Shown here piece after piece: positions 1-64,000 of a stretch of 64,000 nucleotides of DNA. Source of the DNA: an uncultured bacterium (GTDB taxonomy: Bacteria > Cyanobacteriota > Vampirovibrionia > Gastranaerophilales > Gastranaerophilaceae); assembly GCA_949290355.1 (NCBI GenBank), contig CASERN010000007.1:1-64000 (forward strand), given 5' to 3'. Below the pieces are notes generated by a model. The model worked only from the letters and a program-made list of their open reading frames with translations. It did not search any database and was not told where the DNA came from. The number at the start of each line of letters is the position of its first letter. Positions within the stretch are counted from its first letter, which is position 1. The position numbers were made by a program, and so were the translations under genes.

Positions 1-614
1 ACCATCAATTTGATTGAGATAAAATAACATCGGTTTAAGAATAAAAATAAAAAAACTTCTTATATAATTGCGATTAGATAAAAGTTTCACTCCAGAGGTT
101 CCTTAAAGTTGGTTCCGCAGATACAAGTTCCGAAAAAATTCAAACATATATAATCACTGTTCTCAACTTGCCCTACCTAAAATTCCGACCTGTCTGTTTG
201 TATTCATTTTATATGTTATTTTACATTTGTTTTTCTCAAACTTGATGAAAATTCTTCCGACCTTAGGAAAAATTTTCCGACTAAAAATCCAAATGTCCTT
301 GCCGAAAATAATCAAACCATTCGTACAAGTTCAAATACACCCTAAACTTCCGCCACATAAGGGTTACAACCAAAAGTCGATAGGGTAGACTTCAACGGAC
401 ACTTCGTGGACTTTTCAAGTAATTTGGTTTGATTATTTTCGGACACTTCCGGCAGGTTGAAACCTAAACACAAAGCCACTTTTTAGCCAATAATCATTTT
501 AACCGTACACGATTGAAATGTCTGCACAAATACATTGAAACTTATCTATAATTTTCTGTAATTCTATATGAATTATTTATTCATTACACATATATTTCAC
601 TCAAAAATTTTGCA
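1..614. other. Gene-free, repeat-rich stretch left of the island
   Basis: No convincing reading frame is visible on either strand. The stretch holds short repeats instead: TTCCGAC at 184, 255 and 275, the 10-mer CGGACACTTC at 396 and 440, and an 18-bp inverted repeat (302-319 with 425-442). If the island model is right, this is the chromosome that originally lay downstream of tRNA-Asp. It could encode a structured RNA or be decayed mobile DNA. No function can be assigned. Confidence 0.5.
302..442. repeat. 18-bp perfect inverted repeat with 105-nt spacer
   Basis: CCGAAAATAATCAAACCA at 302-319 is exactly repeated in reverse complement at 425-442. The 105-nt spacer is comparatively GC-rich and contains a small CACTTCGTG hairpin. 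A transcript of this region would form a long stem with a branched loop. There is no T-run after the right arm, so it does not look like a terminator. Confidence 0.7.
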
Positions 615-642
615 TTAAAAAAGAGGGTTTCAAAACCCTCTT
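615..642 (-). terminator. Terminator, probably the original one of tRNA-Asp
   Basis: A 10-bp perfect stem (621-630 with 633-642, core GAGGGTTT/AAACCCTC) is followed on the minus strand by a run of T. It sits directly beside the sequence that reads CCGCCATTTT on the minus strand, identical to the 3' end of tRNA-Asp plus four T. This is what is expected if it terminated that tRNA before the island inserted. Confidence 0.7.
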
Positions 643-652
643 AAAATGGCGG
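643..652. other. Putative left attachment site of the island
   Basis: AAAATGGCGG here matches 12130-12139, which overlaps the CCA end of tRNA-Asp. Beyond the 10-bp core, similarity drops quickly, as expected for a serine-integrase core. Assignment rests on the shared core and on the adjacent tRNA-type terminator. Confidence 0.6.
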
Positions 653-1090
653 AAAGAATGCGTCTTATATCGAACCATATATTCTGAAACTTCAACAACA
701 ATTAGCGGATAAATGTAGCACCAAACTTATATATATGTTGAACCTGTGGGCTGTGAGAAAAGTAGCGTAAAGTATTTGTTCATACAAAAGATAAGCTAGA
801 TTACTATAATATATCACTTACTTTTGATACTTCTTCAATCTATTTGTAGGTTTCAGCCGTATTACTTTCTCTTTATGTAATATAGGTAATGAATTAACTA
901 GTTAGTATTATGTAATGTTAAACATAATACGTAAAAGAAATAAAGAAAATAATAATAATAACTAGTTAATGTGATTTCGTAAAATCACATATAAGGGGGA
1001 TAAAAGAGAGTGTTTCTGCCTTTAGTTATTAAGTTTTAGTATATAGGTTCGTAAAGAACTTACCTCTACTTTTTAATGGTTTGATTTTCA

Positions 1091-1120
1091 TGTGCAAGTT
1101 TAGTTCTTGCACATTTTATT
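1091..1120 (+). terminator. Hairpin terminator or attenuator upstream of the orphan 401-aa gene
   Basis: TGTGCAAG (1091-1098) pairs with CTTGCACA (1106-1113) around a 7-nt loop and is followed by ATTTTATTTT. Since no complete gene precedes it, it may end a leader transcript starting in the gene-free arm. That would make it an attenuator for the downstream gene. Confidence 0.55.
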
Positions 1121-1210
1121 TTCTATAACCATTACATTATAGAGTAAAGATTGTATTTTTTATTAATGAAATCAGAATTAGTTATTACATTTTACGATAT
1201 AAACCATTTG

Positions 1211-1222
1211 TTAAACGTTTAA
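1211..1222. promoter_or_regulatory. Perfect 12-bp palindrome, candidate operator
   Basis: TTAAACGTTTAA lies just upstream of the AGAGAGG Shine-Dalgarno of the ATG at 1240. Related AACGTT-centred sequences occur in the 4246-4564 intergenic region of the same island, so one regulator could read all of them. This is an inference. Confidence 0.4.
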
Positions 1223-1253
1223 GTAGAGAGGTAAAATAAATGTTTACTAAAGT

Positions 1254-1286
1254 AACAGAAGAAGAACAGAAGAAGAACAGAAGAAG
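1254..1286 (+). repeat. Three perfect tandem 11-bp repeats in a coding 5' end
   Basis: The unit AACAGAAGAAG occurs at 1254-1264, 1265-1275 and 1276-1286. It lies between an ATG with a good Shine-Dalgarno (1240) and the start of the long open frame (1308). With three copies the ATG frame meets TGA at 1309-1311. With two (or five) copies it would run in frame into the 401-aa protein. An 11-bp unit shifts frame at each gain or loss, which is the signature of slipped-strand phase variation. Confidence 0.85.
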
Positions 1287-1307
1287 CAAGCTGAACAGCT
1301 TGCAAAG

Positions 1308-2513
1308 TTGACTATGAAAGTTCAAGTCCTAATTAATGTAGGCGGAGAATTCTATGACAAGAATGATAACTTACTGGAGAATGCACACCAAATAGCACAA
1401 GCGGTGCTAGACGGTGCAGAAGTAAAGTTAAATATTAATCAACCTGCATTGGTGTTAAAAGCAATACCAACACGCATTCTAAAACCTTGTATAAAAAATC
1501 TAATACAAATTACATTCCCGGCAACAAAGGAAACAGTTATTGTATTCAGGTGCAACGATGATGTAGAACATCAACTTGCACAAATTGATACAGATAATAA
1601 TGAAGAAATTATACCATTCTTAAGTGGTATAACTATTACTTTAACTAAATACAATATTCCTAGCTTCAATAAAGCAACTACATTACATACATTATATACA
1701 CCCCCAACATTAACAAAGAAGCAAGTTAATATAATTCTTGATGTTGCGGAACGGCTTAATAATAGTAAAGATTTCTATATTCTTTTAGGAGATGAAATAA
1801 GCCTAGTCTATAACATGCCGATGAATATATTAAATATACTAGGCGAAAATGTCCTATCTTTAAGTGCTTTGTCATTATTAGAGGTAATAATGGTATATGC
1901 AACTAACAGCTCCGCTGTGTACAGACAAAAGAATGATTGCATTAAAGCATTTAATATACCTTTAGAATTTTTTAGCAACCCGGATTTTCATTTCAAACAA
2001 TCAAAAGATGATATTATAAGCAACCTTGAAGCACTACTTGAAGTAGGACTCATAGATGACTACTTTTGTGAAGATGATAATTGCATTATCGACTCACACC
2101 TAATAGTCAAATCCATAAAGCAATACTCATACAAGCAGCACATAGGCTTTTATCGTGGACTTGAGCTAAAACAGCAAGAATATGTATATACTTTTATTAA
2201 CTATGTTAATTGGATTAAAAACCTAAACTACTTCAAGAAAGATGATGAAACAGGTAAATATACTACATACCGAGCGGATAAATTAACTATACCTTTATCA
2301 TCATTAATATACAACCTCGATTTAATTAAATATAAGAATGACCATGTTGCTTTAGGTAAAATGCTCACTAACTGCCTGCAAGCAGGCTATAAGTGTAATT
2401 TACTTATATATCAAGGATTAGATGAGATTGCACCTAGCGTAGTAAAAAACCTTTTACAGCATAGGGATAATTTCAAAGATGTGTTTGTATTAAAGCCGAA
2501 TAAATCTGATTGA
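1308..2513 (+). CDS. Orphan protein, start out of frame in this sequence
   Basis: I do not recognise the family. The open frame gives 401 residues from a TTG codon that has no Shine-Dalgarno. The natural start is probably the ATG at 1240, behind AGAGAGG, which is now out of frame because of the third 11-bp repeat. With two repeat copies the protein would begin MFTKVTEEEQKKQAEQLAKL and then join this frame. The protein is soluble, without signal peptide or membrane segment. The middle (about residues 180-260) is leucine-rich helical and could be a winged-helix region. As the first large gene of a mobile element it could be a replication or regulatory protein, but no motif proves that. Confidence 0.6.
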   Translation: MTMKVQVLINVGGEFYDKNDNLLENAHQIAQAVLDGAEVKLNINQPALVLKAIPTRILKPCIKNLIQITFPATKETVIVFRCNDDVEHQLAQIDTDNNEEIIPFLSGITITLTKYNIPSFNKATTLHTLYTPPTLTKKQVNIILDVAERLNNSKDFYILLGDEISLVYNMPMNILNILGENVLSLSALSLLEVIMVYATNSSAVYRQKNDCIKAFNIPLEFFSNPDFHFKQSKDDIISNLEALLEVGLIDDYFCEDDNCIIDSHLIVKSIKQYSYKQHIGFYRGLELKQQEYVYTFINYVNWIKNLNYFKKDDETGKYTTYRADKLTIPLSSLIYNLDLIKYKNDHVALGKMLTNCLQAGYKCNLLIYQGLDEIAPSVVKNLLQHRDNFKDVFVLKPNKSD

Positions 2514-2584
2514 CTTACCTATGTCAATTAAACTTAAAATGTTGTTAATATGTAAATGCCTTAAACGGCAAAGGAGATAAGCAA

Positions 2585-2788
2585 ATGAAGAATTACAATT
2601 TAGATGAATACGATTTTAATAATGATGAGAACTTTCAAAAGTTCTTTAAACGTCATCTCCCTGATGAATATATCTCACGTGATAAATTCATTAGGAAGTT
2701 AAATTACTGTAAACGTGAGTGGATTAGATTACTTAATTCACCTGTGCTAAGGCACAACTATAATAGAATTTATAATGAGGATATTTAA
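2585..2788 (+). CDS. Small hypothetical protein
   Basis: A 67-residue acidic then basic protein rich in Asn, Asp, Arg and Tyr, with no recognisable motif. It starts at ATG 2585 behind AAAGGAGA, a strong Shine-Dalgarno. It lies 71 bp after the 401-aa gene and overlaps the next Shine-Dalgarno, so it probably belongs to the same transcript. It may be a small regulatory or DNA-binding accessory protein of the element, but nothing in the sequence shows this. Confidence 0.6.
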   Translation: MKNYNLDEYDFNNDENFQKFFKRHLPDEYISRDKFIRKLNYCKREWIRLLNSPVLRHNYNRIYNEDI

Positions 2789-2789
2789 A

Positions 2790-2999
2790 ATGGATGAAAA
2801 TAAGAAAGTAGCTCTTGTTAAAGCAGCTCTAAGAGCCAAAGCAGAGCAGAAGCAAAAGGAACAGCAAGAAGTTATTAAGACCTCTGATGTTCCAACTGCA
2901 CCAACACCGACAGAGAGAGCAAATGCTCTCAAACGTAAAGAGGCTAGTAAATACACCTCATACATAGCTAATAAACTATTGCCCGGACTTGATAAGTAA
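2790..2999 (+). CDS. Small helical hypothetical protein
   Basis: A protein of 69 residues beginning MDENKKVALVKAAL. I chose ATG 2790 over 2775 because GAGG at 2778 lies at ideal distance from 2790. The first 30 residues are Ala/Lys/Gln/Glu-rich and should form one charged helix. A Thr/Pro linker follows, then a basic tail. It is translationally coupled to the 67-aa gene, whose stop codon lies immediately before this start. No family is recognised. Confidence 0.55.
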   Translation: MDENKKVALVKAALRAKAEQKQKEQQEVIKTSDVPTAPTPTERANALKRKEASKYTSYIANKLLPGLDK

Positions 3000-3050
3000 C
3001 CCTTTGCAAAGTATAAGAGTAATTAGTTTATATGTTTTAGACGGTTATAA

Positions 3051-3089
3051 TATGCCCATTAATGCCTAATGACAGGCATGGTGGGCATA
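3051..3089. other. Nested perfect hairpin at the end of the small-gene operon
   Basis: TATGCCCA (3051-3058) pairs with TGGGCATA (3082-3089). Inside it, ATGCCT (3062-3067) pairs with AGGCAT (3074-3079). The T-run after it is weak (ATTTTT, eight bases on), so it may be a terminator, a stabilising RNA 3' end, or a recombination or resolution site for the nearby resolvase. Confidence 0.5.
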
Positions 3090-3248
3090 TAGCTAAATTT
3101 TTATAAAGATATAAAAAGGTTCTTGTATAACCACAAGGCACGCTATTATTGAGATAGAGCCTTTTGGGTTTAAAGGGGTGATTTCTTGTATTGCAATCTG
3201 GGTGCGTTTTTAGGTTACATGTAAGTTTACGTCCTGCCGTTCCCGGAC

Positions 3249-3938
3249 CTATGGTGCATTGGCTAATATAAAACGATTATTCTTATCACGAACTATATCA
3301 CCATCATCTTGCAGTTGTTTTACCAGTTTATAGTATGATGTCTTCTTTAGTTTCAACATTTCCATAGCTTTTACATGTGATATTTCACCGTTACAGGCTT
3401 TTAGACAAACTTCTTCAAATCCTTGTGGTTTTACGAGTTTTGGTCTGCCTAGTTCTACCCCCTTTGCTTTACGTTCAGCAAGGCTATTCTTGGTTCTGAC
3501 AGATATATTTTTCTTCTCAATTGCACCCATAACGCTCATGACTGCAAGGATAATCTGTTTAAAGCCTTGTTGTACTATATCATCATTACCATTCTTGTAG
3601 GTGCAGAGTATCTGTTCCATTGGGTTTAGAGAAACAAACTCAGCCTTTTTGTTTTCAATAATTTCTCTATATACTTCTTGGAGTCCACTAGGTGAACGGT
3701 GTAACCTAAAGCATTCAAAGACGACAACAGTATCGCCCTCTCTAAGATTTTCAAGCAGGACTGGTAACTGTTGTCTTTTATTTACAGGTGTATCACCTTG
3801 ACAATGGTCTTTGTATATTGTTGAAACTATTACATTATTTTCTTTAGCCCATTTGTTTATAGCAAACTCTTGGTTCTCAATGGTCATGCCGTCCTGTTTA
3901 CTAACACGAGCATAGCCATATATTCTGTTTTCCGCCAT
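3249..3938 (-). CDS. Small serine recombinase (resolvase/invertase family)
   Basis: This 229-residue protein belongs to the resolvase/invertase family. The N-terminus reads YGYARVS, placing the nucleophile at Ser13. The catalytic segment FRLHRS corresponds to the usual DRLGRS, followed by the long E-helix (about residues 115-150, ending near RTKNSLAERKAKG). The last 50 residues form a helix-turn-helix region ending in KTSYYKLVKQL. It cuts and rejoins DNA at short inverted or direct sites to resolve or invert segments. The start is ATG 3938 behind AAGAGGATG. It runs opposite to most island genes. No matching crossover sites were recognised, though the nested hairpin at 3051 is near its 3' end. 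Confidence 0.85.
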   Translation of the reverse strand: MAENRIYGYARVSKQDGMTIENQEFAINKWAKENNVIVSTIYKDHCQGDTPVNKRQQLPVLLENLREGDTVVVFECFRLHRSPSGLQEVYREIIENKKAEFVSLNPMEQILCTYKNGNDDIVQQGFKQIILAVMSVMGAIEKKNISVRTKNSLAERKAKGVELGRPKLVKPQGFEEVCLKACNGEISHVKAMEMLKLKKTSYYKLVKQLQDDGDIVRDKNNRFILANAP

Positions 3939-3972
3939 ATTATCATCCTCTTATATTGCAGACAAAGTGGCA

Positions 3973-4245
3973 TTAAGCCACTTTAAAACGTCTGCTAAGT
4001 CTTTCAACCATGTATTCTTCAACCATTCCGAAATCTTCTCTAAATTTCTTTAAATCAAATACTTTTGATACAACTTGTGTAAAGTGAACAACCGCATTGC
4101 CTAAGTCTAAGTGTTGAATTTGGTTTAAGTCCATGTAATCCTTTAAGATTTGTTCTTGTGATTTAATAGCTTGTTTTAATTCTTCTTCTCTAGCATAAAG
4201 ATTGTTCAATGTTTCTGCTACCGCTTGTAATTCAACTTTGTTCAT
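3973..4245 (-). CDS. Coiled-coil phage-type hypothetical protein
   Basis: A 90-residue protein. Residues 1-40 are an obvious coiled coil rich in Glu, Leu and Gln. The C-terminal segment reads DLKKFREDFGM ... RLSRRFKV, which resembles the tail of small phage proteins whose C-terminus follows the pattern 'F-D-x-x-x-F-K ... Y ... R-x-F-x-V'. That similarity is from memory and only suggests a phage origin. The start is strong, with AAAGGAGA seven bases before ATG 4245. It precedes the resolvase by 34 bp on the same strand, so the two are probably co-transcribed. Confidence 0.6.
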   Translation of the reverse strand: MNKVELQAVAETLNNLYAREEELKQAIKSQEQILKDYMDLNQIQHLDLGNAVVHFTQVVSKVFDLKKFREDFGMVEEYMVERLSRRFKVA

Positions 4246-4564
4246 TTTTCTGTCTCCTTTTATTTCGTTCCTTACATTCTTATTATGACAGATAGTTCGT
4301 AAAATGTCAATATATTAACGAACGTTTGTTAAGATATATTGCGGCATTTTGCGAACTAATTTAAGCATAGATTTTCAACGTCCGTAATACGAACGTTTTA
4401 TGAACTATAATAGAGTTACCTTTAATCTTGATAAATTGATATGCATTAACAATATGATAGACTTAATGTAATACCCTCTGAAATCCTATTAATATATGAT
4501 TGCCGTTCTTTATAACAATGTTAAGATTTGTTAATATGGTATAGCTATAACCAAAGGATGAGTC
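4246..4564. promoter_or_regulatory. Divergent regulatory region with repeated AACGTT operators
   Basis: This 319-bp gap separates the leftward coiled-coil/resolvase pair from the rightward restriction-modification genes. It holds two exact copies of ACGAACGTTT (4318-4327 and 4389-4398). The first lies inside a near-palindrome, TTAACGAACGTTTGTTAA (4315-4332). GTTCGT at 4295 and ACGAAC at 4318 form a further inverted pair. Clustered symmetrical sites between divergent operons fit repressor binding. Delayed expression of the restriction enzyme would be useful after transfer. No controller protein of the C.BamHI type is visible nearby. Confidence 0.45.
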
Positions 4565-6421
4565 ATGACAGAAGAAAGAAAAGGTTTTTATTTTGAACTA
4601 TTAGAATTGTTAGAACAAGACCCGGAAAAGAGATTCTATGCTGATAATGGTAAGGACTTATTAAGAAATAAAGTCTATGAATGTGCTATGAAAATGGATA
4701 AAGACTTAATTAAGTTGCTATTATCCAATGACAAAATGAAAGAGAAATTCTTTACTGACATTGACGGCACATTAGTATTTGATAAGACTGCATTTGGTTG
4801 GGCTATAAATAACAAGGCATTTCTTCAAGATTCATATACAAGGTTTAAGAATACTATCGGTTTAATAGATAGCAAGGAACAATTCATTTCTTCTAAGAAT
4901 GACGTTGTATTATCGTTCCCTTATAAAGACTGCGTATTAGAAGGTGGTCAAACTAAGGAAGACCAGAAAAGAGGAGAAATATTCTATAATGAATTGCTTG
5001 CACCAGATGATGTTGATAGACTTCTTGCACCTAAAGTATTTACTAATATGAAAAGATATACTAAAGACGGAGAAGAAAGTATAACTGAATTTGATGACAA
5101 AGATAATCTTTTAATTAAAGGAAATAACTTACTTGCATTATCATCAATATTAAAAAGATATGAGGGTAGAGTAAAGTGCATATACATAGACCCACCATAC
5201 AATACTGGTAGTGATAGTTTTAATTATAATGATAACTTCAATCACTCAAGTTGGTTAGTGTTTATGAAAAATAGGTTATTACTTGCCAAGAAATTACTAA
5301 GTGAGGACGGTAGTATATTTGTTCAATGTGATGATTATGAAGACGCTTATTTGAAAGTTCTTATGGATGAAATCTTTGGTAGAGATAATTTTAGAAATAA
5401 GATTACGTGGAAAAGACGAGGTGGCAGTGCAAACCCTAAGAACCGACTAAATAATGTTACAGACTACATATTGTGGTTTTCTAAAAGTGATAAATTACTG
5501 TATAATCCAATCTTCTCCCTAGAAGATGAAAATACTCAGAAGTACATTAAAGAACGCTTTACCAATACAGATGAAAACGGACGAAAATATATGAAATCCC
5601 CTCTGCAAAGTCCCAATCCACGTCCTAATTTAATGTATGAATACAAGGGATATAGAGTTCCTGCTAATGGTTGGTCTATTTCAAAAGAAGTTATGGAAGA
5701 ATGGGATAGATTAGGAAAGCTATGTTTTCCTAAAGATAAGAATCAGAATATTAACCGTAAGATTTATTTAGATGAATATCAAGGACAGCCAGTTTCTTCT
5801 CTTTGGACAGATATTTTTGTTATAAATCCTATGTCTAAAGAGTCTGTTGATTTTGTAGGACAAAAGCCAGAAGCTTTGATACAAAGAGTTTTAGAAATGT
5901 GTTCCAATAAGAATGATATTGTGCTTGATTTTAATTTAGGAAGTGGTACAACAGCTTCTGTCGCTCAGAAAATAAATCGTCAATGGATTGGTATTGAACA
6001 ATTAGATTACGGTGATATTGATAGTGTTAAGCGTATAGAAAATGTATTAAAAGGTGATGATACAGGTATCTCAAAGTCTGTTAACTGGCATGGCGGTGGT
6101 AGCTTTGTTTATTGTGAATTAAAGGAACTTAACCACAAGTATATAGATGAAATACAAGTTGCAGATGATAATAAGCTAAATAACTTGTATAAAGAAATCA
6201 CAGATTCTGAATTTATAAGCTATAAAGCTGATATAAACAAACTTAAAGAATCAGAACAAGACTTCAAAGAACTATCAACAGAAAACAAGCGTAGTTTCTT
6301 AATTCAAGTATTAGATAAGAACTTGTTATATGTTAATTACTGTGATATGGAAGATGAAGACCTTGCTGTAACAGAAGAAGAAAAAGCCTTTGCAAGAAGT
6401 TTCTATGGTGAGGGTGTATAG
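4565..6421 (+). CDS. mod: Type III restriction-modification DNA methyltransferase (Mod)
   Basis: This 618-residue protein is a beta-class N6-adenine DNA methyltransferase. Motif IV, DPPYNTGSD, is at residues 209-217 and motif I, FNLGSGTT (usually FAGSGTT), is near residue 457; this IV-before-I order defines the beta class. The region between them is the target-recognition domain that sets the 5-6 bp asymmetric site. The enzyme methylates one strand of that site and forms the specificity subunit for the Res partner, which starts 2 bp downstream. The length is normal for Mod. The start ATG 4565 lies behind a weak AAAGGATG. The AsnLeu in motif I in place of PheAla is unusual but conservative. 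Confidence 0.93.
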   Translation: MTEERKGFYFELLELLEQDPEKRFYADNGKDLLRNKVYECAMKMDKDLIKLLLSNDKMKEKFFTDIDGTLVFDKTAFGWAINNKAFLQDSYTRFKNTIGLIDSKEQFISSKNDVVLSFPYKDCVLEGGQTKEDQKRGEIFYNELLAPDDVDRLLAPKVFTNMKRYTKDGEESITEFDDKDNLLIKGNNLLALSSILKRYEGRVKCIYIDPPYNTGSDSFNYNDNFNHSSWLVFMKNRLLLAKKLLSEDGSIFVQCDDYEDAYLKVLMDEIFGRDNFRNKITWKRRGGSANPKNRLNNVTDYILWFSKSDKLLYNPIFSLEDENTQKYIKERFTNTDENGRKYMKSPLQSPNPRPNLMYEYKGYRVPANGWSISKEVMEEWDRLGKLCFPKDKNQNINRKIYLDEYQGQPVSSLWTDIFVINPMSKESVDFVGQKPEALIQRVLEMCSNKNDIVLDFNLGSGTTASVAQKINRQWIGIEQLDYGDIDSVKRIENVLKGDDTGISKSVNWHGGGSFVYCELKELNHKYIDEIQVADDNKLNNLYKEITDSEFISYKADINKLKESEQDFKELSTENKRSFLIQVLDKNLLYVNYCDMEDEDLAVTEEEKAFARSFYGEGV

Positions 6422-6423
6422 AT

Positions 6424-9018
6424 ATGGGAACATTCTTATTCGAGGATATAAATGCACTTAGAGAGTTTGCACCAGAAGCATACAAGGAATTACCAAAGTA
6501 TGTAACAAAGAATCTTACTCAGAAATATTCTATCAGACCATATCAAGAACTAGCTTTTCGAAACTTGATAACATACTTTGAAAGTGAAAAATGTCATAAA
6601 CCTACACAAGTCCTGTTTCACATGGCAACAGGTAGCGGTAAGACTCTTATAATGGCGGGTTTAATCTTATATCTGTACAAGAAGGGTTATAGGAATTTCT
6701 TATTCTTTGTTAATACAGATAACATTGTTCAAAAGACTAAGGATAACTTTATTAACCATACTTCAAGTAAGTATCTGTTTAATGATGAAATCAACATTGA
6801 CGGTGAAATTATAAAGGTTCGCACAGTAGATAACTTTCAAGGTTGCAATCAAGAAGACATTAACATTTGTTTTACTACTATTCAAGGATTACACATGAGT
6901 CTTAATCAGTTCAAAGAGAATGGTTTGACTGATGATGACTTTGCAGAAAAGAACATTGTATTGATAGCTGACGAAGCACACCACCTTAATATAGAGACTA
7001 AAAAAGGTTTATCTAAATCGGAGAAAGAAGACAAAAGTAACTGGGAAACAACAGTTAATAGAATATTTAATTCCAATAGTGATAATGTATTACTTGAATT
7101 TACGGCAACATGTGATTTGAAAAATACATACATTAAAACCGCATACGAGAAAAAAATTATAATAGACTATCCTTTAAGAAAGTTTAGAGAAGACCGTTAT
7201 TCAAAGGAAGTTAAGACTTTTCAATCTCATGTACCTTTAATTGACAGAGTATTACAAGCAATACTATTAAGTCAGTATAGATTAAAGCTGTTTCAAGATA
7301 ATAAGAAAACCATTAAGCCTGTAATCTTATTTAAAAGTGATAAGATAGATTCAAGTAAAAGTTTCTATAAAGAACAATTCAGACCGCTTATCGAGAACCT
7401 ATCAGAAGCGGATTTAACAAGGATTAGAACACAGAATAGTCATCCGTTACTTGTTAAGATGTTTGAATACTTTGACAAACATTTGACAACAGAAGAACTG
7501 ATTGCAGAAATAAGAGAAGACTTTTCAGATGAGAAATGTGTTTCAGTAAACAGTAAAGAAGAAAAGGGAAATTATCAGTTACAGATTAACTCTTTAGAAG
7601 ACAGAAATAATCTGATTCGCTGTATCTTTGCTGTTGACCAATTAAATGAAGGTTGGGATGTTCTTAACTTGTTTGATATAGTTAGACTTTATGAAACAAG
7701 AAGTGCAGAAAGACATGGCGGTCCGGGAAAACAAACTATTCAAGAAGCTCAGTTAATAGGTCGTGGTGCGAGATATTGTCCATTTACGACTACGGATAAA
7801 GCAGAAAGATTCTTGCGTAAGTTTGATGAAGATATAGAAAATGAATTAAGAGTTTGTGAAACTCTCTATTACCATTGTATGAATAATTCCACATATATCT
7901 CAGAACTTACAACAGCTATGAGAGGTATAGGATTAATGCCAGATAACATTAAAGAATGTCCTTATATCCTTAAAGAAGACTTCAAGAATGATAACCTATA
8001 TAAACATGGTTTAGTCTTTGAAAATGAAAGAGCTGTTAAATCAAGAAATACAATAACTGAACTTTTACCGTCTGTCAGAGATACAATATATAGTTACGAC
8101 CTATCAGCAGGTGCTTCAAGCACAACTACCTTATTGGAAAGTTCAGCAGATGACACAAGCACAGGTGAAAGAGGAATCTTGAAAGAATTTGTTATTTCTA
8201 ATATTCCTTATCCTATCGTGCATAAGGCTTTAAGACAGTATAATATTTTTAAATTCAATATACTTAAACAATATTATCCTAATCTAACATCAATTAAACA
8301 ATTCATAACAGATTCTAAGTATTTAGGGAATATCAAGCTGAGTATAAGAATTAGTGAATCTGATATTACCAATGAACAGTTATATTTAGCCTTGAAATAT
8401 ACTTTAGGTAAAATATCAAATAGAATCTCAGACATTGAAGAAACTTACGAAGGAACAAAGGAATTTAAGCCTAGAAAACTATGTGAAGTATTCAGAGATA
8501 AGACCGTAAGTTATACAGACCCTCATGGAGACGGTCAAGGTGTATCACAATCAAATGGTGCAATATCAGAACACTTGAAGGTTAATCTTTCTAATGAGGA
8601 TTGGTTTGTATTTACCGATAACTATGGAACAAGTGAAGAAAAAGAGTTTGTTGCATACTTCAAAGACCACGTACAAGACTTAAAGAACAAATATGATAAG
8701 GTTTATTTAATAAGGAATGAAAGACAGTTAAAGTTATTCTCCTTTAATGGTGGTGAACGCTTTGAACCAGACTATGTTCTTATTATGACAAAACAAGAAG
8801 GTAATATTACAGACCAATACCAGATATTTATTGAACCTAAAGGTTCTCATCTTATAGAAAAAGACTCATGGAAAGAAGAATTTTTATTACAGATTGAAGA
8901 ATCTGGAAGACCAGTTAAAACACTTATAGATGATAACAATTATAAGATAGTCGGATTCCCATTCTTTAATGTTGCCGATAGACAAGCTCAATTTAACGAA
9001 GCTATGAGTAAGTTATAG
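6424..9018 (+). CDS. res: Type III restriction enzyme, helicase-endonuclease subunit (Res)
   Basis: This 864-residue protein is the cleaving partner of Mod. A superfamily 2 helicase core is visible: Walker A ATGSGKT near residues 68-74, the DEAH-type Walker B ADEAHH near 182, and motif VI QLIGRGAR near 447. The C-terminal nuclease has a PD-(D/E)xK arrangement, PDY near residue 782 and IEPKG near 803. Res and Mod form a complex that uses ATP hydrolysis to communicate between two head-to-head unmethylated sites and cut about 25 bp away. The ATG follows the Mod stop by two bases, so production is coupled. All catalytic motifs look intact. Confidence 0.93.
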   Translation: MGTFLFEDINALREFAPEAYKELPKYVTKNLTQKYSIRPYQELAFRNLITYFESEKCHKPTQVLFHMATGSGKTLIMAGLILYLYKKGYRNFLFFVNTDNIVQKTKDNFINHTSSKYLFNDEINIDGEIIKVRTVDNFQGCNQEDINICFTTIQGLHMSLNQFKENGLTDDDFAEKNIVLIADEAHHLNIETKKGLSKSEKEDKSNWETTVNRIFNSNSDNVLLEFTATCDLKNTYIKTAYEKKIIIDYPLRKFREDRYSKEVKTFQSHVPLIDRVLQAILLSQYRLKLFQDNKKTIKPVILFKSDKIDSSKSFYKEQFRPLIENLSEADLTRIRTQNSHPLLVKMFEYFDKHLTTEELIAEIREDFSDEKCVSVNSKEEKGNYQLQINSLEDRNNLIRCIFAVDQLNEGWDVLNLFDIVRLYETRSAERHGGPGKQTIQEAQLIGRGARYCPFTTTDKAERFLRKFDEDIENELRVCETLYYHCMNNSTYISELTTAMRGIGLMPDNIKECPYILKEDFKNDNLYKHGLVFENERAVKSRNTITELLPSVRDTIYSYDLSAGASSTTTLLESSADDTSTGERGILKEFVISNIPYPIVHKALRQYNIFKFNILKQYYPNLTSIKQFITDSKYLGNIKLSIRISESDITNEQLYLALKYTLGKISNRISDIEETYEGTKEFKPRKLCEVFRDKTVSYTDPHGDGQGVSQSNGAISEHLKVNLSNEDWFVFTDNYGTSEEKEFVAYFKDHVQDLKNKYDKVYLIRNERQLKLFSFNGGERFEPDYVLIMTKQEGNITDQYQIFIEPKGSHLIEKDSWKEEFLLQIEESGRPVKTLIDDNNYKIVGFPFFNVADRQAQFNEAMSKL

Positions 9019-9026
9019 TGGCAATA

Positions 9027-9057
9027 ATTTCATGTCCATATTGTGTCCACATGAAAT
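9027..9057. repeat. 9-bp inverted repeat after the restriction gene
   Basis: ATTTCATGT (9027-9035) and ACATGAAAT (9049-9057) are perfect complements around a 13-nt loop. There is no following T-run. It may stabilise the res mRNA end, or be an operator for the 343-aa gene that begins 90 bp further on. Confidence 0.45.
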
Positions 9058-9147
9058 GTTAATTCATGGTATCAGTATTTAATTCAATTACCGTTAATTG
9101 CTTTGCTACAAGGTAAAATCTAATTCATTCTTTATTTATGCTATGAT

Positions 9148-10179
9148 ATGGGTATGGAAATGGAATTAAAACAGGGTGAAATACAAGCACATTGTACTGA
9201 TATATCAGACGGTGCATTGGCTCTGGTAAGGTCTGTCTTATCTATAAGGAGTATCAGCATTCTAAAGGGTGGTTTTGAATTTATAACAGACACTCCAGAA
9301 CAGTATAACAGCTTGAATAATATAATAGATGAGGTAATGACTACTTTCACAGATTATTACTACGCTGCTAGCGAAGAAAATTATTTAGAACATCCATACT
9401 ACCAAGCCACCCTCTATGAAGGAGAAGAATTAAAAGACTATCATAAGAACTATTTTGACAACAATCCACTATTTAAAGTTGAGTATGAGAGGCTATCCGA
9501 TACAACAAATAGAATAGCATTTTCGGTTAAAGATAAGGACAAGTGTTTACAGGCACTTGACGATTATTGTTCAAAGTATGGTTATGATGAGTTATGGAAT
9601 GATGAAGCAAACATGCTTACTTGTGAAGCCCAAGACAAGCAATTATACAATCTATTGACAGAGAAGGATTATAACCTCAACAACTTCGTTATAACTGACA
9701 TCAAGTATATAAAGGCACTTTGTTATAACGAATATAAGGAAAAACTGTCTATAGCAAATGCAACTATTGGTATAGATGAGAATAATAAGCCTGTATTTAG
9801 ATGTACTATTGCAGATGAAGGATTTGTTGAAGGGTATGGAAAAGACGATAATGTAGAAGATGTTAAAGCAGAAGCTAAAACCAAAGCTGACAAGCCAAAG
9901 AAGGTAAGAAAACACTTCTCCCCCAGTGTGCAAGACCTATTCAATTACATCAAAACTTATGCTCAAGCCAGAGATTACCAGATATATCCTTATGAATTAA
10001 TCGGAGAAAAACCAGAGAAACTATATGAAAATATGGGAACATTGACAACTATGGTCAATAGATTGAATGAACAGTACAGAGAAATCTGTCATGATGATAC
10101 TATAACATTAATGAAATACGATAAGACTCTTGAGTGCTATATGATAACAGATATATGGAATAACAAAACTGTTATTTAG
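9148..10179 (+). CDS. Unknown 343-aa cargo protein next to the restriction system
   Basis: I do not recognise this protein. It is soluble and acidic (about residues 1-235), with a Lys/Ala-rich linker near 238-255 and a C-terminal domain (about 260-343). That last domain has a helix rich in Leu, Asn and Arg followed by two short strands, loosely like a winged helix. No nuclease, ATPase or methylase motif is seen. No good Shine-Dalgarno precedes ATG 9148. TATGAT lies immediately upstream, and an internal ATG at 9154 would also serve, so translation may be leaderless. It has its own terminator. As cargo beside a type III system it could be a defence or anti-defence accessory, which is only a guess from position. 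Confidence 0.6.
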   Translation: MGMEMELKQGEIQAHCTDISDGALALVRSVLSIRSISILKGGFEFITDTPEQYNSLNNIIDEVMTTFTDYYYAASEENYLEHPYYQATLYEGEELKDYHKNYFDNNPLFKVEYERLSDTTNRIAFSVKDKDKCLQALDDYCSKYGYDELWNDEANMLTCEAQDKQLYNLLTEKDYNLNNFVITDIKYIKALCYNEYKEKLSIANATIGIDENNKPVFRCTIADEGFVEGYGKDDNVEDVKAEAKTKADKPKKVRKHFSPSVQDLFNYIKTYAQARDYQIYPYELIGEKPEKLYENMGTLTTMVNRLNEQYREICHDDTITLMKYDKTLECYMITDIWNNKTVI

Positions 10180-10205
10180 TGGGTAACAAATTATATAAAT
10201 GGTAT

Positions 10206-10237
10206 GTAGCTACTATTCAATGATAGTAGCTATTTTT
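10206..10237 (+). terminator. Terminator of the 343-aa gene
   Basis: TAGCTACTAT (10207-10216) pairs perfectly with ATAGTAGCTA (10223-10232) around a 6-nt loop and is followed by TTTTT. Confidence 0.85.
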
Positions 10238-10251
10238 CGTGCCTAAATTTT

Positions 10252-10330
10252 CAGAATAACAATAACCGTTATTCTGGTTATCGTAGCCTGTCAAGCTGTG
10301 CGTAGCACGCAAAAGAAAAGGAGGCTACGC
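10252..10330 (+). promoter_or_regulatory. Operator-like repeat and Shine-Dalgarno hairpin before the 53-aa gene
   Basis: CAGAATAAC (10252-10260) and GTTATTCTG (10268-10276) form a hairpin. Its right part, AATAACCGTTATT (10261-10273), recurs inside the small gene at 10382-10394. Next, GCGTAGC (10300-10306) pairs with GCTACGC (10324-10330). The Shine-Dalgarno AAGGAGG (10318-10324) lies in the loop with its last base in the stem, so pairing could limit ribosome access. Confidence 0.5.
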
Positions 10331-10331
10331 T

Positions 10332-10493
10332 ATGAAAAAAAGAAATAACAACAATTCCGACATCACATTTAATGTTGATAGAATAACCGTTATTGTACAT
10401 TCCCCTACATTAGTAACTACAGATGAAGATAATAAAAGACAGTTGGCAAAGTACCTCTATAAGCTAGTAGAAATGAATAACAAAGCTATGTAA
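10332..10493 (+). CDS. Small protein of 53 residues
   Basis: A short gene supported by an excellent Shine-Dalgarno, AAGGAGG seven bases before ATG 10332. The product begins MKKRNNNNSDITFNV, has a central ITVIVH strand and ends in a charged helix with LAKYLYKLVE. It has no Cys pair or membrane segment and no family is recognised. Its position 63 bp before the integrase, and the size, fit an excisionase-like directionality factor or small repressor. No helix-turn-helix is evident, so this remains speculation. Confidence 0.6.
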   Translation: MKKRNNNNSDITFNVDRITVIVHSPTLVTTDEDNKRQLAKYLYKLVEMNNKAM

Positions 10494-10514
10494 ATGAAAC
10501 ATATGGCTGCCTGA

Positions 10515-10548
10515 ACCTCTTATTTGTGATACAATGCAAGTAAGAGGT
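10515..10548 (+). promoter_or_regulatory. Hairpin that can mask the integrase ribosome site
   Basis: ACCTCTTA (10515-10522) is the exact complement of TAAGAGGT (10541-10548). The right arm contains AAGAGG, the only Shine-Dalgarno candidate for the integrase ATG at 10557. Folding would hide it. The loop contains GATACAAT, which also resembles a -10 box. A transcript starting downstream of the left arm could escape the block. Confidence 0.5.
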
Positions 10549-10556
10549 ATCCTTTC

Positions 10557-12191
10557 ATGGTAAAGAAAAAATCTGGTAAAATTATTGAAACCAACAAAGC
10601 TGTTGCTTATGTTCGTGTATCATCTCGTGAGCAAGAAAAAGGATATTCTCTTACCGCTCAAGAAAAACTGCTACGGAAATATGCTAAAGATGAAGGATTT
10701 GAAATCGTAGAGTTCTTTAGAGAAGCAATGAGTGCGAAGAAATCTGGTCGTAAGCAATTTAACCTAATGCTTAAGTATTTAAAATCACATAAAGATGTTA
10801 ATAAACTGTTAGTTGAAAAAACTGATAGAATAACAAGAAATTTTAAAGATGTAGTAGACCTTGATGAAGTAGATGGGTTAGAATTGCACTTTGTAAAAGA
10901 AGGTTCGATTATATCTGAAAAATCAAAGAGCCAAGATAAAATGATATATGGCTTAAGAGTTGTTCTTTCTAAACAGTATATAGATAATCTGAAAGAAGAA
11001 GCAGAAAAGGGCATATTAGCTAAAATAGAAGACGGAGTTTATCCTTCTATTGCACCTGTCGGATATTATAATACAATGAACAAACTGGGTAAGCATATAA
11101 TAGCTGTTGATGAAGATAAAAGAGCTGTAGTAAGGAAAGCATTTGAACTGTATGCAACTGGTAATTATTCAGCTAAAACAATTAATGATATGTTGTACCC
11201 ACAGGGATTGACTAACAGAAATGGGAAAAAACTTGCTAAATCTACCGTTGAGAGAATGTTCAAGAATATCTTCTACATTGGACAATTTGAGTTCAAAGGA
11301 TTTATCTGTACTAATGCACAACATGAAGGGATTATTGACCTAAACACATTTAATGCGATACAAGAGCGTTTAGGTGGTGTTGTAAGGACAAGAACTCATG
11401 ATATTCAATTTCCTTATCAAGGACTGTTTAAGTGTGGCTTCTGTGGTGGTTTACTCACACCAGAATTAAAGAAAAAGAAAAGTGGTAAACAATACATATA
11501 TTACCATTGTAATGACTTTTATAGAAAAGGCTGTAAGAAGTTGTCCTACATATCTCAAACAAGCATAGATAAGGTATTGGCAGAGTTTCTAAAGAGTTTC
11601 CATGTATCAAGAGAGTTGATAGAAGAAATAAAGAGCTTTATCAAAGAAATACATGATGACAAAAATGACTATCAAGGAAAAGCAGAAGCTAACATTAGCA
11701 GAAAAATTGAACAGCTTAACAAACGCATAAGACAAGCCTATGATGACAGATGTGATGGTACTATTGAAGAAGATTTCTGGAAGAAGATAAACCAGGAATA
11801 TCATGCAGAGAAAGCTGAACTGATTGAACAACTGAACAGAATAAATGAAGCTGATGTTAAATTCTATGATACATGCGAGAAATTACTGGCATTTGCTAAG
11901 GACTCATACAACATGTTCATGAACGGAACTGTTGAAGATAAGCGATTTATCACTCAAACTGTACTATCGAACGCTACATATTATGACGGAAACTTTGATG
12001 TAGAGCTACATCCAGCATTTGATACCTTATTTAGGTTAGCCAAAGAAAGCAATCATCAAAATTCAACTATCGAACCACCTGAAACCCAGTCAGAGAGCAT
12101 AAAAAAAGCACCCGAAGGTGCTAAATTTAAAAATGGCGGGAACGACGAGGCTCGAACTCGCGACCTCATGCGTGACAGGCATGCGCTCTAA
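10557..12191 (+). CDS. Large serine integrase of the island
   Basis: This 544-residue protein is a large serine recombinase. The catalytic domain begins AYVRVSSREQ, with the nucleophile Ser near residue 21, and contains the arginine motif TDRITRN. The recombinase DNA-binding domain follows (about 155-270, including GYYN and the ST-repeat segment). A zinc-ribbon CGFCGG ... CNDFYRKGC lies near 298-330, with a coiled coil near 370-440. It catalyses unidirectional attP x attB integration. The last 18 or so residues (GGNDEARTRDL) are antisense readthrough of the tRNA-Asp gene, so the C-terminus was created or altered by insertion at this site. Confidence 0.92.
   Translation: MVKKKSGKIIETNKAVAYVRVSSREQEKGYSLTAQEKLLRKYAKDEGFEIVEFFREAMSAKKSGRKQFNLMLKYLKSHKDVNKLLVEKTDRITRNFKDVVDLDEVDGLELHFVKEGSIISEKSKSQDKMIYGLRVVLSKQYIDNLKEEAEKGILAKIEDGVYPSIAPVGYYNTMNKLGKHIIAVDEDKRAVVRKAFELYATGNYSAKTINDMLYPQGLTNRNGKKLAKSTVERMFKNIFYIGQFEFKGFICTNAQHEGIIDLNTFNAIQERLGGVVRTRTHDIQFPYQGLFKCGFCGGLLTPELKKKKSGKQYIYYHCNDFYRKGCKKLSYISQTSIDKVLAEFLKSFHVSRELIEEIKSFIKEIHDDKNDYQGKAEANISRKIEQLNKRIRQAYDDRCDGTIEEDFWKKINQEYHAEKAELIEQLNRINEADVKFYDTCEKLLAFAKDSYNMFMNGTVEDKRFITQTVLSNATYYDGNFDVELHPAFDTLFRLAKESNHQNSTIEPPETQSESIKKAPEGAKFKNGGNDEARTRDLMRDRHAL
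12101..12121 (-). terminator. Island-supplied terminator of tRNA-Asp
   Basis: On the minus strand GCACC, loop TTCG, GGTGC and seven T form a compact intrinsic terminator 12 bp after the tRNA 3' end. It lies inside the integrase reading frame on the opposite strand. It replaces the terminator now stranded at 615-642. Confidence 0.85.
12130..12139. other. Putative right attachment site, overlapping tRNA-Asp CCA end
   Basis: AAAATGGCGG is identical to 643-652. It contains the complement of the tRNA discriminator base and CCA. The tRNA remains complete on this side after insertion. Confidence 0.6.
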
Positions 12192-12211
12192 CCAAACTGA
12201 GCTACGCTCCC
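12134..12211 (-). tRNA. tRNA-Asp (GTC)
   Basis: A 78-nt cloverleaf with encoded CCA. The acceptor GGGAGCG pairs with CGTTCCC. The anticodon stem CATGC/GCATG holds loop CTGTCAC, giving anticodon GTC. The T arm is GCGAG TTCGAGC CTCGT. It serves as the island insertion site and is antisense to the integrase end. Confidence 0.95.
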
Positions 12212-12307
12212 TTACGCTTTGTCTTTCAACAGATTTTATTATAATATGCTGAAAAAAAAAATGCAATACTTTGGCAAAAATTTTTTTTTACAAGTTTTTA
12301 TCGATGT

Positions 12308-13012
12308 ATGATTAATATGCAACCCCAAACAATTTCTTTTACCGGAAAAAGCAGATTAGCAAAAGATGTTGCTAATATTGAAAAAGTTTTTAAGAAAACT
12401 TTTCCAAATTTGAGTAGTCCATCCAAATTTGATATTTTTTATTCTGAGCAAGAAAAATTAAAACATGCCACAAAAATTAAAGAATTTTCAAATCGCTTAA
12501 GTTTTATAAGAGGATATATCCAATCTTTATATAGTGATGGTGGAATCCCAGAATATTTTAGAGGTTTAATAGGTATTGTAAAAGTCTTTGGTGTCGCAAA
12601 TTGTGATGAGTATGCTGAAATATTAAAAACTATTTTTAAATTAAATGGTGTTAAAAAAGTCGATATGTTTTCATTATATGCAATTGATGAATTTAAACGT
12701 TCCAAACCTCGAGCTCTTGATCATATGGTTACAGCATTAGGTGTTTCAAAAAACAAAAATCAAAAACAAAGCGGAAAAATATTTATTCCGTCAAATCATA
12801 CTAAAATTATTGATTTTTGGCTTGATGGAAAAGTGAGAAATTATAGAGATGCCAAACAGTGTTACAAAATCTTAGGGCTAAAAGATCACGAAAAATTAGC
12901 GTTTAAACCTGTTAAGTCGTATGAACCTGATGTTGGAGCATTTAATGCTATATTAAAGGATTTCCCAAGTTTAAAAGTAAAAATAAACAGTAAAACAAGG
13001 TTATATAAATAA
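12308..13012 (+). CDS. Putative transglutaminase-like cysteine protein
   Basis: A 234-residue protein without a classical signal peptide. The N-terminal QTISFTGKSR resembles the start of other small proteins of this lineage (compare 38932). A candidate papain/transglutaminase-type triad can be traced. Cys99 in VANCDEYAEI starts a helix, His139 is in LDHMVTAL, and Asp169 in IIDFWLD lies in the right order and spacing. This fold assignment is mine, from motif order only. The start ATG 12308 has no clear Shine-Dalgarno. It converges with the branching enzyme gene over a shared terminator. The substrate is unknown; a peptidase or protein cross-linking role would fit the fold. Confidence 0.6.
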   Translation: MINMQPQTISFTGKSRLAKDVANIEKVFKKTFPNLSSPSKFDIFYSEQEKLKHATKIKEFSNRLSFIRGYIQSLYSDGGIPEYFRGLIGIVKVFGVANCDEYAEILKTIFKLNGVKKVDMFSLYAIDEFKRSKPRALDHMVTALGVSKNKNQKQSGKIFIPSNHTKIIDFWLDGKVRNYRDAKQCYKILGLKDHEKLAFKPVKSYEPDVGAFNAILKDFPSLKVKINSKTRLYK

Positions 13013-13043
13013 AAAAACCGATTATAAAAATAATCGGTTTTTT
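13013..13043. terminator. Bidirectional terminator
   Basis: CCGATTAT (13018-13025) and ATAATCGG (13030-13037) form a stem flanked by A-run and T-run, serving both converging genes. Confidence 0.9.
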
Positions 13044-13068
13044 ATATTGTTTAAATTAATTTTAATAA

Positions 13069-14787
13069 CTATTTGTACAAAGGAGCTAATTTAGCTGATT
13101 GTTGTGGAATAACTCCTTCTTCTATTGATTGGTAAACTCTGTAATCAATTACAGGGAAGCAATTATCAATGCTTTCGATTTCTTTAAGAGCTGTTTCATC
13201 AATATTTCCGTTTTCAATCATGTCTGCGATTTTTTCAAATCTATCAACATGTTCACGGAATCTATCGGTTGCATAATCTTTAGCTTGCCATGTTGTAATT
13301 AAGAATGGCCAATCAGAACTTTGTAATAATAGATTTTCTCTTGCTAATTGGTTTAATGCTCTGTGCAATAATTTATCTTCAGGAATTTGAGGATATTTAT
13401 CTGCAATTGCGTTAATTCGTTTTTCACAAGCGTGAATTATTGGCCACATCCATTCTGTTAAATGATTATTCCATACATAGAAGTGTCCTCCTTGGCCCCA
13501 AGAACTTTCTGGGATTTGGATTGCTTCCTTTGGCGGATGAGAGTGAATATATTCTCCTGCAGTCATTCTTTCTACTTCTGGTAAATGATTTGCAAATTTC
13601 TTTATTACTTGTTTGATGAATTCTACCCCTTCAAACCACCAATGTCCAAATAATTCTGTATCGAATGATACCATTACAAGGCCTTCTTTGCCGGTTGCTT
13701 TTTTGTAATCATTAAGCATATGGTAAATTAATGTAGTATAATGATCAGAGTTTTCATTTACTTTATTTAATGCTAAAACGGGATCATAAAGCATTTTATC
13801 GCCTAAATCTGTTGTAGGTGAAGTTATTCTCCAATAATGCATTCCTGATTTATCATCTTTTTTATGGAATTCTCTATAACATCCATCTCCAGGATATCCG
13901 TCAGCTGCCGACCATACTTGGTAGCCCGCTCTATCATTTCTTCCCATAACTGCAACTTGTGCATCAGGCAGCCAATATGCAGAATATGTATCATATCCTG
14001 TTGCAGGTCTTTCCGGTAAAGGAATGTATTCTATATTTCCATAAACGCCTATTACACGTCTGTTGCCTATAGAATTTCCTCCCTCTATTACGTGTGATTC
14101 CGTAAAGAAGTATTCAATTCCGTTATTTTGTAAGGTAACTTCTATTGCAGGTCTCCAATGCTTTTTACCATCTTTACCTATATATTCATAACCTTGTCTG
14201 TATGCACATTCAGGTAACCAGCATCCGCATGCTTTTTTCCCGAAAAGTCTTTTCGTTGTATCTGATCCAACTTTGAATTGAGCATTTAAGTTGCTGTCAG
14301 TTGCTAATAGAGGAGAAAAACCATGTGTTGCTCCAGATGTAGTAATTTCTATACATCCAAGGTCTTGAAATTTTTTAAATTGGGCAATTAAGTCCATTCC
14401 GTATTTATTTACAAAAGAATCTTTTAAATTTGTAAACCAGTCAAAATAGTATTTAGCCAAATATTTTAAATGTTGAGAATGTGCAACTTTAGGATCAGGA
14501 TATCTTTCCAAATCTTTTGATACTTGTGCAATTCTCGAATCTAAATATTTAACAAATCCATGTTTTAAATGCTCATCATTTAGTTGTTCTGCAAGAATAG
14601 GTGTAATTCCAACTGTTAATTTGGCTTTTATACCTTCATCATATAATTCAGAGATGGCATTTAGTAAAGGAATATATGTTTCTGCCATACATTCATAAAG
14701 GTTTTCTTCCCCGAAAGGCCACATTCCAGCTTTTCTGTAGTAAGGAAGATGACTGTGTAACATAAATACGAATTGTCCCAATGACAT
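13069..14787 (-). CDS. GH57-family 1,4-alpha-glucan branching enzyme
   Basis: This 572-residue protein is a glycoside hydrolase family 57 member of the branching-enzyme type. It makes alpha-1,6 branches in glycogen. The N-terminal metal/substrate motif HSHLP is at residues 11-15, the nucleophile Glu193 is in WLPECAY and the acid/base Asp376 is in SFDTELFGHWWFEG. The length matches characterised GH57 branching enzymes. I start at ATG 14787 because GGAGG lies five bases upstream of it, inside the longer frame that begins at 14799. No other glycogen genes are in the window. Cytoplasmic. Confidence 0.88.
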   Translation of the reverse strand: MSLGQFVFMLHSHLPYYRKAGMWPFGEENLYECMAETYIPLLNAISELYDEGIKAKLTVGITPILAEQLNDEHLKHGFVKYLDSRIAQVSKDLERYPDPKVAHSQHLKYLAKYYFDWFTNLKDSFVNKYGMDLIAQFKKFQDLGCIEITTSGATHGFSPLLATDSNLNAQFKVGSDTTKRLFGKKACGCWLPECAYRQGYEYIGKDGKKHWRPAIEVTLQNNGIEYFFTESHVIEGGNSIGNRRVIGVYGNIEYIPLPERPATGYDTYSAYWLPDAQVAVMGRNDRAGYQVWSAADGYPGDGCYREFHKKDDKSGMHYWRITSPTTDLGDKMLYDPVLALNKVNENSDHYTTLIYHMLNDYKKATGKEGLVMVSFDTELFGHWWFEGVEFIKQVIKKFANHLPEVERMTAGEYIHSHPPKEAIQIPESSWGQGGHFYVWNNHLTEWMWPIIHACEKRINAIADKYPQIPEDKLLHRALNQLARENLLLQSSDWPFLITTWQAKDYATDRFREHVDRFEKIADMIENGNIDETALKEIESIDNCFPVIDYRVYQSIEEGVIPQQSAKLAPLYK

Positions 14788-15019
14788 TTGTGCCTCCATA
14801 TCTCATTTAAACGAATTATTATATAAATATAATTCCTACTTATATATTATTTATACCACAAAAGGCTAAAAAATATAATCCTTAAGAACTAATTCTATTG
14901 TGTAATTGTTACAAAAATTAAAAAATCTCGTAACTCTTGTATATAGTCGATATTAAAGAACTACAACCGAGTTTTTTTTAGCTCAGTGTGGAGATCACAG
15001 AATTTTTGTGTTTTATTGC

Positions 15020-15048
15020 TTGAAATTTATTTTTTTTCTTCATATTAT
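15020..15048 (+). promoter_or_regulatory. Probable rpsT promoter; remainder of the 14788-15118 gap
   Basis: TTGAAA (15020-15025) and TATTAT (15043-15048) are 17 bp apart. Downstream, GTCCGA (15074-15079) pairs with TCGGAC (15089-15094) in the leader before rpsT; this small hairpin could be an S20 autoregulatory site. The rest of the 331-bp gap shows nothing recognisable. Confidence 0.5.
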
Positions 15049-15118
15049 AATGACAACTCACATCCTCAAATGTGTCCGAAGTCATTAATCGGACGTAAGA
15101 GTAAAGAAAGGTAATCAA

Positions 15119-15388
15119 ATGGCAAATATTAAATCTTCAAAAAAACGTGTATTAATAGCAGAAAGAAATAGATTAAGAAACCAAGCATTCAGATCATCTA
15201 TTAAAACTGCAGTTAAGAAAGTTTTGGAATTAGCAAAAGCAGAAGATAAAGATGCATTAAATTCTGCATTATCAAAAGCTTATCAATTGTGTGATAAAGC
15301 AGTTTCTAAAGGCATTTTGCATAAAAATACAGCAGCAAGAAAAAAATCAAGATTAACAATTGCTGTAAACAAATTGCAAGCTAAATAG
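15119..15388 (+). CDS. rpsT: 30S ribosomal protein S20
   Basis: This 89-residue basic three-helix protein binds 16S rRNA early in small-subunit assembly. The N-terminal MANIKSSKKR and the C-terminal HKNTAARKKSRL are hallmark S20 segments. The length is normal (85-90). AGAAAGG lies just upstream of ATG 15119. It is transcribed alone, with a hairpin in the leader and an intrinsic terminator after it. Confidence 0.97.
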   Translation: MANIKSSKKRVLIAERNRLRNQAFRSSIKTAVKKVLELAKAEDKDALNSALSKAYQLCDKAVSKGILHKNTAARKKSRLTIAVNKLQAK

Positions 15389-15404
15389 ATTTATCTTAAG
15401 AGTG

Positions 15405-15446
15405 AAAAAAAGGGTGTTCCAAAAAATTCTGGACACCCTTTTTTTC
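15405..15446 (+). terminator. rpsT terminator
   Basis: AAAGGGTGTTCCA pairs with TGGACACCCTTT (one bulged T), followed by a long T-run. Confidence 0.9.
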
Positions 15447-15488
15447 TTTAATAAAACTTCATAAATTATTTGTTTTATAAAAAAATTA

Positions 15489-15517
15489 TTGCGATACCTC
15501 TTAAAAAGTGTTAAAAT
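15489..15517 (+). promoter_or_regulatory. Promoter for a leaderless transcript
   Basis: TTGCGA (15489-15494), a 17-bp spacer, then TAAAAT (15512-15517) with an extended TGT in front. The -10 box ends six bases before ATG 15524, so the start of transcription should coincide with the A of ATG. No Shine-Dalgarno is present. Confidence 0.6.
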
Positions 15518-15523
15518 AATTAT

Positions 15524-16156
15524 ATGATTTCTGTGGCTCTTTTACTTTTTATAATAGTATTGTTGTTTTCGCTTATAGTTTATTCTTTTAGCAAAAGACT
15601 TATATATAAACTTAATAAGCGAGTTCTTGCAAGAAATCTTGCAATAATAAAAAATGGTAAAGATATTGCAAATTATGATAATCTTTCTGAAGATGAAATA
15701 AGAGAGAGGTTGATACTCCCCTTTTTTCAGGTTTTAGGGTATAACACTTATGATATGCGAGAATTTAAGGTCTTTACTAGACGAGCAGCTTTTTGGCCTG
15801 ATTACGTAACAAAAAAATGGGATAACAGCAGGCTTTGTAAAAATTCGTTGTATATAAAGTACGATAGTTTTTCTGAAGCTTCTGTCAATATTGAAAAACA
15901 TGTATATAAGGATGATAGAATCCAAGGTGTTGATATTGATGAATTAATGAGTAAGCCATATTATGATGGTGAATGTTATATTTTAACTAACGGATATTTA
16001 TATTTATTTTTTGATAAGCATTATAAAAAAGGCAGTAATAAATTTTTATTCTGTTTTAATTTAAAATCTTATAATAAATCTGATATAGCAAATTTAGCAT
16101 ATTATACTAAACAGTACATGTTTCTTGAATTAGCGGATGTATATCGACCGGTTTAA
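15524..16156 (+). CDS. Membrane-anchored HsdR_N-like protein
   Basis: A 210-residue protein. Residues 2-22 form a strong membrane helix, and a basic segment follows. The segment LSEDEIRERLILPFFQVLGY at 54-73 closely follows the start of type I restriction HsdR N-terminal domains (pattern 'E-x-x-x-R-x-x-L-I-x-P-x-L-x-x-L-G-Y'). In those nucleases a PD and an ExK follow. Here P92-D93 is present, but the ExK position reads Y110-I111-K112, so the acidic residue is missing and cleavage is doubtful. It stands alone, not beside methylase genes. The role is unknown; it may bind DNA at the membrane. The family assignment is by motif memory. Confidence 0.55.
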   Translation: MISVALLLFIIVLLFSLIVYSFSKRLIYKLNKRVLARNLAIIKNGKDIANYDNLSEDEIRERLILPFFQVLGYNTYDMREFKVFTRRAAFWPDYVTKKWDNSRLCKNSLYIKYDSFSEASVNIEKHVYKDDRIQGVDIDELMSKPYYDGECYILTNGYLYLFFDKHYKKGSNKFLFCFNLKSYNKSDIANLAYYTKQYMFLELADVYRPV

Positions 16157-16248
16157 ATATGTAATTAATATTATGTAAAGATAGTGGTATTTATTTATTT
16201 ATCGAGTATAATTATCTCATTACAATTCGATTTTGTTTATTAAGAAAG

Positions 16249-17049
16249 ATGGTTATGCAAGATAATTTTGAAAAAAGATTAATTAAAAATATTGATTTTA
16301 ATATAGATTTGGCTCAAAGCTTCGGTATATATAAAAATAATAAAGAATTTGAACTTTTGGATTTTGCAAGTTCTGTGAATATCTCTTGTGGTTTTCATGC
16401 AGGAGATCCTTTAACGATAAAAAATGCCTTAATTAGAGCTAAAGAAAAGAACGTTGTAGTTGGAGCGCATATAGGTTTTGATGATATTCAAGGCTTTGGA
16501 TATAGAGATATGGATTTGTCTGATGATGAAATAGAATCTCTTGTTATATATCAGGTAGGAGCTTTGATGTCTTTTGCAAAAACTTTACATATGGAAATAG
16601 AACATGTAAGACCTCATGGAGCTATGTATGTGCGTTGTGCAGAGGATTTTTCATTCGCATGTTCAGTTGCAAGGGCTATTCAAAAGTGTTCAAAATGGCT
16701 TATATATTATGGAGCATCAGGAGAAATTACTTCAAAAGTTGGAGATTTGGTAAATATTCCTGTAGCACAGGAAATTTGTCTTGAAAAAATGTATAATGTT
16801 GATGGTACTGTAAATACAATAGCTAAGGACAATGAAAATACGGAAATAGAAATTCAAAGATTAAAGCAGCTTTTAATAGCTTCTCAGGTTTCAAATATAG
16901 AAGGTGGAAAAACAGTCGTGAGTGCAGATACTATTCACTTCTCAAGCAGACTTCCAAATTCTTTGGAGTTAATAAAACAAGCACATAATGTTATAACACC
17001 GCTTCCTGTAAATTATAAGAATGCATGTTTGTCCGGATGGGTAGATTAA
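16249..17049 (+). CDS. LamB/YcsF family protein, divergent PxpA (5-oxoprolinase subunit A)
   Basis: This 266-residue protein aligns with PxpA over its length: NISCGFHAGDP (residues about 43-53), YQVGALMSFA and HVRPHGAMYV are family signatures. PxpA with PxpB/C opens 5-oxoproline to glutamate using ATP. Several strongly conserved positions differ. The 'LGESFG' segment is LAQSFG, 'GFGRR' is GFGYR, and the late 'CVHGD' segment is replaced by IHFSS. No pxpB or pxpC is adjacent. It may therefore be a reduced or repurposed paralogue. ATG 16249 or 16255 could start it, behind AAGAAAG. It leads a likely operon with yvcK, panB and panC. Confidence 0.8.
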   Translation: MVMQDNFEKRLIKNIDFNIDLAQSFGIYKNNKEFELLDFASSVNISCGFHAGDPLTIKNALIRAKEKNVVVGAHIGFDDIQGFGYRDMDLSDDEIESLVIYQVGALMSFAKTLHMEIEHVRPHGAMYVRCAEDFSFACSVARAIQKCSKWLIYYGASGEITSKVGDLVNIPVAQEICLEKMYNVDGTVNTIAKDNENTEIEIQRLKQLLIASQVSNIEGGKTVVSADTIHFSSRLPNSLELIKQAHNVITPLPVNYKNACLSGWVD

Positions 17050-17065
17050 GAGGTAATATAGAAAT

Positions 17066-18421
17066 ATGATGAATTTTAGAAATAATATGAAAATTCCAGA
17101 AGATGCAAAATGGTTAGTCCCTGGATTACAAGTAAAAAGATGGTTTGCATTAATATTTCTGGGCGCTGTTATGATGACGTTTGGAGTATTGATTTTATTT
17201 GATATAAAACCTGTATTTTATACAATGGAATTTATTCGTAAAATAGCTATGAATATTTCTACAGAATGGATAGCATTTGCAATTGTCATGTTTGGAGCCG
17301 GCATATTTTTTAAAGGTTGGCAAAAGACTAATCTATCTATACTTGATGGTTTGGATAATCAATCTTTGTTAGAAAATTTATATCGCAGAAGAAAGTTAAA
17401 TAGAGGCCCTAAAATTGTTGCAGTAGGTGGCGGTACAGGTCTTTCTATGTTATTGAAAGGTATTAAACACATAACAAACAATGTAACAGCCGTTGTAACA
17501 GTTGGTGATGATGGCGGAAGCTCTGGTAGATTAAGAGAAGAAATGGGTGTACTTCCTCCTGGGGATATAAGAAATTGTATTGCAGCTCTAGCTGATGATG
17601 AGGATTTAGTAACAAAGTTGTTCCAATATAGATTTAGAGCCGGGGAAGGTCTTGAAGGACATAGTTTTGGAAATCTTTTTCTTACGGCTTTATGTTCAAT
17701 CACAGGAGATATGGTTCGTGCAGTGAAAGAATCCTCTAATGTATTATCGATTAGAGGAAGGGTATTACCTTCAACATTAGATGATATGAAACTGGTTGCA
17801 GAAATGGAAGATGGCAGAATTATCCATGGAGAATCTAATATTCCTGAAGCTCATGGAAAAATTAAGAGATTGTATACAGATCCAGGTAATTGCAAAGCTC
17901 TTGATGATGTAATCGCTGCAATAAGAAATGCAGAGTTAATCATTCTTGGGCCTGGTAGTTTGTATACAAGTGTAATTCCAAATCTTTTAATAAAAGAAAT
18001 TTCTCATGAAATCGCAAGATCAAAAGCGAAAAAAATCTATGTATGCAATATCATGACCCAGCCAGGAGAGACTGACGGTTATAGTGTTTCAGATCATGTT
18101 AATGCATTAATGAAACATGCAGGCAGTAAAAAAATTGTTGATGCCGTTTTGGTAAATGATTTTATGCCTTCAAATTTAGCTCAAAAATATCAGCTTTCAG
18201 GTTCTTATCCTGTAAAACTTGATTTTGATAATTTGAAAAAGCTTGGGGTTAAAATTTTCTCTAAAAAACTTATAGAGGATAATAAAGACGGTTTAGTAAG
18301 ACACAGTTCAAATCGTGTTGCAAGAGCAATATACTACTGGTATAGAAAACAACTTAAGAAAGATAAAATATTTGTTCAAAACAGTTCTAAAGAACCTGAA
18401 AAAAAAGGTTGTAATGTGTAA
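17066..18421 (+). CDS. yvcK: YvcK-like UDP-sugar-binding regulator (CofD-like), membrane-anchored
   Basis: This 451-residue protein starts with two membrane helices (about 28-50 and 65-85) and continues into a YvcK/CofD-like domain. Family signatures are GGGTGLS near 114-120, TVGDDGGSSGRLR near 145 and LPPGDIRNCIAAL near 160. YvcK proteins bind UDP-GlcNAc and support cell-wall precursor supply, especially on gluconeogenic carbon. The N-terminal membrane anchor is absent from Bacillus YvcK but is, to my knowledge, usual in Cyanobacteria. It sits 16 bp after the pxpA-like gene, and its stop codon overlaps the panB start by one base. Confidence 0.9.
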   Translation: MMNFRNNMKIPEDAKWLVPGLQVKRWFALIFLGAVMMTFGVLILFDIKPVFYTMEFIRKIAMNISTEWIAFAIVMFGAGIFFKGWQKTNLSILDGLDNQSLLENLYRRRKLNRGPKIVAVGGGTGLSMLLKGIKHITNNVTAVVTVGDDGGSSGRLREEMGVLPPGDIRNCIAALADDEDLVTKLFQYRFRAGEGLEGHSFGNLFLTALCSITGDMVRAVKESSNVLSIRGRVLPSTLDDMKLVAEMEDGRIIHGESNIPEAHGKIKRLYTDPGNCKALDDVIAAIRNAELIILGPGSLYTSVIPNLLIKEISHEIARSKAKKIYVCNIMTQPGETDGYSVSDHVNALMKHAGSKKIVDAVLVNDFMPSNLAQKYQLSGSYPVKLDFDNLKKLGVKIFSKKLIEDNKDGLVRHSSNRVARAIYYWYRKQLKKDKIFVQNSSKEPEKKGCNV

Positions 18422-19221
18422 TGAGTAAAAAAGTAACAGTTAGTACTATTCAGAAAATAAAAAATTCCGGAGCAAAATTCTCAGTTTTAACAGCTTATGA
18501 TTATTCAACTGCGAAATATATTGATGAAGCAGGTATTGATATCGTTTTGATTGGTGATAGCTTGGCAATGGTTGCTTTAGGATACGAAACCACCCATTGT
18601 ATCGGTGTTGAGGAGATGAGAATATTTACAAAGGCTGTTGCGAAGGGTGTGCAGCATGCTATGGTTGTTACAGATATGCCATTTTTGAGTTATCATTGCG
18701 ATTTAGCGTCAGCTGTTAAAAATTGCGGGGAAATGGTCAGATGTGGAGCAAATGCTGTTAAAATTGAGGGGTATAGTGAATATATCCTTCAAGTAATTAA
18801 AAGGCTTGTAGAATCAGGAATCCCAGTGATGGGACATTTAGGCTTTACTCCACAGTTTTTGAATACTTTAGGTGGATATAAGATTCAAGGGAAAACTACA
18901 GAAGCAACTGAAAAAATATTAAAAGAGGCTAAGGAATTAGAAGCCGCGGGTGTATTTTCTATAGTTTTGGAAATGGTTCCTCAAGAGAGTGCAAAATATA
19001 TAACAGAAAATTTAAAGGTTCCAACAATATCTTGTGGTGCCGGAAAATATTGCGATGCGCAGGTATTAGTAAGTGATGATGTGTTTGGAAAATATTCCGA
19101 CTTTAAACCAAAATTTGCAAGAAAATATGGAGATATGAAAACACTTATATATGATTGTGCAAAGCAATTTGATGAAGATGTAAAGAATGGAAATTTTCCT
19201 TCAGAGGAGGAAGTTTTTTAA
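18421..19221 (+). CDS. panB: 3-methyl-2-oxobutanoate hydroxymethyltransferase
   Basis: PanB transfers a hydroxymethyl group from methylene-tetrahydrofolate to ketoisovalerate, giving ketopantoate in the first step of pantothenate synthesis. The 266-residue length and the motifs TAYDYSTAKYIDEAG, LIGDSLAM (metal-binding Asp) and MGHLGFTPQ are standard for this TIM-barrel decamer. The ATG shares its A with the yvcK stop codon, so it is translationally coupled. panC follows 29 bp downstream. Confidence 0.96.
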   Translation: MSKKVTVSTIQKIKNSGAKFSVLTAYDYSTAKYIDEAGIDIVLIGDSLAMVALGYETTHCIGVEEMRIFTKAVAKGVQHAMVVTDMPFLSYHCDLASAVKNCGEMVRCGANAVKIEGYSEYILQVIKRLVESGIPVMGHLGFTPQFLNTLGGYKIQGKTTEATEKILKEAKELEAAGVFSIVLEMVPQESAKYITENLKVPTISCGAGKYCDAQVLVSDDVFGKYSDFKPKFARKYGDMKTLIYDCAKQFDEDVKNGNFPSEEEVF

Positions 19222-19250
19222 AAGAATATAGCTGAAAAGAGAGTGGTGTT

Positions 19251-20102
19251 ATGTTATTACATAAAATTGATGAAGTAAGAGATAAGATTAAAGAATGGAA
19301 AAAACAAGGATTGACTGTAGGGTTAGTCCCAACAATGGGAGCTTTACATAATGGTCATTTGAGTTTGATAAAAAAGAGTGTTGCAAAATGTGATAAGACT
19401 GTAGTATCTGTTTTTGTAAACCCTATACAGTTTTGTCCAGGAGAAGATTTGGATAAATATCCAAGGACTCTAGATGCTGATGAAAAATTATGTACAGAAG
19501 CTGGAGTAGATATTGTTTTTGCTCCATCACCAAAAGAGATGTATGGTGAAGGGCATATATTATCTAATGATTTTTTAACTTATGTTATACCTCCATTTTT
19601 TTATGTAAATAAATTATGCGGGAAGTCTCGTGTCGGACATTTCGATGGTGTATGTACAGTAGTTAATAAGCTTTTTAATATTGTACAGCCTGATTTCGCA
19701 TTTTTTGGAGAAAAGGATAGACAACAGCTTATAATATTGAAAAAGATGGTGAAAGATTTGAACATCCCGGTTGAGATTATTCCTTGTCCGATAGTGAGAG
19801 AAGAAAGTGGCCTTGCTCTTTCATCAAGGAACAAGTATTTGTCAGATAAAGATAAAGAAAATGCATTAGCATTAAGTAAGATTCTGTTTAATATAAAAGC
19901 TTGTTATGATAAAGGTATAAATGATGTCAATGCATTAACAGAGACAGCTTATGCTTATTTAAATGAAAGTCATAGTCTGGAATATTTAGAGTTTAGAGAT
20001 GCTACAGATTTAGAAGAAAAAAAAGTTGCAGATAAAAATACTATAGTTTTTATTGCTGTTAAAATTGGTGATGTAAGATTAATAGATAATATTGCTTTAT
20101 AA
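19251..20102 (+). CDS. panC: Pantothenate synthetase
   Basis: PanC joins pantoate and beta-alanine with ATP. The 283-residue protein has the nucleotide-binding PTMGALHNGHLSLI near residue 28-41 (HxGH type) and FGEKDRQQL near residue 150. A KMSKS-like segment, ALSSRNKYL, is near 188. The loop KLCGKSRVGHFDGV is the usual pantoate region. Together with panB, and coaD at 27251, this covers part of coenzyme A synthesis. panD and panE are not in the window. The upstream gene spacing suggests one operon. Confidence 0.96.
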   Translation: MLLHKIDEVRDKIKEWKKQGLTVGLVPTMGALHNGHLSLIKKSVAKCDKTVVSVFVNPIQFCPGEDLDKYPRTLDADEKLCTEAGVDIVFAPSPKEMYGEGHILSNDFLTYVIPPFFYVNKLCGKSRVGHFDGVCTVVNKLFNIVQPDFAFFGEKDRQQLIILKKMVKDLNIPVEIIPCPIVREESGLALSSRNKYLSDKDKENALALSKILFNIKACYDKGINDVNALTETAYAYLNESHSLEYLEFRDATDLEEKKVADKNTIVFIAVKIGDVRLIDNIAL

Positions 20103-20112
20103 TGAGGAAGTT

Positions 20113-21036
20113 ATGTCTAAGTTTTATGATACTATAATTAATATTTTGAAACTTGTAATAAATATTTTGTTCGTATTGCAGATAACTCTAATGATACTTG
20201 TATTTTTTACTGCAACGTATTGGTTATTTAATTTGCTAAATATAACCGCTTTTGATTTTGCTCAACCGATAGCAATGGCAGTATCTGATTTTGTAAAATT
20301 GTTCTATAACCAAGAAGTAGAAATAGGCGGATTATATATTGACAGTTCATTATTATTGTTTGATTTAATAGCAATTGCAGTAGTATACGGAATTGCAAAA
20401 TTTAAGTATCATATACATAAAGCTATTGATTCAGTAATAATATCCAAGAAAAAATGCATGGCAGAGCTTGAAGCCGAATTTAATAAACAGCTTCAAAAAG
20501 AGGCAGAAGCTTCTATTTTAAAATGTAATAATGTCGCTATATTAGTCCAATTTGATGCAAAAAATATGTTTATAGATTCATGCTGGGGCGGAGATAAAGA
20601 AGATGGCGTTCAGGAAAAGATTGATGAAGCTTTTAAGGTTTTTTATGGAGCAATAAAAAATATTGAAGGTTGCAGATTTGCCAAAACTGGGAATAAAATG
20701 TTGATTATGCTGAATGATTTTAATAAAGTTGATAATCTATTACATTTTATTGATACCTCTGTAAATAGAATAAGAGAAAATATGCGAGCAAAACATTGGT
20801 CTATATTTTCATTTATTTCAGTGGATGTGTATGACAATAAAACTAATTTCAAAACAAGTGTATATCCTAATTTGGAACGTTTGATTGCATTACATCATAA
20901 AAACGAAGCAGTTTGTCTTGGAAATTTTGTAATGCGTTATAAACTTTTAAAGGAACAATTATTTAATCCATTTATGAGAGGTACATATAATTTAGATGGG
21001 GAATGTGAAGTGTGGACTTTAGTTAAGAAAAATTAA
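20113..21036 (+). CDS. Two-helix membrane protein with cyclase-like domain
   Basis: A 307-residue protein. Membrane helices lie at about 10-37 and 80-97, with a periplasmic loop between them and a helical linker rich in Glu/Lys/Ala (about 110-140). The C-terminal domain (about 145-300) shows alternating strands and helices. An 'FAKTGNKMLIML' segment and a late 'YPNLERLIALHHK' segment recall class III nucleotide cyclases (G-D-G-x-x-A ... E-x-A-x-R-L) without the catalytic aspartates. That resemblance is weak and mine. I start at ATG 20113 because GAGGAAG precedes it. The longer frame from 20092 overlaps panC. It is the last gene of the pan operon. Confidence 0.55.
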   Translation: MSKFYDTIINILKLVINILFVLQITLMILVFFTATYWLFNLLNITAFDFAQPIAMAVSDFVKLFYNQEVEIGGLYIDSSLLLFDLIAIAVVYGIAKFKYHIHKAIDSVIISKKKCMAELEAEFNKQLQKEAEASILKCNNVAILVQFDAKNMFIDSCWGGDKEDGVQEKIDEAFKVFYGAIKNIEGCRFAKTGNKMLIMLNDFNKVDNLLHFIDTSVNRIRENMRAKHWSIFSFISVDVYDNKTNFKTSVYPNLERLIALHHKNEAVCLGNFVMRYKLLKEQLFNPFMRGTYNLDGECEVWTLVKKN

Positions 21037-21080
21037 CGAGTCTGTTGCTTTTTTTTATTTTTTAAGTTAATATAAATTTA

Positions 21081-21240
21081 CAACCGCAGACAGTTAGCGG
21101 GAGATGTAAATTAATAATATTTGCTTTCTTCCTTAATATACCAGCTAACCGAGGTTAGACAGTCGAAATATATTAAATAGATTTGTTAACCTATATGATT
21201 TTGCGGAAGTATATAAAAGATGCAAAATCTTTTGTATTTT
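21081..21240 (+). ncRNA. L10 leader RNA with attenuator hairpin
   Basis: The region before rplJ contains the typical L10-leader segments: ACCGCAGACAGTTAGCGG, then CCTTAATATACC and CTAACCGAGGTTAG. These fold as the kink-turn region bound by the L10(L12)4 complex (Rfam L10_leader family, by recall). It is followed by GATTTTGC (21197-21204) pairing with GCAAAATC (21222-21229) and a TTTTGTATTTT tail. That looks like an intrinsic terminator, so control is probably by transcription attenuation. Confidence 0.8.
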
Positions 21241-21282
21241 AGAAGGTCGATAAATTTAATTTGTAAAACAAAGGAGCTAAAC

Positions 21283-21804
21283 ATGGCAACAAAAGCTTTT
21301 AAATCTGAAAAAATAGATGCTATAAAAGCAAAAGCAGAAAAAGCCCAAGTAGCTATTTTAACTGAGTATAAAGGTTACACAGTAGAAGAAATTACAAATT
21401 TGAGACGCAGCATTCAAAAAGATGGCGGCGACTACATGGTAACAAAAAATACTTTAGCTAAAATTGCTTTGAAGGGTACTGATTTTGAAGTTCTTGCTGA
21501 ATCTTTAACAGGACCTGTAGCTATTGCATTTGGTTTTGAAGATCAAGTAAGTCCGGCAAAAGCAGTTGCAAAATTTATTAAAGATACTAAAAAAGGTGCA
21601 ATTTTAGGTGGAGCATTAGATGGTAAATTATTATCAGCTAAAGAAGCTGAAGCATTATCAAAAATGCCATCAAAAGAAGAACTTCTTGCAAAAATTCTTG
21701 GTTCTATCAATTCACCTGCTTCAGGTATCGTTGGATCTATCAACGCAGTTATGTCTCAACTTACAAGAACTATGGCTGCTGTTAGAGACCAAAAGACTGC
21801 ATAG
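21283..21804 (+). CDS. rplJ: 50S ribosomal protein L10
   Basis: This 173-residue protein forms the base of the L12 stalk. The N-terminal domain binds 23S rRNA; the motif TEYKGYTVEEI and the MVTKNTLAKIAL segment are typical. The C-terminal helix (about 135-173) carries L7/L12 dimers. I use ATG 21283 because AAGGAGC lies eight bases upstream; a longer frame into the leader has no support. rplL follows after 50 bp. Excess L10-L12 complex probably represses through the leader. Confidence 0.97.
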   Translation: MATKAFKSEKIDAIKAKAEKAQVAILTEYKGYTVEEITNLRRSIQKDGGDYMVTKNTLAKIALKGTDFEVLAESLTGPVAIAFGFEDQVSPAKAVAKFIKDTKKGAILGGALDGKLLSAKEAEALSKMPSKEELLAKILGSINSPASGIVGSINAVMSQLTRTMAAVRDQKTA

Positions 21805-21854
21805 TCAAAAATTCGTACAAAACTAAAAAATAAAAAATTTAAAGGAGAAAAATA

Positions 21855-22229
21855 ATGAGTAACGTAGAAACAATTTTAGAATCAATTGAAAAATTAACTT
21901 TATTAGAAGCAGCTGAATTAGTAAAAGCTATGGAAGAAAAATTCGGCGTATCTGCAGCAGCTCCTGTAGCTGTAGCAGCAGCTCCTGCAGCAGCTGGTGA
22001 AGCAGCAGCTGATGAAGCATCAGAAGTTAACGTAATTTTAGCTTCTGCTGGTGCTAATAAAATTGCTGTATTGAAAGAAGTAAGAGCTATCACTGGTCTT
22101 GGCTTGAAAGAAGCTAAAGATTTAGTTGATGGTGCTCCTAAAGCTATCAAAGAAGGTATTAAAAAAGAAGACGCTGAAGCTATCAAAAAACAACTTGAAG
22201 CTGCTGGTGCAACTGTTGAAATCAAATAG
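21855..22229 (+). CDS. rplL: 50S ribosomal protein L7/L12
   Basis: This 124-residue acidic protein has the N-terminal dimerisation helix (about 1-33), an Ala/Pro hinge (about 34-55) and the C-terminal factor-binding domain with [16 protein letters not shown]-type sequence (here [16 protein letters not shown]). It recruits elongation factors to the stalk. AAAGGAGAAAA precedes ATG 21855. The terminator directly after it ends the two-gene rplJ-rplL unit, which is not contiguous with rplK-rplA at 30011. Confidence 0.98.
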
Positions 22230-22253
22230 TTTATTTGATATACAAAATAGATT

Positions 22254-22284
22254 AAAAAGCTCCTTTTTGCGAAGGAGCTTTTTT
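22254..22284. terminator. Terminator after rplL, shared with the convergent nuclease gene
   Basis: AAAAGCTCCTT pairs with AAGGAGCTTTT around TTTGCG, with A-run and T-run on the two sides. Confidence 0.9.
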
Positions 22285-22912
22285 ATATGCAGATTTTTTT
22301 ATATTCGCATAGCTTGCAAATATTTGTATGGTTAATATTTTCAGTAAGCTCAAAATTATTTATTTTGTTACAAATATCCAAAATTTTATTTTCATAAATT
22401 TTTTCTTTTTCTTGTGAATAATCAATGATACAATTTTGATTGTTTTTTAGATCAATATAGACAAATTTTATATTTTCTCCATACATTTTTGATGCACATA
22501 ATAGGTATATCATTGTTTGAAAATCGTATTCCGGATTTTGAGGTATTGAGCCTGTTTTGTAATCCAATATATAAAAATTTTCATTATCTTTTACTAATGC
22601 ATCAAGTCTGCCCCCAATCCAGTAGTTTCCGATTTTGCAGCTTAAATTGTATTCTGATTTGATGTATTCTTTTTTTAAGAAAATATTACTCTTTAGAATT
22701 TCCCAAGTATTTAATTCTTCCTGATTAAGAGATGCTTCCATTTTTGAAATATTATCACCTCTAAGATAATAGTTTGCAAGAGCGTGAATTTTTTTACCTT
22801 TTTCAAAAAGTGAACTTTTTTGTGGCATAGTAATTTTTTCGATATATTTGAAATGATATTTCCTTTGACAAATTTCAAATGTTTTTAACATGTTCGGTGA
22901 AAAATTATTCAT
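22283..22912 (-). CDS. Cas4/AddB-type PD-(D/E)xK nuclease with iron-sulfur cysteines
   Basis: This 209-residue protein is a stand-alone RecB-family nuclease. The active site is D104 in GGRLDAL, D117 and K119 in LDYKTG, and the helix QTMIYLL near 132. Four cysteines, C15 in EICQRKY plus C199, C202 and C208 in CKLCEYKKIC, match the 4Fe-4S arrangement of AddB and Cas4. There is no CRISPR array or Cas gene nearby. Its start overlaps the end of the helicase gene by 8 bp, so it most probably supplies the nuclease of an AddAB-like recombination complex. Confidence 0.85.
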   Translation of the reverse strand: MNNFSPNMLKTFEICQRKYHFKYIEKITMPQKSSLFEKGKKIHALANYYLRGDNISKMEASLNQEELNTWEILKSNIFLKKEYIKSEYNLSCKIGNYWIGGRLDALVKDNENFYILDYKTGSIPQNPEYDFQTMIYLLCASKMYGENIKFVYIDLKNNQNCIIDYSQEKEKIYENKILDICNKINNFELTENINHTNICKLCEYKKICI

Positions 22913-25900
22913 TATATTCCTCCGTGCAGTCTAAAATTTCTGAGAAAATTAAACTAGGCTCTTGCTCAATAGTTCTTTCAAAAGATTTTATTTTTCTACT
23001 AGTTGTAAAGTACAAATGTTTTTTTGCTCTGGTGATTGCTACATAAAGCAGACGTAAATTTTCAGATACAAGTTCTTGCTTAATATCAAATTCTGTTTTT
23101 GGGGTGTATTTAGGATTAAGTCTTTTTAGGTTTTCGTTGAAATCAGAATTTTTAAGTTTTATTTGTTCAAAATCAAGTGTTAGATTTTTTTCAGCCATTT
23201 CCGGTATAAATACATAATCAAATTCATCCCCTTTTGATTTATGTAGAGTCATAATTTGAACTTTTCCTGCCAAAAATTCTTTATCACTTTCATCCTCTTC
23301 TGAGAAAAATTTAAAACCGCTTAAGGAAGGTTTTTTCGCAAGTTCTCCTAATCTTTCTACAAGTGTATAAAAATCTTTGTAGTTTATGCTAAGGCGTTTT
23401 ATTAATGTGGAAATTAAATAAACATTTGATTTTTCAATTTCAGAAGAAAAATAATGCAATCCTATTTTTATGGCTAGTTCCTCTGGCGCTAAATGTGGAA
23501 ATGATAGCCAGTAAGTCATATCCCAATAAAACTGTTCAAGAGAAATATTATTAATATCATCACAATTTTGTTCAATAAATGGAGTTTCAAATTTTCTTAT
23601 TTCAAGTCCAAGTCTTTGTTTGTAAAATCCCATTTCTGCTAAGATTTCGTAGTTATCTGCAATAACATTGTTGTCAAAAGGGTGTAAAATAATTTTCATA
23701 ATTGCAAAAATTGTTTTAAAAATGGTTTTTTGCTCAAGACTTTCGCTTCTTGTAATACTTTTTAATCCGCTGTTATTTATAAAGTTTATCCATTGTGCAA
23801 CTTGGTAATTATTTCTTAAAAGTATCCCTATGGTGCATTTCGGATCTTTTTTTAAGGCAGATTTGATTTCTTTCAAAATGTAATTTCTTTCTTCTAAAGG
23901 CTTTTCAAAAATAATCGAATGTAAAGCATTTTCTGATATTGGATTTCTTCCTTCTACCGGCTGCATAAATATTTTAAAGAATGCATTTTTAGTTTCATTT
24001 TGGTATTCTGCCCATTTTACTAATTTGTTTGCAAGAGACCATACTTCTTTCGTGCATCTTTGAGAACAATTCATGCTAACATTATTGCTTTCTTTTATAA
24101 ACTTTCGAAATCCTTCCACATCAGCGTTTGAAAAAGTTGTTGTAATAGCTTGATTTATGTCTCCGCAACGAATTAAATTTTTATGTTTTGCGCTTAACAA
24201 ATTTATGAGTTTTTGTTGTATAGATGAGGAATCTTGAGCCTCATCTTCAATAATATATTCACATATATTTTGGTAATATTCTCTAATATCAGTATTATTT
24301 TCAAGCAATTTAACAGAAGATATCAACATGTCATCATAATCTATTAAATTCGCTTCTTTTAAGATTTTTTGATACTCATCAAAAAAAGTCTGGAATTTTT
24401 CTAATTTTTTATCGGTTAAATTTTTGAATTCACCACATCCGATTTTAAAGACTGATATTCCTCTATCAAATTCTTCAGTTTCACCTTTTTTAAGTTTTAA
24501 TTTGTTTGCAATTTCTCTTACAATTCTTGATCTTTGTGTATCATCACAAATTTCGAAATCAGAAGATAATCCAAGCCTTTCGAAATTTCCGTTTTCTTTT
24601 AAAATTCTTAAAGCAAGTCCGTGTATTGTGCTTATATTGGGTAATTGAGATGAGTTTTGTCTAATATTTTTAATTCTGTCTCTAAAATTTCTTGCAGCAC
24701 TTTCCATGTATGTCATTACAAATATATTTTCAGGTTTTACTCCATTATCTAACAATTTTATAATTAATGCTAATAAAATAGTTGTCTTTCCAGCTCCTGG
24801 AACTGCAGAAATTGCCATTTTACCATTTTTGTAATCAAGCACAGGTTTTTGATCTTCTCTTGGGATTATATCAAAAGTTTTTTTATTACCATCTTTGGAG
24901 GTTTCTTCTTGAATTTTTATAAATTCTTCAATTCCACCGAAATTTTCTATCCCATTACCATCAAAAAGGCTTGAATATGTGTATATATGTTCAGATGCAC
25001 AAAGAGTTAGTTTTCTTAAAATTCTTGCAGTTTTATCTTTGGAAAGGTTAATATTATCATCTATGGTGAATTCATCTTTAGCCCATCCTCTTTGGAAAAC
25101 CCAAGCATTATAAAGTGGACCTGTATCGCTTTTTATCCATTCATCGCTTGATGTATCAAGCCATATTTGGTATTTTGTTTTAATTTGATTATCAATTATT
25201 TTTTGCGGGGTCGATATTATTAAGTCTTTTTCAGAAATTTCTAAAGTTGAATATGGATTTTCTGCAATTATTGAATTTTCAATTTGATTGATAATCTCAT
25301 TTTGCATTGAGTTAAATTCTTTGCCGAAAATATTTTCGAAATCTTGAAGCTGTTTTATAAAGAAGTTGAATTTATTTAATTCAATTGATGTAATATTATA
25401 AAATTCAGCAAGTTCATTATATATAATATATACTTTTTCAGATAGCTTAATATTATTGTTTTCTGATAGATATTTTATTATATCTAAAAATTTTCTGTAC
25501 TTTAGAGTGTATTCTTCTATATCAAATTCTTTTTCAATTAAAATATTACTTGTTTCAAAGTTTTCAATAATATCTTTGCAATATTTTATCGGGATTTTTA
25601 AAAATTCCGAAAGAACAACTCTAAGCTCAAATTCATTTAGTTGTATCCCGCTATTAATTTTAAGAATAGCAAGTATAGATTTGACAAGCTTGTTTTGTAT
25701 AAGTTTTTCACTGCCTGATAAAAATATCAGGTTTGTGTGAATATTTTCTTTAAGCGAAAATTTCAACATGTCGTCAATAATTGGTGTAATTATTGATATC
25801 TCTGATGGTAAGATGTTTTTAGCCAAAAGTTCTTTTAATTTGTTTATAGCAGAATCAATCATAGAAGCTCTTTTGGAAGGTGATTGGTGTGAGAAATTTT

Positions 25901-26771
25901 CTAAGAAAAGCATTTCATTTTTTTTAATGTTTGAGAAAATAATTTCTGCATCTTTAGTCATTTTATTTTCGGAATTAAGTTTTTGTGCTTTTTGATTAAA
26001 TAATTCTTCAAATTTCCATATTGCAGTTTTATCTGCACTTAAATATCCTGAGCGACTTGCTCCTTTTTCGTCAAATGCAATAAAGGCATCTTTCAGTTGA
26101 GGAGCTAGATATGAAATAAAGTCAAAACAAATTGGAGTAATTTCATCTCCATCATCCAAAATTAAGTATTTAATATTTTTAAAATATTCAGTATTCTTGT
26201 AAATATAATTAAAAACAAGACTTTGTCTTAAATAATCAAAGTCTCTTAATGCTAAAGTTTTTGATAATAGTTTTTTCAATGCTATTTTAGCATCACCAGA
26301 AAAGCTTTCTCCTAAAATCCTAGAGCGCCACTCAACTTCCTCATCATTAAGATTATTTTGTACGATAAGTGAATATCTCCTGAAAATTTGGTGAAGAAGA
26401 GATTTTTTTGAATTATATCCTTTAAATGGAATTTCCTTAAGTATATCTTTTAGAATGAATTGAGAAACTTCAAGTCCTGCAAGATTTGGTAGAATTGTCG
26501 GATTATTAATAAAAGGATTAATATTTTCGACGAATGCCCAATTATCATTTATTGTGTTGTAAACAAGTGAAAAAAATGAATGGACTTGTAATTTTTCGAT
26601 GCATATAATATCTAATTTTTCAAGAGTTTTTTTTATAAAATTCTGTTTTAAATTAGAATTTTGTACGATGACTAATATTTCTGACGATTTAACCCCAGAG
26701 TTAAGAAGTTTAACATATGAATTAATAAGGTAATCTGTTTTGTTAGTGGATAAATCGCCTAGAAATAACAT
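22905..26771 (-). CDS. UvrD/AddA-type helicase with an extra degenerate helicase half
   Basis: This 1288-residue protein carries two superfamily 1 helicase-like halves. The C-terminal half (about 640-1280) has all motifs: AVPGAGKTT (K662), TIHGLALRIL, IIEDEAQDS near 841-848, and a late VMTLHKSKGDEFDYV-type motif V (here IMTLHKSKGDEFDYV) and LLYVAITRAKKHLY motif VI. The first 600 residues look like the inactive helicase fold of AddB. The Walker A position reads GDLSTNKTD and the Walker B reads LILDDGDE. AddA-type proteins normally carry their own nuclease; here the nuclease is the separate downstream gene. It probably unwinds double-strand break ends for RecA loading. Confidence 0.82.
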   Translation of the reverse strand: MLFLGDLSTNKTDYLINSYVKLLNSGVKSSEILVIVQNSNLKQNFIKKTLEKLDIICIEKLQVHSFFSLVYNTINDNWAFVENINPFINNPTILPNLAGLEVSQFILKDILKEIPFKGYNSKKSLLHQIFRRYSLIVQNNLNDEEVEWRSRILGESFSGDAKIALKKLLSKTLALRDFDYLRQSLVFNYIYKNTEYFKNIKYLILDDGDEITPICFDFISYLAPQLKDAFIAFDEKGASRSGYLSADKTAIWKFEELFNQKAQKLNSENKMTKDAEIIFSNIKKNEMLFLENFSHQSPSKRASMIDSAINKLKELLAKNILPSEISIITPIIDDMLKFSLKENIHTNLIFLSGSEKLIQNKLVKSILAILKINSGIQLNEFELRVVLSEFLKIPIKYCKDIIENFETSNILIEKEFDIEEYTLKYRKFLDIIKYLSENNNIKLSEKVYIIYNELAEFYNITSIELNKFNFFIKQLQDFENIFGKEFNSMQNEIINQIENSIIAENPYSTLEISEKDLIISTPQKIIDNQIKTKYQIWLDTSSDEWIKSDTGPLYNAWVFQRGWAKDEFTIDDNINLSKDKTARILRKLTLCASEHIYTYSSLFDGNGIENFGGIEEFIKIQEETSKDGNKKTFDIIPREDQKPVLDYKNGKMAISAVPGAGKTTILLALIIKLLDNGVKPENIFVMTYMESAARNFRDRIKNIRQNSSQLPNISTIHGLALRILKENGNFERLGLSSDFEICDDTQRSRIVREIANKLKLKKGETEEFDRGISVFKIGCGEFKNLTDKKLEKFQTFFDEYQKILKEANLIDYDDMLISSVKLLENNTDIREYYQNICEYIIEDEAQDSSSIQQKLINLLSAKHKNLIRCGDINQAITTTFSNADVEGFRKFIKESNNVSMNCSQRCTKEVWSLANKLVKWAEYQNETKNAFFKIFMQPVEGRNPISENALHSIIFEKPLEERNYILKEIKSALKKDPKCTIGILLRNNYQVAQWINFINNSGLKSITRSESLEQKTIFKTIFAIMKIILHPFDNNVIADNYEILAEMGFYKQRLGLEIRKFETPFIEQNCDDINNISLEQFYWDMTYWLSFPHLAPEELAIKIGLHYFSSEIEKSNVYLISTLIKRLSINYKDFYTLVERLGELAKKPSLSGFKFFSEEDESDKEFLAGKVQIMTLHKSKGDEFDYVFIPEMAEKNLTLDFEQIKLKNSDFNENLKRLNPKYTPKTEFDIKQELVSENLRLLYVAITRAKKHLYFTTSRKIKSFERTIEQEPSLIFSEILDCTEEYNE

Positions 26772-26919
26772 TCATACTCCTTCAAAAATAATTGTATCAT
26801 GAACAACAAAAATTTATTTTGTCTTCATCCTAATGAACTATTGCTTTTTTTTACCCATTAGTCTATTATATAACCATAAACGGAGATAAGGTAACAATAA
26901 AAATTTACGGAGGTTAGTT

Positions 26920-27126
26920 ATGCAAGAATTACAAGATCAAATTGGACAATCAGCTGGTCAAATTTACAATTATTTAAACAACAATGGAGAATCTTCATTC
27001 TCTAAAATGAAAAAAGAGTTAGATCTTAAAGGAAATTTTGCAGATTTAGGTCTAGGCTGGTTAGCAAGAGAAGACAAAGTAGAAATTTCTAAAAAAGGAA
27101 CTTCAGTTAGCGTAAGACTTAAATAG
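26920..27126 (+). CDS. Small winged-helix protein (DUF2582 type)
   Basis: A 68-residue protein with one winged-helix domain. IGQSAGQIYNYLNNNG is the first helix, FSKMKKELDLKG the recognition region, and LGWLAREDKVEI the last helix and wing. This matches the DUF2582 family from memory. The role is presumably DNA binding, but the target is unknown. GGAGG precedes ATG 26920. The gene is transcribed alone, divergently from the helicase, with its own terminator. Confidence 0.75.
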   Translation: MQELQDQIGQSAGQIYNYLNNNGESSFSKMKKELDLKGNFADLGLGWLAREDKVEISKKGTSVSVRLK

Positions 27127-27152
27127 TAATTAAGAAAAATATTTAAACTAAA

Positions 27153-27182
27153 TAAAAAACACCTTATTAAAGGTGTTTTTTA
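27153..27182 (+). terminator. Terminator of the winged-helix gene
   Basis: AAAACACCTT pairs with AAAGGTGTTTT, followed by T-rich sequence. Confidence 0.88.
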
Positions 27183-27250
27183 TTATTAATAAAACTTTAC
27201 AATGAAGATGTTTTTTTTGTCTTATAATAGCTTCAAAAAGGGAAACGAAT

Positions 27251-27730
27251 ATGAAAATAGCAATTTATCCGGGAAGTTTTGATCCGGTAACAAAAGGACA
27301 TTTAGATATTTTGCATACAGCATCAGAGATATTTGATAAAGTTATAATAGCTGTCGCAAGAAATCCGGAAAAACAAGGCTTTTTGCCTGTTGATGTTAGA
27401 GTTAAGTTGATTAAAGAAAGTGTAAAAGATTTGTCAAATGTAGAAGTAGATTTCTTTGAAGGTTTGACTATAAATTATGCACGTCAAAAAGGTGCGACAG
27501 TATTGATAAGAGGATTACGAGCAGTATCAGATTTTGAATATGAGATGCAGTTATCTCAAGCTAATAGTGCCTTAGCTAGTGAGGTTAAGACAGTATTTTT
27601 GACAACAAAACCTAAGTATAACTTTATTTCATCAAGCACTATTAAGGAAATTTTTCTTAACAAAGGTGATATTTCTAAGTTTGTACCTGAAGCTGTAAAT
27701 GAATATTTACAAAATACTTCAAAATGTTAA
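27251..27730 (+). CDS. coaD: Phosphopantetheine adenylyltransferase
   Basis: CoaD transfers AMP from ATP to 4'-phosphopantetheine, giving dephospho-CoA. This 159-residue protein has the nucleotide-binding YPGSFDPVTKGHLDIL (residues 5-20, TxGH type), the RGLRAVSDFEYE segment and the C-terminal FISSSTIKE motif. The length is typical. TATAAT lies about 30 bp upstream and AAAGGGAAA serves as ribosome site. It is functionally linked to panB and panC upstream. Confidence 0.97.
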   Translation: MKIAIYPGSFDPVTKGHLDILHTASEIFDKVIIAVARNPEKQGFLPVDVRVKLIKESVKDLSNVEVDFFEGLTINYARQKGATVLIRGLRAVSDFEYEMQLSQANSALASEVKTVFLTTKPKYNFISSSTIKEIFLNKGDISKFVPEAVNEYLQNTSKC

Positions 27731-27814
27731 AATATGTGGATTTTTCTCTAATAAACTATTTGACAATTAATATACGCTTATGTAGAATGTAATTAGAGTA
27801 AGAAAGGTATATGT

Positions 27815-28426
27815 GTGGTAACGATGCAACAAAATGGTGTATATGATTTATTAAAAATGTTAGAAATCTCTTTGGAAGAAGGTTTTCCTATTATTCCGCG
27901 AAAATTTACAGTGGTAAAAACAAAAGAAATAGAAACATTAATAGATAGAATTTATGCTTCTTTGCCTGTAGAAGTTCAAGAAGCTAGAGCGTTTCTAAGA
28001 CGTAGGGAAGAACTTCAAATAGAGGCTCAGCAAAAAGCTGAAAAAATTATTCAAGATGCTCAAGCTGAGGCTGATAGAAAATTGTCAGAAGCAGATTTTA
28101 TAAAAGCTTTAGAACGCGAAGGCAATAGAATAAGATCTCAGGTCCAACAAGAGTGCGAGGAAATTAAAAGAAAAGCCATGGAAGAGGCTGATAATATAAG
28201 AGCTCAAGCTGTAGAAGAAGCAATGAAAACAAAAGAAGGCGCAGAATTATATGCAGAACAAGTCCTTACAAATTTAGAAAAGAATTTGACTCAACAACAA
28301 CAAATTGTAAAAAATGGTCAAGTTTATATGGAAAAGTTGAGATCTGATTCTTTTGGAAGTTACGATGTACCAACTTCTTACTCATCAGATAGAGCTCAAT
28401 CAAATTCTGATTTTGTAATAAAGTAA
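27815..28426 (+). CDS. Coiled-coil protein, DivIVA/ATP-synthase-b-like
   Basis: This 203-residue cytoplasmic protein starts VYDLLKMLEISLEEGFPIIPRKFTVV and then forms a long charged coiled coil (about 65-165, rich in Glu, Ala, Gln and Lys), ending in a Ser-rich tail. The N-terminal region resembles conserved cyanobacterial proteins annotated as DivIVA-like or as ATPase. I recall these only by pattern. A GTG at 27815 behind AGAAAGG is the likely start, and ATG 27824 is possible. It lies between coaD and rpmG as a single gene with its own terminator. Confidence 0.65.
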   Translation: MVTMQQNGVYDLLKMLEISLEEGFPIIPRKFTVVKTKEIETLIDRIYASLPVEVQEARAFLRRREELQIEAQQKAEKIIQDAQAEADRKLSEADFIKALEREGNRIRSQVQQECEEIKRKAMEEADNIRAQAVEEAMKTKEGAELYAEQVLTNLEKNLTQQQQIVKNGQVYMEKLRSDSFGSYDVPTSYSSDRAQSNSDFVIK

Positions 28427-28440
28427 AAAATGTATATATA

Positions 28441-28472
28441 AAATCAGCCGACTATCCAGTCGGCTGATTTTT
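28441..28472 (+). terminator. Terminator of the coiled-coil gene
   Basis: AAATCAGCCGACT and AGTCGGCTGATTT form a 13-bp stem around ATCC, then TTTT. Confidence 0.92.
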
Positions 28473-28626
28473 GTTATATTCTTATAGTTTTTTAACATAT
28501 TATTTGCAATTTATTTTGTTTGGTTTATTATGATATGGTAAGCCGATTTAATTAGAATGTGAGTTATATCACATTCTTTTTTAAAGAGGATAATTTATAA
28601 GCAAAACACAAAAAAGGAAAATAAAA

Positions 28627-28794
28627 ATGGGTATCAAAGGAAAAAATGACAGAATGGTAGTTTTAGCATGTGAAGATTGCAAAGAAAGAAACTACACAAC
28701 AACTAAAAACAAAAAAAATATCAAAGAAAGATTAGAATTGAGCAAATATTGCCCAACTTGTAAAAAACATACTAATCACAAAGAAACTAAGTAA
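28627..28794 (+). CDS. rpmG: 50S ribosomal protein L33
   Basis: This 55-residue basic protein of the large subunit is a zinc-binding L33: CEDC (residues 15-18) and CPTC (42-45) provide four ligands. The segment [10 protein letters not shown] is diagnostic. AAAAAGGAAA precedes ATG 28627. It heads the conserved rpmG, tRNA-Trp, secE, nusG, rplK, rplA order. Confidence 0.96.
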
Positions 28795-28839
28795 TTATGA
28801 ACGGGATTTCGGAAGTCAAGAGGCAGGCTTTTTGAGATT

Positions 28840-28863
28840 TTGTCTTCTTGTCTTCTTGTCTTC
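28840..28863 (+). repeat. Three tandem 8-bp repeats between rpmG and tRNA-Trp
   Basis: TTGTCTTC occurs three times without a gap. The array is nearly complementary to CGGAAGTCAAGAGGCA at 28810, so the transcript can fold into a long imperfect hairpin between rpmG and the tRNA. It may be a processing signal that frees the tRNA. Confidence 0.7.
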
Positions 28864-28885
28864 CGTAAGCTGTTCTTCTGATTGA

Positions 28886-28958
28886 GCGTCCTTAGTTCAG
28901 TTGGTAGAACGTCGGTCTCCAAAACCGGATGTCGAGGGTTCGAGTCCTTCAGGGCGCG
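28886..28958 (+). tRNA. tRNA-Trp (CCA)
   Basis: A 73-nt cloverleaf. The acceptor GCGTCCT pairs with AGGGCGC (one G-T pair). The anticodon loop CTCCAAA gives anticodon CCA. The T loop is TTCGAGT. The 3' CCA is not encoded, unlike tRNA-Asp at 12134. It lies between rpmG and secE, the usual place in many bacteria. Confidence 0.95.
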
Positions 28959-28987
28959 ATTTTAATTAAAACGTAAGGAAACAAAAT

Positions 28988-29212
28988 ATGATAGGTGCAG
29001 AAAATCAAACGCCGGCATGGTTAGAAAAATCAACTAATTCAATAAAAACATACTTCAGAGGTGTACGAACTGAATGGGGTAAAATAAGTTGGCCAGAAAA
29101 ACGTCAGGTAGTTGCTGAGACGGTTTTTGTTGTTGCTATTGTTTTTGTTTTTACCGTTGCAGTTTATTTAATGGATATTATTTTTAAAGGTTTACTCGGA
29201 CTAATAAAGTAG
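28988..29212 (+). CDS. secE: Preprotein translocase subunit SecE
   Basis: This 74-residue single-span membrane protein clamps SecY in the translocon. It has the conserved amphipathic segment FRGVRTEWGKISWPEKRQV (about 25-43) followed by one membrane helix (about 46-66). The short single-helix form is standard outside enterobacteria. AAGGAAACAAA precedes ATG 28988. It is immediately followed by nusG. Confidence 0.96.
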   Translation: MIGAENQTPAWLEKSTNSIKTYFRGVRTEWGKISWPEKRQVVAETVFVVAIVFVFTVAVYLMDIIFKGLLGLIK

Positions 29213-29242
29213 TTCCTGTATACAAGAATAAAAAGGTGGCTT

Positions 29243-29869
29243 ATGACTGAAAAAGAAAAATCTATGAAAGAGCAGTTAGATGAAGATAAAGCTCAAGAAG
29301 CTTTAGAATCAGAAGCTGAAAAAGAAAAAAAAGAAGCTAAGAAAAATCAAAAACGTTGGTATATTGTCCATACCTATTCAGGATATGAAAATAAAGTAAA
29401 AGTTAACCTTGAAAAACGTATAGAATATATGAATATGGGAGATAAAATCTTTAGAATTGAAGTTCCTCAAAAAACTGTTACTCAGATGAAAGGTGGCAAA
29501 AAACAGGAACGTGAAGAAAAAATCTTCCCTGGATATGTTTTGGTTGAAATGATTATGGATGAAGACAGCTGGTATGTTGTAAGACACACTTCAGGTGTTA
29601 CGAAATTTGTAGGATCTGCTAAAAAGCCTATTCCTGCAAGAGATAGTGAAATTAAAAAGATTATTAATCGTTCATCATCATCTCAGCAAAAAATTGAGCT
29701 TGATGTCAAAGCAGGTGATAAAGTTAGAATTACGTCAGGTCCATTTGCAGACTTTATTGCTGATATTATTGAAGTTTACCCTGACAAATCAAAACTTCGC
29801 GCAAATGTTTCAATTTTTGGACGTGAAACTCCGGTTGAATTGGAATACAAGCAAATTAACAAGCTCTAA
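29243..29869 (+). CDS. nusG: Transcription elongation/termination factor NusG
   Basis: This 208-residue protein binds RNA polymerase and couples it to Rho or ribosomes. An N-terminal charged extension (about 1-38, mainly Glu/Lys) precedes the NGN domain, which begins RWYIVHTYSGYENKV. The KOW domain is at the C-terminus (VKAGDKVRITSGPFADF near 150). The extension is longer than in E. coli, as seen in several phyla. It is in the secE-nusG-rplK-rplA operon. Confidence 0.97.
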   Translation: MTEKEKSMKEQLDEDKAQEALESEAEKEKKEAKKNQKRWYIVHTYSGYENKVKVNLEKRIEYMNMGDKIFRIEVPQKTVTQMKGGKKQEREEKIFPGYVLVEMIMDEDSWYVVRHTSGVTKFVGSAKKPIPARDSEIKKIINRSSSSQQKIELDVKAGDKVRITSGPFADFIADIIEVYPDKSKLRANVSIFGRETPVELEYKQINKL

Positions 29870-29945
29870 TCAGCCCTTGTTAAATATGTCTACGTACATA
29901 GCAAAAATATAAACAAATAAATATTAATAATTAGTACAAAGAATG

Positions 29946-29996
29946 TGGAAGGACCCTCCCGTAGAAATAGTAAAAACGTGAGACCGTTAGTACCAC
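29946..29996 (+). promoter_or_regulatory. rplK leader element, copy 1 of a duplicated structure
   Basis: TGGAAGGA (29946-29953) and CCGTTAGTACCAC (29984-29996) recur before rplA as TGGAAGGA (30441-30448) and CCGTTATTACCAC (30457-30469). Each copy ends three bases before the Shine-Dalgarno of the following gene. GTGG can pair with CCAC. L1 is known to bind the rplK leader in many bacteria, so this is a candidate L1 operator. Confidence 0.5.
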
Positions 29997-30010
29997 AAAA
30001 GGAGAAAAAA

Positions 30011-30439
30011 ATGGCTAAAAAAGTAGTAGGAAAAATCAAGCTTCAAATCGAAGCAGGAAAAGCAAATCCATCACCACCGGTTGGTCCAGCATTAGGTCAA
30101 CATGGTGTTAATATCATGGATTTCTGTAAGCAATTCAATGCTAAAACAGAATCTCAAGCTGGATATATTATTCCGGTTGTAATTGATGTTTACGAAGACA
30201 GAAGTTTTTCTTTCATAGTAAAATCACCTCCGGCACCAGTTCTTATTAAGAAAGCATTAAACCTTTCAAAAGGTTCAGCAGTCCCTAATAAAGACAAAGT
30301 TGGTGAAATTACTCAAGCACAACTTGAAGAAATCGCTAAAATTAAAATGAATGACTTAAATGCAACAACTATGGAAGCTGCAGTAAATATGATTAAAGGT
30401 TCTTGCAGAGCTATGGGTGTTACAGTTAAAGAAGGTTAG
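30011..30439 (+). CDS. rplK: 50S ribosomal protein L11
   Basis: L11 binds the GTPase-associated centre of 23S rRNA. This 142-residue protein has the N-terminal [20 protein letters not shown] segment, the hinge, and the C-terminal RNA-binding domain ending with MGVTV. I start at ATG 30011, behind AAAGGAGAAAAAA; upstream in-frame codons lie in the leader. rplA follows after 46 bp. Confidence 0.97.
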
Positions 30440-30440
30440 A

Positions 30441-30469
30441 TGGAAGGATTAAAAGTCCGTTATTACCAC
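30441..30469 (+). promoter_or_regulatory. rplA leader element, copy 2
   Basis: TGGAAGGA and CCGTTATTACCAC repeat the rplK leader with a shorter spacer, just before the AAAGGA ribosome site of rplA. Identity is 8 of 8 and 12 of 13 in the two blocks. Confidence 0.5.
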
Positions 30470-30485
30470 GAAAGGAATTTGAAAA

Positions 30486-31211
30486 ATGTCAAAATTAACT
30501 AAAAAACAAAAGAAAATGCAGGAAATGTTGGAAGGATTCGTTCAACCGGCTACTGCAGTAGATACAATTAAAAAATTAAAAGAAATTTCTAAAGAAGTTT
30601 CAAAATTTAACGAGACAGTAGAATGCCATATGAGATTGGGTATTGATGTTCGTCAAGCAGACCAACAAATCAGATCTACAGTTGTATTACCTGCTGGATT
30701 AGGCAAAACTGTTAAAGTTTGTGTAATCGCAAAAGGACCTAAAGCTACAGAAGCTAAAGAAGCTGGAGCTGATTACGCAGGAGCTGAAGAAATTATTGAT
30801 AAAATTTCTGGCGGCTGGTTTGATTTCGATACATTAATTGCAACACCTGATTGTATGGGTATGTTAGGTAAATTAGGCCGAGTATTAGGACCTAAAGGTT
30901 TGATGCCAAACCCAAAAACAGGAACTGTTACAATGGATGTAGCTAAAGCTGTTAAAGATGCTAAAGCTGGTAAAGTTGAATACAGAGCTGACAAACAAGG
31001 TATGATTCACTGCCCTGTTGGTAAAATTGAATTCAGTGAAGAAGATTTGCTTAAAAACTATGCAACTCTTGCAGATGCAGTATTGAGAGCAAAACCTGCT
31101 TCAGCAAAAGGAACATTTGTTAAGTCAGTTTACCTTTCAACAACAATGGGACCTGGTATTAAATTAGATCCTAAAAACTTTGCAGCTGAAGTAAAAGAAC
31201 TTATGGCATAA
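30486..31211 (+). CDS. rplA: 50S ribosomal protein L1
   Basis: This 241-residue two-domain protein of the L1 stalk moves deacylated tRNA out of the E site and, in many bacteria, represses its own operon. Typical segments are [19 protein letters not shown] (about 55-75), [15 protein letters not shown] and the C-terminal [12 protein letters not shown]. It has a slightly extended N-terminus rich in Lys. The terminator after it closes the operon. Confidence 0.97.
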
Positions 31212-31229
31212 GTTTTGAAATATATAACA

Positions 31230-31263
31230 AAAAAAGGCATTTCTTTATGGAATGCCTTTTTTT
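31230..31263 (+). terminator. rplA terminator
   Basis: AAAAAGGCATT pairs with AATGCCTTTTT, with a long T-run. Confidence 0.9.
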
Positions 31264-31265
31264 AC

Positions 31266-31294
31266 TTGATATTTAACAATATTTTAAATATAAT
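31266..31294 (+). promoter_or_regulatory. Near-consensus promoter giving a leaderless kdsA transcript
   Basis: TTGATA (31266-31271), a 17-bp spacer and perfect TATAAT (31289-31294). The box ends six bases before ATG 31301. There is no Shine-Dalgarno, so initiation is probably leaderless. Confidence 0.75.
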
Positions 31295-31300
31295 TGAATT

Positions 31301-32122
31301 ATGGATATTAAAATTATTAAACTAAAAGACTTTGAAATCGGAGCTGATAAGCTTACGATACTTGCCGGACCTTGTGCAGCTGAAAGTCAAGAAATTCTTG
31401 ATGAGACTGCTGATGGTTTGAAAAAAATAACTGAAAAGTTAGGAATTAATTTTGTATTTAAATCATCTTTTGATAAGGCAAACAGATCTTCTATTCATTC
31501 ATATAGAGGCCCTGGACTTGATAAAGGTTTAGAAATGCTTCAAGCTGTTAAAGATAAATTTGATTTACCCATTGTAACCGATATTCATACTCCTGATCAA
31601 GCTGAGCCTGTTAGCAAAGTTGCTGATATATTACAAATTCCTGCGTTTTTGTGCAGACAAACAGATTTGTTGGTCGCTGCTGCAAGGACTGGTAAAATTG
31701 TGAATATAAAAAAAGGGCAATTTTTAGCTCCAGAGCAAATGGGTACGTTAGTTAAAAAAGTTGAAGAAAGCGGTAATGATAAGATATTATTGACAGATAG
31801 AGGTTGTTCTTTCGGATACAATAATTTAGTTGTAGATTTTAGAGCTGTACCGATTATGCAAACATTTGGTTATCCTGTTGTATTTGATGCTACACATAGT
31901 GTTCAGTTGCCAGGAGCTCAAGGGTCTTGTTCTGGTGGGGATAGACGTTTTGTTCCGACATTAGCAAAGGCTGCCGTAGCAGCAGGTGCAAATGCATTGT
32001 TTTTTGAAGTTCATCCTGATCCTGACAAAGCTAAATGTGATGGACCGAATATGTTATCATTAGACAGTGCTGAAAATGTTTTCAAAATATGTAAGGAAAT
32101 TTTTGAACTTGTAAGAAAATAA
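31301..32122 (+). CDS. kdsA: 3-deoxy-8-phosphooctulonate synthase
   Basis: KdsA condenses arabinose-5-phosphate and phosphoenolpyruvate to KDO-8-phosphate, the first step toward the KDO sugar of lipopolysaccharide. The 273-residue TIM barrel has LAGPCAAES (about 20-28), [12 protein letters not shown] and [20 protein letters not shown]. The Cys in GPC marks the metal-dependent class; the metal-independent E. coli enzyme has Asn there. It supports an outer membrane. It is transcribed from its own promoter, and the MBL-fold gene follows. Confidence 0.96.
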
Positions 32123-32153
32123 AGTTCAATGAGTGATTATAAAACAAGGTATT

Positions 32154-32777
32154 ATGGGAATAAAAATAAAACAATTTATAGCAGGTCAATTAGAAAATAA
32201 TATGTATTTGGTTATGGATGACATGACAAAAGATGCTGTTCTGATTGATGCTACGGCTTTAGTGCCTGAAATAGTTAATACTATAAAAGAGTTTGGAGCT
32301 AGTGTTAAATATATTTTATTAACCCATGGGCATTTTGACCATATTATGGGACTAAATACTTTGAAAAGTACATTAAAAGCTGAGGCTTTAATATGTAATG
32401 ATGATCTTGTTATTTCAGATAATGTGAATGAATTTACTAATCTTTTGGGATTACCGCAAATTACCCCACCGACTTATGAGAAATTCGTAAAAGATGGGGA
32501 TGTTATTAATGCAGGTAATATGAAAATTAAAGTAATTCAAACTCCAGGTCATACTCAAGGTGGGGTTTGTTATTTAATTGATGATAATTTATTTTCAGGT
32601 GATACATTGTTCCGAGGAAGTGTTGGAAGAACTGATTTATTCGGTGGTGATTTTTCAAAACTTTCTGATAGTATAAAAAATAAACTGTTTAAATTGCCTG
32701 ATAATATAAAAGTTTTTCCAGGGCATGGACTAATGACTACAATAGGTTACGAAAAAAAATATAATGAAATATTATAA
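32154..32777 (+). CDS. Metallo-beta-lactamase-fold hydrolase (glyoxalase II-like)
   Basis: A 207-residue protein. The zinc motif THGHFDHIMG (HxHxDH, about 56-65), GHTQGG (about 128) with FSGDTLF (about 143), and FPGHG (about 190) give the full ligand set of binuclear MBL-fold hydrolases of the glyoxalase II/YcbL type, usually acting on thioesters. The actual substrate is unknown. I start at ATG 32154, behind AAGGT, rather than at the GTG at 32133. It lies 31 bp after kdsA and 32 bp before pheS, all on one strand. Confidence 0.85.
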   Translation: MGIKIKQFIAGQLENNMYLVMDDMTKDAVLIDATALVPEIVNTIKEFGASVKYILLTHGHFDHIMGLNTLKSTLKAEALICNDDLVISDNVNEFTNLLGLPQITPPTYEKFVKDGDVINAGNMKIKVIQTPGHTQGGVCYLIDDNLFSGDTLFRGSVGRTDLFGGDFSKLSDSIKNKLFKLPDNIKVFPGHGLMTTIGYEKKYNEIL

Positions 32778-32809
32778 ATGTCATAAATTGACAATATGAG
32801 GAAATAAAA

Positions 32810-33844
32810 ATGAAAGAACAATTAGAAAAAATATATGCTTGTGCAAAAGAAGATTTATTAAAAGCTTCTTCAATTGAAGACATAGAAGCAATTAGAGCAA
32901 AATATTTGAGTCGTAAAGGTGAATTTAATGAGATTAAAAAGAATCTTAAAAATCTATCAGATGAAGATAAAAGAGTTGTGGGTTCTTTAGCAAATGAAAT
33001 TACTAAAAATTTAGAAGAAGCTTTAAAAGAAAGACATGAAGAGTTCTATAGAAAAGAATTGAACGAAAAGCTTAAAAAAGAAATGATTGATATTACATTG
33101 CCAGGACAATACATTCCTCGTGGCAAGGAGCATCTTTTGACATCTACTACGAATGAAATTGTTCAAATATTTCAAAGTTTGGGTTTTTCTGTTGTTCCTC
33201 AAGAAAAGTCCCCAGAGGTAGAAACTGAATATTATAATTTTGATGCATTAAACGTTCCAAAAGACCATCCTGCACGAGATGTTCAAGACACTTTTTATAC
33301 TGAAATTGCAAAAAATGTTGTCTTAAGAAGTCAGACTTCAGGCGCTCAAATTCATGCTATGGAAGGTAAAAATCCTCCGATTAGAGTGATATCTCCAGGT
33401 AGAGTTTACAGAAATGAAAATATAAATGCTCGTAAAAATAATTTATTTCATCAAATTGAGGGATTATATGTTGACAAAGACATTACTTTTGGAGATTTAA
33501 AAGGAGTATTAAACGAGTTTATAAGAGTTTATTTCGGGACAAGTCGTCCAACTCGTTTTAGAAGCAGCTTTTTCCCGTTTACTGAACCTTCTGCAGAGGT
33601 AGATGTTCAATGTATAATGTGTGAAGGTAAAGGTTGCAGAACTTGTTCAGGTACCGGATGGCTTGAAGTTTTGGGATGCGGTATGGTAGACCCTAATGTA
33701 TTAAAAGGTGTGGGTATTGATCCTGATGTATATTCTGGTTTTGCTTTTGGTATGGGAATTGAAAGACTTGCAATGCTAAAATATGCAGTTGATGATATTA
33801 GACTTTTCTTTAACAATGATGAAAGATTCTTAAAACAGTTTTAA
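32810..33844 (+). CDS. pheS: Phenylalanyl-tRNA synthetase alpha subunit
   Basis: PheS is the catalytic subunit of the (alpha-beta)2 synthetase charging tRNA-Phe. The 344-residue protein has an N-terminal coiled coil (about 1-90) and class II motifs: motif 2 near GRVYRNENINARKNNLFHQIEG and motif 3 near GFAFGMGIERLAML. A zinc-like C-x2-C ... C-x2-C insert is present (CIMCEGKGCRTC near 267-278), as in some PheS. The beta subunit gene pheT does not follow, so it must be elsewhere. Confidence 0.96.
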   Translation: MKEQLEKIYACAKEDLLKASSIEDIEAIRAKYLSRKGEFNEIKKNLKNLSDEDKRVVGSLANEITKNLEEALKERHEEFYRKELNEKLKKEMIDITLPGQYIPRGKEHLLTSTTNEIVQIFQSLGFSVVPQEKSPEVETEYYNFDALNVPKDHPARDVQDTFYTEIAKNVVLRSQTSGAQIHAMEGKNPPIRVISPGRVYRNENINARKNNLFHQIEGLYVDKDITFGDLKGVLNEFIRVYFGTSRPTRFRSSFFPFTEPSAEVDVQCIMCEGKGCRTCSGTGWLEVLGCGMVDPNVLKGVGIDPDVYSGFAFGMGIERLAMLKYAVDDIRLFFNNDERFLKQF

Positions 33845-33869
33845 AAAAATTGTAATATGAACCTTAAAC

Positions 33870-33900
33870 AAAAAAGTTCAGGATTTCCTGAACTTTTTTA
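33870..33900. terminator. Bidirectional terminator between pheS and the broken pilin gene
   Basis: AAAAAGTTCAGG and CCTGAACTTTTT around ATTT. The right flank overlaps the stop codon of the minus-strand gene. Confidence 0.9.
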
Positions 33901-34581
33901 TTTGTTTAATATATCTTTAATATAATATGATCCAAATAAAGGCTCTGAAATCGGGAGGCAATAACTAATATTTCCATCTCTCCAAGCTCCAAGAGTCGGG
34001 ATTCCTCCTTTATTGGCTATTCCTAGTGAAAATACATCTTGGCCTCCTTTATTAGGCCCTTTAAAACCATTTACGTCAAATCCTATTGTTGCGTAATAAG
34101 TATTTCCATTCCATGCATATGGGAATACTATAGTTCCATCATTTAGAACAGCAGCAGGATTCTTTTCTTTTATTTGATTATATGCAAAACCGCCGCATCC
34201 TGCGGTAGAAGGAAAGTCTTCTGCTTTGTAGTCAGGTACGCATCCATTTTCGTATGCTTTATTTTCACAAAATTTTGATACCTGTAAGTTATCAAGAAAG
34301 TATGTGAGCCATAATGCTTTGCAATCAGCTATATGCGAACTTGTCCCTTCGTTATCAGCATTAGTGCATTCAATATTACCCCCTCCCATGTCTTGGATGG
34401 ATTTATTAAATGCATTAGAAATAGTTGAATAAGTCTTTTTGAATTGATTTCTTATTACCATTTTTTTATACTGAGTCATCAAAACAGGAATTGTTATTGC
34501 AGCAACAACGCCAATAATTCCTAAAGTAATTAAAACTTCCGCTAAAGTAAAAGCTCTTTTTCTTCAATAATAGTGATTCAT
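33898..34581 (-). pseudogene. Pilin-like gene interrupted by UGA at codon 6
   Basis: Reading from ATG 34581, the gene begins MNHYY, then TGA (34566-34564), then RKRAFTLAEVLITLGIIGVVAA. The paralogue at 53170 has GGA (Gly) at this codon, so one base change created the stop. The signal is the class III prepilin type (cleavage before Phe, Glu at +5). The remaining frame, about 220 residues, is otherwise open. A restart at ATG 34482 would lack the signal and membrane helix. Other genes here use TGA as stop, so recoding is unlikely. Upstream lies the duplicated promoter cassette. Recent inactivation or an assembly error are the simplest readings. Confidence 0.75.
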
Positions 34582-34750
34582 AAAATCACTATTATAACCT
34601 ATATTTTTGTATTTATCAAGTTCTTCTCTTGAAATGCAGCCATAGCTTAACTTTTCGGGGGAGGGGTGAAAACTTCTTGTGTATTCATTTTCAAACTCCT
34701 CTTATTTTCTTAACCATTCGTATTATTTACTATTATAGGTTATTTGTCAA
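34582..34750 (-). promoter_or_regulatory. Pilin promoter and leader cassette, copy 1
   Basis: Two promoters can be read on the minus strand. P1 is TTGACA (34750-34745), 17 bp, AATAAT (34727-34722). P2 is TTGATA (34619-34614), 17 bp, TATAAT (34596-34591), ending nine bases before the pilin ATG. Between them lies a 13-codon leader peptide frame with a strong ribosome site. The same layout with the same spacings precedes the intact paralogue at 53892. Confidence 0.75.
34647..34688 (-). CDS. Leader peptide MNTQEVFTPPPKS
   Basis: A 13-codon frame, ATG 34688 to TAA, behind AAGAGGAG at ideal spacing. It contains Pro-Pro-Pro, a known ribosome-stalling motif that needs EF-P. The paralogous cassette encodes MNTQEAFSPPPKS. 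The distance from leader ATG to pilin ATG is 107 nt in both. After a -1 shift at the proline run the frame stays open to the pilin ATG. Regulatory leader, programmed frameshift or chance are all possible. Confidence 0.55.
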   Translation of the reverse strand: MNTQEVFTPPPKS

Positions 34751-34752
34751 TA

Positions 34753-35811
34753 TTATTTAACAACTTTATTTAATCCATGAGGTTTGTCAACGTTTCTGCC
34801 TAAATTTTGAGCGATTTCAAGTGCAAGTATTTGAGATATAATCACAAGACAGAATGATTTTATAATTTCATTTTCGCATTTTATATCTATATTAAATTTA
34901 GGTTTAATTTTTTCGTTTGTACAGCCAATAATACAAAGAGGAGGATTATAATCTTCTTCTATTTTGTGGAGATTTTTTATTGCAGTGTAATTTAATTCAT
35001 TAACTGAAATATGAATCATTGCAGGTTTGTTGTTTAAAATAGCAACATGCCCGTGCATAAATTCTCCAAGAATGTTTGAATATACATTAATATATGACGT
35101 TTCTTTAATTTTTAGAGAAGCTTCTTTAGCTATTGCATAAGAAATACCATCAGCAGTGATAACTATATTTTTGTATTTTGAAAGGAATTTTGCAATTTCT
35201 TTAATTTTATCATGTAGAGTATATGTCTTTTCTATAAATGCAGGTAAAGCCTGAAGCTCATTTAATTGCTGCGTGATATCAATTCCCTGATTTACTGCAT
35301 ATTTTAAAACGAGAAGAGTGCAGCAAAGCATTTGTGCAGTTAAAGATTTTGTTGCAGCAATACTTTTTTCTTCTCCGGCGCAGCAATCAATTTTAAAATC
35401 TGATGCTTCCCAAATAGTGGACCCTTTTTTATTAGTTATGCACAGAGTTCTCATCCCCAGTTCTTTAGCTTTTTTAAGAGCTGAATTGGTATCAGATGTT
35501 TCACCTGACTGCGTGATGAATACATATAATATGTCATTATCATGAGGAACAGCTGATTTTAAAAGAAATTCACTTGAATAAATAGCTCTTGCTTCCATTT
35601 TTGCAATGTTGCCAAATAAATCTGCAGCATACCTTGAGCAATGATAAGAAGAACCACTGGCAACAAAGATAACTTTTTTTATATCTGTTGGAATGTCAAA
35701 AAGTATGTAATTGTTGTCATTGATATGTGTATGCAAAAGATTTTCAAGAACATTTGATTGTTCTAAAATTTCTTGTTCCATACTGGATTTTTTATGTTCT
35801 GTAAAAAACAT
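34753..35811 (-). CDS. SIS-domain sugar isomerase, GlmS C-terminal-like
   Basis: A 352-residue protein equivalent to the isomerase half of glucosamine-6-phosphate synthase with two SIS domains and no glutaminase domain. Signatures are VASGSSYHCSRYAA (about 48-61), TQSGETSDT (about 100-108), EEKSIAATKSLTAQ and the C-terminal HGLNKVVK, which replaces the usual PRNLAKSVTVE. It probably isomerises or deaminates an amino-sugar phosphate such as glucosamine-6-phosphate or a related Amadori compound; the substrate is uncertain. It follows gatB after five bases and is likely co-transcribed with gatB and folP. Confidence 0.82.
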   Translation of the reverse strand: MFFTEHKKSSMEQEILEQSNVLENLLHTHINDNNYILFDIPTDIKKVIFVASGSSYHCSRYAADLFGNIAKMEARAIYSSEFLLKSAVPHDNDILYVFITQSGETSDTNSALKKAKELGMRTLCITNKKGSTIWEASDFKIDCCAGEEKSIAATKSLTAQMLCCTLLVLKYAVNQGIDITQQLNELQALPAFIEKTYTLHDKIKEIAKFLSKYKNIVITADGISYAIAKEASLKIKETSYINVYSNILGEFMHGHVAILNNKPAMIHISVNELNYTAIKNLHKIEEDYNPPLCIIGCTNEKIKPKFNIDIKCENEIIKSFCLVIISQILALEIAQNLGRNVDKPHGLNKVVK

Positions 35812-35816
35812 TTTTT

Positions 35817-37259
35817 TTATCCTAGCAATTCTTTTAATATTTCATTAACAGCTTTTGGATTAGCTCTTCCTTTAGTTTCTTTCATAACTTGACCTACAAA
35901 GAATCCAAGAAGTTGAACTTTTCCGTTTTTATAAGCATTTACCTGATTTGGATTTGCATCAATAACTTTTTGTGCAATTTCTTTAATAGCTCCAGTGTCT
36001 GTTATTTGGCTTAAACCCCTTTTCTCAACTATTTCAGAAGCCTTAGTTCCATCCTTCATCATATCAATAATTATTTGTTTCCCAATGTTGTTTGAAATAG
36101 TATTTTTTTCTATTAATGAAATTAATTCTGCCAAATTTTCTGGAATTAATTTTGTGTCATTAATATCTAATTTTTCTTCTTTAAGATATGCTGCAATTTC
36201 ACCCATTATGAAATTTATGGCAATTTTTGGAGATGCTCCCAATTTTAAAACTTCATCAAAGAAAAGAGCTAATCCCATTTGCTCAACGACAACAGAAGCA
36301 TCGTATTCGCTTAAGCCAAGACTCATATATCTTTCACGTTTTGCTTGAGGTAACTCAGGCATTTTGGCTCTGATTTCTTCGACCCATTCTCTTGATATTT
36401 TTAGAGGCATTAAATCAGGTTCTGGAAAATATCTGTAATCATGAGCATCTTCTTTGCCTCTCATAGAGCGTGTTTCTCTTGAGTTGTCGTCCCATAATCT
36501 TGTTTCTTGAACGACTTTCCCACCTTCTTCTACAATTTCAATTTGTCTGTCAATTTCATATTCAATAGCTCTTTGCAGCGCTGAAAAACTGTTTACGTTT
36601 TTAATTTCAGCACGAGTTCCAAATTCTTTTGAACCTTTAGGCATAATAGAAATGTTCGCATCACATCTCATTGAACCTTCTTCTAAGTTTCCGTCGCAAA
36701 CTCCTATATAGCGAACGATATTTCTCAATTCTTCCATATAGTTTCTAGCCTCTTCAGAAGATCTCATATCCGGTTCTGAAACAATTTCTAATAATGGTGT
36801 GCCTGCTCTGTTTAAATCAACTAAGGAGTACGAAGATCCTGCAAGTCCATCTGCACCAGCGTGTACAAGTTTTCCTGCATCTTCTTCTAAGTGTGCACGC
36901 GTAATTCCTATTCTTTTACCTTTTACATCAAGATATCCATTTACACAGATAGGCTCATCATATTGAGATATCTGATATCCTTTTGGTAAATCAGGATAAA
37001 AATATTGTTTTCTGTCAAATTTACAACGTTCAGGAATTTCACAGTTCAAAGCCAAACCTGTTAAAATCCCCATATTGACTGCTTCTTTATTTAAAACTGG
37101 TAGAACTCCAGGCATTCCCAAAGTAATAGGGCTTGTCTCAGAGTTTGGCTCTTTACCAAATTCACATCCGTCCGGTGCAAATATCTTTGATTTTGTTTTT
37201 AATTGTGCGTGAACTTCTAAGCCTATAACGACTTCATATTTATCTCTTAAATCTTCCAT
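35817..37259 (-). CDS. gatB: Aspartyl/glutamyl-tRNA amidotransferase subunit B
   Basis: GatB activates misacylated Glu-tRNA-Gln or Asp-tRNA-Asn for amidation in the GatCAB complex. The 480-residue protein has EVVIGLEVHAQLKTKSKIF near the N-terminus, RAHLEEDAGK and the LLEIVSEPDMRS segment. The C-terminal GatB/YqeY tail ends with VNEILKELL. gatA and gatC are not in the window. With gltX at 48000 it indicates the indirect route to Gln-tRNA. GGAGATAAA precedes ATG 37259. Confidence 0.96.
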   Translation of the reverse strand: MEDLRDKYEVVIGLEVHAQLKTKSKIFAPDGCEFGKEPNSETSPITLGMPGVLPVLNKEAVNMGILTGLALNCEIPERCKFDRKQYFYPDLPKGYQISQYDEPICVNGYLDVKGKRIGITRAHLEEDAGKLVHAGADGLAGSSYSLVDLNRAGTPLLEIVSEPDMRSSEEARNYMEELRNIVRYIGVCDGNLEEGSMRCDANISIMPKGSKEFGTRAEIKNVNSFSALQRAIEYEIDRQIEIVEEGGKVVQETRLWDDNSRETRSMRGKEDAHDYRYFPEPDLMPLKISREWVEEIRAKMPELPQAKRERYMSLGLSEYDASVVVEQMGLALFFDEVLKLGASPKIAINFIMGEIAAYLKEEKLDINDTKLIPENLAELISLIEKNTISNNIGKQIIIDMMKDGTKASEIVEKRGLSQITDTGAIKEIAQKVIDANPNQVNAYKNGKVQLLGFFVGQVMKETKGRANPKAVNEILKELLG

Positions 37260-37280
37260 TTTATCTCCTTATTTATGGCA

Positions 37281-38411
37281 CTATTTTACCATAAACATTT
37301 TCATCAAATCAATTAGTGTTTTATGCATTTTTACATTATGAACGCGTATAAAATCAACTTTATGCTCTGCAGCTATAGCATTTAATGCTGTGGTGTAAAT
37401 ATCTTTGGTTAAATTATCCTTGTCTTGCATATCAAGCATGCTTTTTCTTGAAATCCCCAGCATAATTGGGCAATTAAGACTTTTAAATTCTTCTATTCTT
37501 TTAAGAATTTCAAAATTATGTTTTTTAGTTTTTCCAAAACCTATACCTGGGTCAATAATAATATTTTCAATGCCTTTCGATTGAGCAAAAACTATTTTTT
37601 TATGCAAATTTAAGAAAATTTCTTCTATAACATCATTATAAATAGGATTTTCTTGCATATTTTCAGGTATTCCTTTTGAGTGTTGAATTATTATTGGGGT
37701 GTTATATTTTGCAATTATGTCCGGCATTTTTTCATCATAATCGAAGCCTGAAACATCATTGATAATTTTTGCTCCGCTTTTGATGCATTCTTCTGCAACG
37801 ATGGAACTTCTTGTATCAATACTTATAGGTATTTTATCTTTTGCAAAGTCAATAATTGGTAACAATTTTTTTAATTGATCTGTATCTGATATTGGAGAGG
37901 AATAAGGTTTTGTTGATTCAGCTCCTATATCTATAATATCTGCTCCATCTTTTATCATTTCTAAAAGATGTTCTTTAGCTTTTTCAAAATCATTATATAA
38001 TCCGCCGTCAGAAAAAGAATTTTCTGTGAGATTTAATATTCCGACAATTTTTGTTAAAGAATCTTCTTTGTTTGATTTGAGTAATAATTCTCCTAATTTT
38101 TTTAGGCTAAAAGGTTGAAATTGAAGCTTATCTGCAATTTTTTTTATTTGCGTAATACTGCCTCCAAGTATGCAGTTAGAATTTTCAATTCCCCCCGTAA
38201 TAACTTCTCTGTGTGTTGCACAGTCAGCTCCTACAGAAAGAGCTGTTTGTTTAAGAATGTTTGCTTGTGCAGGAGTTAGGGAATATATTTTAATCGTTTT
38301 GTAATTAAATTTGTCAGAAGCTCTGTGAATATAGGATTTATCGAATCCTATATTCTTTAATTCTTCGTTGATATTACAATTTTTTAATTCTCTTAAAATA
38401 AAATCGTGCAT
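37281..38411 (-). CDS. folP: Dihydropteroate synthase with N-terminal extension
   Basis: FolP joins para-aminobenzoate and dihydropterin pyrophosphate in folate synthesis. Residues about 115-376 form the TIM barrel: GILNLTENSFSDGG, DIIDIGAESTKP, INDVSGF, IDPGIGFGKT and LGISRKS. The first 110 residues are an extra domain absent from the roughly 275-residue E. coli enzyme. Similar long forms occur in some clostridia, to my recall. The usual 'NVTPDSFSDGG' is NLTENSFSDGG. No clear Shine-Dalgarno precedes ATG 38411. It is 21 bp upstream of gatB. Confidence 0.93.
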   Translation of the reverse strand: MHDFILRELKNCNINEELKNIGFDKSYIHRASDKFNYKTIKIYSLTPAQANILKQTALSVGADCATHREVITGGIENSNCILGGSITQIKKIADKLQFQPFSLKKLGELLLKSNKEDSLTKIVGILNLTENSFSDGGLYNDFEKAKEHLLEMIKDGADIIDIGAESTKPYSSPISDTDQLKKLLPIIDFAKDKIPISIDTRSSIVAEECIKSGAKIINDVSGFDYDEKMPDIIAKYNTPIIIQHSKGIPENMQENPIYNDVIEEIFLNLHKKIVFAQSKGIENIIIDPGIGFGKTKKHNFEILKRIEEFKSLNCPIMLGISRKSMLDMQDKDNLTKDIYTTALNAIAAEHKVDFIRVHNVKMHKTLIDLMKMFMVK

Positions 38412-38458
38412 AAGTTTAGCTTAGCACGATTTTATGTATTTAACAACTTAGATTTTAT

Positions 38459-38932
38459 TTAAATATGTAATTTATTTTCAATAGTTTCTGTTGTAACTTT
38501 AGCTATATCAGATATTCCGGAGATTAAAGTTATAAGTCCGAAAGTATATCCCATTACTCCAGCTCCTGCTCTGAATAATTTATTTTCTACCAATGGTCTT
38601 ATAAGTTTCATTGATTTAAATTTTGTACTCCAATTTAAAATTGCATTTTTAGCCCATTTAGCATTAGAAGTAACTTTTGCGAACAAACCTTTTGATTGTT
38701 TTGCTACACTTGTTGCAGTTTTAGTTGTTTCTGTAAATCCTTTCATTCCTTTAGAAACTTTTGAAGCTGAATCAAACATTGCAAAACCTGATTTCATAGC
38801 TTTTGTTCTTGCTGCAGTCGTTGTTGCAGCTATAGCTCCACCACCTGTTACAACTTTTTTTTCGGTATTATTATCGCTGTTTCTTTTTGGAAATGTTTGA
38901 TTAAAAGAATTTGTTGAAGCAATATATTGCAT
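38459..38932 (-). CDS. Small basic protein, unknown
   Basis: A 157-residue Ala/Thr/Lys-rich basic protein (MQYIASTNSFNQTFPKR start) with a moderately hydrophobic stretch near 125-148 (AGAGVMGYTFGLITLISGI), perhaps one membrane helix. No family is recognised. Its ATG shares a base with the stop codon of the 38932 gene, so the two are translationally coupled and likely act together. Confidence 0.6.
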   Translation of the reverse strand: MQYIASTNSFNQTFPKRNSDNNTEKKVVTGGGAIAATTTAARTKAMKSGFAMFDSASKVSKGMKGFTETTKTATSVAKQSKGLFAKVTSNAKWAKNAILNWSTKFKSMKLIRPLVENKLFRAGAGVMGYTFGLITLISGISDIAKVTTETIENKLHI

Positions 38933-39594
38933 TATAATTCTCCTGCTTCTGATTTGTCTTTTATGCTTTGTGCACTTGCTGCAAGTCCGCTTGATACTCC
39001 TATTGTATTAACAGTCGCTTTTTCGTATTTTTCATTTGGAATATTTTTGAATTTCCCAACAATCTTATTTGTACATCCCTTTAAGAATGTATATGCAACT
39101 TTAACTTTTTCGGAAACGTAGTTTATAGCGTTAACAATTTTTTTGCCAATTTTATTTTCTGCAAATTTATTATATTGTTTTTTAAATGCATCTACACATA
39201 CTTGATATGGATTGGATTCTACAATAGCTTGTTTGATTTTAGAAGAAACTCTTTTTATTGTACTAAATCCTGATTTTATTTGTTTTTTTAATGATGTTGC
39301 AGGAGCTGACTTGTATAATTTAGCACATCCTTGGATGGTTTTTCTTGCTCCCCATCCGCCAGCCATTCCTCCAAGTAGACCAGTCGTAATTATAGCGCCG
39401 CCTTTAACAAATTTTTCTGCGGGTTTTAACATTTTAAAATCTCCGCTATCGAGCATATCTTCAAATTCTTTCTTTTGATTAAGTAATTCGTTTCGAGTTT
39501 TATTATATTCTATTTCTTCTTGATCTAGGTCAGAATTATCTGCTCTAAATGAAGGACCATAATTGTTAGAAATCTTTGGTTGAATCATTAACAT
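38932..39594 (-). CDS. Lineage-type hypothetical protein (SFRA start), coupled to its neighbour
   Basis: A 220-residue protein. I start at ATG 39594, which has GGAG upstream, not at 39612. The N-terminus MLMIQPKISNNYGPSFRADN resembles the 'ISFTGK' start at 12308, a style I associate with Gastranaerophilales proteins. A Gly-rich hydrophobic segment, GGAIITTGLLGGMAGGWGA, lies near 65-83. The rest is basic and helical. The function is unknown; it could interact with membranes. Confidence 0.6.
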   Translation of the reverse strand: MLMIQPKISNNYGPSFRADNSDLDQEEIEYNKTRNELLNQKKEFEDMLDSGDFKMLKPAEKFVKGGAIITTGLLGGMAGGWGARKTIQGCAKLYKSAPATSLKKQIKSGFSTIKRVSSKIKQAIVESNPYQVCVDAFKKQYNKFAENKIGKKIVNAINYVSEKVKVAYTFLKGCTNKIVGKFKNIPNEKYEKATVNTIGVSSGLAASAQSIKDKSEAGEL

Positions 39595-39700
39595 AACATT
39601 TCTCCATTTCAATACATTTTAGTATTACCGAAAAAACGTGAAAAATTTTTTTTGCTACACAATTTAAAATTTTTAAAAAAATGTTACAATTTTTCTCACA

Positions 39701-40642
39701 TTATCTCATATTATTAGTTGTTTGTAAATATTTAATTCCTTGATATGAAGATCTATTAATGAATTCTTTATCAATTTTATTAAGACAATCAAATTTTTTA
39801 CTGAGCCATAGAGGTGCAATTAGTTCTGAACTTAGTCCATTGCCTGCGAGTCTATGAATTGTGGTTGTTTGAGGCAAATATTCAAGAAAATCACAAACTG
39901 TTTGCACATATTCATCCTCACTCATAAAAGAAATTCCACCGTCTTTGTATATTTGTGCAAGTTTTGTATTTTCAAGAGCACAAAGCATATGAATTTTTAC
40001 CCCATCAACATCAAGTTCTGCTAATTTTTGTGCTGTCTGCATGATTTCATCATGTGTTTCCCAAAGCCCGAAAATCACATGAACACATACATTTATACCT
40101 GCTGATTTCGTTTTTTCATACGCTCTTAAAAAACAATAAAAATCGTGTCCTCGATTAATTTTTTGCAATGTTTTGTTATGAATTGATTGAAGTCCATACT
40201 CAATCCATGTGTAGTAATCTTTTTTATATGAGGATATGAGTTTAATTTTTTCATCATCAATGCAATCAGGTCTTGTGCCTATTGAAATACCAACAATATC
40301 AGGATGCTTAAGAGCTGAATTATAAATTTTTTCAAGCTCTTTTACAGGTTTATATGTATTTGAGTATGCTTGAAAATATGACATAAATTTTTGAGCTTTA
40401 AATCTGTTTTTTAAATTTTCAGCCCCTATATTTACTTGTTCTGATATTGATAATTTATTAGAATGGGCTTGGGAAAAACTTCCTCCATCATCACAAAAAA
40501 TACAACCTCCAGTAGAAATTGTACCATCTCTGTTTGGACATGAAAAACCGGCATCAAGAGTTATTTTATATACCTTAACGCCGAATTTATTTTTTAAATG
40601 AGCGCTGAATTGGTTATAGCGCTTATCAGTATTATTAAACAT
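39701..40642 (-). CDS. YhcC-type radical SAM protein
   Basis: A 313-residue radical SAM protein of the TIGR01212/YhcC type. The cluster motif is embedded in FSCPNRDGTISTGGCIFCDDGG (Cys30, Cys43, Cys46 or so; pattern C-x12-C-x2-C), preceded by KVYKITLDAGFSC. Later segments include YFQAYSNTYKP and HVIFGLWET. YhcC has been linked to tRNA or cofactor chemistry; the exact substrate is not established here. It starts three bases before the end of the upstream zinc-ribbon gene region and is probably co-transcribed with it. Confidence 0.85.
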   Translation of the reverse strand: MFNNTDKRYNQFSAHLKNKFGVKVYKITLDAGFSCPNRDGTISTGGCIFCDDGGSFSQAHSNKLSISEQVNIGAENLKNRFKAQKFMSYFQAYSNTYKPVKELEKIYNSALKHPDIVGISIGTRPDCIDDEKIKLISSYKKDYYTWIEYGLQSIHNKTLQKINRGHDFYCFLRAYEKTKSAGINVCVHVIFGLWETHDEIMQTAQKLAELDVDGVKIHMLCALENTKLAQIYKDGGISFMSEDEYVQTVCDFLEYLPQTTTIHRLAGNGLSSELIAPLWLSKKFDCLNKIDKEFINRSSYQGIKYLQTTNNMR

Positions 40643-40644
40643 AA

Positions 40645-40818
40645 TTATGAATTTTTGTTTTCTTCTTCGTCATAAATTGGGTAAACATAATGTTCACCGC
40701 AATTAGGACATACAACTTCTTGTTGTTTCCCATCTTCTAATTTTGCTACTTCAAATAATGTTTTGCATCCTGATTGAACACATCTTATTGCCCAACTTGG
40801 TCTTATTAATCTGGCCAT
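40645..40818 (-). CDS. Small zinc-ribbon protein
   Basis: A 57-residue protein. MARLIRPSWAIRC starts it, and two cysteine pairs, C13 with C18 (CVQSGC) and C37 with C40 (CPNC), form a likely zinc ribbon. The C-terminal tail is acidic (YDEEENKNS). GAGGG lies seven bases before ATG 40818. It directly precedes the radical SAM gene. The function is unknown. Confidence 0.7.
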   Translation of the reverse strand: MARLIRPSWAIRCVQSGCKTLFEVAKLEDGKQQEVVCPNCGEHYVYPIYDEEENKNS

Positions 40819-40965
40819 ATTGATTCCCTCTTGTTTTTCTTTAATAACAGGATTATTTTATCATTTTAACTATTTTTGTGCAAGTCTGTTAATATTAATT
40901 GGGTGTATAATTTATTTTTTGTTATTGTCGGTTAAAATATTTTTGAATTTGAAAGGATAAATATT

Positions 40966-41256
40966 ATGAAAAAATTATTAATATTCTTTTCTATAACAAT
41001 TGTTGCATTGCTGGCTTTTTTTGATGCAAAAGATAGAATTGCTGAGTTAAATAAAGTTGCCGCAAATACCCCATCTCAGGTCGAAATGCGTCAAATGATT
41101 AATGAAACAGAATCTTCAATGCCTAAGAATAAAAATAATTTTGACTATAAAAGAAATAATAACGGAAATGTTGACAATTTGCATAAAAAGATGATTGATG
41201 ATAATAAAGATGCCCAAGACAAGTATAAAGATAATAAAAAGCAACAAGGTAAGTAA
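40966..41256 (+). CDS. Small secreted or membrane-anchored protein
   Basis: A 96-residue protein. Residues 1-19 (MKKLLIFFSITIVALLAFF) form a signal anchor without an obvious signal peptidase I or lipobox site. The remainder is highly charged and Asn/Lys-rich, probably disordered and periplasmic. AAAGGATAAAT precedes ATG 40966. No family is recognised. Confidence 0.6.
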   Translation: MKKLLIFFSITIVALLAFFDAKDRIAELNKVAANTPSQVEMRQMINETESSMPKNKNNFDYKRNNNGNVDNLHKKMIDDNKDAQDKYKDNKKQQGK

Positions 41257-41268
41257 TGTAATAATTTC

Positions 41269-42078
41269 TTAAATACCGTATATCATTTCTCCGAAAAATT
41301 CTTCATCATCTTTATTTAGTTTCTTTTTTTCTTGTGGGTTTTGAGGTATTGTTTTATCAAATCTTAAAGCTCCGCCATCGTTGTTTTCTATTTTTGTTTC
41401 TATTGTTCTTACAGATTTTGGGAAAAATCTCAAAATAATGTTTTCAGATGCACTTTTAGCTATTACTGATTTTGTGTACAATTCTATTTTCGTTAATTGT
41501 TCAGCTGCTTGTGCATAATTTTTTGCGTAAAATAAGTTTTCGTTATCCCCAATTTTTGTAGAATAGTTATTGCTCCACATTATTAAATTGCTAGAGCTGT
41601 CTATCAATACTAATGATGTCTCTAATCTGTAAGGGTAAGAAATATCAAACAATGTACAGATTTCTAAAATTTCCCATATATTTCTTTTGGGAGAATTTGC
41701 ATTTGTAGTTACATTACTTGATACCAACAACGTATAATTACAGTTAAATTTTTGTTCAATTGTTTTTAATGAATCATAATCAATTTTATTTGTTTTTTTA
41801 TATATTTTCAAAGAATTATTGGTTGTTTGTTTAAGTTGTGGATTAATATCTAGTTCTGCTCGAATATTTTTTAATTCCGGAGAATGTATTTTCCCGTTTG
41901 AAGAATTAAAATCATTTATAATATAGTTAGCTACAATGTCAGAAATATCATCAAAATTGTAATAATTTTCTTTTCGTTCGGTAATATTTACTGGTATAAC
42001 AAGCACATCAAATGTTTCTGCTTTTGCTGGTGATATTAAAAATGCAAAAATACCGATTATTGTAAAAATTATTTTCAT
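41269..42078 (-). CDS. Periplasmic protein, CsgG/TolB-N-like
   Basis: A 269-residue protein with a clear signal peptide, MKIIFTIIGIFAFLISPAKA, cleaved after residue 20 (AKA-E). The mature start FDVLVIPVNITE, the helix near 'DDISDIVANYIIND', and a central strand with CNYTLLVSSNV recall the CsgG/TolB N-terminal type of fold; that is my inference. TATAAT ends six bases before the ATG with TGA in front (extended -10), so the transcript is probably leaderless. The function is unknown. Confidence 0.6.
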   Translation of the reverse strand: MKIIFTIIGIFAFLISPAKAETFDVLVIPVNITERKENYYNFDDISDIVANYIINDFNSSNGKIHSPELKNIRAELDINPQLKQTTNNSLKIYKKTNKIDYDSLKTIEQKFNCNYTLLVSSNVTTNANSPKRNIWEILEICTLFDISYPYRLETSLVLIDSSSNLIMWSNNYSTKIGDNENLFYAKNYAQAAEQLTKIELYTKSVIAKSASENIILRFFPKSVRTIETKIENNDGGALRFDKTIPQNPQEKKKLNKDDEEFFGEMIYGI

Positions 42079-42148
42079 AAGAATATTATATCATAATATC
42101 CTTTATCTAAACGATTATATTTTTTGAAATATATAATAAAATGTCAAT

Positions 42149-42532
42149 ATGAATTACGAAGAAATGATAAAATTAGCAGAGTCAGCATCTAAAAATGCTT
42201 ATGTACCATATTCAAAGTTCCCTGTTGGTGCTTGTGTTTTAACTGATGATGGAAATATATTTACAGGATGTAATTTCGAAAATTCAAGTTTTGGCATGAC
42301 TATTTGTGCGGAAAGGAACGCTATTGGTTCTGCAATTGCTGCAGGAGAAAGAAAAGTAAAAGCTATAGCGATATTTTCTCCTAATATGTATAATTGTACT
42401 CCATGCGGAGCATGCAGACAAGTTATAAGTGAATTTCGCTCTGATAGTGGTGTAGATATTATTACTAAATTAGAAGATGGAATAAAAATTTATACTCTTG
42501 ATGAACTTTTACCTGAAAGTTTTGTTTTATAG
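42149..42532 (+). CDS. cdd: Cytidine deaminase
   Basis: Cdd converts cytidine and deoxycytidine to uridine forms in pyrimidine salvage. The 127-residue homotetrameric type has NAYVPYSKFPVGACVL, zinc ligand Cys with catalytic Glu in TICAERNAI (about 53-61) and the paired ligands in PCGACRQVI (about 88-96). The length is typical of the short form. TATAAT 11 bp upstream of the ATG leaves almost no leader. Confidence 0.95.
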   Translation: MNYEEMIKLAESASKNAYVPYSKFPVGACVLTDDGNIFTGCNFENSSFGMTICAERNAIGSAIAAGERKVKAIAIFSPNMYNCTPCGACRQVISEFRSDSGVDIITKLEDGIKIYTLDELLPESFVL

Positions 42533-42543
42533 ATTTTTTTAAT

Positions 42544-42777
42544 ATGTATTTGTTTGAATTAATAGTGAAATATATTATAGGGAAAAAATATAAAAAAGCA
42601 GAATCTTTTGATCCATTTAAACAAGATGATATTGAGGATTCATCTGATGATTGTGAACATGTTTTCCTTCCTTTAGACAGTTCAGGAGATATTTTTGCTT
42701 GTTCTAAGTGTGGTTTAGTCAAGAAAAAAGAAGAATTAAAAGATATAAATATATTCAAGCAAAATACAAGAAAATAA
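42544..42777 (+). CDS. Small zinc-ribbon-like protein
   Basis: A 77-residue protein. The core CEHVFLPLDSSGDIFACSKCG provides Cys-His and Cys-x2-Cys ligands for a zinc site. The N-terminus is an amphipathic helix (LFELIVKYIIGKKYKK). I recall similar short proteins in Cyanobacteria but no function. It follows cdd after 11 bp and is probably co-transcribed. It ends four bases before the convergent protease gene. Confidence 0.65.
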   Translation: MYLFELIVKYIIGKKYKKAESFDPFKQDDIEDSSDDCEHVFLPLDSSGDIFACSKCGLVKKKEELKDINIFKQNTRK

Positions 42778-42781
42778 TTTA

Positions 42782-44029
42782 TTATTTTTTGCTTAGCATC
42801 ATTTTAGAAAGCATATTTTTTGCAGCTTGTAATTGTGCATCATTGTTGTTTTTTACATCTTTAATGCTAAATTCAACTTTTACATCGGGAGTTATCCCTT
42901 TTTTATTAATATCGGTGCCTTTAGGGGTTAAATATTTTGCCACTGTTAAATTAAGCCCTGTTTCATTTGGCATAGGTATAATTTTTTGAACCATACCTTT
43001 ACCATAAGTTTTAGTGCCGAGCAATTTAGCTTTTTTGTAATCTTTTAATGCTCCTGATAAAATTTCACTGGCACTTGCAGAATTGCCGTCAACTAATACT
43101 ATTGTTGGTTTTGTTATTTTAAATTCAGTATCTTGAGCATTAATATCGTATTTATAACCATTTCTTCCTACTATGCTCACAAGATTGCCTTCAGGTATAA
43201 ACAGGTTTGCAATAAATATTGCATTGGGTAAAAGCCCTCCAGTATTTCCTCTTAGATCAAGGATTAATCCTGTTGTGTTTTTTGTTTTTTCTAATGCTTC
43301 TAAAAATTCATTAGGAGTAGTAGAGCCTATGAAACTTGTAATTTGGATGTAACCTATATTTTTATCAATTACTGAGCTTTTTACAGTTTTTATTTTAATT
43401 TCTTTGCGCATTACTCTTTTGGTTAATTTATCATTATTGCGCATAATTGTAATATTTACAAAACTGTTTTCAGGCCCTCTTACAAGATTTGCTACTTCAG
43501 ATAGAGATAATCCGTTTACATCTTTCCCATCTATTGATAATATTATGTCTTTAGGTAAAAGGTTTGCAAACTGTGCAGGGGTCCCGTCCATAACATTAAC
43601 TATATATATTTTGCCAGCAAGAGATGTGATATTTACTCCTATACCAGTGATTTTGGAATTAATTGAATTATTCTGCTCCGAGTATTCAGATTTTGACATA
43701 AATCTTGAATATGGATCATTCAAGCTGGCTAGCATTGTATCAATTGCAACTTTTGCATCATCATCGGTTTTTATTTTTCCATGATAATGTTCTTTCCATC
43801 TGCTCCATGATTGAGTATTTAATTCTGCATCATAATAATTATCTCTTATAAGTTTCCAAGTATTATCAAAAAGTTTTTGAGAAGAAACATGATCATGGTC
43901 AATCATATCAGGCATTTCTGATATATCGTAATTGTTTTGCTGCATTACGAATTTATTAAGTACCAAAAGTGTTAATATGATAAATGAAAAGATTATTATT
44001 CTACTTTTTTTCATACGAATATTTAACAT
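42782..44029 (-). CDS. ctpA: Carboxyl-terminal processing protease (S41, CtpA/Prc type)
   Basis: This 415-residue periplasmic serine protease has a membrane signal segment (IIIFSFIILTLLVLNKFV), a PDZ domain (about 115-200, GIGVNITSLAGK to LSIDGKDVNG) and the S41 core. The Ser/Lys dyad lies in GNSASASEILSGAL and LLGTKTYGKGMVQ. Family members trim C-termini of periplasmic proteins; in Cyanobacteria one matures D1. TATAAA seven bases before ATG 44029 suggests leaderless translation; ATG 44014 (MKKSR) is an alternative. Confidence 0.93.
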   Translation of the reverse strand: MLNIRMKKSRIIIFSFIILTLLVLNKFVMQQNNYDISEMPDMIDHDHVSSQKLFDNTWKLIRDNYYDAELNTQSWSRWKEHYHGKIKTDDDAKVAIDTMLASLNDPYSRFMSKSEYSEQNNSINSKITGIGVNITSLAGKIYIVNVMDGTPAQFANLLPKDIILSIDGKDVNGLSLSEVANLVRGPENSFVNITIMRNNDKLTKRVMRKEIKIKTVKSSVIDKNIGYIQITSFIGSTTPNEFLEALEKTKNTTGLILDLRGNTGGLLPNAIFIANLFIPEGNLVSIVGRNGYKYDINAQDTEFKITKPTIVLVDGNSASASEILSGALKDYKKAKLLGTKTYGKGMVQKIIPMPNETGLNLTVAKYLTPKGTDINKKGITPDVKVEFSIKDVKNNNDAQLQAAKNMLSKMMLSKK

Positions 44030-44088
44030 CAATAAATTTATATAATCAATATACTTTAAGAGTAGATAAAGCGATAAAATTTCTGATC

Positions 44089-44127
44089 AAAAAAATAACC
44101 GATAAAATTTTTTATCGGTTATTTTTT
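44089..44127. terminator. Terminator between ctpA and the putative metallopeptidase
   Basis: ATAACCGATAAAA pairs with TTTTATCGGTTAT, flanked by A-run and T-run. Confidence 0.88.
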
Positions 44128-44130
44128 GTT

Positions 44131-44820
44131 TTATAAATCTTCAAATCCTGGAGATGTTGATGGAAGGTTTTTGTAACCTTCATTAGACATTACAGTCTTT
44201 TTTATATATTTATTTGAATAATTCCCTCTTTCAAATAATTTTTTTAGCATATTTTCTCTTACTACAAGAGGATGTAGTTCATCATTACTTTCAGGATAAA
44301 GCTTCAAAATCTCGTACCAAACAGAAGCTTCCATAGTCCAAGCGTATGTTTCTTCCGCTAAAGAATTAAATTCATCTTGATGTAGTGCTTCATGGGACAG
44401 TAATGCAGCTAAAGCCCCTGGAGGAGCATCTTTATGTTTTGGGTTTATAAATATAAACAATTGTTTGTTTTTCTTCCAGCCTACAGCATCAAATTCTGAA
44501 TAATCAGGATTTATTGTCCCTAAATCTCTAAATTCTATTTTGACCGGTCTGCCTGAAAGATTATTACCCAATATTGCATTTCTTGAAAATTCTCCGTTTG
44601 TACCTTTTAGCATATCTAAAGCGACATAAATCACTTCTTCTTTACCTGTTTGCTTGTACATAGGGGTTATCTGTTTAATATATTGAGCAGTATATTTAAC
44701 AGGATAAGTTTTTGGCATTTCTTGAGGTGTTTCACTTTTTTCTGCAGAAAAGGCTGGTATTTGCATTGTAAATATTAATGCAGTAATAAATATTAAGTTT
44801 TTTATTTTGCAATTTTCCAC
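44131..44820 (-). CDS. Secreted putative zinc metallopeptidase
   Basis: A 229-residue protein with an N-terminal signal (IKNLIFITALIFTMQIPAFSA, cleavage after residue 26). The motif LLSHEALHQDE at 141-151 gives HEALH, an HExxH zinc site, and Glu156/157 in LAEETYAW could be the third ligand as in gluzincins. No family name can be given. It may act on periplasmic proteins or cell wall. The start appears to be GTG 44820 behind AGGAATA. It lies downstream of the TPR gene on the same strand. Confidence 0.65.
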   Translation of the reverse strand: MENCKIKNLIFITALIFTMQIPAFSAEKSETPQEMPKTYPVKYTAQYIKQITPMYKQTGKEEVIYVALDMLKGTNGEFSRNAILGNNLSGRPVKIEFRDLGTINPDYSEFDAVGWKKNKQLFIFINPKHKDAPPGALAALLSHEALHQDEFNSLAEETYAWTMEASVWYEILKLYPESNDELHPLVVRENMLKKLFERGNYSNKYIKKTVMSNEGYKNLPSTSPGFEDL

Positions 44821-44908
44821 TATTCCTAATCCTCTCCCTAAAATCTTACAAAAACTACATTGGTAGTAGATAATAATATTATAATTATTTTATAATTAAG
44901 GTCAAATT

Positions 44909-46489
44909 TTATTTGACCTTTCTGTACAAAGAAGCTATTTCTTTGTATAAAATTCTATATTCTGTTTTTTCAGAAATGCTTTCAGCCTCTTTTATATATT
45001 CAAGAGCTGATTTATAATCTTGTTTTTCTTTGTATATTTCGCTCATTTTTGCATAATATTCCGGATTATTTATGTCATACATGATTGCTCGTTTCATGCA
45101 TTCTATTGCTTCGTCATAGTCTTTTTCAAAAAATCTTACTAGAGCTAGATAATAATAACCAGGAGCAAAATTCATATCCAAACTAATAGACTGTTGTGCA
45201 TAATATTTTGTTTTTTCAAAATTATTTTTTAAATAATATGCTTTTGCTGCTAAAGTATATGCAATTATGTAGTTTTCGTTAGATTTCAGAACTTTTTCAA
45301 TAATATCGATAGCTTTATCGAATTGTTTTTTCTCAATGTAAACTTCTGCCAGTTTGCATTGGTAGTTTAAGCTGTCAGGATTTTTATTAATAACTTCCTG
45401 CAAAATGGCTTCAGCTTTTTCATATAATCCTAATTCTTTATAGACCTTAGAAATCGCAATAAGTGTAAATATATCATTATTTCCGTTTTTTATATTCGTT
45501 TCTAACTCATTTTTTGCTCCTAAAAAATCTTTATTTTCGAATTTTAAAAGAGCATTTATTACATGCGCAGGGCCATATTCAGGATTATGTTCAAGTATGT
45601 AGTCTATTTCTTTTTTAGCTTTTTCAAAGTCTTTTTCTTCATAATAAAGATAAGCCAAAGAATATCTGTATCCAACTACATCAGGAGCTATACATATTGC
45701 ATTTAAATAACATTTTTTTGCTTCATTGAACCATCCGTTGTAAAAATATGCATTAGCTAAATTGTAAAAATATGTGTGGTTTTGTTTATCTGAATTTGAA
45801 GCTTTTGAAAAATATTTTATAGCATCTGTAAACTTCATTTCTTCAAGTGCAAATAGACCTAAGTAATTTAGCACTTCAGGGTTTTCTGTTGTTTTAGGAA
45901 AAGTTAAAAATATATTTTTAGATTTTTCAAAATCATCTTCATCAAAATAAATTTTACCTAACAAGACCAGTGCAGCTTCATTTTCCGGATTCAAATTTAG
46001 AGCTTTTTCAAGTTTCTCTTTTGCTTTGTCAAATTGCTTGTTGTCATAAAAAGCTTTAGCTATGCCGTAAAGTACTTTGGTATCTGCCCATTTAGAACTT
46101 TCAAGCTCGGAAATCTTATTTAAATCTCCTTGTTTAGCAAGAATTTCAATGACATTAAATAAGTTTTCCGAATTATTTTGATTATCAAAAACTTTCATAG
46201 CATACTCATATGCTTTTTGAAATTCATTTGTATATATATAAATTTTTTCAATTATTTTTAAAGCATCTAAGTGATCTGAATCTTTTTCCAGAACTTTGTT
46301 TAAATAATGGGTTGCTCTAGGAAAATTCTTTAAAAGGAAATATAACTCTCCAAGTTGAAAAAGAATTTCAACATTATCATTTTCTAACTCTAAAGCTTTA
46401 TAAAGCATTTCAATAGCTTGTTTATAACATTTTTGTTCTTTTAATTCAAAAGCTTGCTTTATATATTCTAAAACTTCAGTATTTTGCAT
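44909..46489 (-). CDS. Tetratricopeptide-repeat protein
   Basis: This 526-residue protein consists almost entirely of TPR units, about fourteen, beginning at ALELKEQKCYKQAIEML and continuing to the end; the pattern A-x3-Y ... A-x3-F/L ... P repeats every 34 residues. No signal or membrane segment is present, so it is a cytoplasmic scaffold. TPR arrays bind partner proteins; the partner is unknown. GGGGCATAA precedes ATG 46489. It starts 13 bp after the DivIC-like gene, hinting at a link to division or envelope assembly. Confidence 0.9.
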   Translation of the reverse strand: MQNTEVLEYIKQAFELKEQKCYKQAIEMLYKALELENDNVEILFQLGELYFLLKNFPRATHYLNKVLEKDSDHLDALKIIEKIYIYTNEFQKAYEYAMKVFDNQNNSENLFNVIEILAKQGDLNKISELESSKWADTKVLYGIAKAFYDNKQFDKAKEKLEKALNLNPENEAALVLLGKIYFDEDDFEKSKNIFLTFPKTTENPEVLNYLGLFALEEMKFTDAIKYFSKASNSDKQNHTYFYNLANAYFYNGWFNEAKKCYLNAICIAPDVVGYRYSLAYLYYEEKDFEKAKKEIDYILEHNPEYGPAHVINALLKFENKDFLGAKNELETNIKNGNNDIFTLIAISKVYKELGLYEKAEAILQEVINKNPDSLNYQCKLAEVYIEKKQFDKAIDIIEKVLKSNENYIIAYTLAAKAYYLKNNFEKTKYYAQQSISLDMNFAPGYYYLALVRFFEKDYDEAIECMKRAIMYDINNPEYYAKMSEIYKEKQDYKSALEYIKEAESISEKTEYRILYKEIASLYRKVK

Positions 46490-46502
46490 TTATGCCCCAT
46501 AT

Positions 46503-46913
46503 TTATTTCTTATTTTTTTTGTGTTTTGCTTTCTTCTTATTTTTAATTTTTTTCTGATTTTGTTGCTGATTGTTATTTATCAAAATAAGTACTTCATCTT
46601 CTCCTGCCATTTTTAGGTTATTTCTTGCGATACCTTCAAGACTAGACATAGAAGAGAACAATTTTATATCTTGTTTTAATTCTTGGTTTTGGGTTTCTGC
46701 TTCATCTCGAATTTTTGACAATGTTGATATTTTTGCTCTATAAGATATTGTTTTGGAAATATTAAGAATAGCCCCAAAACCTATTTGAATAAGGCAAAAT
46801 AAAAGAACAAGCGTTAAAAATGAATAGTAAAAACCTGTTTTGTTTTTAGTTTTTTTTACAGGTTTTTCAATATTTTTTTTATCTGTATTTTCTTGTTCAA
46901 TATTTTCAGACAT
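46503..46913 (-). CDS. DivIC/FtsB-like septum protein
   Basis: A 136-residue bitopic protein. A cytoplasmic Lys-rich N-terminus is followed by one membrane helix (about 28-50) and a periplasmic coiled coil (about 55-85). A segment SLEGIARNNLKMAGEDEVLILI matches the conserved end of DivIC/FtsB, which scaffolds FtsL and activates septal peptidoglycan synthesis. It ends in a Lys-rich tail. It precedes the TPR gene. A second FtsL-like protein lies at 50832. Confidence 0.8.
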   Translation of the reverse strand: MSENIEQENTDKKNIEKPVKKTKNKTGFYYSFLTLVLLFCLIQIGFGAILNISKTISYRAKISTLSKIRDEAETQNQELKQDIKLFSSMSSLEGIARNNLKMAGEDEVLILINNNQQQNQKKIKNKKKAKHKKNKK

Positions 46914-46974
46914 AAAACCTCACAATAAAATTATAAACAAAATAAAGTATTATAACAATAATATTAGAATAAAT

Positions 46975-47877
46975 TTACAATTTAAATTTTGTAGAAAAAT
47001 TCAGTTCTGATTTTGTTGTAACGTTGTCTGCATATATTGTATGCTTAGCTCCGACTTCAAGAATCCATCTGTCTTTATCTTTTTTTGCGAGAGGATTTAT
47101 AGAAAATATAATAGAGCCTGATTTTCTGTTTCTTGTTATGTCAGCCTTGTATTCGTTTTTTATGGACATATAGTTATTAAGTTTTAATTCTGGAGCGATT
47201 GATATTGTGTCGTAAAATTGGTTATATGTACTATTTAGATTTTTTTTGTATGATGAGCTTAATGCAAATTTATTTTTTTCGTATTTGGTAAATAATCCAG
47301 TTTCTGATTCAAGCATTGCTATATTATCCACTTCATTTCCATATAAAGCTCCAAATGTAAAATCTCCCATTTTTTCAGATGTATTAACTGATTTAGGTGC
47401 AATATGGTATTCAGTATCTGCGTATTTATCTATAGTTTTGCTGCTATTAATTGCGGATGATAAATTTAAACCTTCAGAAGCTGTTATTTTTTGTGGAACT
47501 TTTAAGTTGAGAACAAACTCGTTATTATCATCTTTTAAATAAATCGCTTCAGAGTCTTCTATATATTCAGCATATCCTTTTAATACAGTTGCTCCCAGTA
47601 CTGTATTATCATCAGGGGCAGGTTCTTGTTTCATATCAAGCAGGATTTCTTCTTCACTTTTTTCATATTCTTTAGTATCGTTATTGATATATTTTTCGGG
47701 AGTTTCTTTTATTTGTCCGGATTGTGAATTATCAGAATCTTCTTCAGGAATAGTGTATATAAAAATATTAGGTAATTTATTTTCCCCTCCTGATATTGGT
47801 TCCATTCTTTGTTTAGAACAAAGAGCAGGAGTTTGAATAAGTATTAAGGTTAAGAATATAGCTACATACTTTTTCAT
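46975..47877 (-). CDS. Secreted protein, possible outer-membrane protein
   Basis: A 300-residue protein with a signal peptide (MKKYVAIFLTLILIQTPALC, cleavage or lipobox near Cys20). A low-complexity acidic stretch (about 45-90) follows. From 150 on there are alternating polar/hydrophobic strands ending in aromatic or basic residues (WILEVGAKHTIYAD ... LNFSTKFKL), suggesting a small beta-barrel. The C-terminal residue is Leu rather than Phe. The family is unknown. Expressed from a promoter that gives a leaderless transcript. Confidence 0.6.
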   Translation of the reverse strand: MKKYVAIFLTLILIQTPALCSKQRMEPISGGENKLPNIFIYTIPEEDSDNSQSGQIKETPEKYINNDTKEYEKSEEEILLDMKQEPAPDDNTVLGATVLKGYAEYIEDSEAIYLKDDNNEFVLNLKVPQKITASEGLNLSSAINSSKTIDKYADTEYHIAPKSVNTSEKMGDFTFGALYGNEVDNIAMLESETGLFTKYEKNKFALSSSYKKNLNSTYNQFYDTISIAPELKLNNYMSIKNEYKADITRNRKSGSIIFSINPLAKKDKDRWILEVGAKHTIYADNVTTKSELNFSTKFKL

Positions 47878-47883
47878 ATAAAC

Positions 47884-47911
47884 ATTTTAAATCTAAACAC
47901 TATATAGTCAA
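47884..47911 (-). promoter_or_regulatory. Promoter for the leaderless 300-aa gene
   Basis: TTGACT (47911-47906), 16 bp, TAAAAT (47889-47884). The box ends six bases before ATG 47877 and no Shine-Dalgarno is present. Confidence 0.6.
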
Positions 47912-47999
47912 ATCCGCTAAAAAAAGTATTTAACTTGAAATTAAACTTTTAGCGTGCTATTTTATATATGCGAAATTATAAGTAGAATCGAGGATTAAA

Positions 48000-49469
48000 A
48001 TGACAGAAGTAAGAGTCAGAATTGCACCGTCTCCGAGCGGAAATTTACATATTGGAACTGCAAGAACTGCGTTATTTAACTATCTTTTTGCAAAAAAGAA
48101 TAATGGAAAATTTGTTTTAAGAATTGAAGACACAGATGCTGAAAGAACAAGCCAAGCATATATTGATAATATATTTGACAGCTTGAAGGCATTAGGACTT
48201 AATTGGGATGAAGGGCCGGATGTTGGAGGACCTTATGGACCTTATACGCAATCTGAAAGATTTGATATTTATCCTAAATATGTTCAAGAATTATTAGATA
48301 AAGGTTTTGCATATGAGTGTTTTTGTACTCCTGAAGAATTGGAGGAAGAAAAAGAACAAGCTCGTTTAAATAAAAAACCTTATGTGTATACGAAAAAATG
48401 TTTGAATTTATCAGAAGAAGAAAAAGCAAAACTAAAAGCAGAAGGTAGAAAGCCTGCTATAAGATTTAATATCGCAAAAGCGCAAAAGGCTTTTCATGAG
48501 TCTTCAATGTTGACATTTAACGATATGGTTAAAGGAGAGTTGCATGTTGACACTGATTTATTGGGCGATTTTGTAATAATGAAATCAAATGGATCTCCAA
48601 CATACAATTTTGCTGTAGTTATAGATGATATGTTAATGAAGATTTCTCACGTAATTAGAGGAGAGGATCATATTTCAAATACATTCAAACAAATTTTGAT
48701 ATTTGAAGCATTAGGGGCAGAAGTTCCAAAATTTGGACATTTAGGTATGATTTTGGCCCCAGATAGAAGCAAGTTATCAAAACGTCATGGAGCAACTGCT
48801 GTTTCTGAATTTGTTGAAAAAGGCTATTTGACAGATGCGTTGATTAACTTTGTTGCATTATTAGGCTGGTCTCCTTCTGATGGAGAAGAAATTAAAACAG
48901 TTGATGAAATTGCAAAAGATTTCAGAATAGATGAAATCTCTTCTTCTAATTCAATCTTTGAATATGACAAGTTAAATTGGATGAATAGTCATTATATCAA
49001 AATGCTTTCAATAGATGAATTAAAGGAAAAACTGAAACCATATTTGACAAAGTATAATTTGAATGAACTGACAGATGCTCAATACACACGTATGGTTGAA
49101 GTAACATATGAACCTTTGACATTGTTATCAGATATTACAGATGCCGTTCCATATTTCTTTGGAGAGAATGTTGAATATGATGATAAAGCAAAAGAGACTT
49201 TATCAAGTGAAGTTTCTCAAGATGTTTTGAAAACATTTATGGAACAAGCAAAAGATTGGGAATGGACTGAAGAAAATCTGCATGAAAAACTTGAAGCTTT
49301 CAGAGCATTCTATAAAGAAAAAGGTGTAAAACCAAAAGTTACAATGTGGGCTATCAGAGCAGCTGTTACAGGCAGAACTTGTGGTGCAGATATGACTGCA
49401 ATTTTAGCTATAATTGGTAAAGATAAAACCTTTAGACGTGTTGAAAATGCTATGAAATTAGCTGTATAA
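48000..49469 (+). CDS. gltX: Glutamyl-tRNA synthetase
   Basis: GltX charges tRNA-Glu, and in organisms with GatCAB probably also tRNA-Gln. The 489-residue class I enzyme has RIAPSPSGNLHIGTARTALFN (HIGH motif at about 16-19) and SKLSKRHGA (KMSKS equivalent near 259). The anticodon-binding all-helical domain occupies the last 170 residues. ATCGAGGA precedes ATG 48000. It is divergent from the preceding secreted-protein gene, with a shared 122-bp promoter region. Confidence 0.97.
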   Translation: MTEVRVRIAPSPSGNLHIGTARTALFNYLFAKKNNGKFVLRIEDTDAERTSQAYIDNIFDSLKALGLNWDEGPDVGGPYGPYTQSERFDIYPKYVQELLDKGFAYECFCTPEELEEEKEQARLNKKPYVYTKKCLNLSEEEKAKLKAEGRKPAIRFNIAKAQKAFHESSMLTFNDMVKGELHVDTDLLGDFVIMKSNGSPTYNFAVVIDDMLMKISHVIRGEDHISNTFKQILIFEALGAEVPKFGHLGMILAPDRSKLSKRHGATAVSEFVEKGYLTDALINFVALLGWSPSDGEEIKTVDEIAKDFRIDEISSSNSIFEYDKLNWMNSHYIKMLSIDELKEKLKPYLTKYNLNELTDAQYTRMVEVTYEPLTLLSDITDAVPYFFGENVEYDDKAKETLSSEVSQDVLKTFMEQAKDWEWTEENLHEKLEAFRAFYKEKGVKPKVTMWAIRAAVTGRTCGADMTAILAIIGKDKTFRRVENAMKLAV

Positions 49470-49492
49470 GTTATAAAGATACTATATTATAT

Positions 49493-49532
49493 AATGAGTC
49501 TGATATAAAAATCAGACTCATTATTGTTTTTT
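49493..49532 (+). terminator. gltX terminator
   Basis: AATGAGTCTGAT and ATCAGACTCATT form a 12-bp stem around ATAAAA, followed by a T-rich tail. Confidence 0.88.
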
Positions 49533-49625
49533 AATATATGTTTATAAAATTGTTATATTAGTTAAAGAAAAATTTTTTTGTGCCGTACAAATATTTGTAC
49601 TTTTACTAATGGCTGGGGATTATAT

Positions 49626-49835
49626 ATGGTTGATATTTACATTACTTCTGATGAGATTAAAAAGTATATTTTTATGATTGTTTTATTTAATGCAGTATTT
49701 CCTAAATTACTTGAACAAAGCGGTGTTATGATAAATATTTTTGATTCCGGTGATTCTGGCAATATCGAAAGACTTCCTTACGAAAATTTTATAGATATTT
49801 ATGACCATTACGGATTAAATAATATTGCACAATAA
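49626..49835 (+). CDS. Small hypothetical protein
   Basis: A 69-residue protein (MVDIYITSDEIKKYIF start) with alternating hydrophobic and acidic segments and no motif I recognise. I start at ATG 49626, behind GGGGAT; an upstream GTG at 49578 is poorly supported. It directly precedes rsmH, whose promoter overlaps the sequence just after this stop codon. Confidence 0.55.
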   Translation: MVDIYITSDEIKKYIFMIVLFNAVFPKLLEQSGVMINIFDSGDSGNIERLPYENFIDIYDHYGLNNIAQ

Positions 49836-49855
49836 ATTTGTGTTAAAATTGTAAT

Positions 49856-50791
49856 ATGGAAGAATTTACACATTTTACGGTTATGAAAAATGAGGCTGTC
49901 GATGCACTGGAATGCCAAAATGGTAAAATTTATGTTGATTGTACTCTTGGCGGGGGCGGTCATAGCGGATTAATTTTGAGTCGTATTCAGCCTGATGGGC
50001 GCTTAATTGCTTTTGATGTCGACGAAGATGCGATTAGAGCATCTTCTGAGAGGTTAAAAGGTTACGACAACTTAACAATTGTAAAAGATTCATATACAAA
50101 TATTAAAAAAGTGTTACATAGTTTGGGTATAGAAAAAATTACCGGAGGTGTATTATTTGATTTGGGTGCATCATATCACCAGTTTCACAAAGGGGAAAGA
50201 GGTTTTTCATTCTCCAAAGAAGCTCCTCTTGATATGCGTTTTAACCAAGATGCTGAATTCTCAGCATATGATGTTGTAAATACATACAATGAGGCTGATT
50301 TAGTAAGGATTTTTTCTGAATATGGAGAGGAAAGATTTTCAAAAAGAATTGCAAAGAAAATTGTTGAAACAAGAAAGCTCAAAAAGCTTGAGACAACTAC
50401 TGAATTAGCTGAATTAATTGTGAATTGTACTCCTCATATAAAATCATCTATACATCCTGCTACGAGAGTGTTTCAGGCAATCAGAATAGAAGTAAATAAA
50501 GAGTTAACAAATGTAAAAAATACTCTGAATGATGTGTTGGATTTGTTGGACTTTGGTGCTATAATAAGTGTAATAAGTTTTCATTCTCTAGAAGATAGGT
50601 TAGTGAAAAACTTGTTCAGGTATCATTCGCAAAGGTGCCACTGTGATAAATATCAAATGATATGTCATTGTCCGCCACCAATATTGGAACTTGTTAATAA
50701 AAAACCGATAGTTGCGAGTGATGAGGAGATATCACAAAATCCGCCTTCAAGGAGCGCGAAACTCAGAATAGCTAGATGTATTAGGCGCTAA
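49856..50791 (+). CDS. rsmH: 16S rRNA m4C1402 methyltransferase
   Basis: RsmH (MraW) methylates N4 of C1402 in the ribosomal P site using SAM. The 311-residue protein has VDCTLGGGGHSGLIL (SAM motif about 28-42), DLGASYHQF (about 102-110), FSFSKEAPLDMRF and the C-terminal PPSRSAKLRIARCI. It normally heads the dcw division cluster; here it is followed by an FtsL-like gene only. An extended -10 (TGTTAAAAT) ends six bases before ATG 49856, suggesting a leaderless mRNA. Confidence 0.95.
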   Translation: MEEFTHFTVMKNEAVDALECQNGKIYVDCTLGGGGHSGLILSRIQPDGRLIAFDVDEDAIRASSERLKGYDNLTIVKDSYTNIKKVLHSLGIEKITGGVLFDLGASYHQFHKGERGFSFSKEAPLDMRFNQDAEFSAYDVVNTYNEADLVRIFSEYGEERFSKRIAKKIVETRKLKKLETTTELAELIVNCTPHIKSSIHPATRVFQAIRIEVNKELTNVKNTLNDVLDLLDFGAIISVISFHSLEDRLVKNLFRYHSQRCHCDKYQMICHCPPPILELVNKKPIVASDEEISQNPPSRSAKLRIARCIRR

Positions 50792-50831
50792 GATAAAAGG
50801 CAAGGGATAAAAATACAGTTGGGGTAGAAAA

Positions 50832-51305
50832 TTGAATACAGCACGAGTAAGAACATCTGAAATTTTATTACAACAAGAAAATTATTATTCTGACAGAGAT
50901 TATGTCCAAAACCCCTTAAAAGAAGAAAATCAAGTAATAGAAGGATATTTTCAAAAGGAGATATCACAAAAGGCAATGGCAATAAGAAAAGTAAATAAAA
51001 CTTTATGTGGATTATTAGGTATAGCTGTTATTGTTGCTTTTATCAGTTATTATTTTTCTATGTCAAATGAATTGGTTTTGAATAAGCTGAGTCGTCAGAT
51101 ATCTTCTTTGAATGAAGAAAATGCTGAATTGCAAAATAATTTAGACAGGTTAAAATCTTTTAATAATGTTGATAGCAAGATGATGCAATATAACATGCTC
51201 CAAAAGGCTGCAAAAGTAATAGAGGTTCCAGCTGTAGTATCCAAAGCACCTGTGGAGCAAAAAACTGACATGACAGCTTCATTTAATTGGTCTGTCGGTT
51301 ATTAA
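50832..51305 (+). CDS. FtsL-like division protein
   Basis: A 157-residue bitopic protein with a cytoplasmic N-terminus of about 50 residues, one membrane helix (about 57-77) and a periplasmic coiled coil (LSRQISSLNEENAELQNNLDRL, about 88-110) plus a Pro/Val tail. Position after rsmH is where ftsL lies in most bacteria, which supports the name; sequence alone would not. The start is TTG 50832 behind GGGGTAGAA. The terminator follows directly. Confidence 0.72.
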   Translation: MNTARVRTSEILLQQENYYSDRDYVQNPLKEENQVIEGYFQKEISQKAMAIRKVNKTLCGLLGIAVIVAFISYYFSMSNELVLNKLSRQISSLNEENAELQNNLDRLKSFNNVDSKMMQYNMLQKAAKVIEVPAVVSKAPVEQKTDMTASFNWSVGY

Positions 51306-51320
51306 CCAAAGATTATAGTA

Positions 51321-51357
51321 AAAAAAAGAACTAAATTTTATTTAGTTCTTTTTTTTA
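51321..51357 (+). terminator. Terminator of the rsmH-ftsL unit
   Basis: AAAGAACTAAA pairs with TTTAGTTCTTT, then a long T-run. Confidence 0.9.
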
Positions 51358-51500
51358 TATTTAATTAAAAAATAAGTAGTAAAATTAAACAAAAGTTTGA
51401 TTTATCCCATACTAAAGTATGAATTTTTGTAAAAATTATTAAAGTTTTTTTTATGTCATGCCGTATATATTTTTGAAGGCATGTATGTAAGGAAAATTTA

Positions 51501-52751
51501 ATGAAAAAAGAAGAGAATAAAAATGGAGTGTCCCTTTTTTCTCAATCGGATTATTTGATAGATAAAGATCCTATTGAGGAGATTTTTGCGCTTAATTTAG
51601 GAGATTTTGTTGCAGAAAATCTTATTTCAGAAGATTTAGCAAGAAAGATTGGGGCAAGTGTAAAAGATAAAAAAGCTGGTTTGATAAAGCAGTTAAAAGA
51701 ATTAATCTCTATTTATTCACTTCAAAATACTTTGTGTGTTTTGAGTTTTGATAATAATGAAAAACAGGCAATTTTTACTTCAATAGCCCAGTCTATACAA
51801 AAAATGCTTGACATAGATTCATGTGATATTTATATCGAAAAATCAGGAGAGTTGGAGTTAATTGGGGCGACTAGTTCTAAAGCTTCAAAAAAATATTTGA
51901 TAGATGAAAAATCTCCGATTGGCAAAGCTTTTTTGAGTAGAGAAATTATTTTTGAAAATGTTATTGCAGTTCCGATGCATTGTAATATTAGGTCTGTCGG
52001 GGTTATTGTTATAAATGATAATTCTATAAAAAAAGAGTATATTGATCTGGTAGAAAGTATAGGGACTCTTTTTGCAACTTCATTAACATTACAGGATAAT
52101 ATTGATGACGCAAATAAATTAATATCTGATGAAAGTGCATCTGTTGCAGATTTACAGCATATGAGAGCAGAATTAACAGCATTAATTGGAGATTTATGTG
52201 ATTATCAACAAGCTTTTGTGGAATATTTAGCAAATGCGGTTGATAAAAAAGGTCAATATACAGTTTCTCATTCGAAAAATACTGCAAAACTTGCAAAACT
52301 TATATGTAAACAATTAGGATTGAATGAAAAGACAACCGATTTAATATATTATTCCGGATTGTTATTAAATATTGGAAAGATTGCATTACCTGAAAAAATG
52401 TTTGCAACAAACGGAAAACTTTCTAAAGAAGAATTAAATAAAATTCAGGAGCATTCAAACTTAGGTGTACATTTATTAATGAAAATCAACTTCTTGTCAG
52501 AAGTTGTACCTTACATAACTTATCAGAAAGAAAGATATGACGGTTCAGGATGCCCTGAAGGTCTTAAAGGACAATCAATACCTTTCGGGTCAAGAATTGT
52601 TGCGGTAGCAGATGCTTATTGCGCAATGACATCAGACAGACCATATAGAAAAGCAATGTCAGTAAATGATGCAATAAAAGTTATAAAATCCGAAGCTGGT
52701 TCAAAATGGGATCCTGTTGTGGTTGAAGCTTTGATAAATGTAGTAAAATAA
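51501..52751 (+). CDS. GAF plus degenerate HD-GYP protein
   Basis: A 416-residue cytoplasmic protein. Residues about 75-200 look like a GAF sensor domain. Residues about 235-416 are an HD-GYP domain by overall pattern (LAKLICKQLGL, IGKIALPEKM, RYDGSGCPEGLKG, SDRPYRK). HD-GYP enzymes hydrolyse cyclic di-GMP using metals held by His and Asp. Here the HD pair is replaced by Leu289-Asn290, the HHE triplet reads QKE (342-344) and GYP is GCP (350-352). The Asp-Ala-Tyr-Cys segment also lacks the second Asp. It is therefore probably a binding or signalling protein without phosphodiesterase activity. GGAAAA precedes ATG 51501. Confidence 0.85.
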   Translation: MKKEENKNGVSLFSQSDYLIDKDPIEEIFALNLGDFVAENLISEDLARKIGASVKDKKAGLIKQLKELISIYSLQNTLCVLSFDNNEKQAIFTSIAQSIQKMLDIDSCDIYIEKSGELELIGATSSKASKKYLIDEKSPIGKAFLSREIIFENVIAVPMHCNIRSVGVIVINDNSIKKEYIDLVESIGTLFATSLTLQDNIDDANKLISDESASVADLQHMRAELTALIGDLCDYQQAFVEYLANAVDKKGQYTVSHSKNTAKLAKLICKQLGLNEKTTDLIYYSGLLLNIGKIALPEKMFATNGKLSKEELNKIQEHSNLGVHLLMKINFLSEVVPYITYQKERYDGSGCPEGLKGQSIPFGSRIVAVADAYCAMTSDRPYRKAMSVNDAIKVIKSEAGSKWDPVVVEALINVVK

Positions 52752-52757
52752 TTATAA

Positions 52758-52786
52758 GCAAGCCACCTATTATAAGGTGGCTTTAA
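52758..52786. terminator. Terminator between convergent genes
   Basis: AAGCCACCT (52760-52768) pairs with AGGTGGCTT (52775-52783). The T-run is short, so efficiency is uncertain. Confidence 0.6.
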
Positions 52787-52792
52787 TGTAGA

Positions 52793-53086
52793 TTATTGAA
52801 TAATACTAAACGTTACTATATTGTCAATTGATATATTTAGCCAATCGTATTTAAAACACATATAATCGTTACAGTCGCATTTATCTTTATTGCAATTGCA
52901 ATAATCCGAAAGTCTGCAAATTAATGCATTTTCTAATGTAATAAAATCATCATGGCATTCTTCGCATTTTCCTTCCGGCATAAAAATGTTTCCGTCAATT
53001 TTTAAATTTTGGGTAAAAATTGAAATTTTATTAGAGCCGCTTTCTTCTACAATTTTTCCTATTGATTTTAATAAATGTTTTGTCAT
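52793..53086 (-). CDS. Cysteine-rich small protein
   Basis: A 97-residue protein. After a strand-rich N-terminus, nine cysteines lie in residues about 41-77: CEECH, ICRL, CNCNKDKCDC and MC. The spacing suggests one or two metal sites rather than a classical ferredoxin or rubredoxin. No signal peptide is present, so it is cytoplasmic. AGGAGT precedes ATG 53086. Neighbours give no hint. The function is unknown. Confidence 0.6.
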   Translation of the reverse strand: MTKHLLKSIGKIVEESGSNKISIFTQNLKIDGNIFMPEGKCEECHDDFITLENALICRLSDYCNCNKDKCDCNDYMCFKYDWLNISIDNIVTFSIIQ

Positions 53087-53169
53087 AAAAACTCCTGTAT
53101 TTTATTTGTATAAATACAGTAAAACAAATTATTTTTTTATAAATTCTCTAATAGGGCTAGTTTAAAGTT

Positions 53170-53892
53170 TTAAATTTTCACCGGATAATCTTTTTTAATT
53201 TGCCATCCGTCCTGTTGTATTAAAGCTCCGCAAACCATTCCATTTTTACATTTTTCTTTTAGCTCATCTCTTGAATCAGTAGAACCTAGCCAAGTAAATT
53301 TTCCTGTACTAGATATTATTTCTGCAACAAATGTATCTTTGCCAAATACATTAGGAGGATGTTTCCCATTTACATCAATGTATAAAAGAATATTTGTACT
53401 TATACCCCCATTTGCTGTAGAGGAGTTCATATAAACAAATATAGTCATCCCATTTGCAAATTCGATTACATAATGTTCTTTGCTTAAAAAGTTTAAATTG
53501 TTGCTATTAATACTTCCATCAGGTGCATGATATACGTCATACCCAGCTTTTGACATTGACATATACCCGCTTCTGTTAACATCTTTTAGGTATGGTAAGA
53601 AATATTTTTCAGTTAAATCAATTATTAATTTTTTTCTGTTTTGGTCTGATACATCAGAGCCATATACCTGACTGAATTCCCAAGTATTAGGATCACCATA
53701 TTCTGCTATTGCAAAATTCAACATTTGAGAGATTGTGCTTTGTGCAACTTTTAGTCTTGTTTCTATAACTTTTTTCTTGTGATTAGAAATTAATGTTGGA
53801 ATAGTCATTGCAGCAACAACGCCTATTATCCCCAAAGTAATTAAAACTTCCGCTAGTGTAAAAGCTCTTTTTCTTCCATAATAGTGATTCAT
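53170..53892 (-). CDS. Type IV pilin-like protein with prepilin signal
   Basis: This 240-residue protein starts MNHYYGRKRA and continues FTLAEVLITLGIIGVVAAMTIP. That is a class III prepilin signal: cleavage after the basic leader, N-methylated Phe, and Glu at +5. The hydrophobic helix (about 11-33) anchors it in the inner membrane or fibre. The remaining globular domain has paired Cys in EKCKNGMVCGAL near 215-226. It is probably a minor pilin or pseudopilin, or one of the lineage's expanded surface family. The ATG lies nine bases after TATAAT and lacks a Shine-Dalgarno. The paralogue at 33898 is broken. Confidence 0.88.
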   Translation of the reverse strand: MNHYYGRKRAFTLAEVLITLGIIGVVAAMTIPTLISNHKKKVIETRLKVAQSTISQMLNFAIAEYGDPNTWEFSQVYGSDVSDQNRKKLIIDLTEKYFLPYLKDVNRSGYMSMSKAGYDVYHAPDGSINSNNLNFLSKEHYVIEFANGMTIFVYMNSSTANGGISTNILLYIDVNGKHPPNVFGKDTFVAEIISSTGKFTWLGSTDSRDELKEKCKNGMVCGALIQQDGWQIKKDYPVKI

Positions 53893-54060
53893 AACATAAC
53901 TATTATAACTTATATTTTTGTATATATCAAGCTCTTTTCTTGAAACGTAGTCATGGTTTAGCTTTTCGGGGGGGGGCTGAAAGCTTCTTGTGTATTCATT
54001 TTCAAACTCCTCTTATTTCTTAACCATGCTTATTATTTACTATTTTTGTTTTTTTGTCAA
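53893..54060 (-). promoter_or_regulatory. Pilin promoter and leader cassette, copy 2
   Basis: P1 is TTGACA (54060-54055), 17 bp, AATAAT (54037-54032). P2 is TTGATA (53930-53925), 17 bp, TATAAT (53907-53902). A strong AAGAGGAG and a 13-codon leader frame lie between them. About 85% of bases match copy 1, and all box spacings and the 107-nt leader-to-pilin distance are identical. A run of nine C lies in the leader frame. Confidence 0.75.
53958..53999 (-). CDS. Leader peptide MNTQEAFSPPPKS
   Basis: A 13-codon frame behind AAGAGGAG. Its Pro codons form nine consecutive C, a slippery tract. One extra C, or a -1 ribosomal shift at the tract, would join it to an open frame of 25 codons (beginning EKLNHDYVSRKEL) that enters the pilin ATG in frame. 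Base differences between the two cassettes do not show third-position bias in that joined frame, so coding selection is not proven. Confidence 0.55.
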   Translation of the reverse strand: MNTQEAFSPPPKS

Positions 54061-54144
54061 TATAAATTATATAAAATAAAGTAAAGAATTTTGTTTTTTT
54101 AATATGTTTGTGTTACAATATTTTCAAGGGATTAGACTAACTAA

Positions 54145-56706
<2,562 letters not shown>

Positions 56707-56710
56707 TAAT

Positions 56711-56740
56711 AAAAAGCTCTCATAAGAGAGCTTTTTATTT
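56711..56740 (+). terminator. gyrB terminator
   Basis: AAAAAGCTCTC pairs with GAGAGCTTTTT around ATAA, followed by ATTT. Confidence 0.88.
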
Positions 56741-56800
56741 GAACAAAAATTTTGCTTGGTGTAATATTATTACATAAGTTATACGAAAGAGAGATTTAAA

Positions 56801-57460
56801 ATGACAAAAAAAGAATTAATTTTTTTAGGACCGCCAGCTTGCGGTAAAGGAACACAAACAAACAAATTGGCAGAATATTTACATTTCCCACACATTGATA
56901 CAGGCTCACTTTTGAGAGCTGAAATTAAAGGCGAAACTGATGCTGGGAAAGAAGCGAAAGCTTATATTGATAAAGGTCAATTGGTACCTGTAGAATTAGT
57001 TACAAGAATTATTAAAAACAGATTATCTCAAGATGATTGTAAAAACGGTTATATCTTGGATGGTTTCCCAAGAAGTGTAGAACAAGCAGAAGAGCTTGAA
57101 AAAATGAATTCTGAAATTGATAATAACACTGATACAAAATTTATCGCTGTATATTTTGATATAGATACAAGTATTCTTGTTGAAAGAATTGTAAATCGTC
57201 GTTCTTGTCCGGTCTGTGGTGAAATTTATAATTTAGAATTTAAGCCGCCAAAAGTAGCTGGTCATTGTGATAAAGATGGTGCAGAGTTGACCCAACGTAA
57301 AGATGATACAAGAGAGGTCGCTCAATCAAGATTTGATACTTACAATAAAGAAACAGCTCCGTTGGTTGATTACTATACTAAAAAAGGCGTTTTGAAATCT
57401 ATAGATGCAAACGGCTCAATCGATGAAGTTTGGGAAAGATTATTAGAGGTTATAAAATGA
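56801..57460 (+). CDS. adk: Adenylate kinase
   Basis: Adk interconverts ATP plus AMP with two ADP. The 219-residue long-lid form has LGPPACGKGTQ (P-loop about 9-18), DTGSLLRAE (AMP site), GYILDGFPRS and DTREVAQSRFDTY. The lid carries CPVCG and GHCDKDG, a Cys-Cys-Cys-Asp zinc site. The usual GAGKGT is PPACGKGT here, which still fits the P-loop. Its TGA overlaps the map start (ATGA), so the two are coupled, as at the end of many ribosomal operons. Confidence 0.97.
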   Translation: MTKKELIFLGPPACGKGTQTNKLAEYLHFPHIDTGSLLRAEIKGETDAGKEAKAYIDKGQLVPVELVTRIIKNRLSQDDCKNGYILDGFPRSVEQAEELEKMNSEIDNNTDTKFIAVYFDIDTSILVERIVNRRSCPVCGEIYNLEFKPPKVAGHCDKDGAELTQRKDDTREVAQSRFDTYNKETAPLVDYYTKKGVLKSIDANGSIDEVWERLLEVIK

Positions 57461-58209
57461 TTCATCGTAAGTCAAGAGATGAAATAAAAAGAATGCGCCA
57501 TGCAGGGCATATAGTTGCTTTAGTTCATCAAAAAATGCGTGAAGTTATTGAACCTGGAATCAGTACAAAAGAATTGGATAGTATAGCTCATGATATTATT
57601 CGTAAAGAAAGAGCTATTCCAACATTTTTAGGATATCAAGGATTTCCTGGATCTATTTGTGCATCGATAAATGAGCAGGTAGTCCATGGTATTCCTAACG
57701 AAAATGTAAAGGTAAAAGAAGGCGATATCATAAGTATTGATGTTGGAGCTACTTATGCAGGCATGGTTGGTGATGGTGCTTGGACTTATCCTGTTGGAAA
57801 AGTCAGTGATGAATGCCAAAGATTATTAAAAGCTACTGAGGAAGCTCTCTTTGCAGGTATAGCACAAATGAAAGCTGGGAATGTTTTGGATGACATTTCA
57901 TCCGCTATTGAAGCTGTTGCGGTAAGAGAAAAACTTGGTATCGTTCGCCAATATGGTGGTCATGGTGTTGGTCATGAAATGCATGAAGAACCTTTTTTGT
58001 TTAATTACAAAGTAGGTGATAGAACATTATTAAAACAAGGTTATGCAATTGCAATTGAACCGATGTTAAATTTAGGCGGAGATGAAGTTGTAGTTGCAGA
58101 AGATGAATGGACTGTAAGTACCTCTGATAAAAAACCTTCTGCTCATTTTGAACATACGGTTTTAGTAACAGAAGATGAGCCGCTTATTATTACTCAATTG
58201 TTAGAGTGA
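57457..58209 (+). CDS. map: Methionine aminopeptidase, type I
   Basis: Map removes the initiator methionine. I start at ATG 57457, overlapping the adk stop, with GAGG seven bases upstream; a longer frame from 57430 is unlikely. The 250-residue protein has NEQVVHGIPN, the metal ligands in SIDVGATYAGMVGDGAWT (two Asp), GHGVGHEMHEEP (His), AIEPML (Glu) and AHFEHTVLVT (Glu). There is no N-terminal zinc finger. Confidence 0.96.
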   Translation: MIHRKSRDEIKRMRHAGHIVALVHQKMREVIEPGISTKELDSIAHDIIRKERAIPTFLGYQGFPGSICASINEQVVHGIPNENVKVKEGDIISIDVGATYAGMVGDGAWTYPVGKVSDECQRLLKATEEALFAGIAQMKAGNVLDDISSAIEAVAVREKLGIVRQYGGHGVGHEMHEEPFLFNYKVGDRTLLKQGYAIAIEPMLNLGGDEVVVAEDEWTVSTSDKKPSAHFEHTVLVTEDEPLIITQLLE

Positions 58210-58217
58210 GGAACAAT

Positions 58218-58844
58218 ATGAATTATTATATTGGTTTATCATTAGCTGCTTCTTCCGGAATGGATAGTGGAGTAGCTGTGTTAGACGAGGATTGTAACCT
58301 TATTTTATTGGATAAATTATATACAATGAATGATGTTATGTTCTTCTTTGACAATTATCCGTCATTAAAATATTCTAAAATATGTGCTTCTTTAGTTTGG
58401 GATAGAACCATGTTGAATGGAAAATGGCGGATATTGGGTAAGCCTTATCAGCTTGTCTCAACTAATCCGTTAATTCCTAATAGAGAAAGTTGGACACAAA
58501 GGTATTCTTCTAGAGGTTGTGAATATTTAAAATCTTTGATAGAGAAAGGTGTTGAAATAAATCGTTTTGAGATTTTCTTGACAAGGCAAAGTATGCATTT
58601 AAATTCTTGTTACAAGGAACGTTCTCCTGCTGATTGTAAGTTTTTACAACAAGCTTTGAAAAATGAATGGGGAATTGATTTACCGTCAAATATGATGCCT
58701 ATGTCTCAACTGGAGGCTATTGTTGGTGCAATTCTTGCGATGGAAAATACAAAAGACCCAACTAATATTAAATTGATTTCAAAATTTAAAGATATGAATG
58801 TAATTGATGTTATAAAAAGACCTGATTTAGCTTTGTGTTTATAG
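58218..58844 (+). CDS. RNase H-fold-like hypothetical protein (DUF429 style)
   Basis: A 208-residue cytoplasmic protein. It starts with IGLSLAASSGMDSGVAVLDED, which resembles the first strands of RNase H-like DUF429 proteins ('IGIDLA ... SGVAVLD'). Near 165-180 the segment SQLEAIVGAILAM matches their final helix ('D-A-x-x-A-A-x-x-A'). The first-strand Asp of that family is replaced by Ser here. The assignment is tentative and activity doubtful. I start at ATG 58218, behind GAGGAAC, rather than at the GTG at 58206. It closely follows map and overlaps the tmk end by 6 bp. Confidence 0.55.
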   Translation: MNYYIGLSLAASSGMDSGVAVLDEDCNLILLDKLYTMNDVMFFFDNYPSLKYSKICASLVWDRTMLNGKWRILGKPYQLVSTNPLIPNRESWTQRYSSRGCEYLKSLIEKGVEINRFEIFLTRQSMHLNSCYKERSPADCKFLQQALKNEWGIDLPSNMMPMSQLEAIVGAILAMENTKDPTNIKLISKFKDMNVIDVIKRPDLALCL

Positions 58845-59468
58845 TTTTTTGTTTGAACTTATAACGTTTTCAAAAATATTTATAACATCTTTATGAATGT
58901 CTTCAATAGATTTTGTTGCATCAATAACTTTTATTCTTTGAGGTTCTTGTTTGGCAAGCTCCAGATATCCTTTTCTTACGCGGTTGTGAAATTCTATACC
59001 TGCACTTTCTAGTCTGTCTTTTTCTTTACCAACTCTTTTCATTGATGTTTCTACATCTATATCAAAAACAAATGTCAAGTCAGGTTTTTTTCCGTTTGTT
59101 GCAATATTATTCAACATATTAATACGATCAATATCAAGACCTCTTCCGTATCCTTGGTATGCAACTGTCGAATCTATATGTCTGTCGCAAAGAACGATTT
59201 CGCCTTTTTCGACAGCAGGTGCTACAGTTATATCTATGTTTTGGGCTCTATCCGCTAAAAATAAAAATGATTCACATCTGTCAGATACTGGACCTTGATA
59301 ATTTAATAGTATTTCTCGCACCTTTTCTCCAAGACCTTTTCCACCTGGTTCTCTTGTTAAAACGACTGTTTCCCCTTTATTTTTCAAATACTCTGCTAAC
59401 AGGTTTATCTGGGTTGTTTTACCACATCCGTCAGCTCCCTCAAATGTTATGAATAATCCCTTGTTCAT
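58839..59468 (-). CDS. tmk: Thymidylate kinase
   Basis: Tmk phosphorylates dTMP to dTDP. The 209-residue protein has the P-loop EGADGCGKTTQ (about 9-19), the DR-type LTREPGG, and FLADRAQNIDITVAPA. The lid segment is around RVGKEKDRLES. Of the two bacterial types, the P-loop lacks the basic residue of the yeast type and resembles the E. coli type. It converges with the preceding gene and the last 6 bp overlap, with no terminator in the gap. Confidence 0.96.
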   Translation of the reverse strand: MNKGLFITFEGADGCGKTTQINLLAEYLKNKGETVVLTREPGGKGLGEKVREILLNYQGPVSDRCESFLFLADRAQNIDITVAPAVEKGEIVLCDRHIDSTVAYQGYGRGLDIDRINMLNNIATNGKKPDLTFVFDIDVETSMKRVGKEKDRLESAGIEFHNRVRKGYLELAKQEPQRIKVIDATKSIEDIHKDVINIFENVISSNKKL

Positions 59469-59557
59469 TTTTACCTCTTAATAAAGATTATATCAAAAAA
59501 AACTAATTTGTGTTTTAATTTTTGTTATGATAAAATTCATTTGTTGAGGAGAGAATT

Positions 59558-60772
59558 ATGGGACCTAAGATTACTAAACTTAAAAATAATATTGAATTTG
59601 CATATAAAAAGAATAAAAATACGCCAAGAGTGGCATTTTATTTGAATTTTTCATTAAATAAACCTGTGTTTGAACCTGGTGTATATTCTTTAATGGTAAG
59701 ATTGTTTATACAAGGTACGAAAAACAGAACTGCTCAACAATTATCTGAAGAGTTGGATAAATATGCAATTGAGTTTAGTGTAGAGCTCAAGCTTGATTAT
59801 GTGAAATTTAAGTTTGTATGTTTAAATGAAGATTTTGAAAAAGCTATTGAAATTTTTACTGATATAATAAAAAATACAACTTTTGATGAATTTGAAAAAG
59901 AGAGAATAAAGCTTGAAGGTGAAATTATTGCTGAATTAGATTCTCCAAGAGCTAAAATAATCGATAGTTATTATAAAAATATTTATGAAGGTCATAATTA
60001 TGGTTATACAAATACTGTAATTCTCGAAAATTTGAAAAACATAAATAGACAAGATGTTGTAGATGCTTATAGAAATATTCTTCTTAATAGCAAGAAGGTT
60101 GCAGTATTTGTTGGAGATTTGGATTTTGAGAAAGTTGATGATATTTTAGAAAGAAATTTGGGTGATATTGCTGAATCTGTAGAAAATTTGCCCGTTTTGC
60201 CAAAACCTGTTTTAGAAAACGCCAAAACAGTTGAAGTGATCCAGCAGGATTTGAATCAAGCTCATATTATAAAGGGTTGGAGTGTATCAACTGTTGATAG
60301 TAATGATTTTGCGGCAATTTCTTTATTGAATATTATATTGGGTGCTAGTGGGTTATCATCCCGTTTATTTCTAGAATTACGAGATAAAAAAGGGCTTGCT
60401 TATGTTGTTCGCAGTGCCTATGATGTTGCAAGGCTTGCTGCAAATTTTTCTATATATATTGCAACTGAACCTAATAATATTGAAACTTCTTTAAAAGGAT
60501 TTGATGAAGAGATTGAAAAGATAAAAAATATTCCTGTAAGCGAAGAAGAATTGGAAAATGCTAAAAATAATCTTTTCGGGAAATGGGCATTTATAAGTGA
60601 AACAAATTCTCAACAAGCAAATTGGCTTGCTCATTATGGTATTATGGGATTTGGTTTTGATTTCCATGAAAAAACTGTTGAGCGTATAAAAAAAGTTTCT
60701 GTTGATGATATAAAAGAATGTGCAAATAAATATTTCAATGATAAGTATGTTTTATCTATCTTGAGGCCATAA
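59558..60772 (+). CDS. M16-family peptidase-like protein without the zinc motif
   Basis: A 404-residue protein with the two-domain M16 fold. The N-terminal half has PGVYSLMVRLFIQGTKNRTA where active members have G-x-x-H-x-x-E-H. The C-terminal half has the helper segment LRDKKGLAYVVRSAY with the Arg/Tyr pair (near 290). The inverted zinc motif HxxEH and its distal Glu are missing, so it should not cleave peptides by itself. In M16B pairs one subunit is catalytic and the other supplies the Arg/Tyr; no partner lies nearby. GAGGAGAG precedes ATG 59558. No signal peptide is seen. Confidence 0.8.
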   Translation: MGPKITKLKNNIEFAYKKNKNTPRVAFYLNFSLNKPVFEPGVYSLMVRLFIQGTKNRTAQQLSEELDKYAIEFSVELKLDYVKFKFVCLNEDFEKAIEIFTDIIKNTTFDEFEKERIKLEGEIIAELDSPRAKIIDSYYKNIYEGHNYGYTNTVILENLKNINRQDVVDAYRNILLNSKKVAVFVGDLDFEKVDDILERNLGDIAESVENLPVLPKPVLENAKTVEVIQQDLNQAHIIKGWSVSTVDSNDFAAISLLNIILGASGLSSRLFLELRDKKGLAYVVRSAYDVARLAANFSIYIATEPNNIETSLKGFDEEIEKIKNIPVSEEELENAKNNLFGKWAFISETNSQQANWLAHYGIMGFGFDFHEKTVERIKKVSVDDIKECANKYFNDKYVLSILRP

Positions 60773-60832
60773 CCTTATTAGGTAATGTTTTAGATAATTG
60801 TCTCTGAAATAATATTTTGGAGGCATCTTGTA

Positions 60833-61378
60833 TTGAATAACATTTATTTGATTGTATTATTTTTAATATTGTTATTTTGTTCGGGATTCTCTAATCAAGA
60901 ATTAAATATTGTATTTTCATATCAACCTAATGTTGATAGGTTAGAAACTATATTTAAAACATATTTACCGATAAAAGAGGGAATTTTATATACAAAAGTT
61001 CCAAGAGGTCTTATTGTTAGTATTGATGAAAGATATTTTTTTAATGAAGGAGAAACAAGAATAAAGGAAAGTTCTTTATGTATATTAGATATAATAATAG
61101 TTTTGTTGCATAAACTTTCTAATTACTGTGTAGTAGAAGACCATACAGAGACAGATATATTTTTGGACAGTAGTTATAAACAAACTTGGGAATTATCGCT
61201 TGTAAGGTCTTCAAATATTGTGGAATATATGATTGAATGCGGTAAATTGCCATCCACAAGGTTATTTGCATTAGGATATGGTCAATATATGCCTTTTTTG
61301 GATAATGTATCCAAGGACAAAAACGGTATGAATAATAGAATAGACTTTGTAATAATAGAATACGAAGCTAAGCGATGA
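60833..61378 (+). CDS. OmpA/MotB C-terminal-domain protein
   Basis: A 181-residue protein with an N-terminal membrane or signal helix (IYLIVLFLILLFCSGFS). The OmpA-like peptidoglycan-binding domain occupies about 55-178: VSIDERYFFNEGET, VVEDHTETD, LSLVRSSNIVEYMIE, ALGYGQYMPF and NNRIDFVII. It probably binds the diaminopimelate side chain of peptidoglycan. Cys17 in LLFCSGFS could be a lipobox cysteine, though the context is imperfect. It starts at TTG 60833 behind GGAGG. The end overlaps the sigma factor gene by 11 bp. Confidence 0.82.
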   Translation: MNNIYLIVLFLILLFCSGFSNQELNIVFSYQPNVDRLETIFKTYLPIKEGILYTKVPRGLIVSIDERYFFNEGETRIKESSLCILDIIIVLLHKLSNYCVVEDHTETDIFLDSSYKQTWELSLVRSSNIVEYMIECGKLPSTRLFALGYGQYMPFLDNVSKDKNGMNNRIDFVIIEYEAKR

Positions 61379-62195
61379 TACTTTTTTGTAATCTTGTTGT
61401 TCTTGTCTCACTAAGTATGTTTTTAAGCTTCATTATAGCTTGAGCATGTAGTTGACATATACGTGATTCTGACATATTTATAGTTTCACCGATTTCTTTA
61501 AGAGTCATATTTTCTTGATAATATAGAACCATTATAATGCGTTCACGTTCAGGGAGTCTTAAAAGAGCTTTTTCAAGTTCCTGTTTTACATTTTTTTCTT
61601 CGGCTTGTTCTTGAGGGTTTAGTTTATTTGTGTCTTGGATTGTGTCTATAAGTTCAATGCTATCATCGGAATTTCCTTTTTTTTCATACAATGAGGTCAT
61701 TGTAGTATCTTCTGATAGTATTTGTGTAACTTTTTCAGGATCCATATCAAGGTAATTTGCAACTTCATTGGTAGTTGGCATCCTTCCAAGTTCTTGTTTG
61801 AGGTATTCTTGGGCCTGTTTTATATCTTTGATTTTTTTTCTAACGCTTCTTGGTAAGAAGTCCTGAGCCCTAATTCTATCTAGAATTGAGCCTCTTATTC
61901 TGATAAGTGCGTAAGTTTCAAATCTGGTATTTTTCTGAGGAGAATATCTTTCAATTGCATTGATTAATCCTTCAACTCCATAACCTGCAATATCCTCAAC
62001 TGAAATTGTTGAAGGTAATGTAACTTTGACTCTTCCCACTACATATCTTATAAGATATATATATTGGACAATTAATGTATCCCTTATGGCTTTGTTTGTT
62101 TTATCTTTAAGATATTCTTGCCATAATGTTACAAGTTCCTCTTCCGAAAGTCTTTTTATATTATTGTATGATGAAAAATCAAAACTCTGAGTCAT
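61368..62195 (-). CDS. FliA/WhiG-type RNA polymerase sigma factor
   Basis: A 275-residue sigma-70 family group 3 factor. Region 2 is seen in IVQYIYLIRYVVGRV and FETYALIRIRGSILDRIRAQDFLPRSVR (about 80-110), region 3 in ELGRMPTTNEVANYL, and region 4 in LPERERIIMVLYYQENMTLKEIGETINMSESRICQLHAQAI. This pattern is that of FliA (sigma-28), which drives flagellar, chemotaxis, pilus or sporulation-like regulons. No flagellar genes or FlgM are in the window. Its promoter would read TAAA-N15-GCCGATAA. I start at ATG 62195; TTG 62207 is possible. Confidence 0.9.
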   Translation of the reverse strand: MTQSFDFSSYNNIKRLSEEELVTLWQEYLKDKTNKAIRDTLIVQYIYLIRYVVGRVKVTLPSTISVEDIAGYGVEGLINAIERYSPQKNTRFETYALIRIRGSILDRIRAQDFLPRSVRKKIKDIKQAQEYLKQELGRMPTTNEVANYLDMDPEKVTQILSEDTTMTSLYEKKGNSDDSIELIDTIQDTNKLNPQEQAEEKNVKQELEKALLRLPERERIIMVLYYQENMTLKEIGETINMSESRICQLHAQAIMKLKNILSETRTTRLQKSIIA

Positions 62196-62314
62196 TAAGC
62201 TTCCCAAATATTGTTCAAATATCTTACATATCTATTCTACCTAATATAGGATTAGGTACATCATTTAAAAAGAGGAAATGTTTCTAAAATACTAAAGTTT
62301 GTATATTACATGGA

Positions 62315-62348
62315 AACAAAAAAACGGTTAATTATTTAATCGTTTTTT
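62315..62348 (-). terminator. Terminator of the CNNM/CorC gene
   Basis: An A/T-flanked hairpin (CGGTTAAttatTTAATCG) overlaps the last codons of the gene, with seven T on the minus strand. Confidence 0.6.
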
Positions 62349-63703
62349 TGTTCTTCTTTATCAGTTTCAATATCTTGTTCTTCTTTTTTGAGAATTTCAA
62401 GTTTTGTAATTCTTGCACCATCAACTTCTTTTACAATAAATGTTATGTTGTGTAGTTCGGCTTTATCGTTTACCTCTGCTAATCTGCCAAGAAGTTTAAC
62501 AACAAGTCCTCCTATAGTATCAATATCATCGTCATCAATTTCTTTTTCATCAATATTGAAGTATTCGGCAAATTCATCAAGACGCATCATCGAATTTGCA
62601 ATATATGTATTTGGTGCTACTTCTATTATATCTTCTTGTTGTTCTTCTTCTTCATCAAATTCATCTTGTACATCCCCGAATATTTCTTCTATAACGTCTT
62701 CAAGGGTAATAAGTCCTGATGTCCCACCAAATTCATCAACTACAATTGCCATTTGTCCTTTTTTCTTTTTAAATTCAAGTACAAGATTGTCCATTGTAAT
62801 TGTTTCAGGCACCATTAAAATACTTCGTTGTATTTTAGAAATAGGGCACACTTCATCTTTTAAAGATAGCGAATACAAATCTTTAACATGTACAAGTCCT
62901 GTAATATGATCAATATCTTCTTCATATACAGGATATCTTGTGTATTGACTTTCTTCTGCCAATTTATTCAATTCTTCCATAGGCATGTCAATTGGGATAC
63001 ATACCATGTCAGTTCTTGGAATCATTACTTGTTTTGCAGTTAAATCAGAAAACTTAAATACGTTATGCAGCATATCTTTTTCTGTTTCATTTAGTACTCC
63101 ACCATCATAGCTTGCGTTAACTAACATATCTAATTCTTCTGTAGAATGAACTAATGATCCTTTATGTGAATGCGGGATATTTAATATTTTTAAAACAAAA
63201 TTTCCAAAACCATTTAATAGCCATATAAAAGGATTAAAAAAGAAAGTCAAAACCTGCATTGGTCTAGCAACCCAAAGAGCGGTTTTTTCTGTGTATTCAA
63301 GGGCAATTGATTTTGGAATAAGTTCACCCAATACAACATGGAAAAAAGTAATTAAAGCGAAAGCAATTGATACTGATGCTGTATGAGTAGCGATATTTTT
63401 GCTTATGCCGGGCAAAAAGGCAAAAATAGGCTCAATAATATGGGCAAGAGTTCCTTCTCCGACCCAACCTAAGCCGATGCTTGAAATTGTAACACCTAAT
63501 TGTACAGATGCAATAAATTTATCCAAATCTTTCAAGGCTTCTAAGGCTATTTTTGCATTGAAATTCCCTTCATTAACTAATTGTTCAATACGGGTTTTTC
63601 TAACTTTTACCATAGCAAATTCTGACGCTACGAAAAAACCGTTTGAAAACAATAAAAAAGCTATAAGGAACAAATTGAATATCGTATTACCTGTTTCATT
63701 CAT
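62336..63703 (-). CDS. CNNM/CorC-type membrane protein with CBS domains
   Basis: A 455-residue protein. Three to four membrane helices of a DUF21/CNNM domain (about 8-30, 65-85, 105-130, 140-160) are followed by two CBS domains (about 215-335; VMIPRTDMVCIPID, QMAIVVDEFGGTSGLITLEDVIEEIFG). A CorC/HlyC transporter-associated domain ends the protein. Such proteins help export or sense magnesium; the label hemolysin is historical. The N-terminal motif IGLGWVGEGTLA is typical. The gene is oriented leftward. Confidence 0.92.
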   Translation of the reverse strand: MNETGNTIFNLFLIAFLLFSNGFFVASEFAMVKVRKTRIEQLVNEGNFNAKIALEALKDLDKFIASVQLGVTISSIGLGWVGEGTLAHIIEPIFAFLPGISKNIATHTASVSIAFALITFFHVVLGELIPKSIALEYTEKTALWVARPMQVLTFFFNPFIWLLNGFGNFVLKILNIPHSHKGSLVHSTEELDMLVNASYDGGVLNETEKDMLHNVFKFSDLTAKQVMIPRTDMVCIPIDMPMEELNKLAEESQYTRYPVYEEDIDHITGLVHVKDLYSLSLKDEVCPISKIQRSILMVPETITMDNLVLEFKKKKGQMAIVVDEFGGTSGLITLEDVIEEIFGDVQDEFDEEEEQQEDIIEVAPNTYIANSMMRLDEFAEYFNIDEKEIDDDDIDTIGGLVVKLLGRLAEVNDKAELHNITFIVKEVDGARITKLEILKKEEQDIETDKEEQKND

Positions 63704-63777
63704 TATTTATATTAAATCCTCAAATATATTTTATTTAGTCAAAACAATTATAATATTATTGTTCAAAAAAAGCAATC

Positions 63778-64000
63778 CTATTTTTCGGGCATTTCTACTT
63801 CTTTTAGTTCTGTATATACCATTGGAGAAAAACCTTTGGTTGTAGAAATACTAATGATTTTATAAACAGGAGTCTCACTTAAAAGAGTCGGGCTTGTAAT
63901 GTGGTATACTCCATTTCTCATAATTTCATTATTTACATGCAAATGTCCTGCAATTACACTGATAACATTGTTATGTTTATCTAAAAGCTCTAAATATTTT
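63778..64000 (-). CDS. Metallophosphoesterase, C-terminal part (runs off the window)
   Basis: The frame is open from the window edge to TAG at 63778-63780, about 73 residues. The segment SVIAGHLHVNNEIMRNGVYHI contains GHLH, the last metal-binding motif (GHxH) of calcineurin-like phosphoesterases, followed by a typical closing beta-strand region. The catalytic N-terminal motifs lie outside the window. The substrate is unknown. Confidence 0.75.
   Translation of the reverse strand, partial: KYLELLDKHNNVISVIAGHLHVNNEIMRNGVYHITSPTLLSETPVYKIISISTTKGFSPMVYTELKEVEMPEK

Follow-up and report, generated by a model that had tools for sequence, protein, structure and literature searches.

Non-catalytic and catalytic HD-GYP proteins

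A non-catalytic HD-GYP receptor of c-di-GMP, DvhD of Desulfovibrio vulgaris, was crystallised in 2026 (PDB 9RBZ, 9RC0; PMC13090378). According to that report, DvhD carries SQ in place of the HD diad and M and N in place of the HH pair, binds c-di-GMP without metal density (effective Kd for PAS/HD-GYP, 99 nM), and showed no hydrolysis of it; it also takes 3'3'-cGAMP (Kd about 0.5 uM) and, weakly, pGpG. Its canonical site comprises Y523, L577, K582, Y621, M646, R650, Y652, R653, and E668, the last of which reportedly forms a hydrogen bond to the amino group of guanine, and the mutants R650A, Y652A/R653A, and P567T clearly weakened stabilisation by c-di-GMP (PMC13090378). In our literature search on degenerate or inactive HD-GYP proteins, DvhD was the sole non-catalytic case found with a solved structure of the c-di-GMP-bound receptor. 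The principle, a dead c-di-GMP-handling domain made into a receptor, is already known from DvhD and from degenerate GGDEF-EAL receptors of the LapD/FimX type, which have the EAL fold and not that of HD-GYP.

Two further structures frame the comparison, both taken from PMC4159591. PmGH of Persephonella marina (4MCW, 4MDZ, 4ME4) is an active enzyme with three irons, in which a single alanine change of H221, D222, H276, or H277 nearly abolished activity, and R314 and K317 contact the nucleotide; the GYP tyrosine is a c-di-GMP contact in both PmGH and DvhD (PMC4159591; PMC13090378). Bd1817 of Bdellovibrio bacteriovorus (3TM8, 3TMC) is a catalytically inactive HD-GYP protein that lacks the GYP tyrosine; two irons are bound in it, and its cleft is closed (PMC4159591).

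Domain architecture of P0001

The window, that is, the whole stretch of DNA analysed, comprises 64,000 nucleotides of contig C7 in a 1.85 Mb genome. At 51501..52751 (+) it carries an open reading frame with an ATG start for a degenerate GAF/HD-GYP protein of 416 aa, P0001, assigned from its translation, Pfam HD_5 match, and orthologues. Residues 243-407 match HD_5 (PF13487) at 1.9e-42 (145.3 bits against a curated cut-off of 27.2), and the modelled fold is that of solved HD-GYP domains, both of which place P0001 in the HD-GYP superfamily; NCBIfam matches all stayed below cut-off (NosR-type HD-GYP, 142 of 400 bits; HDIG, 27 of 27.6). Pfam, profile, and structure matches together delimit the HD-GYP domain to residues 241-416 (52221..52748, +). 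It is preceded by a GAF domain (residues 84-196; 51750..52088, +), which scores below the Pfam cut-offs (PF01590, E 0.017 and 16.1 of 22.4 bits; PF13492, 15.3 of 27) and is backed by the AlphaFold model, by PDB matches (4mn7_B, Z 15.2, rmsd 2.2, 114 aligned), and by a profile match to 3e0y (4.6e-07). The dCache and PAS domains that stand before HD-GYP in the Dvh adhesin system found no match in the Pfam scan of P0001, which has a GAF fold there instead.

The AlphaFold model (47 rows, mean pLDDT 71.6, pTM 0.69) gives the order helical N-terminus (poorly predicted), GAF, long helices, and HD-GYP. The pocket is modelled at low confidence, with ten-residue pLDDT means of 46-65 over residues 291-360. 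In a Foldseek search with this model, the top match was the GAF/HD-GYP protein PmGH (1e-12), followed by c-di-GMP-bound DvhD (3.4e-9). VIA-align ranked c-di-GMP-bound DvhD highest (9rbz_C, Z 19.1, rmsd 3.6, 186 aligned), with 4mcw_B (Z 18.4, rmsd 18.4, 283 aligned) less than one Z unit below and so counted as a tie; 4r8z_B came after these (Z 17.9, rmsd 3.0, 185 aligned). PmGH thus resembles P0001 in its GAF-helix-HD-GYP order and in a structural match over nearly the whole length. The likeness to DvhD lies in the fold, the missing metal motifs, and a sensor domain joined by a long helix; the predicted helices linking GAF to HD-GYP in P0001 (residues 178-209 and 215-250; 52032..52250, +) would correspond to the moving stalk of DvhD (PMC13090378). 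DvhD differs in being a membrane protein (dCache, TM, PAS) of an adhesin operon and in keeping the GYP tyrosine, which P0001 has lost, and P0001 has a GAF domain and a different N-terminal module.

Loss of metal ligands

The initial annotation read the HD, HHE, and GYP motifs as LN, QKE, and GCP, and translation and alignment give the same residues: L289-N290 (52365..52370, +) at the positions of PmGH H221 and D222, Q342-K343-E344 (52524..52532, +), of which the first two correspond to H276 and H277, and G350-C351-P352 (52548..52556, +). Its statement that all core metal residues are changed went too far. Five of the eight PmGH metal ligands are replaced (E185 by Y253, H221 by L289, D222 by N290, H276 by Q342, and H277 by K343), but H189, H250, and D305 are kept as H257, H318, and D371, as is PmGH K225 (K293), and with three ligands remaining some metal binding by P0001 is possible. 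Y253 is no mark of decay, since the E185 column holds Glu in just 3 of 47 intact control HD-GYPs and Tyr in 27. P0001 therefore lacks the combination of HD diad and HHE ligands of an active HD-GYP phosphodiesterase and shows the replacement of HD and HH found in DvhD (LN and QK against SQ and MN). Bd1817 shares the missing tyrosine but retains bound irons, whereas P0001 has lost the HD and HH ligands.

To see where the losses fall, 34 representatives of the subfamily were set against 47 HD-GYP domains from the phylum in which both HD and HH are intact. The controls came from a non-random set of 54, of which 40 were hand-picked from the higher-scoring rows and 14 were others (the paralogues L002-L005 and ten further loci); the seven without both HD and HH were dropped. 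At 33 positions a residue is shared by 80% or more of the 47 controls. Only at five of these do fewer than 20% of the subfamily representatives have it (H289, D290, L301, H343, and Y351, named by the control residue), and the five include three metal ligands and the GYP tyrosine. K303, E311, and H342 are intermediate (47-53%), and the other 25 of 33 stay at 74% or above, in agreement with the earlier remark that the rest of the domain is well preserved. E344 of HHE is conserved in all 34 representatives.

A tree was built without the motif columns by a "quick" method, with support given by SH-aLRT alone. A branch supported at SH-aLRT 99 parts the 34 subfamily rows, together with control L005 alone, from all the others. 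The end branch of L005 is 5.7 changes per column, so that it cannot be placed, and as L005 lies on the subfamily's side of the split, the subfamily is not strictly one clade in this tree. DvhD groups with the controls, on a branch that is likewise long, and for this reason the metal-motif losses of DvhD and of the P0001 subfamily look independent.

Distribution and selection

Orthologues of P0001 were sought at E<1e-80 in 116 genomes. All 33 of the 33 genomes of the genus, the own one counted, have a match. Elsewhere in the family 35 of 37 do, the exceptions being G054 (85% complete) and G059 (84%). For the remaining families of Candidatus Gastranaerophilales the count is 18 of 22, with none found in G070 (96% complete), G078 (88%), and G088 (88%) and a partial one in G090. 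The fetched frames measure 413-487 aa from stop to stop. In a class sample, 299 of 382 genomes match P0001 at 1e-60, at one place each, 13 of them in two other families (f9 and f15), and one listed match (G399) has a stop inside; in a phylum sample, 174 of 386 genomes match, and all 174 rows lie within the class. The nearest named relatives of this gut bacterium, itself distant kin of the cyanobacteria, are mostly MAGs of Candidatus Gastranaerophilales (Melainabacteria).

Once identical frames had been collapsed, 176 loci gave an alignment of 135 rows, P0001 and 134 others, which still contains near-identical rows and whose rows are related by descent. It leaves out the partial locus L092 of G090, the own copies L001 and L006, the paralogue loci L002-L005, and the GGDEF/PilZ loci L096-L104. 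At the column of PmGH D222 it has N in 133 rows, S in 1, and H in 1, so Asp is lost in 135 of 135. The H277 column (K 99, T 18, R 8, S 6, A 2, Y 1, H 1) has lost His in 134 of 135. Histidine lingers in some lineages at the other two positions, in 9 of 135 at H221 (Q 115, H 9, L 4, R 3, G 3, S 1) and in 41 of 135 at H276 (Q 87, H 41, K 5, R 1, N 1). Within GYP, the glycine is kept in 134 and the proline in 133 of the 135 distinct sequences and the tyrosine in none (E 54, S 19, T 19, K 19, V 7, others). The same kinds of loss thus recur throughout the orthologues, which puts them beyond chance, and the alignment shows the HD/HH residues that hold the catalytic metals to be largely gone across the order. 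Whether homologues in the order share the losses had been posed at the outset, with homologues keeping HD and HHE taken as the sign of strain-specific decay; that case does not hold, given the state of the D222 and H277 columns. P0001 is a member of an old, true subfamily.

Conservation of the rest of the domain, under purifying selection, is likewise shown by sequence comparison. Between the window gene and four orthologues of the genus, NG86 gives dN of 0.14-0.17 and dS of 1.2-1.5, the latter near saturation, and for the close pair L112/L113 dN/dS is 0.012/0.161, a ratio near 0.1 (NG86 values are quoted because YN00 gave a value for just 1 of 10 pairs). The domain's mean column entropy is 0.96 bits, about equal to that of the N-terminal module (0.89) and well under that of the GAF domain (2.00), the least conserved of the three.

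c-di-GMP signalling proteins of the genome

The genome has five HD_5 matches, the P0001 gene included. L002, which combines GGDEF and HD-GYP, has HD, HHE, and GYP all intact, and L003, a GAF/HD-GYP protein, keeps HD and HHE with GYY for GYP. There are also seven GGDEF matches, at least three of them with GGEEF, and two PilZ matches, and every one of 79 genomes sampled from the order has GGDEF. An intact HD-GYP and GGDEF proteins, which had been named as something to look for in this genome, are therefore both present, and on the strength of the GGDEF counts c-di-GMP is probably made in these cells. A literature search on c-di-GMP in Melainabacteria or HD-GYP proteins in Gastranaerophilales gave nothing on the subject among the matches listed.

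Two of the paralogues deviate in their own ways. L004 (C11:158263-158688), fused to GGDEF, has YD for HD and keeps HHE and GYP, so only the first His is lost; this second HD-GYP variant recurs as YD in the same family and as CD or SD in family f18 of the phylum (L004, L251, and L253; L247, L229, and L235). L005 (C11:1005042-1005488) is a small HD-GYP-like protein in a 266-aa frame, with HD but HHQ, an altered GYP loop, and the very long branch mentioned above.

The active-site cleft and its possible ligand

Aligned with DvhD, P0001 is identical at seven of the nine canonical contacts (Y253, L307, M376, R380, Y382, R383, and E398) and changed at two (Y621 to C351 and K582 to L312). Among the bridging residues of DvhD, K520 and P567 correspond to K250 and P297, and R569 is replaced by K299. 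The counterparts of the residues hit in the weakened DvhD mutants, R380, Y382, R383, and P297, are all kept. R380-P-Y382-R383 (52638..52649, +) aligns with R650/Y652/R653 of DvhD and with R314/K317 of PmGH (PMC13090378; PMC4159591), and R380, R383, and I360 are each invariant in 135 of 135, both arginines also standing at 100% among the representatives. Other contact columns vary more: that of L577 has Pro in 8 of 135, that of Y382 has H, F, or Q in 15, that of P297 is non-Pro in 21, and that of Y253 is non-Tyr in 16, of which 8 are gaps.

The kept contact residues apart from E398 are common in intact HD-GYPs too, so they do not discriminate and may be structural. E398 (52692..52694, +), the counterpart of DvhD E668, does discriminate: Glu is present in 34 of 34 representatives against 2 of 47 intact controls, and both of these (L225 and L256) have the loop built differently. 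Over the 135 sequences the column reads E in 125 and D in 10. The alignment of E398 with E668 adjoins a one-residue gap, and the rows being kin, the fixation counts as one event in the clade and not 34, or as two with DvhD.

The reading to which we give somewhat more than even credence is that P0001 is a soluble, dimeric, non-catalytic HD-GYP receptor of c-di-GMP or a related cyclic dinucleotide. Receptor and adaptor had stood side by side in the initial annotation, and the receptor is favoured here because the contacts known from DvhD are largely kept, with Y621 and K582 as the points on which the likeness fails. It is proposed that c-di-GMP would bind metal-free in the old active-site cleft at the seven identical residues, and that a second molecule possibly bridges the dimer at K250 and P297. 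In the manner of DvhD, binding would set the long helix at a different angle relative to the GAF domain, and a partner would read this change, perhaps via the N-terminal module (residues 24-83). The variable GAF domain may provide a second input or serve as a dimer scaffold only.

This module was defined at 51570..51749 (+) by alignment and profile searches, and it carries DPxEEIFALNLGDF. The Pfam scan of it gave nothing above cut-off, and a weak BrxL_N match (0.081) was taken as noise; a resemblance to MshEN was considered as a possibility. A profile built from 15 rows (A3) matches 131 of 292 phylum genomes, at one place each and always in frames of 404-487 aa, the size of P0001, and finds nothing in the own genome at E<=1 other than P0001 itself. 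The module is a candidate output surface.

A wider claim may be put forward tentatively, with rather less confidence than the receptor role itself: that P0001 represents a core receptor of gut Melainabacteria, present in single copy through nearly the whole order, a metal-free c-di-GMP switch which, independently of DvhD, lost the metal site and the GYP tyrosine, fixed the same guanine-reading Glu, and gives its output via an N-terminal module seen in no other protein here. If true, HD-GYP receptors would have evolved convergently, and P0001 would be a first assigned c-di-GMP effector for the lineage. What would be new is the nearly order-wide occurrence of an apparently independent second case, with the GYP tyrosine lost and a module of its own, in a domain easily mistaken for a phosphodiesterase. 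With a second example that is conserved and arose independently, sensing by HD-GYP without metal would become a general solution. It would also suggest a sequence rule by which to find further cases, HD and HH lost plus an acid about six residues before an (F/W)D motif, and the P0001 family would give a handle on c-di-GMP signalling in this gut lineage.

The main rival to the c-di-GMP receptor reading is a protein adaptor that works without nucleotide, its HD-GYP domain a mere scaffold for, e.g., a GGDEF protein or an active HD-GYP and its cleft empty or closed as in Bd1817. We regard it as rather unlikely, though it is suggested by the loss in all 135 sequences of a tyrosine that contacts c-di-GMP in PmGH and DvhD, and by the many conserved, subfamily-specific residues outside the cleft motifs (e.g., N275, K277, T278, Y283, Y284, N320, M327, N330, F331, and Y338), which together with the separate N-terminal module point to protein surfaces. 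The invariance of R380 and R383 and an E398 column that is acidic throughout argue against an adaptor; E398 is a novelty that most intact HD-GYPs do not have, and its counterpart in DvhD has a ligand role (PMC13090378). Moreover, the HD-GYP:GGDEF contact of the RpfG type is reported to need the GYP motif (PMC4159591), which is broken in P0001.

The c-di-GMP receptor reading also has to be weighed against another ligand in the same cleft, namely pGpG, 3'3'-cGAMP, c-di-AMP, or a mononucleotide. The presence of GGDEF proteins in every sampled genome of the order and the guanine amino group faced by the DvhD counterpart of E398 (PMC13090378) make this improbable in our judgement, even if DvhD accepts 3'3'-cGAMP and, weakly, pGpG (PMC13090378), 134 of 135 sequences have M or L in the base-facing M376 column, and position 312 is variable. 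Far less probable still is that P0001 remains a phosphohydrolase, its metal centre reduced to H257, H318, and D371: these residues are kept in 134, 121, and 134 of 135 sequences and K293 in 123, but the metal-bridging Asp and the second HHE His are gone, and either single loss nearly abolished PmGH activity (PMC4159591). Recent decay of an enzyme into a pseudogene, for which the motif losses alone would speak, is ruled out by the orthologues, with open frames in genera across the order and the metal Asp loss common to 135 distinct sequences, and by the low dN/dS.

Genomic neighbourhood

Upstream on the same strand (49856..51305, +) lie two open reading frames, one at 49856-50791, which looks rsmH-like from its sequence, and one at 50832-51305 for an FtsL/DivIC-like coiled-coil protein (DivIC E 0.012, below cut-off). 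They are separated from the P0001 gene by a terminator-like hairpin of 19 bp with a T-run (51318..51358, +; -17.5 kcal/mol against -5 +/- 1.86 for shuffles, z -6.7), which suggests that transcription ends before the P0001 gene; a terminator scan asking for 3 G-C pairs did not list it. Loci that extend 2.5 kb or more upstream were counted for an rsmH-like gene close to the orthologue. It is present in 19 of 24 such loci among L105-L134, the 30 nearest with a name (not in L110, L121, L126, L132, and L133), and in 45 of 68 among all 80 named loci, but in only 6 of 48 of L036-L091, which represent the wider family, order, and class. The earlier statement that the gene is expressed beside division genes is thus weak: sequence does not reveal expression, a hairpin lies between, and the neighbourhood is local to the nearer relatives. 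A functional link to cell division finds no support in these data. Other neighbours are scattered: in L036-L095 less the partial L092, no cluster at 60% mutual coverage, P0001 itself apart, occurs in more than 7 of 59 loci. This clustering yielded neither a conserved neighbour nor a partner for the output, which speaks against the receptor reading.

Downstream, at 52793-53086 (-), a 97-aa Cys-rich protein (CEECH, CNCNKDKCDCN) is encoded, which in near relatives often stands just after the HD-GYP gene and is found in 7 of 59 loci of L036-L095. The frames at 53170-53892 (-) and 33898-34482 (-) are presumably prepilin-like, judging by a motif. Frames resembling 53170-53892 are near the P0001 gene in many relatives and probably belong to a large scattered family. 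The region 3249-12191 appears island-like, with what we take to be serine-recombinase-like frames (3249-3938, -, and 10557-12191, +) and, inside it, a presumed type III restriction-modification pair (4565-6421 and 6424-9018).

Three records under other names, Fusobacterium sp. CAG:439 (L112), a Heliobacteriaceae bacterium (L144), and an uncultured Brachyspira sp. (L162), carry P0001 orthologues of 64-77% identity; by these sequences, they look like misnamed Gastranaerophilales.
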